Notes under the pieces: generated by a model
The model's database searches: none
The model's input: the letters and a program-made list of their open reading frames with translations, nothing else
What the model was told of the DNA's origin: nothing
In this document: positions 1 through 64,000 of the stretch, in pieces
Position numbering within the stretch: position 1 is the first letter of the stretch
How the letters are laid out: every line of letters starts with the position of its first letter
Position numbers and translations under genes: made by a program
NCBI GenBank assembly: GCA_029582265.1
Contig: CM055822.1
Coordinates: 2,973,057-3,037,056 of the forward strand
Reading direction: 5' to 3'
DNA length: 64,000 nt
Source of the DNA: Zoroaster sp. YZ-2022
Lineage: Eukaryota > Echinodermata > Asteroidea > Forcipulatida > Zoroasteridae

Positions 1-1937
1 GGAGAGTCAAGGTCCAAGTGAACAACTTCCAAAATACAGACACTGACAAAAACCTAAAAACTAGATCTGGATTATCAGATTTTGTCACTTCAGTTCAGAC
101 ATCTTCACAATTTGAAGTTGGGCCTTGTAACACAAACAGGGGTAGAATGCCAGTCATTGCAGGGGAGGCATTCACAGCAGAGGAGCACGTCGATGCTGCT
201 CACAGCATGATTGCTTTAACATCTCAGGAAAACCAAGCTGAAATTGTGAACACTGTTTCATCTATCTCAAGTCCTCTTGAAAAGGGTGTCACTGAAAAGC
301 TGTCAGTGTTAACTCGGGAATCATATTTAAGTCCTGCAAGAAGTAAACTTCTACAGACGATAGATGTTGAGCGAGTGTCTTGCAAGAAATTGCCATTGCC
401 CATTCAGGAAGCTTGTATAGCCCTACAGGTTGAAATTGAAAATGTAATTGAAAGAGTGCCTCCAATAACCTCAGAGTTAAACATTGAAAATGAAGAAGAC
501 ATCCTAAAAATCCCAAAACGAAGTGAGTTTATTCAAGAAGAACAAATGAATAACAATACAGAAAATGCATCTGCTTTTAAAAGAAAAATACTCATTTCAG
601 AGACGATGGGAAGTGACTCTTTGAAAGGAGCAAAGCGACCTTGCAAATGTGAAAAGAGTCCACATTATGAGAAAGATATCTCCCAGCCAAACACTAATAC
701 TCAATCTGTGATTGAAGGACAAGAAAAGTCTTCTGGTGAGCCAGAAGGAGTGTTAGAGGAGACTTTCATTCCACTGGATATGTTCTCCGAGGAGGACAGT
801 GTTGTGAAGTTCTTCATGAACATCATTGAAGACAGTTCTGTGCCTTTCCAGTGCAAGCTGTGCAGCAAGAATTATGAAAGCTACGACTCTTTGAAGCGGC
901 ATCTACAGACCCATTTGGTGCACAACTCCTTCCGTTGTCCCCTGTGTAAGGACTGCTTTGAGTCTCTGGACAGCCTCAAATTCCATATTCAGGAGCATTA
1001 CGAAGAGTCATACAGCTGCTCTGGTTGCTCTGCCTTCTTTTACAACAAGAGTGATCTTCACGCACATTATAGAGAGTCGCATACAGCCCTGAAGGAGTTC
1101 ACATGTGATCTGTGCAACATGACTATTTCTGGTCAGGCTGAGTACGTCGGCCACCGTGAAACGGTCCACAGTGAGAAGTCTCTTGTTAGATGTACGCACT
1201 GCGGGGAACAGTTCAGCAATACAAACATGTTGCTGCTGCATACTCTGAGCTGTTCATTGCGCAAGATGCGGTGCTGCAAGGAATGCAACTTCTCGGCCGA
1301 GACGGCGCAGAGCCTCCAGGACCATGTGAGAGACTCTCACCTCAGGGCCAAGTTCTACAAGTGCACCCTCTGCGATTACAAATCCTCTGCCAAGAACGGG
1401 ATCAAGAACCACATGAAGTTCCATGCCACGGAGAGACCGTACAAGTGCCAACTTTGCAGCTTCATGGGCGCGTACCCACAGAGCCTCCGGTCTCACATGA
1501 GGATGCACAACCAACCAGACTGGCGCCCTGACTGCCTTCCATCAGAGCTTCCTGAGCAGTACATGTGCAAGTTGTGCTGTTACACCTGCAACTACCTTCC
1601 TTCCCTGAAGTCTCACATGTGGCGCCATGCCAGTGATCCTAACTACAGCTATAAAGGTGATCAGGATTCTGGCACCGACATGCCAACTGTGGACAGCAGC
1701 TCTGCCCAAGCCATGGCAGAAGCCTCCCAGCAACAGGGTACATCTACACAGAGCAACCAAGCCACTCAAAGCCTACAGCAAGGGTCAGAGGTCAAGTGTA
1801 ATGTGGTGACCTTTTGCTGCCAAGAGTGTGGTCTTCAAAGCACAGACAGAGACATACTTGTGGACCATCTTAAAACACACCTTCCTCAGGAGATGATAGA
1901 TGCAGACAAACATTCAAAAGAAGAAATAAAGAAATGA
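1..1937 (+). CDS. ZNF507: ZNF507-like C2H2 zinc-finger protein, C-terminal part (5' partial)
   Basis: The frame is open from the window edge (first whole codon at 3) to TGA at 1935-1937. No true start is visible: the GTG at 18 is an ordinary in-frame codon, so this is the 3' end of a larger coding region. Counting from 18, residues 1 to about 275 are polar and acidic with no fold I recognise. Ten finger units follow from about residue 277 to 630. Most are C-x2-C...H-x3-5-H; the fifth ends in Cys (C2HC). The last three match vertebrate ZNF507 in order: a CDY-type finger, a finger whose helix reads SLKSHMWRHASD, then after a Ser/Gln-rich spacer a final isolated finger starting FCCQECG. Human ZNF507 ends with the same SLKSHMW-type finger, a spacer and a lone FCC finger. 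Fingers known from the N-terminal half of ZNF507 would lie upstream. Role: nuclear, probable DNA binding; the family is poorly characterised. The assignment comes from remembered family sequence, not a search. Confidence 0.8.
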   Translation, partial: RVKVQVNNFQNTDTDKNLKTRSGLSDFVTSVQTSSQFEVGPCNTNRGRMPVIAGEAFTAEEHVDAAHSMIALTSQENQAEIVNTVSSISSPLEKGVTEKLSVLTRESYLSPARSKLLQTIDVERVSCKKLPLPIQEACIALQVEIENVIERVPPITSELNIENEEDILKIPKRSEFIQEEQMNNNTENASAFKRKILISETMGSDSLKGAKRPCKCEKSPHYEKDISQPNTNTQSVIEGQEKSSGEPEGVLEETFIPLDMFSEEDSVVKFFMNIIEDSSVPFQCKLCSKNYESYDSLKRHLQTHLVHNSFRCPLCKDCFESLDSLKFHIQEHYEESYSCSGCSAFFYNKSDLHAHYRESHTALKEFTCDLCNMTISGQAEYVGHRETVHSEKSLVRCTHCGEQFSNTNMLLLHTLSCSLRKMRCCKECNFSAETAQSLQDHVRDSHLRAKFYKCTLCDYKSSAKNGIKNHMKFHATERPYKCQLCSFMGAYPQSLRSHMRMHNQPDWRPDCLPSELPEQYMCKLCCYTCNYLPSLKSHMWRHASDPNYSYKGDQDSGTDMPTVDSSSAQAMAEASQQQGTSTQSNQATQSLQQGSEVKCNVVTFCCQECGLQSTDRDILVDHLKTHLPQEMIDADKHSKEEIKK

Positions 1938-2752
1938 GGGTGAATGAAATCACCAAAAAAATTCTATAATTTACATATATATATTTTAAATTAGATGAGG
2001 TGCATCTATTCAAAAAATGTACTTGGTGTTCCAGATTTTTATCTTTAAATTGTATTGAAAGCATTCATAACGACATACATTTATCAATTGTGGTCATTCA
2101 TGCAAAATTTAATTATATGTGGAAATTTTATAATCTTTATCTATTTTCAGTTATTTATCGAACACACTGGAGGTAAAGTTGTGTACGTGTCAAATTTACC
2201 TTGAAAATTATTTTGTTATTTGATTTTTTTTATTTGTACTGAAGATGCAAACTTTTACAAAAGACAGCCAATCAAAAAATAAAGCAAAATGGCCAGTAGA
2301 CTTGAACATTAGAAAAAGACATTTAAAATTAACTTACTCAAATGTTTGTTTTCCAGCAGAGCCAAGTACAGTATATGGGCCATATAACTTTTTTGGGAAA
2401 AAAGAGGAAAAACTACACATTTCTAGCCAATCAAAACTCAATATCACTAATATGGTAAAATCATAAGATTTCTACTAAGACATATGTCACAAGCATGGAA
2501 AAGGGTACACTGTATATTTTTGCTCACACCTTTGTACATATTTTAAAATAGTATATAATGAACCATAGCTTGCAGGGTTGAGTGATGTTTGAAGAATTCT
2601 TTCTTATCGGTGTTGAGCTATTTTACTGGTCATTTCTGGAATTTTGTTTGTTCATAATTAGAGCATTGCTCATTTCAGAAATTTGATATTCACACCAAAA
2701 CAAATTATTAGAAGCTTCATTTAGCAGTTTTTTAGTGCCCAAGTGAATTAAT
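1938..2752 (+). other. Probable 3' UTR and downstream flank of the ZNF507-like gene
   Basis: AT-rich sequence after the stop codon with no coding similarity. A canonical AATAAA hexamer lies at 2278-2283, about 340 bases after the stop, and is the best candidate polyadenylation signal. The short reading frames here are not supported. Confidence 0.4.
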
Positions 2753-4988
2753 TTATACATGTATTTACATGCATGTACCTAGTCAGTTTCTCTTGTACTG
2801 TTAATGTATTTATACATGTATTTACATGCATGTACCTAGTCAGTTTCTCTTGTACGTGTACATGTACTTACATGTATACATGTATTTATACATGCATGTA
2901 CCTAGTCAGTTTCACTTGTACGTGTACATGTACTTATACATGTATTTACATGCATGTACCTAGTCAGTTTCTCTTGTACGTGTACATGTACTTATACATG
3001 TATTTACATGCATGTACGTAGTCAGTTTCTCTTGTACGTGTACATGTACTTATACATGTATTTACACATGTATTTACATGCACGTACCTAGTCAGTTTCT
3101 CTTGTACGTGTACATGTACTTATACATGTATTTATACATGCATGTACCTAGTCAGTTTCACTTGTACGTGTACATGTACTTATACATGTATTTACATGCA
3201 TGTACCTAGTCAGTTTCTCTTGTACGTGTACATGTACTTATACATGTATTTACATGCATGTACCTAGTCAGTTTCTCTTGTACGTGTACATGTACTTATA
3301 CATGTATTTACATGCATGTACCTAGTCAGTTTCTCTTGTACGTGTACATGTACTTATACATGTATTTATACATGCATGTACCTAGTCAGTTTCACTTGTA
3401 CGTGTACATGTACTTATACATGTATTTACATGCATGTACCTAGTCAGTTTCTCTTGTACGTGTACATGTACTTATACATGTATTTACATGCATGTACCTA
3501 GTCAGTTTCTCTTGTACGTGTACATGTATTTATACATGTATTTACATGCATGTACCTAGTCAGTTTCTCTTGTACTGTTAATGTATTTATACATGTATTT
3601 ACATGCATGTACCTAGTCAGTTTCTCTTGTACGTGTACATGTATTTATACATGTATTTACATGCATGTACCTAGTCAGTTTCTCTTGTACGTGTACATGT
3701 ACTTATACATGTATTTACATGCATGTACCTAGTCAGTTTCTCTTGTACATGTACGTGTACATGTACTTATACATGTATTTACATGCATGTACCTAGTCAG
3801 TTTCTCTTGTACGTGTACATGTACTTATACATGTATTTACATGCATGTACCTAGTCAGTTTCTCTTGTACGTGTACATGTAGGTAAAACTTGTAGCTTTG
3901 CATGGTGAGGATGATAAGTAAGACTAATTGCGGTGACACCATGTGGAATCTCAATTGAGTAGTACATGTACTTATACATGTATTTACATGCATGTACCTA
4001 GTCAGTTTCTCTTGTACGTGTACATGTACTTATACATGTATTTACATGCACGTACCTAGTCAGTTTCTCTTGTACGTGTACATGTATTTATACATGTATT
4101 TACATGCATGTACCTAGTCAGTTTCTCTTGTACGTGTACATGTACTTATACATGTATTTACATGCATGTACCTAGTCAGTTTCTCTTGTACGTGTACATG
4201 TACTTATACATGTATTTACATGCATGTACCTAGTCAGTTTCTCTTGTGTACATGTACTTATACATGTATTTACATGCATGTACCTAGTCAGTTTCTCTTG
4301 TACGTGTACATGTATTTATACATGTATTTACATGCACATACCTAGTCAGTTTCTCTTGTACGTGTACATGTACTTATACATGTATTTACATGCACGTACC
4401 TAGTCAGTTTCTCTTGTACGTGTACATGTACTTATACATGTATTTACATGCACGTACCTAGTCAGTTTCTCTTGTACGTGTACATGTACTTATACATGTA
4501 TTTACATGCACGTACCTAGTCAGTTTCTCTTGTACGTGTACATGTACTTATACATGTATTTACATGCGTACCTAGTCAGTTTCTCTTGTACATGTACTTA
4601 TACATGTATTTACATGCATTAGTCAGTTTCTCTCGTGTACATATTTATAAATGTATTTACATGTACCTAGTCAGTTTCTCTTGTACGTGTACATGTATTT
4701 ATACATGTATTTACATGCATGTACCTAGTCAGTTTCTCTTGTACGTGTACATGTACTTATACATGTATTTACATGCACGTACCTAGTCAGTTTCTCTTGT
4801 ACGTGTACATGTACTTATACATGTATTTACATGCACGTACCTAGTCAGTTTCTCTTGTACGTGTACATGTATTTATACATGTATTTACATGCATGTACCT
4901 AGTCAGTTTCTCTTGTACATGTACGTGTACATGTACTTATACATGTATTTACATGCATGTACCTAGTCAGTTTCTCTTGTACATGTAG
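2753..4988. repeat. 58-bp satellite array, roughly 37 units
   Basis: Head-to-tail copies of a 58-bp unit containing CCTAGTCAGTTTCTCTTGTA followed by alternating ACATGTA and TTATACATG words. The register is kept almost throughout, with small variants: CATGCATG or CATGCACG, TCTCTT or TCACTT, and occasional 8-bp length changes. The unit is rich in self-complementary ACATGT and GCATGC words. One foreign insertion, an inverted S150 fragment, interrupts the array at 3880-3963. Apparent reading frames inside are by-products of the repeat. Confidence 0.95.
3880..3963 (-). mobile_element. S150 fragment inside the 58-bp satellite
   Basis: The reverse complement matches the 3' two-thirds of S150: the CTACTCAATTGAGATTCCAC segment, CACCGCAATTAGTCTTACTT, and the CACCATGCAAAGCTACAAG tail. 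The hammerhead-like 5' part is absent. Satellite sequence resumes directly on both sides. Confidence 0.85.
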
Positions 4989-5005
4989 CTTATGCAAATA
5001 AGTCT

Positions 5006-5312
5006 CCAGTTTCAGGTCACTGTGCGTGTCTCCTCAGACCCGCGCATCTGCATTTTTAGGTTTTTTGGCTAAAATTGCTGGATTGATTGGAATTCTGCCG
5101 TGCTGTGTTTTAAATGACTTTCACATATGAACATTTGCCCAATTTCGGAGGCCTCTCTTAGCCACCATACTTTGTTTATGGGAAATTTGGTCTGGTTCCA
5201 ATAAATGTATATATATACATGTATCACATATTATTTTACTGGTTGTCAAAACATGCGTCATGGCACCGATTTTGAAGCTGACCTATGAACAGAAACCGGA
5301 AACATTTAAAAA
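5006..5312 (+). mobile_element. Dispersed TIR repeat D5, longest copy
   Basis: It begins near CTCCAGTTTCAGGTC and ends near GACCTATGAACAGAAACCGG, which are imperfect inverted copies of each other. Other copies are a reverse one at 41392-41650, a short deletion derivative at 18960-19106 and a 3' fragment at 6643-6692. It has no coding capacity and is probably a non-autonomous DNA element. Confidence 0.7.
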
Positions 5313-6507
5313 AAAAAATTGTGACAGGATCCTCCATACAGTCTGTACATGTTGATGTATGGATTATAAATCCAAGCTTCTAAATTTTTTGAGAGATATA
5401 AATCATTTACATGTATTTGTTATCCTTTCCCTATAAAATAATAATGTTTCCAATGAACAGTGATAAAAAATTACTGGTAAAATAGCAAACAACACTGCCA
5501 GTATTTATCTTGTCTAATATCTGTGTACATGTACATACTTTTCTTGCTTTTAAGCTCCATTTGTTTTCCACCCTTCAAGATACTTGTGTGTCATTTTTTT
5601 TCAGAATTTCTTTTATTTATATATCAATTTCTCTGTTAAAACAACAGCGTTTACCAAAAAATGAAATGACAACTCTAATATTGGAGGTACGAAATGGTAC
5701 TAAAGACACTAATTCCACCACGGAAACCTTCAAATCCTTCTTTAAAAAAATAAGATACTATATGTTCCTTTTTACCAATTTGCATTTAAGGTCAAAATTG
5801 GGAACAATTTAATCCAATTTGCCAAAATTAATTTCATGTCATAACGTGCTGCAGTTAGGTATGTGTGCTATTTTTTAACAATGTCAATTTGTTTATATTT
5901 ATTCACTTTATTATAATCACTAAATTTGTATTTATTGCATGCGTTATTATATTCAGAATGTTTTGAAGACACTGCCTGTATGTTTTGTAATACAAACTTA
6001 TTGTAAGTTGAGATCAATGTAATTTTTAATGTCTTGATTCCTAACACACAAGTCGGAATTGGCATGTCCAAATTAGACTGGTGGTTTTCAATCTTTTTAA
6101 GTGAAGATTTTTCTAAAGGTGGTCAGGGAACTAGACGGGTAGCGATACGGTGTATTGAGAGTGCAATGGTTTTGACCATCCAGAAAATCAAAATACTGAC
6201 AACATTTTAGTTTTCCAATCCCAGTTCACTGAAGAATATCAACTGCTATTACTTTTGTGGTTTTGTATAATGGATGTAGAAAACTTGATATCACATATTT
6301 GAAAACAAATATGGTGTCTCCCACACTTGGTCTTCTATATTTACTGCACATTTTGTTCTAAGACTTTTAGTTAAAGCTCAGGGTTGTGATTTGTAATATT
6401 CACAAAATGCTTATTAGGAGAGTATTTTAAAGAACCTTATTTTTCTATAATTATAGGTTATAGTTAGTTCATTAGCGCTGTTTTAGGCTGGATGTTGTAA
6501 ATTCTCA
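5313..6507. other. AT-rich intergenic sequence
   Basis: No gene, RNA or clear repeat was recognised. The 100-codon frame at 5510-5812 has no motif and biased AT-rich composition and is not supported as coding. Confidence 0.5.
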
Positions 6508-6628
6508 GGCCTGGAATTTCATTCTTGTTGGGGCAAGGCCACTTTTCCTTAATAAAAAGCATTTTCTTTATAATATTTTTAGGGAACTAAGGCCAGGAAG
6601 TCCATGGTATCCATGAAATTCCAGACCT
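6508..6628. mobile_element. Small hAT-like MITE
   Basis: TIRs CAGGCCTGGAATTTCAT and ATGAAATTCCAGACCTG bound about 120 bp. The CAGG start and the relation to longer elements at 38055-38294 and 52643-53226 suggest a hAT-type family. The flanking 8-bp duplication is not clean. Confidence 0.5.
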
Positions 6629-6642
6629 GAATTCCTTTTAAT

Positions 6643-6692
6643 GCATGCTACGTCGATTTTGAAGCTGACCTAGGACCAGAAACCTTTTTATT
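6643..6692 (+). mobile_element. D5 3' fragment followed by a T-rich tract
   Basis: It contains CGATTTTGAAGCTGACCTA and GGACCAGAAACC, as at the 3' end of D5 at 5312. A (TTTA)-like low-complexity tract runs on to about 6750. Confidence 0.7.
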
Positions 6693-6750
6693 TTTTTATT
6701 TTTTATTTATTTTTTTATTTAATTTATTTTTATTTATTTTATTTTTTGGG

Positions 6751-7235
6751 GGGTGGCCTTCAGCTTGGTTAATAATTCATGCAAACCAAAATTCTACTAA
6801 ATTTGCAGTGAATGATACGCACAAGTTGAAATGGGTTCAACTTCTGCAAATCATTCGTGCGATTGTCAGTTTTTGGCGTCTCAATTCGCTTTGTGTTTGC
6901 ATTTGTGTGATTATAAACCATCATTTATTTACTTATTTAATTAACAAAATAAAATGGCTGCTTTGTGGTGAAGGTCAGTTAATAATAGAAAATTGAAATA
7001 TGAAAAAAATGCCCAATTTTTTTAGGACAGGGTTATTCTAGTTTGGTTGTTTTCAGCCTTAGTTTGTATTGTATTAAATTTAAGTTTCATATCTTTGTTT
7101 TACAGGTCTTGTTGTTTTCACTAAGTTTTCTTTGTGTGTAGTAAGTGATTGAAATTAAAAATGCACAGTAATTAATTGAAAAATGTTTAGATATTCAAGA
7201 TTTATCGGCATTATTAAAACAATTTCTCATCTTTA
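6751..7235. other. AT-rich intergenic sequence
   Basis: No feature recognised. Confidence 0.4.
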
Positions 7236-7558
7236 AAGGGAAGGTACAGCATTAGTATTTGGTAATGTACATTCACCCAAATATTATCATAAAAATAACC
7301 TGGGAAAGTTTCATAATACTGAATTGGTGCTCATATCTTTAAAGAAAACAATTAAAAATTGTTACTTTTAAGATTTGTTGTTTTACCAAATCTGACATGA
7401 CAATCTGACAGATTTTTCTCCAAGATGAGATACTTCAAAGGAAATCATTTCTCATGATAATTAGTATGGGTACCAAATTAACACCAAGGTTTTAGATAAT
7501 AATTCATTGATTTGATAATCTGGTAAATATTATTGTTGTATCATCCCTTCCTCATAAA
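7236..7558 (+). mobile_element. K7 TIR element, near full-length copy
   Basis: The 5' end AAAGGGAAGGTACAGCATTA and 3' end TTGTTGTATCATCCCTT are inverted copies (AAGGGA-TGATACAACA when reversed). The interior has the K7 landmarks: a TCTCATGATAATTAG segment and a TTTTAGATAATAATTCATTG segment near the 3' end. The same element in tandemly amplified form gives the 81-bp arrays. There is no reading frame. Confidence 0.7.
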
Positions 7559-8015
7559 TGTAGTTACCTTTTAGAATCAACATTTTTTGGTGCTTATTCT
7601 TGTAGATTGGTAGTTTATAAAAATTCATGTAAATATTTTACCTGTAAATTATCTATTTTGTTTGCCTATTTACCTTCATTTAGGTATTTTTATTTTTTTT
7701 AAATTTGTTTTGCTGGTTTTGATCAGGTTATGTAGGTTTCAAGGCCCAAACATTCAGATTGGGGAAGTTAAACAATCATGTAAACATTCTCAAGTATGAC
7801 TGTTTTAATGCCAGGGGTGTACCAGGGGTGTAGACCATACCAGGGGTATTTCATGGCAGGCAGCACTGTTTATGTATATACATAGTTTTTATTTAATTTG
7901 ATTTCCACATTACATTAAGCATGGATAACTTATACAGAGGAATAAGACTAGAAATGTAATAATGCCTTGCATCAAAATACCAACAAATAAATATTAATAA
8001 TACAATTGTTAGTTA

Positions 8016-8130
8016 GTTGTAACCTCCAGTTCTTTTCAGAACTAATTACTCCTCAATTGAGAATTCAAATGGTGTCGCCGCAAATAGTCTTTACTTATCC
8101 TCTTCATCATGCAAAGATACAAGTTTTAAT
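8016..8130 (+). mobile_element. S150 copy, 5'-truncated and diverged
   Basis: It starts at GTTGTAACCTCCAGTTCTTT and runs through the CTCAATTGAG hairpin to the ATGCAAAGATACAAGTTTTA tail. The hammerhead-like segment is missing. Confidence 0.85.
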
Positions 8131-9466
8131 TATTTGTTAAATATCGCCTCAAAGATGTCATTCTTTCTGCCATAGAATACTGTACAAGTGTGTGACGCAT
8201 CTACTGACAGGGAGGATATACCATGTCACACATGACACCATTTTGTTTACAAAAGAACCCATAAATTCATGGGTGGCAACAGGAAATCTTTTTTTTTTTA
8301 AATATTAAGAAAATTGTCAATGGATAATATAAAAGATAAACAAAAATGTGTGAAAATATGATGCAGTTATAGTTACACAATTTTTACAAAGTCCTAAAAA
8401 AAATTAATTCATCCTTTGCAAGCAGCTCGAGCACCAATTCCCCTTATTTTTACACGGATACACCAAATGCGTTTATGAGAGATTTCATGTGCGAGTTGTT
8501 TAAATGTTAACTTAAAAAATGAACACGTATTTGATTGACTATGTGTTAAAATTTAATGATTGTTTGTTTTAAAAAATGTAAATGAGAAACAAGTTGCCTC
8601 ACTAATAAATTAATCAAGTGCATGAAATTTGTTATGTTGTTTAATATTTAGTTTCTAGATTTCTAAAGACTCAAGATAAATAAGACATTAATAATGTATC
8701 TGATCGGCCACTCCAAAACCCCAATACATTTTATCCTATTTCAACAATAAAAAGTGTCATAATTAATATATGACAGGACACACCATAATCCATAAACCAA
8801 TGTTTATAAGACAGCAGACCAATACACTGTACATACATTTGTACACGTACAAATGTACGCATTTTTGTCGATCAGTAACAGTTCAAGCACGTGTGTTTTG
8901 TTTACATGCTGTAAAAGGCTATGTCTGGGCTAATTAGGTCATCTGACATGCGTAGTTAGTTCATTGACGGAAGTCTGGCAGTGTGGGATGCTGTGAGTAC
9001 GAAGTGAAGTGTGTTGCCGAGCTCAAACATTTCAAGAAAGAGTCCAAAAACTCCAAGTGGAACCTCAGAATGAATACTTTAAATGGTGGACAGGCCCATC
9101 TTGCAGTCCAGCGTAAGTGCGCTCTTCGGAATGGTAAACAGGCTGGTATCCTAAACAAAAACTAAAATCGCTTGTAGTTCCAATCGTCCAGTTTCCGGAC
9201 AGTATTTTTCTATCATCAGGTCTTATCTCCCTTGTTACTACAAACATGGATACCTCCATGCTACAAATGACAAAACAGTAACGTTACTAATGTTAATGTT
9301 ACTAGCCTTCGCCTATGAATCCCCCCCCCCCCGCAGGGGCTCGTATTCCAGGGGGACAGGGGTATAAATCATGTCTCCATATATTCTGTCAAATGCAATA
9401 ACGGTATAATAGCCCCCCCCAACAAAAAAAAATAATAATAATAATACTAGGCCTAATCCCATTCTC
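8131..9466. other. Intergenic sequence
   Basis: Mostly AT-rich with no gene found. It contains a short palindromic patch near 8838-8862 (ACATTTGTACACGTACAAATGT) and a C-run at about 9320-9333. Two short overlapping frames around 8961-9259 lie on opposite strands and have no recognisable motif. Confidence 0.4.
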
Positions 9467-9580
9467 CTGAGGACAATCAACTAATTACTACTCAATTGAG
9501 AAATTCACATGGTGTCACTGCAATTACTTTCCTTCCTCCATGGTCTTATCCTCACCATGCAAAGCTACAAGTTTTACTTT
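9467..9580 (+). mobile_element. S150 copy with internal deletion
   Basis: CTGAGGACAATCA joins directly to ACTAATTACTACTCAATTG, so the stem II hairpin and the second hairpin are lost. The tail CACCATGCAAAGCTACAAG is intact. Its end is the integration target of the 3260-bp element that follows. Confidence 0.85.
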
Positions 9581-9979
9581 AGGCAGTGGATATTTTACCG
9601 GCGACGGTAAATTGAACCGAAACGCTATTTTACCGGTGGTGTTCTCTGATTGGTCAGTACTGTTGACGTCATCCGCTACTGAGCTTTGCGTGCTTCGCAT
9701 GCGATCGCATGCGTGTTTGTTGTATATGACATACGACGATCGCTACTCTGGAAAAAATGGCGACTCACGCGGCTGAGTGTAATATTCACGTAATGTGTGC
9801 CGCCCGGGTGTGCCTGTAATTCGTCCACACGAGATCTTTTCAGCCGGTTAATCGGCCCACCACAGCACGTTCTTGCTGGGTTTTTTTTGGTTTTTTTGTT
9901 TTTACCCATGGGAAAATCTCTGCATATCTGGATGCTCCGCCAATCATCACATTGAACGTTTGTATATTCCATGCTACAC

Positions 9980-10134
9980 AACCATAATTGCTTCTCTCCA
10001 CCCAGGGGTTAAATGGGTACCTGTGAGGGCAGAGTTGGTTGATTAGCCCTATATGTGCTGTAATGGCAGCAATTGAGCTGTATACTCCCCAGGGAGCTGA
10101 GATGGTTTCAGGAATGATTTATGAGCCTTATGAG
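9980..10134 (+). mobile_element. tRNA-derived SINE body, left piece
   Basis: It matches the body of the full SINE at 24418-24780: ATAATTGCTTCTCTCCACCC, TTAAATGGGTACCTGTGA, CAATTGAGCTGTATACTCCC. It ends at TTATGAG (10128-10134), where another insertion begins; the SINE resumes at 12407. Confidence 0.8.
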
Positions 10135-12406
10135 TAGGCGCGTCAAACACTTTTATCCCACTAGACAAGGTGTAACAACATGAGAATTTGCAATTTTTGT
10201 GTTGATATTTAGAGACTTTAAGTATAAGAAAGCAGCTTATTTTTGATATAAAAAAATCTAATCCTTTATTTACTAGAATGCGAAAGAAAAATTCGAAAAT
10301 ATTTTTAAAATACACGATAAATAGCATTCTGAATTTCCCACCTCCCGCGCTCCCGGCTTGTCTCGAAACAACGTTACCAACGCATCTGAAGCCTCCAATT
10401 TTCAACGTGACATTTTAGCTGGAAACAGTTGTCGTATCTAGTCGAATGCGGGTGCCAAAAATAAAGCCTGCTTTGCAAGGAACTGATTTCTACGTGCGCG
10501 TTATCGATAGGCGAGTCGGGGGGTGCAGAAAAACATATTTTAAAAACAATGCCAATTTCGCAAAACGCGGCACCATAAACCGAAAGTACGAACGATAATC
10601 CATCCCCACATGAACTCTGAATGAAATCAGACGTCATTTTCCAGTAGATAATACGAGATATAATCGCATGTTTTTCTTCAGACGGAAGCAATTTTTCACG
10701 ACCGCCACGGTAACGCGGAGTCACACACACGATGCAGTTGACCGAGCGAGAGAGATCTACGATCACTCGTTAAAAGTGTCAGACTTTCTCCCGAAAATCA
10801 ACATGAAATTGCCAGGATTTTGGAGGAAGATGGTGATTACAATTTCTTGAACATTAACATATGTTATAAAGTGGAATTTATTTGTATATACATTAGTTCT
10901 TTTTGTCTCAATTTATCGCTATTTTAATCCGAAGATTTGAAAGATGCCGATTCGGTGCGTGCATGCTGCATGAACTATAGCGTTTGCAATACGATTGTAA
11001 TGCGCATGTGCAGTAGGCTACTTGTGGTGTGAGGATTGCATGCAATACGATCGTGCAGCGCATGTGCAGTAGGCCACTTTTTTTGGATAAACAATGGGGA
11101 AGAAAACAGTGCACAAATCAATGGGGAAACTGCAAATCAATTTTAACTTTTTACTTTTTCATGCAATTTGCCCCCAAAAACAACTTTACAGATTATTAAA
11201 TTTGGAGATAAGAGCTATGATAAAGTTAAAATATATGATTTTTGTTTTTTTAAGTTTGAAGGATTTAAAAAAAATATAACTGGCCTCACACAGAAATTTA
11301 CTTTTAAAAAAAGAAAAGAAAAAGAAAAATAATCGGTGAAAATTCATACTTTTTGACTGGATCATGCACAGCATTTGCTTTGAAGTGGGACTGGGACAAT
11401 GGAGATTTGAAATTATTGTCAAGATTTATAAATTCTTGTCATTATTTATAACTTTATGAATATATAATGATATAGGATTTAAGGCTTTGCATGGTGGGAA
11501 ATGGTAATTAGGAAAGTTTTCGGAAGCACCATGTAACAAATCTCTAAAGTAGAGGTGTTGGCTCTGAGAAGAGCTGGTTTGCAACGTTTCGGCAAGTATG
11601 CTCTGGCCGTCGTCAGGAGAATGAATAAATATATAATTAGCTTATTGTAATGAAAAACAAGGCTTTTGATCCTAAATTACCTGTGAAATTATTATAATTG
11701 TTTTCTTTTACTTTGAGTATATTGGTATCCAAATGTTTACTCAATGACCAAATTTGAGTGGAATAGGATTGACAGAACTTAACTTATGACATTTTTGCAT
11801 ATTTAATTAGCCGGACTTAGTCTCCAGAGCAAAAAAAAAGGAAAATTTGGTGTTTAAACCCAAATTTATGCCAGTTTTACACAACCATTAATGTTCTCAG
11901 CACATTTATACTTTAAATATGAGTAACAAAGACTCAGAATATGCAAAATGATTCACAAGATCCTCTACAATCATTATGAAAAGGATACTTAAAATATGCA
12001 AATTTTGAGAATTTACTGTGATTTCGGCTTAAAAAAGGTCCGTTTTGGCACTTTAAGGCTTATTTAGTGAGCTATATCTTCATAATGTGATGTATCCTCT
12101 GGAAAAAACCCACTGATATGACAAATATAGGCAACATACATACAAGAAAAGGTGAATTGAAATGCTTGATTAGGTGTAAATAAAATAAATGAGATGGTAT
12201 AAAAACATTTTTTGTTTATTGTTGCTTTGTTGACATTTGTTGTCTAGGGAAACAGCACATTCTGAAATCTTTATCGGACCACAACTTGGTAACACCTTGA
12301 CCAATTTTTAAAATTAAGTGTTCTGTAATCTACTCACCAAGCCCTTTAAGAAAATTCCAACATAACTTCATATAAAGCAATTTAAAATTTTTCATTGTCA
12401 ACCCTA
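10135..12406. mobile_element. 2272-bp insertion splitting a SINE, unknown class
   Basis: TTATGAG precedes it (10128-10134) and follows it (12407-12413). The insert begins TAGGCGCG and ends CAACCCTA, a possible very short TIR. The SINE body itself contains tandem GAGCCTTAT words, so the duplication is suggestive and not proof. The first 700 bases are CpG-rich compared with the surroundings. A coding-like stretch on + at about 10769-10852 includes ENQHEIARILEEDGDYNFLN, but it has no start and I do not recognise it. A diverged S150 copy lies inside at 11483-11616 on the minus strand. Confidence 0.5.
11483..11616 (-). mobile_element. S150-B: diverged relative of S150
   Basis: On the minus strand it starts CTGACGACGGCCAGAGCATA, continues CTTGCCGAAACGTTGC, then the hairpin GCTCTTCTCAGAGC and the hairpin CTCTACTTTAGAG, and ends CACCATGCAAAGCC. 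Landmarks, order and spacing equal those of S150, although the primary sequence between them differs widely. The stems are kept by compensatory changes. Confidence 0.8.
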
Positions 12407-12510
12407 TTATGAGCCTTATGAGCAGGGGTAATAATATAATGCGCCTTGAGCACCACTCAGTTGGTGGATACGTGCGCTATATAAGTCCACACATTATTAT
12501 TATTATTATG
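12407..12510 (+). mobile_element. tRNA-derived SINE, right piece with (ATT)n tail
   Basis: It contains TGCGCCTTGAGCACCACTC, GTGGATACGTGCGCTATATA and the terminal ATTATT run, matching the 3' end of the SINE at 24418-24780. It continues the piece at 9980-10134. Confidence 0.8.
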
Positions 12511-12850
12511 AAAATATTGCCATGTAAATGTAGCCCATTTTAGACTCCTCCATGCTTGTACATTGTACAACGGAGGAGTCCTACCTCAGCTAACTGTACG
12601 TGTGTACGCTGTTTTATCTTCGTACGGCATCGCAATGCTGCACTTGCTGGCATAGAGCATAGAGGAATCCCATGCATGGAGGCAGGTGCTTGGAATGCTT
12701 ATTTCCGCTACTGCACTGAGCTTTGCGAAGCACGCAAAGCTCAGTAGCGGATGACGTCAACAGTACTGACCAATCAGAGAAGACCACCGGTAAAATACCG
12801 TTTCGGATCAATTTACCGTCGCCAGTAAAATATCCACTGCCTTTACTTTA

Positions 12851-13301
12851 ATAATAATCCAAAAAACAGGGTTGTGATTTGTCTGGATTTTTCCAGATTT
12901 TTTGGGTTTTTACAAATTGCAACTGTTGTGATCCTCCGGATTTTAAAGATTTAAGCAATAAAGGAAAGCAAAGCAAATGCTCAGAACTATAGATTTCACC
13001 CCAGCGCTGTTCACAACAGCGGCCCCAATATCCCTAGCAAAATTGACGTGAATTTTTCAAAACTGCCCAATCACACCCCTGCAAAAATGCCAATATCAAA
13101 TAAAAAACTTAAAAAGTGGCAGTTGGATTCGACATTCATTCCCAACAGATTCTTCGCTTTTAAAATGTAAGCCTATTTTATGGATTAACAATGTGTATTT
13201 GTAGTAACTAAGGATTTTCCATGGGATATGTGTACACAGCTAAGGGAACTATTCTGTACTCTAAGCAGAAAATGGTGATTATGTATGAGCGGAATTCCGA
13301 G
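12851..13301. other. Intergenic sequence
   Basis: No feature recognised beyond a low-complexity segment with GGATTTTTCCAGATTTT near 12880. The 67-codon frame at 13221-13424 crosses into the next repeat and is not coding. Confidence 0.4.
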
Positions 13302-14209
13302 TTTAAAGTAGGGTTTTCAGGTGAAAAATTATTCCTAAACCAATATGCTCAATATTTATATCAAATGAAAGGTTTTGATGAAAGAAATACAATGGTTTTT
13401 AAATCAAGAAAATTGGACGAGTAGTTTTTGAGGAATCCTGTTTTATTTAATCAAGTATACAGCATTCGATGAAGCGCGACTGTCCATACACTGTGTACAT
13501 CCCTAATGGCAACAAAACCGTTGAATCAGCCTACACACACCGTGATACACACGCACAGCGTTCGTGCTCGTTTCCCTCATAAGAGCTTTTGAAAGGGTGT
13601 AAAAAATACACTCTCTGCTCAAAACTAAACAAATTTACGGCTCAAAACTTCCACATATGATAGAAAAGAGGTGTAAAATTAATTCAGACACCGCTCTTCC
13701 CTTTCTACTTAAAGATTTCACCTCGAAAAAACGGTGTTTACTTTTTATCTCTTCGTAACTTCGGTTGTAGAGTAGCTGTGGAGATCGAGCAAGCATGGGT
13801 ATGTAAAGGAGCCCTTTGACTCAATAGGGAAACCTGTTTTCATGTCAATCACAATGTACTCGGGTGCGGAGACAGCTCCGAAGTGGATGCCCTCAGCAGA
13901 GCGCGGCAAATTTTACGGGCTGAATGCGCCCTATCTCGGAACACTTCGCGAAAGGCTGGGCGGGGCGAGAGTGGTTCATTCATAAAAACCTAGGCTTTCG
14001 CACATACTTCCGATTGCTATTTTATGTACATTGTTGGATAGCTGAAACTATAAGCTTTCCAATGAGCTATTACATGTAAGATTTCGACAGGTAAAACTAG
14101 TAAAAAAAATTGATTTAAAATCTTGATGTTTTTTATTGCGGGCGATGCGATGCGATGTGCATGTAGAGGGCTTCGGTCAAGCACGTACGAACTGAAAACC
14201 CTATTTAAA
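13302..14209 (+). mobile_element. 908-bp element E900, copy 1
   Basis: It is bounded by TTTAAAGTAGGGTTTTCAG at the left and CTGAAAACCCTATTTAAAG at the right: short TIRs (TAGGGTTTTCAG) with TTTAAA on both sides, so a TTAA or TTTAAA target is likely. It has no long reading frame. A second, closely similar copy lies inverted at 16430-17330. Confidence 0.8.
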
Positions 14210-15227
14210 GCATACTCATGAAATTGGGCCTGTTGAAAAAAAAATCATGTTTGCACAATTCAGTTTCTTTATTCTCGGTTTAATAATCCTTTCATTAAAA
14301 TGTTCCAGTGCTGTCATGAAAACCCTAAATAAACAGCCAGTTCCAGGTATGAAAATTCTCAATACTGTAAAAATGACAACAGTGCAAATTGATTAGTCTC
14401 GATCCTTTGTGCAATGGCCCAGGTGTTGTACACACAGTGTTGACAGTCTTGTTCACTCACAAAGTCACCATCACATTTTTCTTTGTGAATAGTAACTGCT
14501 CCCTTAGGCATCTTCATCAGTAAATCCGTGGCTCAAAATTGCCTGAAAATTAATTAAAATGCATTTTACAAATCAATCAAGCATCTGTCATACATGTAAT
14601 AAGGGAATAACAGATTGTCGCTTGGTCTTTACTGCAGGTTAACAACCGGTTTTGGGCTTGGTCACGGGCAATAAGAACCAAGTCAAAGACGAGGTCCTTA
14701 TCGGCCATGACCACCCCCAAAACCGATCGTTATCCTGCAGTAAAGACCAAGCATCAATCTGTTATTCCCATTCATAAATGCCTGTAACGATTTTGTTTTC
14801 AAAATGAGGACACGAAACACTTCCAAAGTACGAGACAGGTGAGTGATGCCAAACTTTGCCACTCTGATTGTTTGAAATCCGCATTGCGTGTCCCACAAAA
14901 CAGCTGGCGCATATGTGCTGTAAATATTTGTATTTGAAGTTCCTTTTTTTTGTGCTTCAATGCACTTACAAACATAAACAGTTACTTTGAAACTTACATG
15001 TTACTTAAGTTAAAGCGGCTAATTCTCTATTTATTTCATCTTCTCTGTTGCATTATCCCCCAGTGGAATGATTTCCAAAATTAATTTCTGTCATCCGAAG
15101 ACAGAGATTCCACGTTGGAATGAATACAAAAAATATGAAAGCAATTTCACTATTTTCACATTAATGAGACATAAAATTTCAAGACATAAAGACATTGTGT
15201 ACACTGGTAATATTGCCAATGACTGCC
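14210..15227. other. Intergenic sequence between E900 copies
   Basis: No gene recognised apart from the fold-back element at 14603-14769. Confidence 0.4.
14603..14769. mobile_element. Fold-back MITE, 167 bp
   Basis: The left arm GGGAATAACAGATTG...CTTGGTCTTTACTGCAGG pairs with the right arm CCTGCAGTAAAGACCAAG...CAATCTGTTATTCCC. The arms are about 65 bp around a short centre. Confidence 0.8.
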
Positions 15228-15492
15228 TTAACCAGTTCGCACCGGGAATAAAAAAGTTTTTCCGAACCCCCGTGGCGGGTTTATTTTTACCGCACAAACA
15301 CGAACAATGGTGCTCACCAGAGCGTGACCGGGGAGACCGCGTCTTCCACCGTATGCTTATGGCTCGTTGCCACGTCGACCGGCAATCTATACAAATATTC
15401 CCGAGAATCCTGTGGCGTGTTTAGACGCTCTCCGATCTGCTGTCCCAAAAAAAATGTGCGTGTATACACGGCCTCCGACGTGAACTGGTTAA
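15228..15492 (+). mobile_element. MT2 MITE with TTAA ends
   Basis: TTAACCAGTTCGCACCGG at the left and GACGTGAACTGGTTAA at the right. TTAA is present at 15228-15231 and 15489-15492. The interior shares AATAAAAAAGTTTTTC and GTATACACGGCCTCCGACG with copies at 22460, 27908 and 32436. Confidence 0.85.
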
Positions 15493-15753
15493 ATGGCAAC
15501 AATAAACAAAATTGTCAATTGAGGTAATATAACCTAAACATTTTAAAAACTCTCTGAATTTATGTGACTCAAAAATATCCAATGAACTCAAAAATATCCA
15601 ATATCATATGAAACCCAAATATAATACAGACTCATATTATATAGATGTTACATGTTCACAATAACTTTGATTAATGTCAATGAAAATGTACAAATATGTA
15701 AAAACATAACGAAAAAGGTCAAATGTAATAGGCCTACACTTAAAATAACATGA

Positions 15754-16075
15754 TTAACCCCTACTACTACTACTACTAATACTACAAGGGTCAAAATCAG
15801 TCAAAATGATGATATACTTGCCAAGGTATATCTAGTGCAAGTCAAACACTGTCAAACCTTATATGTAGTGAGTACATTTACAGGTCAAAATGAGTCGACC
15901 TTTTTTAACTGGTAAAAGCATTGTCTTGTATTGTTGAAGGTGGTCAAAATGACAGTAAAAACCAGTCAAAAATGTCCCTGTGTGCACATTTGGGTCAACA
16001 GTCAAAACAGTCAGTTGACTGATTTTGACCACTATAGCTACTTGCCACTAAAGTGCAGCTAGAGTAGGAGGGTTA
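15754..16075 (+). mobile_element. MT3 dispersed element
   Basis: It has TTAACCC at the left, GGAGGGTTA at the right, and many internal GTCAAAA / TTTTGAC words such as GGTCAAAATGAGTCGACC and AACAGTCAAAACAGTCAG. Other copies are at 25908-26380 and, reversed, at 37678-38013. Confidence 0.75.
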
Positions 16076-16429
16076 CATGAAGAGAGGGTATGTAAGTGCA
16101 TGAATTGGGCTGCCCTGACTCGCATGAATTGCATGACTCTCATGAATTGCATGAATAGAGAGTCTATTCATGCAATTCAATCAGTTAATACAGATCAGTG
16201 ACTGCATTCATTACAGACACGTTACACTAGCCATGACATTAAAATAAATATGTACATTAATACAAAGTGACATAGCATGAGGGAAGCTGATTAAAGCTTG
16301 TATTGAAATGTTGAAATGCCACAGAAAACCAAAAACAAAAATAAACAGTTGAGTTTAACTTACAGTTGCTGATCTGTCATACTGTCACCTCTCTGACCAA
16401 ACGTTAGGTTAACAAGCCAGAAATTTGCT

Positions 16430-17330
16430 TTGAAATAGGGTTTTCAGTTTGTACATGCTTGACCGAAGCCCGCCACACGTACAGCGCATCGCCCGCAACA
16501 AAAAACATCAATATTTTAAATCAAATTTTTAATACTTTTACCTGTCAAAATCTTACATGTAAATAGCTCATTGGAAAGCTTATAGTTTCAGCTATCCAAC
16601 AATGTACATAAAATAGCAACCGGAAGTACGTGCGAAAGCCTAGGTTTTTATGAATGAACCACTCTCGTCCCGCCCAGCCTTTCGCGAAGTGTTCCGAGAT
16701 CGGGCGCATTCGGCGCGTAAAATTTGCCGCGCTCTGCTGAGGGCATCCACTTCGGAGCTGTCTCCGTGCCCGAGTACATTGTGATTGACATGAAAACGGG
16801 TTTCCCTATTGAGTCAAAGGGCTCCTTTATATACCCATGCTTGCTCGATCTCCATAACTACTCTACAACCGAAGTTACGAAGAGATAAAAAGTAAACACC
16901 GTTTTTTCGAGGTGAAATTTTCAAGTTGAAAGGTAAGAGCGGTGTCTGAGTGAATTTTACACCTCTTTTCTATCATATGTGAAAGTTTTGAGCCGTAATT
17001 TTGTTTAGTTTTGAGCGGAGAGTGTATTTTTTACACCCTTTCAAAAGCTCTTATGAGGGAAACGAGCACAAACGCTGTGCGTGTATCACGGTGTGTGTAG
17101 GCTGATTCAACCGTTTTGGTGTCATTAGGGATGTACACAGTGTACGGACAGTCGCGCTTCATCGAATGCTGTATATTTGATTAAATAAAACAGGATTCCT
17201 CAAAAACTGCTCGTCTGATTTTCTTGATTTAAAAACCATTGTATTTCTTTCATTAAGACCTTTAATTTGATATCAATATTGAGCATATTGGTTTAGGAAT
17301 AATTTTTCACCTGAAAACCCTACTTGAAAT
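16430..17330 (-). mobile_element. E900, copy 2 (inverted)
   Basis: The reverse complement of this stretch follows copy 1 (13302-14209) nearly base for base, with scattered substitutions and small indels. Ends are ATAGGGTTTTCAG and CTGAAAACCCTA. The flanks TTGAAA-type are imperfect versions of TTTAAA. Confidence 0.85.
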
Positions 17331-17906
17331 ATAAAACATACTGCAGGATACAAGCCTGATAACTTACGTATTACAATGAATGACAAATGTAACATCCTCA
17401 TTTCCTCTTTCAACACAAGAAAAAATTACTTTAGCAGAGAAGAGTGTATGACCATTGCAGTTGACCATTGAGTTGTCATAGAAAATCCTCAAACTTTCCC
17501 TCCAAAATGATAACCTTTAACACCTTTCCACCATCAGCTTACATGTATATCCATACCTAACCTGTGTACTCAACTTTCAACTCTAATTCTTTTCATATTA
17601 AAATTAACCTTATGAATGTGCAAATTAACCTGTGGGACTCCCAGGTCAGGAATCTAACCTACCATTGTAATGATTCCAGTGTTTGATGAGCTTGGAAGCC
17701 ATTGTATTGTATAACCCAGTTTCCTCATTCAACCCAAGGCAGTCATGGCCTGCAGTGGGTTAATAATCCTCTAATTATATTCACACTAAATACTAAAGAA
17801 AATTCACTGAACGTAGCATATTTAAACAATAACAATACTAAATGGAATGGTACCATCATTTGTTTGTTTGATATTTCCTGAGCAGAATGCCATAACATTT
17901 ATTGAA
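17331..17906. other. Intergenic sequence
   Basis: No feature recognised. Confidence 0.4.
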
Positions 17907-17962
17907 TAAGTAAGACTAATTGCGGTGACACCATGTGGAATCTCAATTGAGTAGTAATTAGT
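17907..17962 (-). mobile_element. S150 fragment
   Basis: AAGTAAGACTAATTGCGGTG and GTGGAATCTCAATTGAGTAG are the reverse complement of the central part of S150. Confidence 0.85.
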
Positions 17963-18072
17963 GGTTTTACAATGTTAAAGTGTTAACTCTTTTTATACAG
18001 GGCCTTCAGGGATAGCAGTTTTTTTAACTGATGAGGCTACCCTGTTTAAATAAAACTGATTATTATTATTAT

Positions 18073-18181
18073 ACCTCCAGTTCTTTTCAGAACTAATTAC
18101 TACTCAATTGAGATTCCACATGGTGTCACTGCAATTAGTCTTACTTATCATCCTCACCATGCAAAGCTACAAGTTTTACCT
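18073..18181 (+). mobile_element. S150 copy, 5'-truncated
   Basis: It runs from ACCTCCAGTTCTTTTCAG to CAAGCTACAAGTTTTACC-type tail, directly after an ATTATT run. The hammerhead-like part is absent. An (AAAC)n microsatellite follows at about 18222-18245. Confidence 0.9.
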
Positions 18182-18429
18182 ATTTATTCAATATTTGTTA
18201 TAAATTATCCCCCCCAAAAAACAAACAAACAAACAAACAAAAAAACAATAACATAAAATTTAAAAAAATATATAAAAAAATAACAGCAACAAATTAATTT
18301 TCAACCATGCTTTTTACATTGTAAAATAATTATTGTTTACTCATTACGGTATAAATACTGTAAATTCAAACTAATAATTTAACATTTACAGAAGAATGTA
18401 GACTGGAAAATTTGTGAAATATTTAAGTC

Positions 18430-18560
18430 TGCACTAGTAAGCAGGAGGTCGTGGGTTCGAATCCCGCCTGAGTCGCCTGTATAGATTTTCACAGACACTC
18501 GGAAAGCACTGAGTATACAGTGCTATACACACGTCGGTGTAGGGCAAAATTAAATCAATA
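18430..18560 (+). mobile_element. tRNA-like SINE fragment
   Basis: The pol III B-box-type motif GGGTTCGAATCCCGCC lies at about 18452-18467, in the 3' half of a tRNA-like fold. It is followed by a unique body. No matching A box or 5' half is present, so this is a truncated SINE or tRNA pseudogene and not a working tRNA. Confidence 0.55.
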
Positions 18561-18959
18561 AGTTGAACATGTTGAAATTTGGTTTTACTTCTTTCTAGTA
18601 CATGGAAAATAGCAATACGTACCAATAAAACTTTGTTTGCACTATTTAAAAGGATTGTATTTTTTTTTGTATTTTTCTTTTTTCAAATTGTTTTTCTGGC
18701 TATGTATTCATGATGCTGTCATGATTTTGTTTTGCACTCTATAATTCTATATTTATTTACCAAAATTTTAAGTAAAAAATATTTGTTTGTGTATTTAATG
18801 TTAATCATGAAATTGTGAAATTTGAGTCGTATTTTGCTGTATACAATACAATCAAAAAAGTACACTGGTAATTAAACAATAAATTGCTGGTAAAGTAATG
18901 ATTCACATGGATGAAATAGCAAAAAAACAAAAACATTCTAAAGCCAAAAAAAAAAAGTC

Positions 18960-19106
18960 TTGGGTTTCTGGTCCCTACGTACATCGCCTCAGACCCGCGT
19001 ATTTTTAATTATCTTTTTGTTGTTGCTATGAAACGATGTTCAAAATAATAATAATAATGCATCACCGCACCGATTTTGAAGCTGACCTATGACCAGAAAC
19101 CAGATA
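18960..19106 (+). mobile_element. D5 deletion derivative
   Basis: GGGTTTCTGGTCCC at the left and GACCTATGACCAGAAACC at the right are inverted copies. It shares CAGACCCGCG and CGATTTTGAAGCTGACC with the longer D5 at 5006. Confidence 0.7.
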
Positions 19107-19189
19107 CTATTTTGGGGGGCCTAATGGAATGTATTTCTTTTGGATTATAAGAAAGCAAGAAAACAAATTAAAATTACATTAACACTGGT

Positions 19190-19210
19190 ATCTTTTCTTT
19201 CATGTTTCAG
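19190..19210 (+). promoter_or_regulatory. Probable 3' splice acceptor before the ZFP64 exon
   Basis: A pyrimidine-rich tract (TCTTTTCTTTCATGTTTCAG) ends in AG at 19209-19210, five bases before the ATG at 19216. Vertebrate ZFP64 has its first coding exon end just before the DIHICGICK finger, so an upstream exon is expected. A second AG lies at 19213-19214. Confidence 0.65.
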
Positions 19211-19215
19211 TCAGT

Positions 19216-21867
19216 ATGGACCAGATGGCTGATATCCACATCTGCGGCATATGCAAATCCCAATTCTCCTCTATCGATATCTTCCTCAGTCACAAGAGAT
19301 CTGGATGTCCCACGAAACAGAACCACCATCTCACCGGTCTCCTGATTGCCAACCCTTCTAGACATGTACCCCAGCTGTGTGGTGCCATGATAACTCCCAT
19401 ACCAACCAATGTTCTCCCTTGCATTCCATCCTCAAGAACATTAAGAACATCACGAAGGAAGCCAATTCTCCTGGCAGCTACGCCTAAGCTTGTCCAACCT
19501 ACACCATCTAGCAAGAGCAGTCCAGGCCAATCAGGTGATGTGAATACTACTTTATGCTCAGGACTGACCCTTAAAGATGCAGCCCCGGGGCTCCCGCAGA
19601 CCAACAATAATGCTCTAACACTCTTCCCTGATATAGCTGAAGAGAGTATAACTGAAAGCAATGTTGCACAGGAGACAATCGAAGGTGGTCAAATTAAATC
19701 TGGGCTAACAGGCAAGGGAAAGTGTACTGTAAAACCCAAATGTTATGTGTGTACACATGAGGGATGCGGCTTTACAACGGCACACTTGAAAGATATCCAG
19801 CGACATGAAAGGATTCACACTGGGGATAAACCCTTCCTCTGTAACTTCTGTCATCATCGTTTCACCCGGAAGGACAAGCTTCAAATCCACCTGCGCACAC
19901 ACAGCGGACATAAGCCCTTTGCCTGCAGCCATTGTAGCTACACTTGCATCGATGGAGGTAGTCTGAAGAAGCACTTACGAACACACACCAAAGAGAGACC
20001 CTTTAAGTGCCAGATATGCTCCTATGCAAGTCGCAATTCCAGCCAGCTGACAACGCACCTTAGGACTCACACAGGGGATGCTCCGTTTCACTGCAATCTA
20101 TGCACTGCCAAGTTCAAGATAAGCACCGATCTGCGACGTCACAAGAGAATACATACAGGTGAGAAACCGTTCAAGTGTCCCTCGTGTTCTTACACCAGTG
20201 CGCTGAACAGTAACTTAAAGTCTCATATGCAGCACAACCATCTGAAAGAGAAAAGCTTCCAGTGTGAGGACTGTAACTTTACCTGTTGCACTAAGAGACA
20301 GCTAAGACAGCATGAGAAGACGCATTCAACACGTCAGCCGATTAAGTGTCTGGAGTGTGATTTCATATGTCTGAACAAACGTGCTTTTAGAAGACATGAA
20401 CGTACGCACAGCAAGGAGAGGCCACACAAGTGCCCGCATTGTTCCTTCGCAGCCAAATATTTCTGCAATATCTCCACACACATGAAGAAACTCCATCCAG
20501 ACCTTCCTAAAGTAAAATTGCAGAAGCAAATGTTAAAATGGACAAGAGTGGGGCAAAACATCAAACCCAAGGAGAAGAAAAAGCCCAACCATCCAAAGCC
20601 ACAGATACTCAGTGGTAAAAAACCATACAGCTGTGATAAATGTGATGCGTCTTTCATGCGCAAGGACTCATTTGCAAGTCATAGACGACAGCATGATCGT
20701 GTATCTAACTCGATGGAGAGCACCGCCTTAGCGGTACTCCAGCTTCAGCAGTTACCCCCCATGCAGTTGTCCCCCATGCAGTTACCCCCCCACTCGACGT
20801 CTACTACTGAATCCTCTATGGAAAATACTGCCAATCAAAACCAGAATAACAATATTATATTTAGTGACTTAAATCCAACACCTTCCAGTGATATTGAAAT
20901 GTTACTGAGCGTTATAAATTCTCAAGTAGTCCAGAGTCCCATATCTAATGATCCAGAAAGACCAGGTGGAAACTCATCCCGAGATGAGGAAACAAGCCAG
21001 GCTGCAACTGCAACCGTTTCCCTTCAAAAACAGTCTAAGCTGAGCACTTCCTCAGCTGGTAATACTAATACTACTCAGTCAAATTCTCTCATGATCATAC
21101 AACCAGAGGCAGTGAATGGAGACACGGTAACACTGCAGGTTATTTCATGCCATGCTGATGCTTCAAAGGTAGCCCCAAACCAGGTCTGTGGCGGATTCAA
21201 TGTTTCAGGACAGAATGTTGTTATACAGAAGCTTTCAACGACCCCAAATCAGCAATTACCGCAGTCAGATCAGCCAGTGACACCGACTATTCAACAGACC
21301 AGCAAGCAACATGTACCCGGTAAGGTAAATCAAACCCCACATATTACCGTGCCCACAAATAAATCTCGGAGAATCGTCCTACCACAAGTTGTCACCAGAT
21401 CCTCCTTCCCTACAAAACGCAATGCTCTTGATAATCTGTCCTTCACTGGAAACTCTCTTTTGCAGGGGTTGCTCAATTCGAAGAGCATCCAAGGCACAAG
21501 ACAACATCCAAGGCCTGTGGCTCAGCAGTCATTTCTACAACAGAACAGCAGCACATCCTCACAAGCAGCTAACCACTTACTGGAAGATGCAATGCGGTCA
21601 TCCACAAGTCTCTTACCCGATACAAGCATGACCTCTCCACAGATAAGTCAACGACCTCTCCTGACACAGCAGAATGTGTTTATGGGTAGCAATCAGATGC
21701 AGACATGTATTCAATCACAGCGTCACGTGACGGCCACCAGGACTAATCGTTTACCTTCTACAGCAAGTACTCTTCAAACTCTTACTGCGTACAGTTCATG
21801 GAATGCTCACATTAGTTCACAAATGGGCCAGTTTATTCCACAGCTGTTGCCACAACATGATCATAAC

Positions 21868-21907
<40 letters not shown>

Positions 21908-22236
21908 TGGTACCAGCAACAACGGAACTCACTGGTGTGCCTGTACCAACAAGTCATTCCCTGGCGATGGACACACTCGCTCATCAGGCCATGACCCATT
22001 TGCAGCAAGCGCAGTCACAACGGCCACAAACCATTGAACAAACGAAACACAGTGTCATATTCCCACAGAGCAGTATCCTTAATATTCCTCAACTTGCTTC
22101 AGTCTCTGCATACAGTAGCCTCATCTCATCCAGTGTGACAGGAGACAAGATGAACAATACGAACGCCATGTCACTTAGAATGAGAACACAAGGCACTGTC
22201 CTGCCAACCACACAATCAAGTACCAGTTTCATTTAG
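19216..22236 (+). CDS. ZFP64: ZFP64-like C2H2 zinc-finger protein
   Basis: A 1006-residue uninterrupted frame. Residues 6-31 form the diagnostic N-terminal C2HC finger DIHICGICK...HKRSGC (C10, C13, H26, C31). Nine C2H2 fingers run from about 176 to 430: the first is C-x4-C as in ZFP64, and the SYASRNSSQLT and AKFKISTDL helices match the vertebrate protein. A tenth finger (YSCDKCDASFMRKDS) at about 471-493 also matches. Residues 500-1006 are Q/S/T/N-rich with about 13 glutamines at 885-897. Vertebrate ZFP64 is near 680 residues, so this tail is much longer. Role: nuclear sequence-specific transcription regulator. The ATG at 19216 sits just after a probable splice acceptor, so the real start may be in an upstream exon that I could not identify; if so, this is the last coding exon. 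The gene is complete at its 3' end (TAG). Confidence 0.9.
21868..21906 (+). repeat. CAG/CAA polyglutamine tract
   Basis: Thirteen consecutive CAG or CAA codons in the ZFP64-like C-terminal tail. Mixing of CAA with CAG slows repeat expansion. Confidence 0.95.
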
Positions 22237-22459
22237 ACGTCTGTTTCAGTTGCCCTTCTTTTATTCATTGGTAAGTACAATTTCTTTTATTAAAGATAAA
22301 AATTCAGTGTATTGCTCTATTTTAGGTTGTTTCTGTAATTCGTTGCTACCTTTTTTTTCTTTTAATCAGTACACTGCTATTTTCTTTTTAGAAAGAAAGT
22401 TAATTATGTCAAATGAACTGAATTTCACAAAATTTAATTTGTTCATGCTGTGTCTTTCA
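22237..22459 (+). other. Probable 3' UTR of the ZFP64-like gene
   Basis: A variant poly(A) signal ATTAAA lies at 22289-22294. A strong donor-like GGTAAGTA lies at about 22270, about 34 bases after the stop. Confidence 0.4.
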
Positions 22460-22721
22460 TTAACCAGTTTGCATCGGAAATAAAAAAGTTTTTCTGGGCC
22501 CCTGTGCGGGTTTCTTTTTCCCACACAAACACATTAATGGAAACTTCCACAGCGCGTGGCCACGTCTACCAAGCATGTCACTGTACGCTCGGCTCGTTGC
22601 CATGTCAACCGAGCATGCATACAAATATTCCGGAGTTTCCTATGGTGTGTTTAGACACTCTCCGATCCGTGCTGCAAAAAACAATTGCGTGTATACACGG
22701 CCTCCGACGCGAACTGGTTAA
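22460..22721 (+). mobile_element. MT2 MITE with TTAA ends
   Basis: TTAACCAGTTTGCATCGG to CGACGCGAACTGGTTAA, with TTAA at both edges. The interior matches the copies at 15228 and 32436. Confidence 0.85.
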
Positions 22722-22898
22722 TAATGACTTCCAGAAAATAGCAATTTTAACCAAAACAAATTATGGTAAAATAAGGATTCTCATTCCTTAATTCAGAATT
22801 TATTTAATATGAGGGAATGAACATGGATGACACAGATGAATTAGCATTTAACATGTCAGGTGCTGTGACTGTAAAACTTTAGCAGGGTCCAATTTTTC

Positions 22899-23084
22899 AC
22901 AGCAGACTTCCAACAGGGCATGGAATCAGTGTCCTAGTTTATGATGAACACAGTAACTGAAAAGTACTGGCTCATTTATGCCGCAGCAACGGTAAGACCT
23001 TATTATGTGGGGTATTATTTTCAGTCACTGTGTTAATCTAAAACTAGGACACCGATTCCATGCCCTGTTGATCATGACGACACT
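22899..23084. mobile_element. MT1 MITE, degraded ends
   Basis: A palindromic interior: CAACAGGGCATGGAATCAGT...CCTAGTTTATGATGAACACAG paired with CTGTGTTAATCTAAAACTAGG...CGATTCCATGCCCTGTTG. The TTAA termini seen in other copies are eroded here. Confidence 0.75.
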
Positions 23085-23157
23085 GTCTGTGACTTAGTCT
23101 GCTGCCACCAAGTGTCCCAAATGATCTCATTCAGGCATGATCCACAAACAACCAACC

Positions 23158-23202
<45 letters not shown>

Positions 23203-23245
23203 GATTTGTAGCGCGCACATATCCACCCTGCTGGGCGCTCAAGGC
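23158..23245 (-). mobile_element. SINE 3' tail with (AAT)n microsatellite
   Basis: The minus strand reads GCGCCTTGAGCGCCCAGC, then GTGGATATGTGCGCGCTAC, then (ATT)n. This is the same class of 3' end as the SINE at 24418-24780. Confidence 0.65.
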
Positions 23246-24006
23246 GCAGAAACAAAGATAAAACATGAATACAAACAATATACAATGGACAAAAGTGATA
23301 ACTTCTTATTAATAATTATTATTGAATCAAAACTGATTGTCTTTTGTTGTGAAATATCAGGTTTGATCAAGATTTGTGTATTGTTTCACTTTGAATGACA
23401 AGTACTGAAAATAACAAAAATCAGAGACAATTACAACTGCAGGAAAAGGGATGGAATTACACACTTGGAATTAATGTAAATTATATGTTCATCTTGTGTA
23501 TAACTGACACTCCCCCTGACATTTATTTTTAGAATAAAAGCTTTCTGCCTACAGGAACCAGACATAGTAGTTAATTGCCTACATCAATTGAAACTGAAAG
23601 TAATGAGTAAGGAAATAACCACAAGAGGGCGCTATTGAAAGTGTCCATTGAAAGAACAAACCATACACAGTTAGGCAGTTATTGAGAGACTCTGTACTGG
23701 AAAATGGATTGCAAAGTTAGGAAGGTTTTACATGCAGTAATGAAACCTTTATTCTGATCATCATCTCATCTTGGTTAATGATAGTTAGGCAGATAGAAAC
23801 TAAACACCTGTTGGTGTATGAATACACTTATTAACTGCAGTACTTTTTTTTTTAATTGTAATTTTGTAATTAGCTATTTACCAAAGAGGTACACTGACTT
23901 TAAAAGTGCTTTAATTTTCACAATTATCCATACATTAGCTCTCAACTTTCACAGATGGGTTATTGCTTGATCCTTTTAAAAAGGTTTTATAACATTTTTA
24001 CATATC
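23246..24006. other. Intergenic sequence
   Basis: No feature recognised. Confidence 0.4.
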
Positions 24007-24417
24007 ATGATGGCAAAACTGTTTCTATGAGTATGCTTACTCTCTTTGAATCAAGATATACATTAAAGGGAAGGTACAACATGGATAATGTTGGCAAAAC
24101 TGCTTCTATGAGTATGCTTACTCTCTTTGAATCAAGATATACATTAAAGGGAAGGTACAACATGGATAATGTTGGCAAAACTGCTTCTATGAGTATGCTT
24201 ACTCTCTTTGAATCAAGATATACATTGATGGGAAGGTACAACATTGGTAATGTTGGCAAGACTGCTTCTATGAGTATGCTTACTCTCTTTGAATCAAGAT
24301 ATACATTGATGGGAAGGTACAACATTGGTAATGTTGGCAAGACTGCTTCTATGAGTATGCTTACTCTCTTTGAATCAAGATATACATTGAAGGGAAGGTA
24401 CAGCATTGGTAATGTTG
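24007..24417 (+). repeat. U81 array, first block (about 5 units)
   Basis: An 81-bp unit built from AAGGGAAGGTACAACATTGG, TAATGTTGGCAAAACTGC, TTCTATGAGTATGCTTACTC and TTTGAATCAAGATATACATT. Since 81 is a multiple of three, both strands stay open and give repetitive 27-residue frames; these are not evidence of coding. Confidence 0.95.
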
Positions 24418-24780
24418 GGGTGTCGTGGCCGAGCGGTCTAGCTTACCGGATTCAAGTTCTGGTGTTAGCAACATAATGTGGGTTCGAATCACGGCCGTGA
24501 CACTTGTGTCCTTGAGCAAGACACTTAATCATAATTGCTTCTCTCCACCCAGGGGTTAAATGGGTACCTGTGAAGGCAGAGTTGGTTTGCTCTATATGCG
24601 CTAGAAATGGCAGCAATTGAGCTGTATACTCCCCAGGGAGCTGAGATGGTTTCAGGAATGATTTATGAGCCTTATGAGCCTTATGAGCAGGGATAATAAC
24701 ATAATGCGCCTTGAGCACCACTTAGTTGGTGGATACGTGCGCTATATAAATCCACACATTATTATTACATTATTATTATT
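24418..24780 (+). mobile_element. Full-length tRNA-derived SINE inserted in the U81 array
   Basis: The tRNA-like head (about 24420-24503) has an acceptor stem GTGTC/GACAC, A box TGGCCGAGCGGTC, a long variable arm as in tRNA-Leu/Ser, and B box GGGTTCGAATC. The body contains CTTGAGCAAGACACTTAATC and TTAAATGGGTACCTGTGA. The 3' end is GTGCGCTATATAAATCC with an (ATT)n tail. U81 sequence resumes at 24781. Confidence 0.85.
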
Positions 24781-25109
24781 AAACTGCTTCTATGAGTATG
24801 CTTACTCTCTTTGAATCAAGATATACATTAAAAGGAAGGCACAACATCGGTAATGTTGGCCAAACTGCTTCTATGAGTATGCTTACTCTCTTTGAATCAA
24901 GATGTACATTGAAGGGAAGGTACAACATCGGTAATGTTGGCCAAACTGCTTCTATGGGTATGCTTACTCTCTTTGAATCAAGATATACATTGAAGGGAAG
25001 GTACAGCATTGGTAATGTTGGCAAAACTGCTTCTATGAGTATGCTTACTCTTTGAATCAAGATATACATTGGAGGGAAGGTACAACATTGGTAATGTTGG
25101 CAAAACTGA
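24781..25109 (+). repeat. U81 array, second block (about 4 units)
   Basis: It continues the array split by the SINE. Units carry the GGCCAAACTGC and AAGATGTACATTG variants; one unit lacks four bases (CTTACTCTTTG). Confidence 0.95.
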
Positions 25110-25800
25110 AAGTTGCTGCTTTTTACATTACAATGTATGTCGTTCACAAGAAAAATAATAATGAAAATGCAATTAGGTTTTGAGTATTCATTCTAACATG
25201 AAATTTTTTATTTAAAAAAGTGTACTCTTTCCTATTGTAAATTTGAACTGGGAGTTACAATATTTCACCTTTCTTAAAAATAACACTATTAACAGCACCT
25301 CAGAAAAGTTATTATTAGGGAAGATTGATGTTATACATGTACCATGATTAGCTTTTAAAACAAACTAAATTAAAATTATCAATTCTATAGCTTATCTTTA
25401 AAGAATAAACACACCTAATGACCTTTCAACACTCATGGGGGGGGGGCTGTAAAAATTTAACAGGTGATGAGCTTTTCCTTATGGAAGAATTTTATCATTG
25501 TGTACAAGCCAGCAGTGAAATGTACATGTTTTGTATGTATTTCCATCCAAGAGTCATTTGAACAGGATTTCCTACAGGAAGTTTTGAATAATGGTTTATT
25601 TTGTTTCCTGTCATTTTAGGTCACTTTGATAACAGCTTTCACATGGTGCACTTTTACTTTTATCTACACTTGGAAGCATTGTTATAGTGAATGGTACAGT
25701 GTGTATACAAACCTGTAATTACAGTATAAAAGACTTCTGATAAGGCATTTTATCACTTCAGTTTGTCCTTCAGATGTAACAGGATGGTGCTCAAATGAAT
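25110..25800. other. Intergenic sequence
   Basis: No gene recognised. A G-run lies near 25438-25447. Confidence 0.4.
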
Positions 25801-26634
25801 TGATTGTACAACATTGGTTAAATGTTGGTAAATACATCCATACTCAAGAATCAAGAGATATGTAAAGAAACAAACCCGCCAAAGTTTTAGCTCATTTCAA
25901 ATTGTCTTTAACCCTCATATGACTGCATGGGTCAAAATTGGTCAAAATGTTGATACTTGCTAAGGTATTATGTAGTGCACTTAAAAGTCAAACACTGTCA
26001 AACCTTACATGTAGTAAGTACATTTACAGGTCAAAATGAGTCGACCATTTTTGACTGGTAAAAGCATTGTCTTGTATTGTTCAGGGTGGTCAAAATGACA
26101 GTAAAAACCAGTCAAAAATGCCCCTACTTGTATGTGCACATTTGGGTCAACAGTCAAAACAGTTACTGATTTTGACCACTATAGCTACTTGCCACTAAAG
26201 TGCAGCTACAGTAGGAGGGTCAACCATTTTTGACCGGTAAAAGCATTGTCTAGTATTGTTGAGTGTGATCAAAATGACAGTAAAAACCAGTCAAAAATGC
26301 CCCTGTGTGCACATTTGGGTCAACAGTCAAAACGGGCAGTTGACTGATTTTGACCTCTATAGCTATAGTAGGAGGGTTAATGAGTCATGAAAATAAATTC
26401 AGAATTATATACGCACATTCATTCTTACATATATGTGGTAAATGGGATAATCTGAACCATTTTGAAATGGATCACGTCAATAATCCATTTCAAAAATATA
26501 AAAATGACAGCATTTCAGACCAAGTGATTTTTCATAATGTTTGACCATCACCAACTTCACATCAAGTAAGTTTTAGATTATAATTTGGTAATTTTGGAAT
26601 TGAGTAAATAAATTACCAATGTGTAAACTCCCTA
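25801..26634 (+). mobile_element. K7 copy interrupted by MT3
   Basis: The left part, 25801-25911 (ACAACATTGGTTAAATGTTGG, ATCAAGAGATATG), and the right part, 26381-26634 (GAAAATAAATTCAG, CACATCAAGTAAGTTTTAGA, ending near ACCAATGTGTAAACTCCC), join into one K7 body when MT3 is removed at TTAA. Confidence 0.65.
25908..26380 (+). mobile_element. MT3 element with partial internal duplication
   Basis: TTAACCCTCATATGACTGC at the left and GTAGGAGGGTTAA at the right. The GTAAAAGCATTGTCT to TTGGGTCAACAGTCAAAAC segment occurs twice. TTAA flanks match a TTAA target in the surrounding K7 copy. Confidence 0.8.
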
Positions 26635-27380
26635 TTAACCCTAACTCCCTAGGCCCATTTGCTTACACATAACCTGAATTCTCCCTAACTCCCTAGGCCC
26701 ATTTGCTTACACATAACCTGAATCCTCCCTAACTCCCTAGGCCCATTTGCTTACACATAACCTGAATCCTTCCTAACTCCCTAGGCCCATTTGCTTACAC
26801 ATAACCTGAATTGTTCCTAATTCCCTAGGCCCATTTGCTTACACATAACCTGAATCCTCCCTAACTCCCTAGGCCCATTTGCTTACACATAACCTGAATC
26901 CTCCCTAACTCCCTAGGCCCATTTGCTTACACATAACCTGAAAACTCCCTAGGCCCATTTGCTTACACATAACCTGAATCCTCCCTAACTCCCTAGGCCC
27001 ATTTGCTTACACATAACCTGAATCCTTCCTAACTCCCTAGGCCCATTTGCTTACACATAACCTGAATTGTTCCTAATTCCCTAGGCCCATTTGCTTACAC
27101 ATAACCTGAATCCTCCCTAATTCCCTAGGCCCATTTGCTTACACATAACCTGAATCCTTCCTAACTCCCTAGGCCCATTTGCTTACACATAACCTGAATT
27201 GTTCCTAATTCCCTAGGCCCATTTGCTTACACATAACCTGAATCCTCCCTAACTCCCTAGGCCCATTTGCTTACACATAACCTGAATCCTTCCTAACTCC
27301 CTAGGCCCATTTACTTACACATAACCTGAATCCTTCCTAACTCCCTAGGCCCATTTGCTTACACATAACCTGAATCCTCC
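26635..27380 (+). repeat. 44-bp satellite, about 17 units
   Basis: The unit holds CTAACTCCCTAGGCCCATTT and GCTTACACATAACCTGAAT. The array begins TTAACCCTAACTCCCTAGG, identical to the end of the MT4 MITE at 50539, and a larger sub-pattern (CCTCC, CCTTCC, TTGTTCC variants) recurs every three units. One unit is shortened near 26940. Confidence 0.95.
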
Positions 27381-27690
27381 AAAATCCTTCAGTAGTAAAG
27401 CAAGCACATGACATGTATGCACACATGTGTTTCTAATCTGTGATACATGTACATGGCCAGGGACCCTCCCTGCATGCATGGAGCAATAAACAGTGTCCAC
27501 TGACCCAAGCACTGACCTTGCAATCACTACAACAAACATGGATGTACATGTACCATGGAAAGGCAAGTATGCCTAATAACCTCAATCCTCCAAAACCCTT
27601 CACTTTAGCAAAGAGCATGTAGTATGTAACCTCAATCCTTCGAAATCCTTCACTTTAGCAAAGAGGATTTTGGAAGATTTGGGAAGGTTA
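27381..27690. other. Flank of the 44-bp satellite with a short direct repeat
   Basis: Two copies of a ~49-bp segment (AACCTCAATCCT...CCTTCACTTTAGCAAAGAG) lie at about 27578 and 27627. The CCAAAATCCTTCA-type words also occur in the MT4 elements. No gene seen. Confidence 0.5.
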
Positions 27691-27907
27691 TGATTAAGCT
27701 CCTAGATACACTATTGGTATTCTTGACAAACATAAATGGTCATAGATTTACATAAAACTTACCTGGTGTAAAGTTGTTGACGGTATCAAAACATCCACAG
27801 AATTATATCTGTCTGAGGTACAATAATAAGTACAATTTTGCAAATGAATTTTTGTCTTCTAAAGACGTTGGTTCCACTTTGAAATTAATATAAAGTTGTT
27901 ACTGGTT
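27691..27907 (-). mobile_element. K7 fragment
   Basis: TACATAAAACTTACCTGGTG and GTTGACGGTATCAAAACATC match other reverse K7 copies (44410 and 51000 regions). It is interrupted by the following MT2. Confidence 0.5.
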
Positions 27908-28172
27908 TTAACCAGTTCGCGTCAGAGGCCGTGTATACACGCACATTTTTTTTTGGACAGCGGATCGGAGAGCATCTAAACACGCCACAGGATTCTCGGG
28001 AATATTTGTATAGATTCCCGGTCGATGTGGCAACGAGCCATAAGCATACGGTGGAAGACGCGGTCTCCCCGGTCACGCTCTGGTGAGCACCATTGTTCGT
28101 GTTTGTGCGGTAAAAATAAACCCGCCACGGGGGTTCGGAAAAACTTTTTTATTCCCGGTGCGAACTGGTTAA
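27908..28172 (-). mobile_element. MT2 MITE with TTAA ends (inverted)
   Basis: TTAACCAGTTCGCGTCAG to CGGTGCGAACTGGTTAA, with TTAA at 27908-27911 and 28169-28172. The reverse complement matches the copy at 15228 most closely. Confidence 0.85.
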
Positions 28173-28230
28173 CTTCAGTTTCTGAAGGATTTCAGTTAAT
28201 ATTCAAAGACAGTATTCCACATTGGTAATG

Positions 28231-28450
28231 TTAAAGGGACAGTATTGTCACGATCAACAGGGCTAGTTTTAGATTAATAACTCAGTGACTGACAATAATA
28301 CCCCACATGATAAGGTCTGTACGTCATGTTACCGTTGCTGCTGCATAAATGAGCCAGTATTGTTCAGTCACTGTGTTCATATTAAACTAGGATACCGATT
28401 CCATGCCCTGTTGATAGTCTGCTGTGATCATGACAATATTGAGCCTTTAA
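28231..28450 (+). mobile_element. MT1 MITE with TTAA ends
   Basis: It starts TTAAAGGGACAGTATTGTCA and ends CATGACAATATTGAGCCTTTAA. The interior is largely palindromic (CAACAGGGC...GCCCTGTTG). Confidence 0.85.
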
Positions 28451-28840
28451 CAAAACTGCTTCTTTGACCATGTTAACTCTCAATGCATTCTGTAAAAAGT
28501 TCATCTCATTATGTCAATGTTGTTCATACAAATATATGAAACTGCATTACAAAATGTTGATTTGAAGACATTAACCAAGTTGTATCATTCTAATGTGAAA
28601 TTTTAATATTTTTTAAGATGATAATTCTACTCATGTTGGTAATGTTGGCCAAACCATCCTTCAATTAATACTGAGAGCTACTGGTTAGTTCACTAACCAT
28701 TTAACCAAAACTTTCACCATTGGTTAACCAGTTAACCAAATGTCGGTACCTGATGGCCATACAAACTATTTTAAATAGTCGGCAAACATATATTTTCAAT
28801 CAAAAAGCATCAATAAACTTCCCATAATGATTGTTTAATA

Positions 28841-29300
28841 ACCAATGCGGCCAAATTTGAGCATGTTACTCCTCTACTGAGTCAACTACATTGGTTACCA
28901 GTAAGTGAAAGAATTATGTATAAAACATTGTTGTATGTATATAAGTCACTGAATGGGCTCTCTCCCCAGTACATCCAAGACAGCCTACTTGTCAAAATTC
29001 CATCTAGTGACATGATGAGAACTCGCTCCACAGGCAGTATCAATTTTGTTGTTCCTGTTACCAAGAAATGTGCTGGAGATAGAGCCTTCTCGGTGGCTGC
29101 ACCATATCTATGGAACAGGTTACCTGTGCATATTAGGAATGCTACAAGTCTAAACTCATGCAAAATTTCACTTGAGGATTATCTATTTCCATGATGCTTT
29201 ATTATACTTAAATTATTGCTGTACTGTTCATATCTGCGCTTTGTATCCTCAGGAAAAGGTGCATTATAAATGCAAGTTATTATTATTATTATTATTATTA
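28841..29300 (+). mobile_element. Non-LTR retrotransposon 3' end (CR1/L2-like LINE remnant)
   Basis: About 115 codons (28841-29194) of the carboxy-terminal end of a LINE ORF2 are readable without a stop: TPLLSQLHWLPVSERI, YKSLNGLSPQYI, CAGDRAFSVAAPYLWN, LPVHIRNATSL. This is the hallmark tail after the reverse transcriptase in CR1/L2/Rex-type elements. A short 3' UTR and an (ATT)n tail follow. The enzyme domains are absent (5' truncation), so it cannot move by itself. The polymerase of such an element may serve the SINEs here, which carry the same kind of tail. Confidence 0.9.
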
Positions 29301-29559
29301 AAAAAGAAAGTCTAGAACAACAAAATGGGTGGCAAATTCTTCCAAAATTTATTTATTTATTTTTTTAATATTTGTTTTGGTTAGCCGGTTAGCAAATTTC
29401 TAATTTTTGGGTGCATTTTCAGTGCATTTTTGGGTGGTGAACCGGTAAACTGGTTAATCTTCACAACACTAGTTAGTATCCTTATTAGTGTTTCGGCCTA
29501 GTCGCCGAAAGCCTATTGTTTTTCTTCTTGTTTCCGCCAAAACCCCATAGGTTTAACAC
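29301..29559. other. Intergenic sequence
   Basis: AT-rich; no feature recognised. Confidence 0.4.
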
Positions 29560-30125
29560 GTGAAAGTTGTCACTGGATGATGTCATACTTAGCATCATCA
29601 CATCAATACAAAACCTGCACCATATGAAAGCCCGTAATGTGAATTTGTGCCTAAAACAAAGTACGTCATCATAACGTCGGCAAATATCATGTTATTCACA
29701 TTTTAGTGTGACGCTGCGAGGGGTTAAGATGTCTCGACCCTTGTGACAACTCAAAACGAACAACTAGGATCCATGACAGCATTCGAGCCTTTGTGACAAC
29801 TCGACCTACGCAAAACTCGACCTACGAGTCATACTTCGCATTTTCACATAAATACAAAACATGCAGCATGAAAGCTTGTAATGAGACTCATCAATACGTC
29901 AGTAAATATTATTTTATTAACATTTTAGTCTAACCTGTGGGACGTATAGATTGGCGAGAACGGACAAGTCGACCTAAACAAATAGTATGACCCTGCATGG
30001 GTTAAGACATCTCGACCCTTGTCAAAACTCGACCTAAACAAAACACGACCCACGAGTTGTCATACTTAGCACTTGGCATTTTCACATAAATACAAAACAT
30101 GCACCATATGAAAGCCCATGTGACT
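29560..30125 (+). repeat. Degenerate tandem repeat, ~240-bp period
   Basis: The CACATAAATACAAAACATGC...AAAGC segment recurs at about 29595, 29848 and 30083, with TTAAGATGTCTCGACCCTTG-type words at about 29725 and 30000. Copies are diverged. Confidence 0.6.
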
Positions 30126-30694
30126 TGGTTTCATCAAACAGTTCATTGCAATTGTGTACTATTGTAGTAATATCTGTACAGATAATACTGCAAACAATAA
30201 CGTCAATTTCGAACAATAACAAACACCTCATCAGTCTCCTGCCACCTACTGTCCCAAAAAACTCCCACTCACAGTCTCATCTACCCACCCATCCTGTCGA
30301 TCAGGTCTTGCCTAAAATTACATTTGGATGAGTTAGTACTGCGTGGACGCCTAAGGAACACACAATGCAACTTTTGTATACAATGACTACAATTAATGCG
30401 TATTTTCAGCTTATTTCAATATATCATAACTTTCTTAATACTAAACAAAGAACTTGGGACATCATTGCCCAATATTATCAATTAATCCGAAACCCATGTC
30501 AGCGTTTTCTTCAAAAGCTTAACCAGTCTAATTTTCTTTGAATCGAGATAAATTCACATTAAAAAAACAACATGTGTACGTTTACGTGACATTGTGTCCA
30601 TATTGAGAAAATAATTCAAATGCATTCAGATTTTTTTTAAATTTCATTCTAAAGTTTAAATTTTGGCCCAGGGAGACAACAATTCGGCTGGGAA
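30126..30694. other. Intergenic sequence with a K7 fragment
   Basis: Around 30525-30640 the words TTTTCTTTGAATCGAGATA, GTGACATTGTGTCC and AAATGCATTCAGAT match the K7 body downstream of the U81 unit. The K7 3' part resumes near 31340, on the other side of the TIR element. Confidence 0.5.
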
Positions 30695-31339
30695 ATTTAC
30701 TAATTTGTGACATGTTCTCCTGAAATCAGACACTTTTGGGCAGAGCTCGGAACTGAGAAACAGGCAAAAATATGCCTGAGGGTGTTTTTTGTGGAATTTG
30801 AGTTTCTTGTAAATTATCAATATTTATAATGTTTATAACAATCTTGTGAGAGTTTCAGATTAATAATTCATTGATAAGTATAAGTTTTTACCGATTTAGA
30901 ACGGCATGTCAGTTCAGAAAATGATGAATTTGTTCTAATTTGGTTTCAAAATGAAGCAAAATTTACCAACTTTGTGCAGTATGTTTTTTGTTTTCCTCAG
31001 CAAGTCATTTCATTAATAGGTAACCCTTAATAAAGCAATTTAAGGCAATATTAATCTGTTGACATGCCTGTTGCTAGGAAAACAGAAGTATCTTTGTAAG
31101 TTAATTACTTAAAACATACCAAATGAAACTTGTAACTTTAATGTCGATTATCTCCGTTTGTAATTATCGTAAAGACAAAACTAAAAATTACGTAACTCCG
31201 CTTTTGGGAGTCCAGTTTAAAAAAAAAAGGTATCATTGTAAAGCTGAGGATCTCTACTTTCATAATCAATAACTAACTCAATTTTGATAACCTGCCCAAA
31301 AGTGTCTGATTTCGGGAGAACACGTCACATTTTACTAAA
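30695..31339. mobile_element. 645-bp TIR element inserted in K7
   Basis: The left end TTTACTAATTTGTGACATG then TTCTCCTGAAATCAGACAC, and the right end GTGTCTGATTTCGGGAGAAC then CGTCACATTTTACTAAA, form TIRs of about 48 bp. There is no coding frame. K7 sequence flanks it on both sides. Confidence 0.75.
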
Positions 31340-31480
31340 ATGATAGCCTCTCAGACCGAAAGATTTCAAAGGATGTTTGATACCATCATCAACTTGAATA
31401 AACACCAAGTAAGTTTCATGTACAATTGTGATCATTTATATGTAAATTAAATTACCAATAGTGTATCATGACTTTAAAAT
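31340..31480 (+). mobile_element. K7 3' part
   Basis: TTTGATACCATCATCAACTT, AACACCAAGTAAGTTTCATG and AAATTACCAATAGTG follow the K7 3' pattern. Confidence 0.5.
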
Positions 31481-31926
31481 CATGCTAGCAAGAATGATCT
31501 GCTTTTAAAAGCAAAATTATTGGTAACTTACTCCAGTTTCACATTTCACACACCAAAATCCCCAAATTATCATTCATAACGGCATGCCAGTAACTGTTTT
31601 ATTTTGTTTTTTAATAGTCCACGCTCTCCCAGACAAAACAAAAATATCTCATTAATCAAAGAGTCATCTTATCCAGTGGTGTTTCCTTTCTTCCAGTTAT
31701 TGATAGGGGGGTTTGTTTATGTCCAGAAAATCAGATTTCTGGGGTGTATTTCAGTGTAAGGCCGTTATTGTCAGGGTTGAGTGAGATTCATCATTAATCT
31801 GAGATGGAGCTTTATGGATTCATTTCACTCATGGATGCCCAGTAGATTTACTCAGGGTAAAGGGTTAAAAACACCATTGCTGTGGTTAATACAGACAGAT
31901 CAGGTTCTTGGGGGGGGGGGGGGGGG
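31481..31926. other. Intergenic sequence ending in a G-run
   Basis: No gene seen. A run of about 16 G lies at about 31911-31926. Confidence 0.4.
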
Positions 31927-32177
31927 CATTGGCGGATCCAGGATGGGGGGGGGGGGGGGCTAAGGGGGCGGTAGCCCCCCCTAAAATCGTTTAAAAAAAT
32001 ATTTAAAAAAAATTTTTTTAAAGAGAGAGAGAGAGGGGAGGGGAGAACGCACTCCCATTCCCTCACTGTGCTTTGTTTTTCTCTCCCTTTGATTATTTCA
32101 TTGTAATTTTGTAGTACTGAAAAATAATTGTTTTTTATTCTCAGCCCCCCCCTAAAAAATGTTCTGGATCCGCCCAT
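31927..32177. mobile_element. Palindromic G/C-run MITE (hAT-like)
   Basis: TTGGCGGATCCAGGATGGG at the left and TTCTGGATCCGCCCATGG at the right. Internally GTAGCCCCCCCTAAAA and CAGCCCCCCCCTAAAA. The GGCGGATCCAG end is of the kind seen in hAT-type MITEs. Confidence 0.6.
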
Positions 32178-32314
32178 GGGGGGAGCTAGGGGGGCTATAC
32201 CTTCCTCCCTCCTATTTTTTTTTTTTAATTTAATAAAAAATGTTATTAATTAAAATATGTGCATATAAAACAAAAACATAATGCAATCAGCATTTCCCAG
32301 AGTCCGGCATTCTC

Positions 32315-32435
32315 CTGAAGATGATCAGAGCATACTGATCGAAACATCGTGGTGTAACCTCCAGTTCTTTTCAGAACTGACTCCTGTACTACTCAATTGA
32401 GAAATTCACATGGTGTCACCGAAAATAGTCTTTAC
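32315..32435 (+). mobile_element. S150 copy, 3'-truncated by MT2
   Basis: The hammerhead-like core CTGAAGATGATCAGAGCATA then CTGATCGAAACATCG, followed by the AGTTCTTTTCAGAACT hairpin. It runs into the TTAA of MT2 at 32436. Confidence 0.9.
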
Positions 32436-32686
32436 TTAACCAGTTCGCGTCGGGAATAAAAAGGTTTTTCTGGGCCCCTGTGCGGGTTTCTTTTTCCCAC
32501 ACACACGTTAATGGAAGCTTCCACAGCTCGTGGCCACGTCTTCCAAGCATGTCACCGTACACGCGTGGCTCAACCAAGCATGCATACCAATATTCCAGAG
32601 TTTCCTCTGGCGTGTTTAGACGCTCTCCGATCCGTGGTGCAAAAAAAAATTGCGTGTATACACGGCCTCCGACGCGAACTGCTTAA
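32436..32686 (+). mobile_element. MT2 MITE with TTAA ends
   Basis: TTAACCAGTTCGCGTCGGG to CGACGCGAACTGCTTAA, with TTAA at both edges. It is most like the copy at 22460. Confidence 0.85.
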
Positions 32687-32902
32687 CATAAATTAAGTTT
32701 ATAAAGAAACATTATTTATGAAATAGCAAAGGAAACCTTTTTTTGTGCAATGGAACTGTTTCATCGCCCCCCCCCCCCCCCTTAAGACTATTAACAAGGT
32801 GAGAAAAATTGATTTTACATGTAGCATTTTAAACCACCTGCTAAAACTGATCTTGTGAGGATAAACATATTGACTAAACCCAGAGATGGCTATATACCCA
32901 TA

Positions 32903-33029
32903 GGGCTAGGTAACTCAGTTAGTGATGAAGCACTGGGATGGTGATCCAGTGGTCACGGGTTCAGGTCACATGGTGGGAACCAAAGTGAAAACCTTAGCTC
33001 ATATATGTACGCTACATATTGGAGAGGTA
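32903..33029 (+). mobile_element. tRNA-like SINE head
   Basis: An A-box-like TAGGTAACTCAGTTAGTG and B-box-like GGGTTCAGGTC (32957-32967) are spaced as in a tRNA gene. It runs into an opposite-strand SINE. It is a SINE head and not a functional tRNA: the T arm is imperfect. A C-run of about 17 lies just upstream (about 32766-32782). Confidence 0.5.
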
Positions 33030-33357
33030 AATCAGTTGTAAAGTAAAGTCTGTCCCGAGCCATATTGGCTCATCAGGCCGGTGTTTATCTCCGGTTTCGT
33101 TGGCATGAAACGACAGAGAATATTTCCATTCCCCCTGGATAGGATGCCAGTCTATCGCAGGTTACTTCCCTAGCTATTGCCAGGTACCCATTTATACTCC
33201 TGGGTGAAGAGAATCAATTACGGTAAAGTGCCTTGCTCAAGGACACAAGCACCACAGTCGCGGCTGAGATTCGAACCCGGGATTCGAACCCACATTCTGG
33301 CGACTCAGCCATCAGAACCCAAGTGCAATGCACTAGACTGCTCGGCCATGGACCCTA
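33030..33357 (-). mobile_element. tRNA-derived SINE (minus strand)
   Basis: On the minus strand: a head with ATGGCCGAGCAGTCTAG (A box) and GGGTTCGAATCCCGGG (B box), body CTTGAGCAAGGCACTTTACC and ATAAATGGGTACCTGGC, then CAGACTGGCATCCTATCC-like sequence. The B-box segment is partly duplicated (GGTTCGAATC occurs twice). Confidence 0.75.
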
Positions 33358-33400
33358 AATCAGTTGCCATGGCACCCTAAATCAGTTGTAGGACCTACAT

Positions 33401-33593
33401 TTAAAGGGACAATATCGTCATGATCAACAGGGCATGGAATCGGAGCACTAGTTTTAGTTTAATTCAGTGACTGAAAATAATATATTACTATTGCTGCTGC
33501 TGCATATGTAAATGAGCCAGTAATTTTCAGTCACTGTGTTCATCTTAAACTAGGACACTGATTCCATGCCCTGTTCAAAGTCTGCTCTGATCG
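33401..33593 (+). mobile_element. MT1 MITE, 3' end eroded
   Basis: It starts TTAAAGGGACAATATCGTCA, then the palindromic body CAACAGGGCATGGAATCGG...CCATGCCCTGTT. The right TTAA end is lost. Confidence 0.8.
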
Positions 33594-34086
33594 TGCAAGT
33601 CACTCGGATTTGAGTCATGATGTACATGTATGGACTCAACCTGCAACTCATTACTCACAGTTAGTCTCTCCACAGAGCATGTTTTATGGAAGCCTGAACA
33701 TATTATGTCATGCAGTGAGACTTACATAAAAATGCAAGATACCAGACTCTCGCATTAGGTCACTTTGAACTTTGAAACCATGTAAGACTGCGTACGTCGT
33801 AGGTCCACATACGTACATGTTCATGTACACTTACAGTATACATGGTCCAGCTATATGCTGGCGATATATTTATGGTGTGGGCATCATGCCTACTCCAGCC
33901 AATAATTGGGTACAGCCAGAGCATCTCTGTATTCTAATAAGATGCACAATGTATCCCAGTGTAGGTTTTTGGAATACCACAAGCTGTTAATGTGTTATGG
34001 GCCCATGTCCATGATGGCAAAACAGTTGCCAAAGAAATTGTTACATGTACAATACAAACTGGTGACACAACAAACTGGGGGGGAAA

Positions 34087-34127
<41 letters not shown>

Positions 34128-34250
34128 TTGCTTGCTTGGTTTGGCTGGGATTTTGCTTAAAAAAACTAAATTGTTCTTGGTTTTGCTAGGATTTGCTTTT
34201 TATTTTGTTTCAATACTCCAATTATTTAGCTTCATCCCTTTAGTTAATTC
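33594..34250. other. Intergenic sequence with an (AT)n microsatellite
   Basis: (TA)n at about 34090-34120 followed by a T-run. No gene recognised. Confidence 0.5.
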
Positions 34251-34519
34251 ATTGTAAGAGAGCATGTTCATTTGATCAATGGATACTGTAACACAGTAGG
34301 ATTCCTATGGGCAGTCTTTGTGAGTTGCCAGTAAAAGCTAGTCAATGTAACCAACACCAGTGCATACACAGGCCAGATTTGGTTCATTTGCACTCCCCAC
34401 TCCATCATAATTTGCCTGGATACCCGAAACCTCCAAAAAAGAACACTAACAATCACCGAAGCATCCCTCCCTCCCTCCGAGAAAAAAAAAAAAAGAAAAA
34501 GAAAAAAAAACTAACAACA

Positions 34520-35170
34520 AAAATCGTTCTGAATATCGGCCACTCGCCTTGTATAAATTTGCACAATTGTATTGCGTTCCCGTGTAATGACAAGCCCAGG
34601 CTTGCATTCATTGGCCCCATTTTCTCGGATTGCCACAACAAGAAAATGATACCAAACCATTTGCATAGTTACTCTCAATCCTCTAAAAGCAATTTTGGAA
34701 GTTATGCCAGAGCTCCCTGAAACTTTCCCCAGCTGATTGTCAGGATCACTTATCAAGACGGTATTATGTCACACAATTATTTTAAACTAAATTTCTCACT
34801 ATAAACATTTCTCCAGGCTGTTTGACAAGTACCTTTGTCCGTGATAAGCCAAGCATGCATCATGTTTTTTTTAGTCCATACACATCCCTTTATTTTCTTC
34901 TTCCCTTCAGTGTAATATTCTCCCCAAAAAAACTTGTATATTTTCTTATTGTGCAAAGTGAGACATTGCAAATATGCTTGTATTACCATGTACATGTGTT
35001 TATTGCAGTCTAGCCATAATCAGAGACAGGGGCGATCGGTCGGTAACTTTTACTGTTGATTCTGTTACATTTACCTCGGTAGCTGTTACACACGATTTCT
35101 CCTTGCATCGGTCAGCTATTAATCTCGGTGTGTTAGTATCAACAGTCATCTGGAGCAGTCCCTTCTAATA
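34520..35170. other. Unique, balanced-composition island (possible regulatory)
   Basis: It is non-repetitive and more complex than its surroundings, with no long frame. Examples are CGGCCACTCGCCTTGTATAA and GTAATGACAAGCCCAGGC near 34540-34600, and GGGGCGATCGGTCGGTAAC near 35030. It looks like conserved non-coding sequence, but this is a texture judgement only. Confidence 0.25.
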
Positions 35171-37677
35171 CAAGAACTGTTTTAATATCGTGTAATTTTG
35201 GCACTGTGTAGCTTTATTGGAAGGGATCACTACTGTAATGTGTATGTACGTGTACATGAAAAGTACACAATTGTTTTTAAAAAAACATTGTTACTGATTG
35301 TTTTAATTTGAGTATGCACTGACGGGATAAATATTGAATGAAAGATTTGAGGCATTGCATGGTGGAGTATCAATATTGGTTCGGAAAAAAATTCATTATT
35401 AGTGCATATTTCATAGTGGCCTCCATTTGTTGTCAAAGGTAGGGGAATTATTTCAATTCCAATTACCGATCATGATCGCCTTCCCATATTTTGTGTATTC
35501 CTCTTGAAGAAATATTGAGAAAAATATCATCAAGAATTGTATTCTGTTACCCCTTTAAACAATACAGATTTAAGATTGCCCTAAATGTTTTTCCCCAGCT
35601 CAACCAGCAGTGTGAGGAGAGAGGCATGTGTGTTTGTGTGATACAAGGACCATTAACCCTTTTCCTCTGAATAAACAGTGTGTGGTGGTGGTGGTGGTAC
35701 ATGTACATTTCACATACATATTCATGTACATGAACCTCTCCCCCCCCCCCCCCCCGAAGGATATCTATCCCTGGAGTATATTTCATAGAATAAACTTGTA
35801 AATTTGTGTATACACAATCATAACACCAATAAAATGTTTGTTTAATTGCAGATGTCACAATTCATATTATTCAATCTCTTCCAGGTTTTCCCATTTTTAT
35901 TCCCTGTTGTTTCTGGTGATCTGCTAATTTGTAATTGCATGGAAGAGGCTGGGGAAAAAAACATGTACTGTTTTTCATCCATTTTTCCCCTTTCATCTGT
36001 AAGCACATCTTTCTTCTGTTAACACACCTCACAGTGATATGTGCTAAATAAGAATTGTTCATTATTAAGAGTAGTATCTGCATGTCACTTACTAATGTAA
36101 ATTTTATTGTCCTTTGTCCAAATCTTCTTGTTTTATACAAGCTCCCCCCCCCCTTGGAAGTAAGTATTTATGGTTTATTCTGATTTATCAACATCTTCTG
36201 TTTTCTGTCTTTATATTTTGTTTTTATTGATTGTGCTGTGCTATTTTTGAGATTTTTAGGTTAAATTTCCAAATAAACTCAACAAAACCGAACAGGTGAA
36301 AGATTCTCCTGTACTTAGAAGAGCAAAAACCACTGTCAACAGATTGGCTGAAACCTCTCTAATCCCTGACCCCCTGCCGGTTCAAACGTATGTTCTCTCT
36401 ACTCCAGACATCTTGCAATATATTCATACATGTACATGTACATGGTAGCTGATTATAACTGCAAATATTTGTCGGGTTGATAAATCATGAAATTTTAATA
36501 TTATTGCCAGAGATTACTAGGGCAGGTACTTTGCTACGCCGGCCTGGCTCAAACATTCTCAATGATTTCCCAGGAGGGAAAGCATAAAATATTTACAGAT
36601 TAGATATGTGTATAGTTTATTTTATGAAAAGAAAACATATTTGTTCATGTTGATAATTATCTTGGAAATGCCTCAGTTTCTATTGCGCTAGATTTCTAGA
36701 CTTATAAATCTTGATCTATGAATGCGGAATGTCAGGTTCCTTTGTGTGCAGGGATGAAGTTTGTCTCTGTCTCTAACCATTTTGCCCGGGGTCAAAATCA
36801 ATAGTTAATTTATTTGATTGAATTTAGGCTGCATTTTGTATGTTTTAAATTCATCGGAGCTATGTGAATAAGATTGGAAGGAACACAATGGGAAAAGTAA
36901 CCAATCAGATAAACACTTCTATAGACTGTCTGAAGTGCCACTAGAGGGCGCTGTTCAGCGATAACCTACAGGGTATATTCAGTTGTAAATGTACTTTTAA
37001 TTGAATCAAAACATGTACATGTCATGCCTTAGTTGCCGTGTACATTATTCAATGTATACACTGTAATTTAAATAGTTCTTCATAACATTATGTATGGTGA
37101 TTTCTTCCTCAGTGGTTCAATGTGCATGATTGCATACTGTCAAACCTTCTAACATGGCCACCTGATCAAAGGGGCTCAATGTAGCTTTTGACGGCCCAAG
37201 AAAGACTGCCTATACATGTACCATATAGGCAACCGTTGAGGTAACCTGTTCATTGTGGCCACTTTCCATTCGTCCCTTGGGTGACCACTTTACACAGGTT
37301 TGACTGGTTGTTTATTTATGCATGTACACTGCACACACTTTATGTACCACATGTAGTTGGGAATGACTTTTCTTTTCTTTTTGTCCACTCAAAATGTAAA
37401 TGTTTTCAGAACAAACCCAGGCCCAATTTCATGGTACTGCTTAATACCGAAATCTGTACTAACAACAGTCATTGGTTGCTTGTAGGGTTAGCGCAGAATT
37501 TGCTAATTCTTGTGCAGATCATGCAGAGTATGCATTAATGAGCACAAACAAAAATTCCTTGCTTACCCGTGAAATTCGCTTACGTTCAGCAAATCATTTT
37601 CTGCTTGAGTTAGCGCTGATTTTTCGCTTATGGTATTTCACTGAAATTGGGCTATGGTTCTATTTCACATTAATAAA
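35171..37677. other. Intergenic sequence, mostly unique
   Basis: No gene recognised. It contains a short (GGT)n at about 35683-35700, a C-run at about 35740-35754, and scattered ACATGTACATGT words. The frame at 37472-37804 enters the MT3 copy and is not coding. Confidence 0.4.
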
Positions 37678-38013
37678 TCCCTCCTACTATCAAGATGAAC
37701 TTTTGTGGCAAGTAGCTATAGTGGTCAAAATCAGTCAACTCACTGATTTAAAAAAACAACTGTTTTTGACTGATGAACCACCTGGCACACAGGGACATTT
37801 TTGACTGGTTTTGACAGTCATTTTGACCATCCTCAACAATGCAAGATAATGCTTGCTTTTACCAGTCAAAAACAGTCAACTCATTTTTACCCGTAAATGT
37901 AAGATTTGACAGTGTTTGACTTTTAAGTGCACTAGATACATGTATACCTTTGCATACAGTATGTGTCCATGTATATCAAAATGTTGACTGGTTTTGACCC
38001 TTGCAGTCATAGA
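37678..38013 (-). mobile_element. MT3 element (inverted)
   Basis: CCCTCCTACTATC at one end and TTTTGACCCTTGCAGTCAT at the other. The body has TTTTGACTGGTTTTGACAG and AAGATTTGACAGTGTTTGAC as in the copy at 15754, reversed. Confidence 0.75.
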
Positions 38014-38054
38014 AGAGGCATACTCTAGATTTACACATACATAATGCACAACAT

Positions 38055-38294
38055 GCCTGGAATATCATGGAGGGCATACCCTCCATTGCCCTGGTCTTGG
38101 CCTTGGTGCCCCGGTCTTGGCCTTGGTGCCCCGGTCTTGGCCTTGGTGCCCCGGTCTTTGCCTTGGTGCCCCGGTCTTGGCCTTGGTGCCCCTTAACAAT
38201 GTTCCCATGGATATTATGATATTCTAATGGAAGTGCCCTTTAATCTGCAGGAAAAAGGGCTTTGCCCCCTACAAGAATGAAACTACTGGCCTAA
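38055..38294. mobile_element. hAT-like element copy with a 20-bp tandem repeat
   Basis: It shares CTTGGCCTTGGTGCCCC, CTAATGGAAGTGCCCTT and AAGAATGAAA with the element at 52643-53226. Within it, CCGGTCTTGGCCTTGGTGCC is repeated about five times at 38092-38193; the other copy has this segment once. Confidence 0.6.
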
Positions 38295-38566
38295 GATAAC
38301 ATTAAGTTTTTTGCATTTGTACAGTCGCAACCTGGCTAAAGAGACCACCTGTTCATCGTGGCCATGTATGTGTTGAAATAATTTACATTTCCGCATGTTG
38401 AGTGGTTAATCCAAGTTTCCTCATTGAATTGATTGGTTGTGATATATTGAACCTTAGGTCAACAAACCTAAGTAACATTCAATCAGGTGAATGATAACAT
38501 TCTGATCCTATTAAAAATAAATTACTTGCATGAATCATAGTCACTGAAATTAACAATCGTTCCCTT
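38295..38566. other. Intergenic sequence
   Basis: No feature recognised. Confidence 0.4.
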
Positions 38567-39234
38567 TTAAGGGAAGGTACAGCATCGGTAATGTTGACAA
38601 AACTGCTTCTATGAGTATGCTTACTCTCTTTGAATCAAGATATACATTGAAGGGAAGGTACAACATTGGTAATGTTGGCAAAACTGCTTCTATGAGTATG
38701 CTTACGCTCTTTGAATCAAGATATACATTGAAGGGAAGGTACATGTACGGTACAACATTAGTATTGTTGGCAAAACTGCTTCTATGAGTATGCTTACTCT
38801 CTTTGAATCAAGATATACATTGAAGGGAAGGTACAACATTGGTAATGTTGGCAAAACTGTTTCTATGAGTATGCTTACTCTCTTTGAATCAAGATATACA
38901 TTGAAGGGAAGGTACAACATAGGTAATGTTGACAAAACTGCTTCTATGGGTATGCTTACTCTCTTTGAATCAAGATATACATTGAAGGGAAGGTACAGCA
39001 TCGGTAATGTTGGCAAAACTGCTTCTATGGGTACGCTTACTCTCTTTGAATCAAGATATACATTGAAGGGAAGGTACAGCATCGGTAATGTTGGCAAAAC
39101 TGCTTCTATGAGTATGCTTACTCTCTTTGAATCAAGATATACATTGAAGGGAAGGTACAGCATCGGTAATGTTGGCAAAACTGCTTCTATGGGTACGCTT
39201 ACTCTCTTTGAATCAAGATATACAAAATATACTC

Positions 39235-39351
39235 CTGAGGACGATCAGAGCATACTGATCGAAACGTCGAGTTGTACCTCCAGTTCTTTTCAGAACTAAT
39301 TACTACTCAATTGAGATTCCACATGGTGTCACCGCAATTAGTCTTACTTAT
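39235..39351 (+). mobile_element. S150 copy inside the U81 array (first)
   Basis: CTGAGGACGATCAGAGCATA, CTGATCGAAACGTC, then GAGTTGTACCTCCAG through AATTAGTCTTACTTAT. The distal tail is missing. Confidence 0.95.
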
Positions 39352-39688
39352 ATACATTGTAGGGAAGGTACAGCATCGGTAATGTTGGCAAAACTGCTTC
39401 TATGGGTATGCTTACTCTCTTTGAATCAAGATATACATTGAAGGGAAGGTACAACAGGTAATGTTGGCAAAACTGCTTCTATGGGTATGCTTACTCTCTT
39501 TGAATCAAGATATACATTGAAGGGAAGGTACAGCATTGGTAATGTTGGCAAAACTGCTTCTATGGGTATGCTTACTCTCTTTGAATCAAGATATACATTG
39601 AAGGGAAGGTACAGCATTGGTAATGTTGGCAAAACTGCTTCTATGAGTATGCTTACTCTCTTTGAATCAAGATATACAAGATATACTC

Positions 39689-39804
39689 CTGAGGACGATC
39701 AGAGCATACTGATCGAAACGTCGAGTTGTACCTCCAGTTCTTTTCAGAACTAATTACTACTCAATTGAGATTCCACATGGTGTCACCGCAATTAGTCTTA
39801 ATTA
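39689..39804 (+). mobile_element. S150 copy inside the U81 array (second)
   Basis: Nearly identical to the copy 454 bp upstream, with almost the same left junction (ATATACTCCTGAGG) and right junction (ATATACATTG). Confidence 0.95.
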
Positions 39805-41037
39805 TATACATTGAAGGGAAGGTACAGCATCGGTAATGTTGGCAAAACTGCTTCTATGGGTATGCTTACTCTCTTTGAATCAAGATATACATTGAAGGGA
39901 AGGTACAACATACATGTAGGTAATGTTGGCAAAACTGCTTCTATGGGTATGCTTACTCTCTTTGAATCAAGATATACATTGAAGGGTAAGGTACAGCATC
40001 GGTAATGTTGGCCAAACTGCTTCTGTGGGTATGCTTACTCTCTTTGAATCAATATATATACATTGAAGGGAAGGTACAGCATCGGTAATGTTGGCCAAAC
40101 TGCTTCTGTGGGTATGCTTACTCTCTTTGAATCAAGATATACATTGAAGGGTAAGGTACAGCATCGGTAATGTTGGCCAAACTGCTTCTGTGGGTATGCT
40201 TACTCTCTTTGAATCAAGATATACATTGAAGGGAAGGTACAGCATCGGTAATGTTGGCAAAACTGCTTCTATGGGTATGCTTACTCTTTGAATCAAGATA
40301 TACATTGAAGGGAAGGTACAACATCGGTAATGTTGGCCAAACTGCTTCTGTGGGTATGCTTACTCTCTTTGAATCAAGATGTACATTGAAGGGAAGGTAC
40401 ACCATCGGTAATGTTGGCCAAACTGCTTCTGTGGGTATGAATACTCTCTTTGAATCAAGATGTACATTGAAGGGAAGGTACACCATCGGTAATGTTGGCC
40501 AAACTGCTTCTGTGGGTATGCTTACTCTCTTTGAATCAAGATGTACATTGAAGGGAAGGTACACCATCGGTAACGTTGGCCAAACTGCTTCTATGGGTAT
40601 GCTTACTCTCTTTGAATCAAGATGTACATTGAAGGGAAGGTACACCATCGGTAACGTTGGCCAAACTGCTTCTATGGGTATGCTTACTCTCTTTGAATCA
40701 AGATGTACATTGAAGGGAAGGTACAACATCGGTAACGTTGGCCAAACTGCTTCTATGGGTATGCTTACTCTCTTTGAATCAATATATATACATTGAAGGG
40801 AAGGTACAACATTGGTAATGTTGGCAAAACTGCTTCTATGGGTATGCTTACTCTTTGAATCAAGATATACATTGAAGGGAAGGTACAACATTGGTAATGT
40901 TGGCAAAACTGCTTCTATGAGTATGCTTACTCTCTTTGAATCAAGATATACATTGAAGGGAAGGTACAACATTGGTAATGTTGGCAAAACTGCTTCTATG
41001 GGTATGCTTACTCTCTTTGAATCAAGATTATACATTA

Positions 41038-41391
41038 AACAACCATCCTGTGAAAGTTTAAGTTAATTACATTGTGCTTTTAATAAGAAAATAGTGAAAA
41101 TGCATTCAGATGTTTTGTGTTCATTGAAAGAGCCTAGAGGACTTTTCCCTTGATCGAAATTGGAAGTTATTTCACTTAATAGCTTAAATACAACAGCACA
41201 TCAGACAACATATTATCTAGGAAAGATTAATACAATCATAAGCTTTACACTCAATAATATTTACATTAAAATTGGACCTTTTTGTTATTTTTTAATTATC
41301 AGTTTCTGTACCTGCCTTCAAACATCCACACATTTGGATAGTCTGTATTTCAAGAAATGTATCATCAAGAAATGTATCAAACAAAAAGTCT
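41038..41391 (+). mobile_element. K7 body following the U81 array
   Basis: CCATCCTGTGAAAGTTTAAG, AATTACATTGTGCTTTTAAT and AAAATGCATTCAGAT recur in other K7 copies. The 3' K7 terminus was not found here; the D5 repeat follows. Confidence 0.45.
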
Positions 41392-41650
41392 CTAGTTTCC
41401 GGTCTTTGGTCGGCTTAAAAATCGGTGCTGTGACAATTTTTTTTTAAATTTTTTTTTTATATTTTTTTTGCCAACCAGTGAAATACATGTGTGCGTGGTT
41501 ATTGGAACCAGACCAAATTTCCCACACACAAAGTATGGTGGCTAAGAGAGGCCTCACAAATTGGGCAAACGTTCAGACCCCTATGTGAAAAAGTCGTTTA
41601 AAACACAGCACGGCAGAATTCCAATCGATCCAGCAATTTTGGCTGTAATT
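41392..41650 (-). mobile_element. D5 repeat (inverted)
   Basis: The reverse complement has CAGCAATTTTGG-, GCCGTGCTGTGTTTTAAA-, GGCCTCTCTTAGCCACCATA and GACCAAAGACCGGAAAC-type words as at 5006-5312. Confidence 0.7.
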
Positions 41651-41692
41651 GGACATTGTTTCCATTTTAAATTTGTAACACATTTCATAAAT

Positions 41693-41893
41693 GTGACCCG
41701 CTCCATCGAAATAAGGAATGTCCCCAACACATGCATTATTACATTATCAATTTATCACATCCTAACCCAGGAATGAAATGAACCAAAAATGTTTGGCATC
41801 ATCAGAAAGCCCATTAAATTCTCTTTAAGTTGATATCCATATTTCAAAATGTGAAATTTGGGGGACAATCCTTATTTCGATGAAGCGGGTCAC
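41693..41893. mobile_element. 201-bp TIR MITE
   Basis: GTGACCCGCTCCATCGAAAT and ATTTCGATGAAGCGGGTCAC are near-perfect inverted ends, extended by AAGGAATGTCCCC and GGGGACAATCCTT. AAAT occurs on both sides, a possible short target duplication. Confidence 0.8.
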
Positions 41894-42057
41894 AAATTTA
41901 AAACGAATCACACTTGTGAAGCATTTTATGAATTAAATTTTTTCACCTTCTATTCTTGTTATCAGTGACACAATGAAATCAGCTTAAAGTTCTTTCACAG
42001 GTTTGTGTCTCTACGTATCGTCTCTCTTGTTTCTTGTTATAAAATGTATCAGAGTTT

Positions 42058-43531
42058 AGTACTCATGCTCATACCAGTATGAGTATTTTTTGAGTATGAG
42101 TCCATTTTTCTGTACTCGTACTCATAAAAAAGTACTCGACTACAACTACAGAGTTGGAGTACTCATACTCAAGTCCATTTTACTGTACTCATGAAAAAGT
42201 ACTCGACTACAACTACAGAGTTGGAGTACTCATACTCAAGTCCATTTTTCTGTACTCATGAAAAAGTACTCGACTACAACTACAGAGTTGGAGTACTCAT
42301 ACTCAAGTCCATTTTACTGTACTCATGAAAAAGTACTCGACTACAACTACAGAGTTGGAGTACTCATACTCAAGTCCATTTTTCTGTACTCATGAAAAAG
42401 TACTGACTACAACTACAGAGTTGGAGCACTCATACTCAAGTCCATTTTACTGTACTCATGAAAAAGTACTGACTACAACCACAGAGTTGGAGTACTCATA
42501 CTCAAGTCCATTTTACTGTACTCATGAAAAAGTACTCGACTACAACTACAGAGTTGGAGTACTCATACTCAAGTCCATTTTTCTGTACTCATGAAAAAGT
42601 ACTCGACTACAACTACAGAGTTGGAGTACTCATACTCAAGTCCATTTTTCTGTACTCATGAAAAAGTACTCGACTACAACTACAGAGTTGGAGTACTCAT
42701 ACTCAAGTCCATTTTACTGTACTCATGAAAAAGTACTCGACTACAACTACAGAGTTGGAGTACTCATACTCAAGTCCATTTTTCTGTACTCATGAAAAAG
42801 CACTCGACTACAACTACAGAGTTGGAGTACTCAAACTCAAGTCCATTTTACTGTACTCATGAAAAAGCACTCGACTACAACTACAGAGTTGGAGTACTCA
42901 TACTCAAGTCCATTTTACTGTACTCGTACTCGTACTCATGAAAAAGCACTCGACTACAACTACAGAGTTGGAGTACTCATACTCAAGTCCATTTTACTGT
43001 ACTCATACTCGTACTCATGAAAAAGCACTCGACTACAACTACAGAGTTGGAGTACTCATACTCGAGTCCATTTTACTGTACTCATACTCGTACTCATGAA
43101 AAAGCACTCGACTGCAACTACAGAGTTGGAGTACTCATACTCAAGTCCATTTTACTGTACTCGTACTCGTACTCATGAAAAAGCACTCGACTGCAACTGC
43201 AGAGTTGGAGTACTCATACTCAAGTCCATTTTACTGTACTCATCATGAAAAAGTACTCGACTACAACTATAGAGTTGGAGTACTCATACTCAAGTCCATT
43301 TTACTGTACTCATACTCGTACTCATGAAAAAGCACTCGACTACAACTACAGAGTTGGCGTATGAGTACTCCAGTACATTATTCTGTACTCATACTCGTAC
43401 TCATGAAAAAGTACTCGACTACAACTACACAGTTGGCGTATGAGTACTTCAGTACATTTTTCTGTATTCAAACTCGTACTCGAGTATATTATTCTGTACT
43501 CATACTCGTACTCATGAAAAAGTACTTGACT
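42058..43531 (+). repeat. 67-bp satellite, about 20 units
   Basis: Unit: GGAGTACTCATACTCAAGTC, CATTTTACTGTACTCATGAA, AAAGTACTCGACTACAACTA, CAGAGTT. Later units gain extra TACTCG hexamers, so unit length drifts to about 75-80 bp. Confidence 0.95.
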
Positions 43532-43619
43532 ACCAGTCTGTTAAATATGTACACATTTACATACATTTTTAATTCCTTTTAAGGTCTCTTCAAAGACATG
43601 CGAGGTGTAACCCATGTAG

Positions 43620-43760
43620 ATGTCACCAATAATTCATTTATTTATTTATTTATTTATTTCAAAATATTTAACAAGGGTAGGCCATTTACCTTGTATTCTT
43701 CCTAGGTGCCCAGGAGATACAAAGTAATACAATACTATAAAAAAAATAATAATAAAAAAG
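43620..43760 (-). mobile_element. Possible LINE 3' UTR with (AAAT)n tail
   Basis: The minus strand reads TATCTCCTGGGCACCTAGG, then AAATGGCCTACCCTTGTTAA, then (AAAT)n. The form suits a LINE 3' end, but no coding part remains. Confidence 0.45.
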
Positions 43761-44093
43761 AACTTAATATAGATACTACAGATAACTAAATACTTAATGT
43801 AGATACAGATGTCTTTATACATTTAAAACATAATCATTTAGTGAACGTTTAAAGCTATGACGAATGATCCAATGATATATTTTGTGATCATGATAATCAT
43901 CTCATGGGAGTGGGGGGAGGGGACACCAGGATCTTGGGTAGTCTGAGCAAGGTCATAACTAATCCTGAAACTGATGGTATGTCATTCTTTATTAAGTTTT
44001 GAGCTCCAGTGTGATGCTATCATATTTTTGTATCCCCCCCCCCCCCCCCCCCCTATATCTAGAGGTCACATTCAGTTAGCCAATTGCAATGTA
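43761..44093. other. Intergenic sequence with a long C-run
   Basis: A run of about 20 C lies at about 44034-44053. No gene recognised. Confidence 0.5.
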
Positions 44094-44370
44094 TTAACCC
44101 TAACCTCCCCAATTCCATCAAAATCCTTCAAGGGGCACTTTTTGGAAAAATTCAGTACATGTACTTTCAGAAACTGGTACTTTCACCTCTACAAATGGGG
44201 CAAAATTACTACCTGGCAAGAAGTACAGGCCATAAGTGCTGAATATGAAAGATCAACGAAAATGGTGCATTTTGAAGATATGGGCATGTTTCCAAAACTG
44301 CACTGATGGATTTTGGACAATTCAGGAAGGTTCCTTGCCAGAATACCTACATGTAGGGGGTTAGGGTTAA
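44094..44370. mobile_element. MT4 MITE with TTAA ends
   Basis: TTAACCCTAACCTCCCC at the left and GGGGGTTAGGGTTAA at the right, with TTAA at 44094-44097 and 44367-44370. It shares the AAAATCCTTCAA subterminal word with the region flanking the 44-bp satellite. The CCCT start after TTAA is as in piggyBac-type ends. Confidence 0.75.
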
Positions 44371-44560
44371 AAACAGCGTTATACACTTTTGGTCATCTCA
44401 TAAAACATTAATGATTGCAGGTAAACATGAAACCTACTTGGTGTAAAGTTGATGATGGTATGAAACAGTGCTGTGAGACGGCATGTTTGATACCATCATC
44501 AACTGATATTATTTCAATAAAATCAGTGAAATAATTTTCACAATTTCTGAGTGCAGCAAA

Positions 44561-45054
44561 TATATACTGAACAGCAAAAGAAACGCAAGTCCGAGGACAG
44601 CAAAAGAAACTCAAGTCCGAGGACAGCAAAAGAAACGCAAGTCTGAGGACAGCAATAGAAACGCAAGTCCGAGGACAGCAAAAGAAACTCAAGTCCGAGG
44701 TCTTGTCAAGTTTTCAAACAGAAGACAAACCATTTTGATTCTAATCACTCATTTAATGAAAAATGCTTTCAATTTGTGAGCTGAAAGTGACTTGAAATTG
44801 CATTGCAAGATTTTCACATTCAACAGTCACTTTCAGATCACAAATTGAAAGCATTTTTCATTAAATGAGTGATTAGAATCAAAATGGTTTGTCTTCTGCT
44901 TGAAAACTTGACAAGACCTCGGACTTGCGTTTGCTGTCCTCGGACTTGCGTTTCTTTTGCTGTCCTCGGACTTGCGTTTCTTTTGCTGTCCTCGGACTTG
45001 CGTTTCTTTTGCTGTCCTCGGACTTGCGTTTCTTTTATGCTGTTCAGTATATAT
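44561..45054. mobile_element. 494-bp near-perfect palindrome (fold-back element)
   Basis: The arms 44561-44793 and about 44824-45054 are inverted copies around a loop of about 30 bp. Outer ends are TATATACTGAACAGCA and TGCTGTTCAGTATATA, fitting a TA target. Each arm carries five 26-bp units (ACAGCAAAAGAAACGCAAG + TCCGAGG), at 44571-44700 on the left; one right-arm unit is 5 bp shorter. Confidence 0.9.
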
Positions 45055-45259
45055 TGGAATGAATATGAACAATCTGAATGAATGTTCACTTTTTTCTTGT
45101 AACATCACAATGAAATAAGCTAATTACATTTTACAGGTTAGTTTTTATTCAGACAATTAACCAAAATGGTCGGTTAGCAATTTTTAATTAATTTGACATT
45201 AATAACAATTACCATTTTCTCAAAGATGAAAACATTTTCTATGAAATAGTTTCTCAGGA

Positions 45260-45785
45260 TGATTGGTACTTGTACCAACATTTTTCCTGATTTCAGGATT
45301 TTTTGACAAATCTCCCTTTGCCTCAAAATTTTCTTGAAAGATGAAAAATAGCCACCAAGGAAAGAAAGAAGTAGCCTGTATTGTTTCCAAACCTCTAGTT
45401 TCATGTTTGTGGGGATGTGGAGAGTCTGTAAATCCTCCACAATTAAGCATCCAGGAGGTTTAAGGGGCTTTGTCCTCTAGACCAAAGGGAGACCTAGGCC
45501 CACTACCCATTTCGCAGGATTTTTAACTTTTGTCAGATCACACCCAGCGGCGTAGCCACGGGGGGGCCTGGGGAGGGCACGTGCCCCCCCACAAATTTCC
45601 AGTGCCCCCCCAGGTGCCCCCCACGAAAAATCCTCATAGTGCCCCAAAAAACAGAAAAGAAAAAGAAAAGGGAAAAAACCCATACCCCCTGGGCCCCCCC
45701 ACTGAAAAGCAATGCTCCCCCTGTGCCCCCCCACCGAAAAAGTCCTGGCTACGCCGCTGATCACACCCCTGTTTGTAAAAATTTG
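45260..45785 (+). mobile_element. Dispersed repeat P6 carrying a hAT-like MITE
   Basis: It shares TTTCAGGATTTTT, CAAATCTCCCTTTGCCTC, GGGGATGTGGAGAGTCTG and TCCTCTAGACCAAAGGGAGA with 55030-55295. Unlike that copy, it is interrupted at 45545-45759. Confidence 0.75.
45545..45759. mobile_element. hAT-like MITE with 8-bp target duplication
   Basis: It starts CAGCGGCGTAGCCACGG and ends GGCTACGCCGCTG. ATCACACC is present at 45537-45544 and 45760-45767. The related P6 copy at 55280 has a single AATCACACC, the empty site. Interior is runs of G and C with CCCCCCC. Confidence 0.9.
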
Positions 45786-45969
45786 TTAATTTGATAATCT
45801 GCCGTAAAAATGTTGTAAATTCCCTTAAAGCCTTCCAAGACTGACTCACAATTCTTAAACACTGATGCTCAGGTAGTCAAAGTCGAGCGCATTAGTGAGC
45901 TCACCTTGCCACAGATCATGTTATATACACAAGTCTTATGTACATGTACATCCATGATCTAAGCTTAAT

Positions 45970-46345
45970 ATAAAGGGAAGGTACAACATTGGTAAACACC
46001 TGATGACAAAGTTACTGAATTTTTAAGTTGGTAGAGGTACAGTGTACCAATCATCCTCAACATTTATTCTGACTGAAGTGTTCTCATTTCCAAAAAAAAC
46101 CAAAAAACAGAAATCTGCACATTTAAAAACAAATACAGATGGCAATGTTTTTCTCAAAAGTGTTTTCTGCAAAAAATTGTGAATGCGTTTTCACATTTTT
46201 TTCATGATCTTAGACTTGGCATTCAGCTGAAACCTGTGGGTGGCTGTGCCTGTATATGTACATGTAAATGTTTAATATCTCTTGATTCAAAGCGTGATTG
46301 AGCAAGCATACTCATAGGAAGCAGTTTTGTCAATATTACCATTAA
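45970..46345. mobile_element. K7-related copy with U81 parts in both orientations
   Basis: AAAGGGAAGGTACAACATTG at the left edge in + orientation. At 46275-46345 the minus strand of a U81 unit (TCTTGATTCAAAG, GCAAGCATACTCATAGGAAG, CAGTTTTGTCAATATTACC) faces it. Confidence 0.55.
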
Positions 46346-47039
46346 ATGTTGTAAATAAATTTATTTACCCAAGGGCAAAAAAAAAATCAGCCAATGGTAT
46401 ATTGCTTTGGACAAAATGTAAATCATCTTCCCTCAAAAAGGAATTCAAATGTATTGTATAAAGGCAATCTTTACTTGACTTGAATAATTGGAGTCATTAC
46501 AAACCAGAAATGCTCACTGCTACATTCCAGTCTGCTCCTGAATCACCTTTTTCCAACTATCATTCCTTTTCCTGTGTTTTGAAACACCTTTTTAGACTTA
46601 TCATTTACTATCAGGTGGTATTGCAAACACGACAAACACGATTTTATTCCACCATTTTGTTTTAAAGAACAATTTTACAGCATGGAGCTCAGTTGCCTCG
46701 TACTAAATATGTATGCTTTGATGACAATCATGCTAGCGTATAGTGGCTGCTTAAGTCTGTGGCCAGAGCCAATAATCTGTGAATCATTTTCAGATTTGTC
46801 CAATTACAAATAGCCCACATCTGTATATACGCATCTTTCCTTTAAGGATGAATAAGGACAGGTTATGTGTACCTTTAATCCTATAAGGTTCAAATGTCCT
46901 TTCCTTGGCCTTCTCTGCTTCTTAGTCTCATATTTTTCCCCCGTTTGTTGATCATTCACACATCTATGACCTCCACAAGCCATCATCGTATGACTTTTAT
47001 GACTGATAGATTCTCCCTTTTTTATATACATATTCCGGG
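46346..47039. other. Intergenic sequence
   Basis: No feature recognised. Confidence 0.4.
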
Positions 47040-47420
47040 TCTTTGTAAGAGCGCTGATGTGGAGCGATAAGTCTTTTCTCCACTGTTACACTTGGCTCGC
47101 CTCGAGCATATTTCTGATAGAAAGCTTGGCATGTATTAGTCGAGATCAGATGAAGTGCAAGCAATGCTCGGCTCAATCAATTCGCCCGTGATGATAAAAA
47201 TCATGTTGCTATTTCCATTGCCCCCAAGAAAGGGATTACATACACGGATCTAATGTGTGCGTGCCTTGCGTACTTTTTTTTCCCCCTGTAACGATCGGCT
47301 GCTTGCGTGATAATTTTTCTGTCAATTTTTTGTGCGTCATTTTGTCTGGGATCCCACCTGTCTTCAGACCCGATCACTAATGAGCCGGAGGAACAATAAC
47401 GTATTTCGAATCATGCGTCA
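47040..47420. other. Unique, balanced-composition island (possible regulatory)
   Basis: Complex non-repetitive sequence without a frame, for example AATTCGCCCGTGATGATAAA near 47180 and ACTAATGAGCCGGAGGAAC near 47375. Homeobox-type TAAT cores are present, but these are common. Judged on texture only. Confidence 0.25.
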
Positions 47421-47914
47421 TCTTTTCACCCCGCAGTCGTCTGAACATATACATTTAAATTCTGTCCAATATGTTATCATTTATAAGCCACATTTGCCTC
47501 AATCCAACTGTCTATTATTTCTTTCCCCCACTCCTTAGTCCTCACCTCCTCAAAAGCATGAGAAGGGGGGGGGGGGGGGGAATCGCAACTCAAAATAATT
47601 TTTTTTTAACTAGCCGGTGGCAAATTTTGCCGTGGTTGTTTTTGTTGTCATCTCAAGCATGTCTATACCCTCATCTACTGAATCTTTAAAAGTTTTCAGT
47701 TTTGATTATTCCGTTATTGCAGCTGGACATGGCTGTGGGATATAGTGCTTCTATGAATGATAATTTGACACACACAAACTGTTTGATAACATTTTGTTGA
47801 ACATTAAGGTTCCTCAGGGTTATTATAAATAAGTTTGAAAACCACGAGGTTGTGGCTTCATGTTCGTCTTTGGATAGGCCTATTTTTTTTTAGGGTGAAC
47901 TGACTGGGCCCAAT
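47421..47914. other. Intergenic sequence with a G-run
   Basis: A G-run of about 15 lies at about 47566-47580. No gene recognised. Confidence 0.4.
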
Positions 47915-48139
47915 TTAAAGGGGCAGTATCATCACAATCAGAGCAGACTTACGACAGGGCATGGAATCGGTGTCCTGGTTTAAGATGAACACGGTGACTG
48001 AAAATTACTGGCTCATTTATGCAGCAGCAATGGTAATTATGACCTTATCATGTGGGGGCATTATGACAGTCACTGAGTTAATCTAAAACTAGCACTCCAA
48101 TTCCATGCCCTGTTGATTGTGATGATAATGTCCCTTTAA
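47915..48139 (-). mobile_element. MT1 MITE with TTAA ends
   Basis: TTAAAGGGGCAGTATCATCA to GATGATAATGTCCCTTTAA, with TTAA at 47915-47918 and 48136-48139. It is in the opposite orientation to the copies at 28231 and 33401, as judged by the GAGCAGACTT side. Confidence 0.85.
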
Positions 48140-49952
48140 ACGCTACTCAGCTGCCAGAAAGTTTTTACTAAGCTTGGCTGATTACTTAGTGTGTTTATGT
48201 TTAACAAAAGGATTTGCTTAGTGTGTACAATTATATGAATTTGGCTGCAGAAATCAATGGAAAATATAGCGTAGTGAACAGTACTGGTATCGGAGTTGTT
48301 TTGAGGTGTCCTCCAAGGATCCTGATCAAAAAGAAATAAACCAAACAAGCAAACAATCAAAAATATTCACAGAAATTCTTGGAATAACACAAACCATTGC
48401 AAGCTTTCAAATGACTTCACATAATCAGAAGATTGTACAATTGATCAAACCCAAATAATTGATAGGAAAAAAACAAAAAACATACAAGTACTATTTGGAA
48501 TACATGTAGTTTGATTTGAACATTGTACTTGTGTCAACAATTTAAAAATAAAATGCGATTCCAATGATTTACGCATAAGTACACAAACAATTCTTTCTAA
48601 TTCTACATGCAGAATTGTTAAGATTTAATTTTGGTGCGCTAATCCTCTAACATGTGTATATGTAATGTAGATTTTCCGTCCTTTAGCCTGTCGAGAACAT
48701 TCCAAGTTGGAAGTTCAGTGCACTATGTCATCGTTTTGTGGTAGGTCACTGCCATAGGACAGGGTGTAATAACATTTGATTCTGCCTAAAAATAGAAATA
48801 AAATCAGTGTAGTGTTAGGGGATTACATTCTCTGTCACCAACAGAATAATCTGTGACTTACAGTGGACAGAATGGCACCAACAAATGACATGTGCTATAA
48901 TGCCTTTTAGGGGAGGGGAAGGGGGAGGGGAGGGTTGTTGATGCTTGATTTTTTTATTTCCTTGGCAAGCGTTTGCTTGCTTAGTGGATCGTTGACATGG
49001 GAGACAAGGGGTGGGGATTGATAAAATAATGCAAATCATAGATAATTTTAAAAAACGTCATTACAATCAAAGATTGAATTGCATCCTAATACATTTTTAA
49101 AATAAATACACAAAAAAAAATGTTTTCAAAACCCTCAAAGAGCAATAACAAAACAAACCAATAAACAAACAAACAAGACAATGTTAACAACATTCCATGC
49201 ACCACTCCACCCACCATACCCTTTCCCCATGCAGGTCTCTCCCCCTTCCCTACCCCAACAATTAATATTGCATGAGACTATCGGTGTTATCTGTAATCAT
49301 GCGAATACTATGAAAAGCTTGTCTTCCTGTATGGGCATGCATACTTGCATTTCAGGCTGCATAAATAATGTATACAGAATGTATACAAAACGGTGCACAG
49401 CCTGGTTTATAAACAATTTAAACAAATAAAGCTGTTTTATAACAATTACACCTGAAACACTTTATTTTTTGTACTACTTTCCATACCATAGGGTATGTAC
49501 ATGCAGCGTAAGTTTGAAGAACTCTTCTGAAACTGCTATCTTATCACAGCGCCACCATCTGACCAATGTGGACCAGGGGAACTACATCTTTAGATGCATG
49601 ATTCTTGCTTCATCAATAATAATAATAATATATAATTTTTACAAGCACAGTTCCCATACTGTCCCAATGCACTTTACATACATGTACACACTTGGCCAAT
49701 AACATTCTTCATCAGCTCCCTGCTACTTGTATATCCAGCCTTGAGATGATTGATTCATTGATTGAGATGATTGTAAAAAGTGTTACCCATTGGTCAGATT
49801 TGCCTTTATCATCAACCAATCAAATAACCCTGGATGGAACTTATAGCCAATCAGAGCAACGTGTAGACTCATCTGTATATCCCCTGTGTTAGTTTATCAG
49901 GGGAATTGTCAGTACATGTTCAAGTATGATTATGTAAAATGTACACATTTTC
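48140..49952. other. Intergenic sequence
   Basis: No gene recognised. The short frames at 49181-49892 are AT-rich and without motifs. A small (AAT)n lies at about 49615-49630. Confidence 0.4.
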
Positions 49953-50072
49953 CTGAAGACGATCAGAGCATACTGATTGAAATGTCAAGTTGTAACCACC
50001 AGTTCTCTTCAGAACTAATTACTACTCAATTGAGGATTTTCACATGATTTCACCACAAACAGCCTTTACTTA
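49953..50072 (+). mobile_element. S150 copy, diverged
   Basis: CTGAAGACGATCAGAGCATA, CTGATTGAAATGTC, AGTTCTCTTCAGAACT hairpin, CTCAATTGAG. The stem is kept with one G-T wobble. The distal tail is absent. Confidence 0.9.
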
Positions 50073-50538
50073 AATGTACACATGTACATATACATACATG
50101 TACATATACATACATAACTCTCCTAGCCCAGGCTGGACTTTCACCTTCGTGTACTACGGTGACGTCCAGGATTTAACAAAAAATTGCTTATATGGAAAAG
50201 AAATATTTTGTGTAAAATCATAAATTGCTGAATTTTTCACTTGTGTGAAGCTGCTGAAACTCGGCAGTAGATTCCCAAAGCATCTCACCGATGTTTGAAT
50301 TTCAAAAAATAATTTTCACTAAGTGTTTTTACTGAAATAATCCCAAGATTAACTTTAAAGAATTACTTGCGTTTTGATGGCTGTTCGTCACTTGAATGTT
50401 ATGACAAAAAATATGCCAGTGTCGGCATGGGTGCGTCAGCGTACATACGAGCGTGACAAGAACACATAAAACCTGCTGTGTAGAATATTTTACGCGTACC
50501 GCACATACGCAGCCATTTTGTCGCTACACACGCGTACG
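50073..50538. other. Intergenic sequence
   Basis: No feature recognised other than CATGTACATATACATACATG words near 50085. Confidence 0.4.
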
Positions 50539-50628
50539 TTAACCCTAACTCCCTAGACAACAAAGCCAGTTGGAGGATTTTGAAGGATTTTTATTATTTT
50601 AATACAATGCCTAGGGAGTTAGGGTTAA
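50539..50628. mobile_element. MT4 MITE, minimal 90-bp copy with TTAA ends
   Basis: TTAACCCTAACTCCCTAG and CTAGGGAGTTAGGGTTAA are perfect inverted ends flanked by TTAA. The interior has GGAGGATTTTGAAGGATTTT. The left end is the same sequence that starts the 44-bp satellite at 26635. Confidence 0.9.
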
Positions 50629-50959
50629 TGGACTTTAAAATGATGAACAACCATCGAAACTCAAGGATTTCTTCAGCGTTAAATCTGGATGTGCTTTCAA
50701 TAAAATGACGTAGTAAAAATGATATTTTGAAATTCGAACCTTAGCGCTTTGTCATTATAGTTGTTCATGGAAGTTTAGTACTGAGTTTCAGCCTCCTCAC
50801 ACAGGTAAGATTTAAACAATGTCATAAAAGATGTTTTCTGTGCGGTGACTGACCTGCTGGCTGATAGGACGCCGTTTCGGTGTATACAGAGACAGGGTCC
50901 TTATTTGGGCTAGTAACTCTCCTAAGGTCTATCATGTAAAGGTCTACTAATAATTTAGA

Positions 50960-51275
50960 GCCACTTTTATACTGTTGATAATCTTAACAAACTTATATGG
51001 AACAGTTTTACATAAAACTTAATTCAATGCTGTGAAGTTGATGATGGTTTCAAATATCCCTTGAAATATTTCTGTCTCGGCTGCTATCGTTTTAGTAATC
51101 TTAGTGAAATAATTTCCGAAATGAATTTCTGTCATCTGAAGACAGGAATTCCATGTTGGAGAGAATACACAAAAATTTATTGCATTTTCACTATTTTCTC
51201 GTTAACAACACAATGAAATAAGCTGAATCTTTCACATGTTGGTTTCTGTACATATCTCTTGATTCTTAGTATGGA
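50960..51275 (-). mobile_element. K7 copy (inverted, diverged)
   Basis: On the minus strand it begins near the U81-like ATCAAGAGATATGT and runs to the 3' GAAGTTGATGATGG / TAAGTTTTATGTAAAACTG region. ATTTTCACTATTTTCTCGTT is the reverse of the K7 body. Confidence 0.55.
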
Positions 51276-51889
51276 TGCATTTACGGACAATTTACCATAA
51301 GTGTACACTGGCTTTAAATGATGCAAATTGAAATTTCAGTTGTTGATTTGAAAATTTCAAAACAAATTAGACATAATGAGTAGAAATACCATGAATCTTT
51401 TTTCGTGATGAGACTACATCGCGGTTTCATTAATCGTAACCAATACTTCAATATTTTTAGTTTCAAACTGTATTTTGTTACGCTGCATAATTTATAATAT
51501 TCCTGATGCAGGTTTCTTGAAGGAGAACATGAAACTATTTCAAGAAACCCTTAAGTATCATATCTCTATCACAAGTATCAGTCCGATCACTGCTGGTACA
51601 GAAGCCTTCTGTGTAATCGTTATATTTTACCCATCCTATAGTATTATAAAAATACGTATACAGAAAATCCATCTTTTTCGCCCCAAGTAAATTATCTTTG
51701 TGGATTTTATTTTGTATTGCCTGCAGGTGACTCCTTGGAGAAGGAATTATCTAGAAAGATTGCATCTGTTTATATGAGGCATATAAAACATCAAATTAAG
51801 CTGTTTTACAGGAAAATACAGTAAGGGGGTGGGGGATGGGAAGATAAGGGTAGTGACATAGGGTGTAGTATAGATATATGAAGACTTTT
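51276..51889. other. Intergenic sequence
   Basis: No feature recognised. Confidence 0.4.
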
Positions 51890-52040
51890 ACAAGGGAACA
51901 ATGGGTGTCCTCGGTTGGTGGTTATTGTCTGCAAATGTCCTCGGTTGACAAACGTGTACAAATCAAATGGGAGATGCCTTAAAAAGTCCAACCACAAAGG
52001 GAATGGGAGAGGGGAACAGCAGGCATTAACTCAGTTTACA
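51890..52040 (+). repeat. Copy of the GT-region module
   Basis: GTGTCCTCGGTTG, ACAAACGTGTACAAATCAAA, TGGGAGATGCCTTAAAAAGT and GAGAGGGGAACA match the modules at 62690-62830 and 63230-63360, without GT runs. Confidence 0.65.
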
Positions 52041-52642
52041 TCATTAACAAATGTATGGGTGGTGTTGCAAGGGAGAAGTATCCTCATTCAAGAGAGCTAC
52101 CCTCGGGTTGACCCCTGCTGAAAATTATCATGTCTAATTAACATTTCTAATTAATATTTCTATTTAAAGTACAAGGACTGACATGTAAATGTCATCTACA
52201 AGATCTGAAGTCTCCCCACCCTTTCTCTCTCCACCTCTGGGAGAAAAAGGGACAATGGAGTGAGAATATGCCTTCATGAAGGCATGGGATGTTAGTTATT
52301 CTTCTACTTATAATGTGACCTGTTTTCCCACAATATGAACGTAAAGTTACACAATGTTTTTTTTTCTCTGGTATGGGCTAACATTTTACAAGTGAAATTA
52401 TTATTGAGTATGACAATTAAAATAATTATAAAGAATTAATTTTTAAACTTTCACAAATATTAATGATGAGTGCACACCAAGTGTTTTGTTACTATTGGAA
52501 AGTTTTTTTCAAAGAATTTGGAAGAAAAACATATTAGTTTTGAAAAATGCTGATTTGACTCTATTTGTGAGGGAGCAGACCACATAGATGTAAATTATTC
52601 TCCTGAGGGGAAAACAAGTAAAGCCAGATTGCATCACACTAT
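52041..52642. other. Intergenic sequence
   Basis: No feature recognised. Confidence 0.4.
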
Positions 52643-53226
52643 CAGGCCTTGAATATTTTGTTGAATATTTAGTAATATTTCCTTGGCAAAGGGCACATGT
52701 ACCTTGTATCAAAACGTCTTTAGGAGCCTTTCAAGGGGCACCAAGGCAGGCTAGGGATATCCAAGGAGATTACCCCTTGTAAAAAAGGCAGGTACCCCTT
52801 CCTGTATTTGGTTGTACTTTATTTAACTTTGAAAAAAAAATTGAAGCCAAAAATTGGCCCACAGCAAATGATTTGACCACATTTGTATCCTTGGGGGGGG
52901 GGGGGGTAGTCCTGTGACCTCAATCAATATATTTTTCAGGGGAGATTTTTCCAGAGGCTGCTTTTATATTTGTTCACTGTCCCTCCCTTGATAAATATCT
53001 GTCCATGTGCCTGTCCCTTCCTCTGAACCATGGCATGATTTCATCATGTTACGCCCCAGATTAATCCAGGCCTTGTATTTCCCAGAGGCCACTGCCTCTG
53101 TTTCCCTGGTCTTGGCCTTGGTGCCCCTTTGAAATGTTCCCTTAGACATTTTGGTTTTCTAATGGAAGTGCCCTTCATCAAGGACAGATTACTTTGTCCC
53201 ATCAAGAATGAAATTCCAGCCTTGTA
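52643..53226. mobile_element. hAT-like non-autonomous element
   Basis: CAGGCCTTGAAT at the left and ATGAAATTCCAGCCTTG at the right are imperfect TIRs. It shares CCTGGTCTTGGCCTTGGTGC and TTCTAATGGAAGTGCCCTT with 38055-38294. A G-run lies at about 52894-52906. No transposase frame. Confidence 0.55.
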
Positions 53227-54771
53227 CATGTACATCTTTTAATGGAGTAGAAAACACCACCATTTCTCTTTGAGCTAAGCTTTATTTCTAACATGCCGAT
53301 GTGTTCTCAAAGCCACTTGTTCATTGCTCCCACTGCTGTTTCAATAGGCCATATGGGACCATAGTCAACCAGCCTGAATTTATAAGCTTCAGATCACTAT
53401 ACTCTCCACAGTTCAGAGGTGCTTGTTGAAACAAGCCCTCTACTGGCAAGACATGTTACACGCTGTATATGTGTATCATGTTTATGTAGAAGTGTCAGTG
53501 GGCTAACTGCTTGGGGATTAGTGTGCCAAGTTTATATCTAGAATATGAAAGACTGAGATAAATTATTGGGCCTGAATGGCAGAATTATAGGCCCCTGTGG
53601 GATTGTGAGAATAGGGGTGGTTTGTAGCGAGAGCACCAAACCTGGTTGGTTGAATCACAGGTAACAGTAGACTGTCTAGAGTCCATGGTGGACTTGGAAA
53701 TCAACTAATCTGATTGGCTGAGGTCATCTTGTGTTTGAAGGCAACGTATTCTATGATGGCATGATGATGTACATGTACATGTATATTAAGGAAGAAAATC
53801 TAAGTGGCTGATTACCAATGCACACCGGCTGATTGGTTGACGCTGTTCAGTTGAAGCTGATTGATTGATGTATCTTGTTTAGTTGAAGCTGATTGGTTGA
53901 TTTGGAGGACTAATTAATCTGAGTGGTTGTGATTGAGTCTCCATTTTATTTTTTGCTTAAAGGTAATGACAACACAGTCTTTAAATCACTTGAAGTGGTT
54001 TAGTTTACAGTGTATATCAATACGATCGGGTGACCAGTTACCTACATCAATGAATAAAACATTTTGTTCAGTGATCTATGTTCAAATACAGTTAAAGAGA
54101 ACCAAAAGTAAATTTATTTCATTTAGTTTACAAGAAATATATCTTAAAAATATGATCATATTTTGGAGAAAACGACATACATGTACATTGTCTACTGTTA
54201 TAGGTTTTTATGTTTTGCAAAAGGTTCACTGATGTACAGTAACAACTTTTTGTCTTTCGACACAACAATTCTTTTTTTTCTCTAAGATAATTTCTCATGA
54301 TAGATACTTGTCCCAAAGGCACACCAGTTTTTGGATAAAAAATTAATTGAATAATCAAACTCAAAGAACATGTAAACTGACAAGAAATGTTTGAATATTA
54401 ACATTCTTTATCTCTGTTCTTGTATAACATTGTAATACTAGGCAGGTGGGTCAAGTGTATACGTGTCCGTGTAGGACTATGCATTTCTTCTTCATGTAAT
54501 GTCCCATCCTCAAAATTTGAAGACAAGTAACTGACAAATTTCAAATTTCATTCGGACGTCATGTAATTGAAAACTTGAAGCATTTCAGGAAAGGTTCCTG
54601 CTCTGCAGATGGCCTGACTCCTAAGTGAATTTTAATGGTACCGATCTCAGTTAAAGTGGCAACATGTACATGTACATCTGGCTTCAAAGGAGAACATGTC
54701 CAGAGATTTTGTTGACACTCTTCAAGGGACTTCCATTAAAAGAAAATAATTTAGATTCAATATGTATCACA
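53227..54771. other. Intergenic sequence
   Basis: Short direct repeats of GAAGCTGATTGGTTGA type lie near 53800-53930. No gene recognised; the 99-codon frame at 53933-54232 has no motif. Confidence 0.4.
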
Positions 54772-55415
54772 TCTTTCCTTTAAAAAGGAAAGGTACAACA
54801 TTTGTATTTGTAAATGTACATATTAATTTCAACCTTAAAAGTCTTTAAGAAGTGAACATCATTAAACCTAATATGTAAAAGTTTCATCATAACACATGTA
54901 CAGTGTATAAAGGCTCACAGTGAAAAAACGGTTGTGTTTTTAAAATTGTTTGAAAAGATGAAAAACTTTTTGAAATTTGATGCAACAATTTCTTATTTCT
55001 CTATTAAATTAAGAAAGCGTTTTACAGGTCTGTGATTTCTCAGGATTTTTCCTGATTTCAGGATTTTTAACAAATCTCCCTTTGCCTCAAAATTGTCTTG
55101 AAAGAAGAGAAGTAGACTGTATTGTGTCCAAACTTTTAGTTTCTTGTTTGTGGGGATGTGGAGAGTCTGTAAATCCTCCACAATTAAACATCCAGGAAGT
55201 TCAGGGGGCTTTGTCCTCTAGACCAAAGGGAGACCCAGGCCCGCTATACATTTTCCAGGATTTTTTACTTTTGTCAAATCACACCTCTGGTTTCAGACAG
55301 AATAATTTCTCAGGATGATTGATATTTGTACCAACTTTATACCAAGTAAGGTTTTAGATAATAATTTGTTTATTTGATAATCTAGTAATTATCAATGTTA
55401 TATAGTCCCGTTAAA
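54772..55415 (+). mobile_element. K7 copy interrupted by P6
   Basis: Left end AAGGAAAGGTACAACATTTG, right end TTATCAATGTTATATAGTCCCG (inverted AACATTGATAA). The K7 sequence TTTCTCAGGATGATTGATAT after 55295 continues the body before 55030. Confidence 0.65.
55030..55295 (+). mobile_element. P6 repeat, uninterrupted copy
   Basis: It carries all P6 landmarks and an intact AATCACACC at about 55279, the site occupied by a hAT-like MITE in the other copy (45260-45785). Confidence 0.75.
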
Positions 55416-55451
55416 CATCCTCAATGGCGAACATGTCAAACTTTACCCCAA

Positions 55452-55683
55452 TGATGGTGGTGATGGTGGACTGGTGATGCTGGTGGTGGTGGTGGTGGTG
55501 GTGGTGGTGGTGGTGGTGGTGGTGGTGGTGGTGGTGGTGGTGGTGGTGGTGGTGGTGGTGAAGATGGTGGTGATGATGGTGGTGATGCTGGTGATGCTGG
55601 TGATGGTGATGCCGGTGGTGATGCCGGTGGTGATGCCGGTGGTGATGCCGGTGATGCCGGTGGTGATGCCGGTGATGATGGCT
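55452..55683. repeat. (GGT)n / GATGCCGGTG low-complexity tract
   Basis: About 30 GGT triplets followed by interrupted GATGGTGATGCTGGTGATG and GATGCCGGTGGT repeats. It is open on both strands as poly-Val or poly-Thr, which is not coding evidence. Confidence 0.95.
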
Positions 55684-56169
55684 AGTAAATTTGTGCCCTC
55701 TATGATTCTATTCTTCAAGTTTAAAAACACCTTTAACTTGAGTAATTTAGTATCTTCAGATAAATTACTTTAGAGTCACAAAAAAGTATATTCCACCTGT
55801 TATGACTGTAATCCATTGGTCGAATTTAACAACTAGTTGGGTAGTCTCAGTGGAATTAATTCTCTGCTACTAAATCATTTCATTTTTATATCCCATAGAG
55901 AAAAAAACATGCAGGTGTTTGGTGTGTCAATGACCTCTTAATAAAGGGAGATTAAAAAAGTGTATTGAAAAATATATAAAAGTGTACATTGTGCATTGAT
56001 ATACTGAACACGGTGCACCACTGTCAGTGTCTAGATGCTTGTGTATAGAATGCTGTATAACCAGAGACAATTAGGTTCTTGACATTTGCCTAAATAAACA
56101 AGAAACAATTAATTCAATGTTTAACTGGCCAGACTAAAAAAAAACAATCAGTTAATTCAATGTTTACTT
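55684..56169. other. Intergenic sequence
   Basis: No feature recognised. Confidence 0.4.
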
Positions 56170-56269
56170 ATCCTTACTTTCTTTGAATCAAGATATACAT
56201 TGAAGGGAAGGAACAACATTGGTAATGTTGGCAATGAGTATGCTCACTCTCTTTGAATCAAGATATATA

Positions 56270-56498
56270 CTCACGGAATTTTAAAATGCATTATCCCAAT
56301 ATTTCACATATTTTTCAACAGCAGATTATAGCAGTGAGAAATAAGAACATAGGTTAACAATTTATGAGCGCAAATTTTCACATCATACTGACACAATAAA
56401 AGTGCTATGTACAATTATGGCTTCAATTTATCACTGCATATAAGTTATACATATTTATTGAGAAATATAAGTTGATGCGTTTTTAAATTCCGTGAGTG
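56270..56498. mobile_element. Tc1/mariner-like MITE A in U81
   Basis: Ends CTCACGGAATTTTAAAATGC and GCGTTTTTAAATTCCGTGAG, with TA on each side. The host reads AAGATA before and TACATTGAAGG after, as in the array. Confidence 0.8.
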
Positions 56499-56548
56499 TA
56501 CATTGAAGGGAAGGTACAACATTGGTAATGTTGGCCAAACTGCTTCTA

Positions 56549-56793
56549 CACTCACTGGCCAAAAGTATTGCAACATGCTCAAAATAGCACTTTACAAGTA
56601 ACAGGTGAGATGATCATTTAATCCGATTTCATCGATCGTGTATTACATAATTTTCGAGCAAGAACAGTAAAAAAGAACATTGACTTCAAAACACAGGCAC
56701 TTTCAAGAAGTCTTAAGTAGTGTAAATAAAATAAAATAAATTGTTGTAACACCTGAACTTTGGGGATGTTGCAGTACTTATGGCCAGTGAGTG
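56549..56793. mobile_element. Tc1/mariner-like MITE B in U81
   Basis: TIRs CACTCACTGGCCAAAAGTAT and TACTTATGGCCAGTGAGTG. TA is duplicated at 56547-56548 and 56794-56795; removing the element restores CTTCTATGAGTATGC exactly. No transposase. Confidence 0.9.
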
Positions 56794-56968
56794 TATGAGT
56801 ATGCTTACTCTCTTTGAATCAACATATAACCAACCTGTGAAAGTTTCAGTTTGTAACATTGTGTCCTTAACAAGAAAAAAAGAAAAATACATTTATTATA
56901 ATGCAGAATTTAGGAAAGAGTACTCTTTACTAAATTCAAGCTTGAAATTAGAACAGAACCCCGGACAA

Positions 56969-57167
56969 AATTGTGTCTACAGAAGTTACCATCGTCAGCA
57001 TTACACAAATTGTGTCTACAGAAGTTACCATCGTCAGCATTACACAAATTGTGTCTACAGAAGTTACCATCGTCAGCATTACACAAATTGTGTCTACAGA
57101 AGTTACCATCGTCAGCATTACACAAATTGTGTCTACAGAAGTTACCATCGTCAGCATTACACATAGT
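56969..57167. repeat. 39-bp tandem repeat, about 5 units
   Basis: Near-identical units AAATTGTGTCTACAGAAGTT and ACCATCGTCAGCATTACAC. The period is a multiple of three, so all frames stay open. Confidence 0.95.
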
Positions 57168-57369
57168 AACTTTCACATTACAATTTAAAAACTTTATTAT
57201 TTTTTAATTACCAGGTTTATACTTGACTGGTTGCCTTGACATTACAACATTCATCTGGGCAACCTTTTGAAATAACAATGGTTTCCTGAATACTGTATAA
57301 AACAGAGCCAGATTTAATTGTACATGTATGTTATTTCCTCTTTGATACTGAACTTCAAACAAAATCTCA

Positions 57370-57660
57370 GTTAGAGGGAAGATACAACATTGGTCATGAT
57401 GGTAAAACTGCTTACTTACTTTGAATTAAGATATATACATTAAAAATCATTCGGTGATAGTTTCAGCTCAATGAAGAGTCTAAGTAAGGAGAAAAGTATG
57501 AAAAAACATTAGCAATTTTTACAGAAAATACTTAAGCAACTTTTTGTAAATGTTAAAGGAGAACACTTCAGGTGTGAAACATTTTGTTAGGATGATACCT
57601 TTGCCAACTTCACATCAAGTAAGCTTTCAGATAGTAATTGAGTAATCAAAATGAAAATCT
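57370..57660 (+). mobile_element. K7 copy with a single U81-like unit
   Basis: GAGGGAAGATACAACATTGG, GGTAAAACTGCTTACTTACT, GAATTAAGATATATACATT, then the body, and CACATCAAGTAAGCTTTCAG toward the 3' end. Confidence 0.7.
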
Positions 57661-58384
57661 TGAATTTTCCTGGACAACCAAATCAACCAAATCGACTGAT
57701 AGGCAACCATACAGTGCAGTTGGGGTTTGCCTCAGGGAAATAGTGTTTAATGCATTTCAAACCCTGCCAGATAGTTTTCAACACATCCCAATATTAAAAA
57801 ATAAATCAATGAAATAAAATAATACACAAATTAATGTACATTGTGTGAAATGTGAATAGTGTAATATCATCCCTGAGCCAGTTGTCTCTCCCCCTCCCTC
57901 CCCCCTCCCTCCCCCTCCCAATTTGGGTCAAATCTAAAGAATAATAATAATAATAATAAAGTGTCTGCAAAATATATTCAACAATTTATAATCATTTCCT
58001 AGTCAGGTGCTGCTTGCCGCTGTACGCTGAAAGATACACTTCCACATAGATTTCATATAAATGTGGAAGTATGATATGTCATATGATAGGGTAGGGTTAA
58101 GACACGTATGTCATTAGGTCAGAAGATTGTGTTATTGGATGCCGGGTGGAGTATTGCGTTTCATTCCTCCCGCATACACTCAATGGTATATTTTAGCTCA
58201 ATTTGGATAGAGCCTCTTCCTTTAGTTACAGATGCGCTGCCCGTAGTAGTTTTTTATCTCATGATAATTTAAAGGGGAATTCCACCTTTGAGATAATAAA
58301 TCTAATATAAATGTATATTAAATAATATTTGCATTCAAGGGATAAAAAGCTGAAAATGAACCAATTATTATCTAAAAGCTTTCC
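57661..58384. other. Intergenic sequence
   Basis: A CT-rich tract lies at about 57888-57920 and a small (AAT)n at about 57941-57958. A short inverted repeat, CTTCCACATA/TATGTGGAAG-like, lies near 58038-58070. No gene recognised. Confidence 0.4.
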
Positions 58385-58397
58385 AAAGGTTCCAAAC

Positions 58398-58547
58398 CTG
58401 AGGACGATCAGAGCATACTGATCGAAACGTCGAGTTGTACCTCCAGTTCTTTTCAGAACTAATTACTACTCAATTGAGATTCCACATGGTGTCACCGCAA
58501 TTATTCTTACTTATCATCCTCACCATGCAAAGCTACAAGTTTTACCT
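58398..58547 (+). mobile_element. S150, full-length reference copy with 13-bp target duplication
   Basis: It runs from CTGAGGACGATCAGAGCATA to GCAAAGCTACAAGTTTTACCT. AAAGGTTCCAAAC is at 58385-58397 and again at 58548-58560. Hairpins: CGATCAG/CTGATCG around AGCATA; AGTTCT/AGAACT around TTTC; CTC/GAG around AATT. It has no poly(A) tail and no reading frame. A duplication of this length fits target-primed retrotransposition. Confidence 0.95.
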
Positions 58548-58560
58548 AAAGGTTCCAAAC

Positions 58561-60669
58561 GTTCTGAGAATTTTTTCTGTGTGACATTTTGTAATTTTCA
58601 AGAAAATATTTTTCAAGTGAATAAAAAAAAAGGATCATGGGCCATGATCTATTTCCACAAACAAACCTTATTGCATTTGCAGTATATTATTGTTATTAAT
58701 GATACAATAAGATGACCTTTCACAATTTTTATTTTATTCTTCCACATCACAAAATAAAAAATAAAATAAAATAAAATAGGCCTAGCTTGATGTACATGTT
58801 CATGATAATGTGTCAACACAGTTGCCTTGATACCCTTCAGTAAAATCGAAAAGAATCCAACTAAATCTAGGGCTGAGAATTTACACTAGTTTATTTTGAT
58901 TAACTATAAAAACATGATGGGATGTGATCCCTTCCCCAACATGAGAGGGATTTGTTTAAAATTGTACATGCATCAGTACCCAAATTACCAAAAAAATAAC
59001 CCAAAAATGTTGGTAACATGAACACGCATTACTCATTGGATTTATTTTCATTTTTGGCTGAACAAGAAGGGATGTTTAAATTTCTGTGTAGTATCTTCAA
59101 TCTTATTGCTAGATATCTACATATAGGTGATTTGCATTCGGAAGACGGCTTTTGTTTCACTGACATTTTAACAAAGTGCCAAGGAAAATCAGTCACAGCT
59201 TTTTTCAAAATAATGTCTCTTCCTCCACAACCCTACATTTTTGCCACTTTCATGGTCTACTCTTTAGAATGATGAGCACCCATCACAAGTTGGTACTAAA
59301 CAAGGCGTGAGAATCCACACGCATAGATTGTCACAGCGTGAAGTCAGGCTAGCACAGCACATTACTTTCCGGTTGGTTTTAACTTTTTTATGCATTTTGA
59401 TAAACCCCCCTCCACTCGCCTGGGTAGCATTAACAAAGGCAGTTCACACTTAGCTGACGAGGAAGGCTCCAAAAAAGTGGAACCAGATTTTGAAGATTAG
59501 ATGATGCGGATGAGCGGGACCTACCCTTGCAAGAGAATCACGATCTTACGTACAACTCATCAGCAGATGAAACGGAAGATGAAAAATGTCGGTGGGCAGT
59601 GATGCCTTGATGACATTAACTGATGTCTGGAATGGAAAACACATCAACGTTCTTGACACGTTGTGGACGATTTCACAGGTGAAGAACTATAACTATCTTG
59701 TTTTTCTCTACTTCTTCTTCTGTTTTTTTTCTTCATCTTTTTCTTCTGCTTGGCCTTTTGCTCCATCTTTTGCTGAGCTGGGAATTCATAGCCTTCTTAT
59801 TATATGATTTCCCTCACTCTATCTAATTCGTCAATCTCTTCCCCTTTTGCCAAGGCAATTGATCAAGGCTTTCTCAAGATTTTATTTTCATTTCATCATT
59901 CACTTCACACTGTTAAGTGTCTGTAGGTCCTCATTCTAAAGTGGACACCCTGTAATTTTTATGACATTAACTCTCCCTCTGTCTGTCATCTCACTATCAC
60001 CCTGTTTGCGCACTCGTTTCTCACTGTCCTTCTCATAGTGTCCGACTGCCTGTCTGTCTCTATCACTCGTTATGCGTCTTTCACTCGATCTCATTCCATT
60101 TCCGTAACTTATGCAAATGAATTTCCCGTCTTTCAAAATTATCTAAAATGGGTTCGCTGTGTGTCTTCCCTTAACGCCTTACTGCCCGAAATCATTACAT
60201 TAAGGGGTTAGTGCACTGCCAGTTGAATTTGCCAAGCCCCAGTTATCCGTGACAGACAGATATTCTTCGATTCACCGGCCAAGATTAGTAGAGGGAAAGA
60301 CGAATGGGGGAGGGAAACCAGAAATTGAAAATTGCTAGATTATTTTGGAGGCCTGTGTTAAAAACCATCAATCCGTGAGGGACTTGTTGGCTCGCGGAAA
60401 GTACATGTACGTGGCCTGAATGCTCGAACCTCATGTAGTGAGCTTGGAGGAAGGAAGTATTCACCAGTCACCACCATGATTTGAAAGACTCATCTCGATG
60501 GTGATTGGAAGATGCGATTACTATAGTCATGTTTGGCAGGGTAGTCATTGGTAAGCAGCCCCCCCCCCCCCCAATTTACCCTTTAAAAAAATTAATATCA
60601 TAATTTTAAGTTTTTTTGTAACTGAAACAATTGAAATGTGAGTTCTTAATATGAACGTGTTCTCAGTAT
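58561..60669. other. Intergenic sequence, partly unique
   Basis: No certain gene. A 38-codon acidic stretch ending at about 59607 (DDADERDLPLQENHDL) looks coding-like but has no exon context. Sequence at about 59960-60540 is complex and non-repetitive and includes an octamer-type ATGCAAAT at about 60110. A C-run lies at about 60559-60573. Confidence 0.35.
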
Positions 60670-60772
60670 GAAAGGCTAGGATTATCCTAGCAAGACTTTT
60701 CTCTGAAAGGCTAGGATTATCCTAGCAAGACTTCTCTCTGAAAGGCTAGGATTATCCTAGCAAGACTTCTCA
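60670..60772. repeat. 35-bp tandem repeat, three units, each with a palindrome
   Basis: Units GAAAGGCTAGGATTATCCTA + GCAAGACTTCTCTCT. CTAGGATTATCCTAG in each unit is a palindrome (with a central T). Confidence 0.95.
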
Positions 60773-60883
60773 ATGAACCACTTAATTATGTAATCTCTTT
60801 TAAAATTTAAATACTATTTATTTATAAATAAAGAATTAGCTGTTGCAAACTGCTTACCAACCTAAAGGACCTGTAGTATAAAT

Positions 60884-61119
60884 GCAAAACAATGGTTATT
60901 TGCCTTACGTTTCGAACCTAGCCGGTTCTTTCTCAAAGGCAAAATGAGACAGAATACAATATACATTCTCATACATGAACACAAGAGTGAGCAGACGTTA
61001 GTCAGGTGTGAACACTCTTGTGTTCATGTATGAAGGTATGTTTGTATTCTGTCTCATTTTGCCTTTGAGAAAGAACCTGCTTGGTTCAAAACATAAGGCC
61101 AATAACCATTACTTTGCAC
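60884..61119. mobile_element. Fold-back MITE, ~105-bp arms
   Basis: GCAAAACAATGGTTATTTGC...GAACACAAGAGTG pairs with CACTCTTGTGTTCATGTATG...AATAACCATTACTTTGC. Each arm holds AAGAACC-GGCTA-GGTTCGAAAC (or its diverged form). Confidence 0.85.
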
Positions 61120-61729
61120 TATTTATTTATGTTGTTACTTGTTGGAAGTTGTAAAATAAATGTGAATGAAATGAAAAATAAATTCTGCTGCTTTCCTTGA
61201 AAGCAATGTATTTCCCACTCGAGATAGGCCCTTCATACGGTACCTCTATACGGTATAAGGCCTGCAGGTTGATCTACAGAACTACAGAAAGTTTGTAGCT
61301 AGAATATCCTCTCTGAGATACTATAATTTAATTAACATAATTTCCCAACAAAAATGCAACTTTAGGATGAATATGAAAAACCAGAATCCATTGTTATTAT
61401 TTCCTTGGACAAAGAGACAACATAAGTAAGGATACTTTTAGAAGCAGTTTTGCCATCACGACAAATAGTGTTATTTTTAACCCCCACCACGTAACAGAAT
61501 ACAACCAATGTAAACATCTGTTGAATCTTGATGAAGTGAGCAGTGAACAAAAGATTTTTAGTTCTTGCTGATGGATCTTGTTGCACTCAGCAGGCTACTC
61601 ACTTAGACAACTACTGGATGTTGTTGCATTGGACTGGGTGTCTAGCCAGTTATTGAAGGGGGTTAGGGTTAATGACTCATAAAAAAATTAACCTTTAACC
61701 TATTAATTGTCACATTACTTTATAGTGTG
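61120..61729. other. Intergenic sequence with element fragments
   Basis: A reverse U81 piece (AAGCAGTTTTGCCATCACG) lies at about 61441-61462. GGGGGTTAGGGTTAA at 61659-61672 is an MT4-type right end. No gene recognised. Confidence 0.45.
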
Positions 61730-62259
61730 TATGTGTACATGTATACGCATTCAAACTGAGGACATATAACAAAAGAGACAATAGGTCCTCGGTTGTTATC
61801 ACAATGGAGAACAATAGGTCCTCAGTTGTCAGAACAATAGAGGAGAACAATTTGAGGTCCTCAGTTTACACCATAAACAAACGTGTATGTGGGTGGGTGA
61901 GGGCACACAGGAGGCCACTTGTGGGGTACTTTCTGAATGGGGACAATGGTACCCCACAAATTGGTCTTTGTTTCCGTGTACCCCACAAGAGAAATTCTAA
62001 AGAAAAGGGACAACAGGAGGACAATGGTGGCACCCCACAATCCCGATCCGAAAGGTTGTGTGTGTGTGCGTGGGTTTGCACTGCAAACCGTCCGAGGACA
62101 TATAAGAAAGAGAACAATAGATCCTCGGACAGCAGTTCTTTGTTCTTCGTTGTCCTCAGAAGACGTCATGTACAAAACCAATGGAGATTACTTCAAAAAG
62201 TCAAGAGTCCAAACAATAGAGGAACATTAGAGGTCCTCAGACATCTTGAAATGCATGAC

Positions 62260-62300
<41 letters not shown>

Positions 62301-62616
62301 ACAGGCGTAGCATACACTATGTGGACTTCGGAAGAAAGGATGTCCACATAGTGTAGGAACTCTGTGCACTGTGTGGACTTACACACGTCCACACAGTGTT
62401 TTTGGACTTTGGAAAAGTACAAATATCTCTGAAATTAGTGATTTGTCTAGGCAGGTTCGTTGACTTAAATCGAAGGATATTATTAAAAGGGAAAAATAGA
62501 ACGAAAACCGCTCAAAAAACACTCTTCTGTGTGAAATGGGAACGATTTTAAGAAATTACTGTGCTTAAGTACATGAGAACAAAGGAATGTCCACATAGTG
62601 ATAGCAACAACGGTCT

Positions 62617-62655
<39 letters not shown>

Positions 62656-62842
62656 TGTTTATGGTGTAAACCGAGGACACATAACAAAAGGGAACAATAT
62701 GTCCTCAGTTTGCGCACGGTGTCCTCGGTATGTAAACGTGTACAAATCTAATGGGAGAAGCCTCAAAAAGTTAAAGTCCAACAACAAAGGGAACAAAAGA
62801 GGGGAACAATAGGGTGTCCTCGGTTTACACCATATACACGAC

Positions 62843-62873
<31 letters not shown>

Positions 62874-63420
62874 GTGAGTGCATTCAAACCGGGGACATAT
62901 AACAAAAGGGACAATGGTCCCCGGTTGCTCTCACAATGGAGAACAATATGTCCCCGCTTTTTTGGACAAAGGAATTTGACAAAGGATGTCCCCGATTGCA
63001 GGTGTTTACACACACGTGTGTGTGTGTTCGAGCACTGGCCGCGTTATGGGGACAGAGAACAAAAGAGGGATCCGGAATTACTTAGCTGTGGGGACATTTT
63101 GTGTGTCCCCACAACGTTTTTAATCCCCAAAATCCTTTGTATTTTGTCCCCACAACGCCCCGTGCGGGAATGTGTGTGTGTACGTGTTTATGGTGTAAAC
63201 CGAGGACATATAACAAAAGGGAACAATATGTCCTCGGTTTGCGCACGGTGTCCTCGGTATGTTTCGTGTACAAATCTAATGGGAGAAGCCTCAAAAAGTT
63301 AAAGTCCAACAACAAAGGGAACAAAAGAGGGGAACAATAGAATGTCAAACGGTGTCCTCGGTTTACACCATGCACAAGACTGTGTGTGTGTGTGTGTGTG
63401 TGACAGACTAGGTAAGCAGT
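61730..63420. repeat. GT-microsatellite region with repeated inverted modules
   Basis: (GT)n runs at about 62263-62300, 62618-62652, 62842-62868 and 63380-63402. Two near-identical ~210-bp modules, about 62652-62835 and 63182-63370, both start ATGGTGTAAACCGAGGACA and end TGTCCTCGGTTTACACCAT, so each module is itself flanked by inverted ends. ATAACAAAAGGGAACAATA-type words recur throughout. Open frames here come from the repeats. Confidence 0.75.
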
Positions 63421-64000
63421 GTTTGGTATTCAGAAGTTCCCCTCCCCTCCCCCCCCCAAAAAAAAAAAAATGAAGTTGTAAACCTCACATGCATGTACAT
63501 ACTGCTTCTCTGTTTGGTATAAACAACTACATCACAGATCACCAGCATGCTTGCAGTGTGGCCATTTGGGCGATCACCTCCTCATAAGAAAAGCACACCA
63601 CAACCACTTTGTCATTCGTTCTGGAAAGTGCGACCTTTTTTTTCCAATTAAAAATCCTCATCACCCCACACACATTGTCTTTTGGTGTACCGTGATACTC
63701 AGTCTGTTTGGCTCAGTGTCGTGTCGCGCGTTGCCCGCTTGCTTACTGTAACAGCTGGCATGTAACTCACATACATGTACACTGTATGCACCAGTCCAAT
63801 TCTTGTGACCATCAAACGATCTCACGTGGTGTAATGACTTCCACTAAGCATTGATAAGCAGCACACACCAGGAGGTACCCAGTTACGTCTCTATCAAAGC
63901 CAGAAATGTTGTCAGAATCCCCTCACACCAGTCAGCCTGTCATGTGCAGATTTTTTCCTGCTATTCTCAGTCAATGCATGGCCGAATCAGATGGTGGGGG
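63421..64000. other. Intergenic sequence to window end
   Basis: A C-run/A-run lies at about 63448-63472. No gene recognised. Confidence 0.4.

Follow-up and report, generated by a model that had tools for sequence, protein, structure and literature searches.

A 150-bp repeat with a hammerhead-like motif as a probable terminal part of a Penelope-like element

The window (the whole 64-kb stretch of DNA analyzed, corresponding to C7:2973057-3037056 of the 1.0-Gb host genome that was searched) contains a 150-bp repeat, here called S150, at 58398-58547. The repeat opens with CTGAGGA, C, the hairpin GATCAG-AGCATA-CTGATC, GAAA, C, GTC, and GAG, and the same letters, AAAGGTTCCAAAC, lie on either side of it, forming a 13-bp duplication (58385-58397 and 58548-58560). 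The following features were assigned to this copy, with the basis of each assignment; positions within S150 are counted from its first base.

58385-58397, no strand: left target-site duplication (match to AAAGGTTCCAAAC)
58398-58547, plus strand: S150, the probable pseudo-LTR (pLTR) and tail of a Penelope-like element (PLE) in a 5'-truncated insertion (target-site duplication, identical genome copies, and longer copies reaching a reverse transcriptase [RT]/GIY-YIG-like ORF)
58398-58404, plus strand: 5' part of the hammerhead core, CTGAGGA, C3 to A9 (sequence)
58405, plus strand: extra pyrimidine at the junction of A9 and stem II (sequence; extra bases in other hammerheads)
58406-58423, plus strand: stem II hairpin (compensated pairs in the divergent 11616 copy)
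58424-58431, plus strand: GAAA core, zero-loop palindrome A-C-G-U replacing stem III, and H17 (sequence; layout shared beside GIY-YIG genes)
After 58431 (C34), plus strand: predicted cleavage site (sequence)
58432-58434, plus strand: 3' strand of stem I, GAG (partner CTC upstream of CTGA in copies retaining CTC)
58445-58460, plus strand: hairpin AGTTCT-TTTC-AGAACT, resembling the histone 3' UTR stem-loop (Rfam Histone3, below the gathering score)
58515-58547, plus strand: optional 33-bp tail (copies end at about 117 or 150)
58525-58527, plus strand: likely ORF start codon, MQSYKFYL (N-termini of three relatives)
58548-58560, no strand: right target-site duplication (match to AAAGGTTCCAAAC)

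The original prediction, made from the sequence of this locus, described CTGAGGA, a hairpin, GAAAC, and GTC at 58398, and all these elements are present as described. An element starting exactly with CTGAGGA is an accurate description of the 58398 copy, which lacks the CTC partner of stem I, but not of the others, which begin a few bases upstream (CATTCTC-CTGA) or extend 1.4 kb and more. The upstream ACTC and downstream GAGT that had been pointed out in the array copies at 39235 and 39689 are both there. The type I core CUGANGA...GAAA, stem II, and UH17 are all represented, and the divergent 11616 copy retains the core. Matches to the loose pattern CTGANGA-N(7-37)-GAAA number 15 in the window, compared with 4.56 expected. 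A descriptor consisting of CTGANGA, zero or one nucleotide, a flush stem of at least 4 bp, and GAAA matched five places in the window, every one an S150 copy, whereas the average was 0.29 matches over 200 versions of the window simulated with a first-order Markov model; for a stricter descriptor (stem of at least 5 bp, then C[GA]TH or TGTH), the simulated mean was 0.005. The five matches belong to one family and thus count as one independent occurrence. The comparison of the descriptor with the simulations, together with the sequence itself, bears out the proposal of a hammerhead-like core.

A search with nhmmer using the 58398 copy as the query identified 11 S150 copies in the window, with 3' ends at about 117 or 150 and several shortened at the 5' end. 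Besides the query, these are as follows (found with nhmmer unless another basis is given).

39229-39351, plus strand: tail-less copy in a tandem array of 81-bp units
39683-39805, plus strand: tail-less copy in the same array, 454 bases onward (454-bp super-period)
32309-32440, plus strand: older tail-less copy, with the core CTGAAGAT
49947-50070, plus strand: tail-less copy with the duplication AAATGTACACAT (nhmmer and flanks)
9461-9577, plus strand: tailed copy in which an internal deletion removes most of the hammerhead and the hairpin
11474-11622, minus strand: divergent older member (the 11616 copy) that retains the core, with stem II rewritten and the start MQSLKSYI
17906-18181, no strand: head-to-head pair around another segment (near-duplication ATTTATT[GC]AATA outside)
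17906-17962, minus strand: tail-less inverted piece of this pair
18069-18181, plus strand: tailed piece of this pair
8015-8128, plus strand: 5'-truncated copy beginning at position 36
3881-3964, minus strand: 5'-truncated tailed copy from about position 67, with the duplication TACATGTAC (nhmmer and flanks)

The near-duplication outside the head-to-head pair matches at 11 of 12 positions, and the segment between the two arms is one that we take to resemble a LINE 3' end. Comparison of the flanks revealed no clear duplication at 32315, 9467, 18069 alone, or 8015. Target-primed insertion was suggested by the truncation pattern and by the duplications flanking the copies at 49953, 3881, and 58398. 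The 81-bp array that contains two of the copies spans 38569-41036, has super-periods of 243 and 454 bp, and includes an open frame (...FESRYTLKGRYNIGNVGKTAS...). At one locus elsewhere in the genome (L182), the S150 tail is followed by sequence of the same kind as this array.

Genome-wide, 40 copies were scored from 614 S150 candidates. Fourteen of these, counting the 58398 copy itself, match at all 150 bases, three are identical but 1-2 bases shorter, and 23 are 99% identical. The last 27 bases of the tail occur 5,989 times in the genome (2963 + 3026), with no occurrences of the reversed pattern used as a control. By contrast with the variable 5' ends, the 3' ends are fixed, at about 112-121 in tail-less copies or at 150 in tailed ones. 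A tail-less neighbor in the opposite orientation, ending at 112-120, accompanies 10 of the 40 scored copies, and an adjacent direct neighbor was found for one. A second sample was drawn from 100 listed tail matches, all on one contig (C1) and not selected by 5' end; with a 7-match tandem array and two already fetched loci set aside, 91 loci were read, which reduce to 70 unique insertions, 60 of them with 25 or more upstream bases available. An inverted partner was found for 23 of these 60 testable insertions. Around S150 copies, 12 longer stretches were fetched, and six of these (L191, L193, L194, L195, L196, and L199) contain an inverted tail-less piece; in all six, matching duplications of 9-14 bp lie outside the head-to-head pair, their exact length being ambiguous where target and element share letters. 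In L195, the head-to-head inverted repeat reaches 1.79 kb with 99% identity. An automatic exact-match test detected duplications in 12 of 36 insertions, compared with one of 36 mismatched pairs. The S150 core had no match in the viral contig or genome contig collections searched, and a text search of the literature for the S150 letters yielded no match.

Upstream of S150, 25 of the 40 scored copies share a common sequence (AGAGTCCGGCATTCTC with single changes) by eye, a count that includes apparent duplicated loci (L178/L179/L181 and L186/L187); a strict script recovered 23 of the 40, missing L139 and L188, which have a variant inside the core probe. The shared upstream part breaks off at distances between 35 bases and more than 1.4 kb, forming a 5'-truncation series. 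In L122 and L139, it consists of an ORF that encodes YVDDTF and GVYRIPCECGKVYIGETGR, and the longest ORF read (L195:438-2051, minus strand) matches the Pfam RVT_1 domain at 9.8e-10. Residues resembling a GIY-YIG domain (GVYRIPCECGKVYIGET...LKEH...SAIVKH) are visible in the upstream ORF; Pfam did not call GIY-YIG on the L195 or L122 ORFs even at E 10. Relatives occur in echinoderms and insects, with the nearest named one, at 75%, from Asterias amurensis, and most of the 120 listed contain RVT_1 and PF26215. Seven of them (P0132, P0137, P0153, P0163, P0201, P0204, and P0227) contain the GIY-YIG domain PF01541, six together with RVT_1. The tentative assignment of a GIY-YIG domain to the element itself is based on the visible residues and these relatives.

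The tail of S150 reads ACC ATG CAA AGC TAC AAG TTT TAC CT, that is, MQSYKFY(L), and that of the 11616 copy reads MQSLKSYI. Among seven relatives read, three have similar N-termini, MHSLKSHL (P0123), METFKEHL (P0131), and METFKDYI (P0135), and the remaining four (P0121, P0122, P0130, and P0141), which may be partial or fused gene models, start differently. Compared with MHSLKSHL, MQSLKSYI matches at 5 and MQSYKFYL at 4 of 8 positions, a short match in either case. The S150 tail is probably the start of the element's ORF; among the copies read, none joined a direct 5' pLTR to the tail and the ORF without interruption. A possible continuation of the ORF downstream of S150, AACCATAACTACCC, seen in five of the 91 loci (L206, L224, L231, L237, and L242), was rejected: in the two such loci fetched, another repeat follows, one that includes a tandem array with a 48/96-bp period, not a PLE body. 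An array of 48-bp units downstream of a PLE end, at L295:1098-3488, lies within another repeat common to L296.

Taken as a whole, S150 most likely (with a probability of about 93%) comprises the terminal pLTR and optional tail of a protein-coding PLE that would use internal priming and carries a minimal hammerhead; the insertion at 58398 then appears to be a strongly 5'-truncated PLE end. The suspected link to Penelope elements is thus upheld by the RT ORF upstream of the longer copies, the two 3' ends, and the inverted partners, whereas the inferred identity as a 150-bp non-autonomous element is not, given that 25 of the 40 copies continue upstream, the longest into the RT ORF. The pLTR would end at about 117 and begin near -7, with the tail comprising 118-150. 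By analogy with the Anolis PLE, the RT-endonuclease of the element might bind its own RNA near the pLTR/ORF junction and cut the target DNA. Reverse transcription would begin internally on this RNA, at either of two fixed sites (about 117 or 150), and copying would proceed upstream for a variable distance, yielding 5'-truncated insertions, often joined by a tail-less head-to-head second copy and flanked by duplications of 9-14 bp. In the 58398 copy, the last base copied would have been the first of the hammerhead core.

PLEs of this kind are already known. The PLE of Anolis carolinensis, PAc, of the Penelope/Poseidon type, contains a two-stem hammerhead (I and II) where the pLTR meets the ORF, an internal RT start in a stem loop that lies 111-118 bp inside the ORF, and an optional tail of 30-40 bp between two RT start sites (PMC11167929). 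The element described here resembles PAc in encoding an RT and GIY-YIG(-like) protein, in having a stem-III-less hammerhead by the pLTR/ORF junction, and in having two 3' ends 30-40 bp apart. Unlike in PAc, the likely ORF start of S150 lies 93 bases past the predicted cleavage site rather than at stem II, and an extra C follows A9, the two elements being compared by layout and not base by base. For Adineta vaga Penelope elements, a shorter inverted pLTR, a 31-bp tail, duplications of 9-10 bp, and foreign sequence between the pLTRs are reported (PMC3846280). S150 shares with those elements the inverted shorter 5' pLTR, the optional tail, the short duplications, unrelated sequence between pLTRs, and, likely, the extension of the pLTR into the start of the ORF; it differs in the length of the pLTR (about 124 bp, given the 5' limit proposed above, vs 181-218 bp there) and in a copy number in the thousands.

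The 5' ends of the insertions were analyzed in the 70 unique insertions derived from tail matches on C1. Twelve of the 70 extend at least 17 bases further upstream, 37 start at positions 4-110, and 21 start within the 11 positions from -8 to +3, compared with 5.1 of 58 expected under an even distribution (P = 8e-9). This hot spot explains why 150-bp copies are common. Our preferred explanation, which we rate only slightly above even odds, is that the hot spot reflects a transcription start in the pLTR, with S150 made from a short run-off RNA, or else a stop of RT at the 5' edge of the hammerhead. Along with the 21 starts, a head-to-head pair in which both arms begin at -4 (L265) and the presence at the hot spot of GGCATT with TTAA about 28 bases upstream are consistent with such an origin; GGCATT is presumably an Inr-like motif. 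The start-site and RT-stop versions look alike in these sequences, and the former is the one that we would favor. On the other side, stops at 26/27, suggested as a candidate by partners in three selected copies (L137, L190, and L196) that start at 26-27, were not repeated: none of the 37 insertions of the second sample stops at 26-28, at the 3' base of stem II, a null limited by those three copies.

The same sample bears on cleavage. Two of the 37 insertions begin exactly at position 35, immediately 3' of the predicted cut (0.35 expected, P = 0.047), and only one of the two (L267) is clean, with an adjacent duplication and a start ambiguous by one base. The interval 34-36 showed no significant excess of 5' ends among the 37 insertions (P = 0.28), and the interval 35-42 includes six starts vs 2.8 expected (P = 0.055). 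The insertion 5' ends thus offer no firm indication that cleavage takes place in vivo.

The hammerhead of S150 appears to be of the minimal PLE kind, with stems I and II and an ACGU palindrome in place of stem III. This palindrome has no loop, so that pairing is possible solely between two copies; stem I, CTC/GAG, is found in several copies, with 60% of the cells paired. In this respect, S150 resembles the small dimer-acting PLE hammerhead variants with stems I and II and a vestigial stem III reportedly described by Cervera and de la Pena in 2014 and by Lunse and colleagues in 2017. A stem I of 3-4 bp, a stem II of 6 bp, the extra base, and the palindrome imply that the active form, if any, would be a tandem-RNA dimer and/or protein assisted. 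Between A9 and stem II, S150 copies have an extra C or T, which the original prediction noted correctly as a deviation but which does not disqualify the motif, being a recurrent natural variant. As a control, viral contigs were scanned for CCTGANGA-N(16-26)-CGAAACGTC, which produced at least 121 matches, with 85 unique cores among the matches listed. Of the listed cores, 10 have a stem II of at least 5 bp (nine complete type I hammerheads and one type III), 68 have a stem II of at most 2 bp (five complete type I and two type III), and seven fall between 2 and 5 bp. Six of the 10 complete hammerheads listed in the first group have a single additional pyrimidine following A9, ahead of stem II; extra-pyrimidine three-stem hammerheads were observed at L061, L055/L065, L078, L105, L108, and L023. 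On another viral contig (L046), two type-P5 twister ribozymes (1318-1377 and 1810-1867, minus strand) lie near a complete hammerhead motif.

Extra bases recur beside PLE genes as well. A genome search for GIY-YIG gave 145 matches, with 150 scored of 403 candidates, and 30 loci were fetched; 20 of these contain a total of 22 CTGATGA-N(14-20)-GAAA-GCT motifs, not all with perfect stems. The commonest of these motifs has an extra A after A9, AGCU for stem III, A as H17, and GCCT/AGGC as stem I, the counterparts in S150 being an extra C, ACGU, C, and CTC/GAG. Near one GIY-YIG match (L145, minus strand), we observed another hammerhead type, CCC-CTGATGA-A-GGTGC..GCACC-GAAA-GCT-T-GGG, also with an extra A. 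The extra base, treated as a defect, therefore recurs both in complete hammerheads and beside PLE genes.

No Rfam family reached the gathering score anywhere in the window, and no Rfam hammerhead was found at E up to 10 in the three stretches scanned. The covariance-model check proposed for the motif hence returned no hit, but it fails as a refutation. At the gathering score, Rfam recognized no hammerhead in 12 viral-contig loci; at E 10, applied to five of the viral-contig loci, it found L008, which has no extra base, at 28.4 bits (gathering score, 34) and missed all four extra-base hammerheads tested (L055, L061, L105, and L108). Given these misses, the silence of Rfam on S150 says little, and we rejected it as an argument against a hammerhead.

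Comparison of copies lends modest support to the structure, through a single sequence: the 11616 copy keeps CTGANGA, GAAAC, and the loop, with stem II rewritten by two compensated pairs and one mismatch, and its hairpin at positions 48-63 shows one compensated pair and one lost. Across copies, the hammerhead pairing has 90.8% of the cells paired, a value reached by 101 of 500 shuffles; its double-sided changes were reached by 17 and its covariation score by 6 of 500. A competing helix formed by GAC and GTC around the core has 97.7% of the cells paired, and two of 500 shuffles reach its paired cells, double changes, or covariation score. Its one double change is compatible with CpG decay, and a C-to-T change accompanied by G-to-A in the 32315 copy was not counted as compensation, both changes fitting CpG decay. 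The GAC/GTC fold fits the copies better than the hammerhead pairing and is a possible structure of this region.

We place the odds that the S150 ribozyme is active at about even. That the hammerhead is an inactive relic or passenger, in which the extra base, the weak stem I, and the missing stem III abolish cleavage, is a serious prospect to which we give somewhat less than an even chance. Such inactivity would agree with the better pairing of the competing fold and with the lack of a firm cleavage-site peak among the 5' ends. Cleavage in the Anolis PLE is protein assisted and dispensable for insertion, and no reads start at the cleavage site (PMC11167929). Extra core bases can weaken hammerheads (PMC11014351 and PMC3088659), the former paper linking such a base in a viroid hammerhead to weak cleavage. 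Against a relic, the extra base is common in the complete viral-contig hammerheads and occurs beside GIY-YIG genes here, and a viroid (CChMVd) hammerhead has an unpaired A after A9, where S150 has its extra pyrimidine (PMC3705267). Furthermore, most PLE hammerheads have no helix III, and their cleavage may occur in dimers (PMC7761336 and PMC6155905) or with the help of protein (PMC11167929).

An independent 150-bp non-autonomous retrozyme or SINE, whose trans mobilization would use small circular RNAs generated by hammerhead cleavage, is very improbable: although the starts at -8 to +3 may betray a defined short RNA, tandem pieces exist (the one direct neighbor among the 40 scored copies, four tail-to-70 junctions among 91 loci, and one 12.5-unit array), and metazoan retrozymes of 170-400 nt with type I hammerheads are on record (PMC7229834), 25 of the 40 copies run upstream in a truncation series ending in the RT ORF, the 3' end is fixed while the 5' end is spread, a circle opened after C34 predicts ends at 35 and not at -8 to +3, and the tandem pieces (positions of about 70-150) lack the hammerhead. 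With the non-LTR retrozymes of metazoans, S150 shares a type I core and duplications of more than 4 bp; these retrozymes occur as 150-450-bp units in tandem, carry canonical hammerheads, and have circular RNAs (PMC7229834). S150 differs in that it belongs to the 3' region of a protein-coding element, is mostly dispersed, and lacks stem III; the retrozyme identity originally suggested for it is not supported. The tail-to-70 junctions occur once each in L221, L229, L232, and L233, and the array, in L294 (G000:C1:10446300-10447400), consists of 12.5 tandem copies of S150 positions of about 70-150, 81 bp each; this unit did not match that of the 81-bp array in the window and is unrelated to it.

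As a defined PLE end with about 6,000 exact copies of its tail, S150 preserves a natural record of where reverse transcription begins and ends, in elements whose mechanism is little understood. The hairpin resembling the histone 3' UTR stem-loop (core UCUUUUCAGA; 58445-58460 and, on the minus strand, 11562-11573) is located between the hammerhead and the RT start. Rfam Histone3 scored 16.2 bits in two young copies, the 58398 one included (E = 0.12 and 0.054), and 20.1 bits in the divergent 11616 copy (E = 0.0025), against a gathering score of 34. The core pattern occurs seven times in the window vs 0.05 expected, each time inside an S150 copy. A literature search for the histone stem-loop paired with a transposable element and hammerhead, SLBP/sea urchin, Penelope, or retrotransposon returned nothing. 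A more elaborate and, in our estimate, doubtful proposal is that the pLTR unites a dimer-dependent hammerhead with a tolerated extra base, a histone-type stem-loop for SLBP, two internal RT starts, and its own short RNA, with a 5' end at -8 to +3, inserted by the thousands. If so, use of the stem-loop by SLBP could provide a non-polyadenylated 3' end or serve translation, and insertions that start exactly at the cleavage site, such as L267, would preserve traces of past cleavage by the ribozyme in vivo.

Elsewhere in the window, a long single-frame C2H2 zinc-finger ORF at 19210-22236 is 53% identical to a CTCF-like protein of Asterias rubens, its best named relative, which places the host among starfish or their close kin, and a second zinc-finger ORF is located at the start of the window (3-1937).
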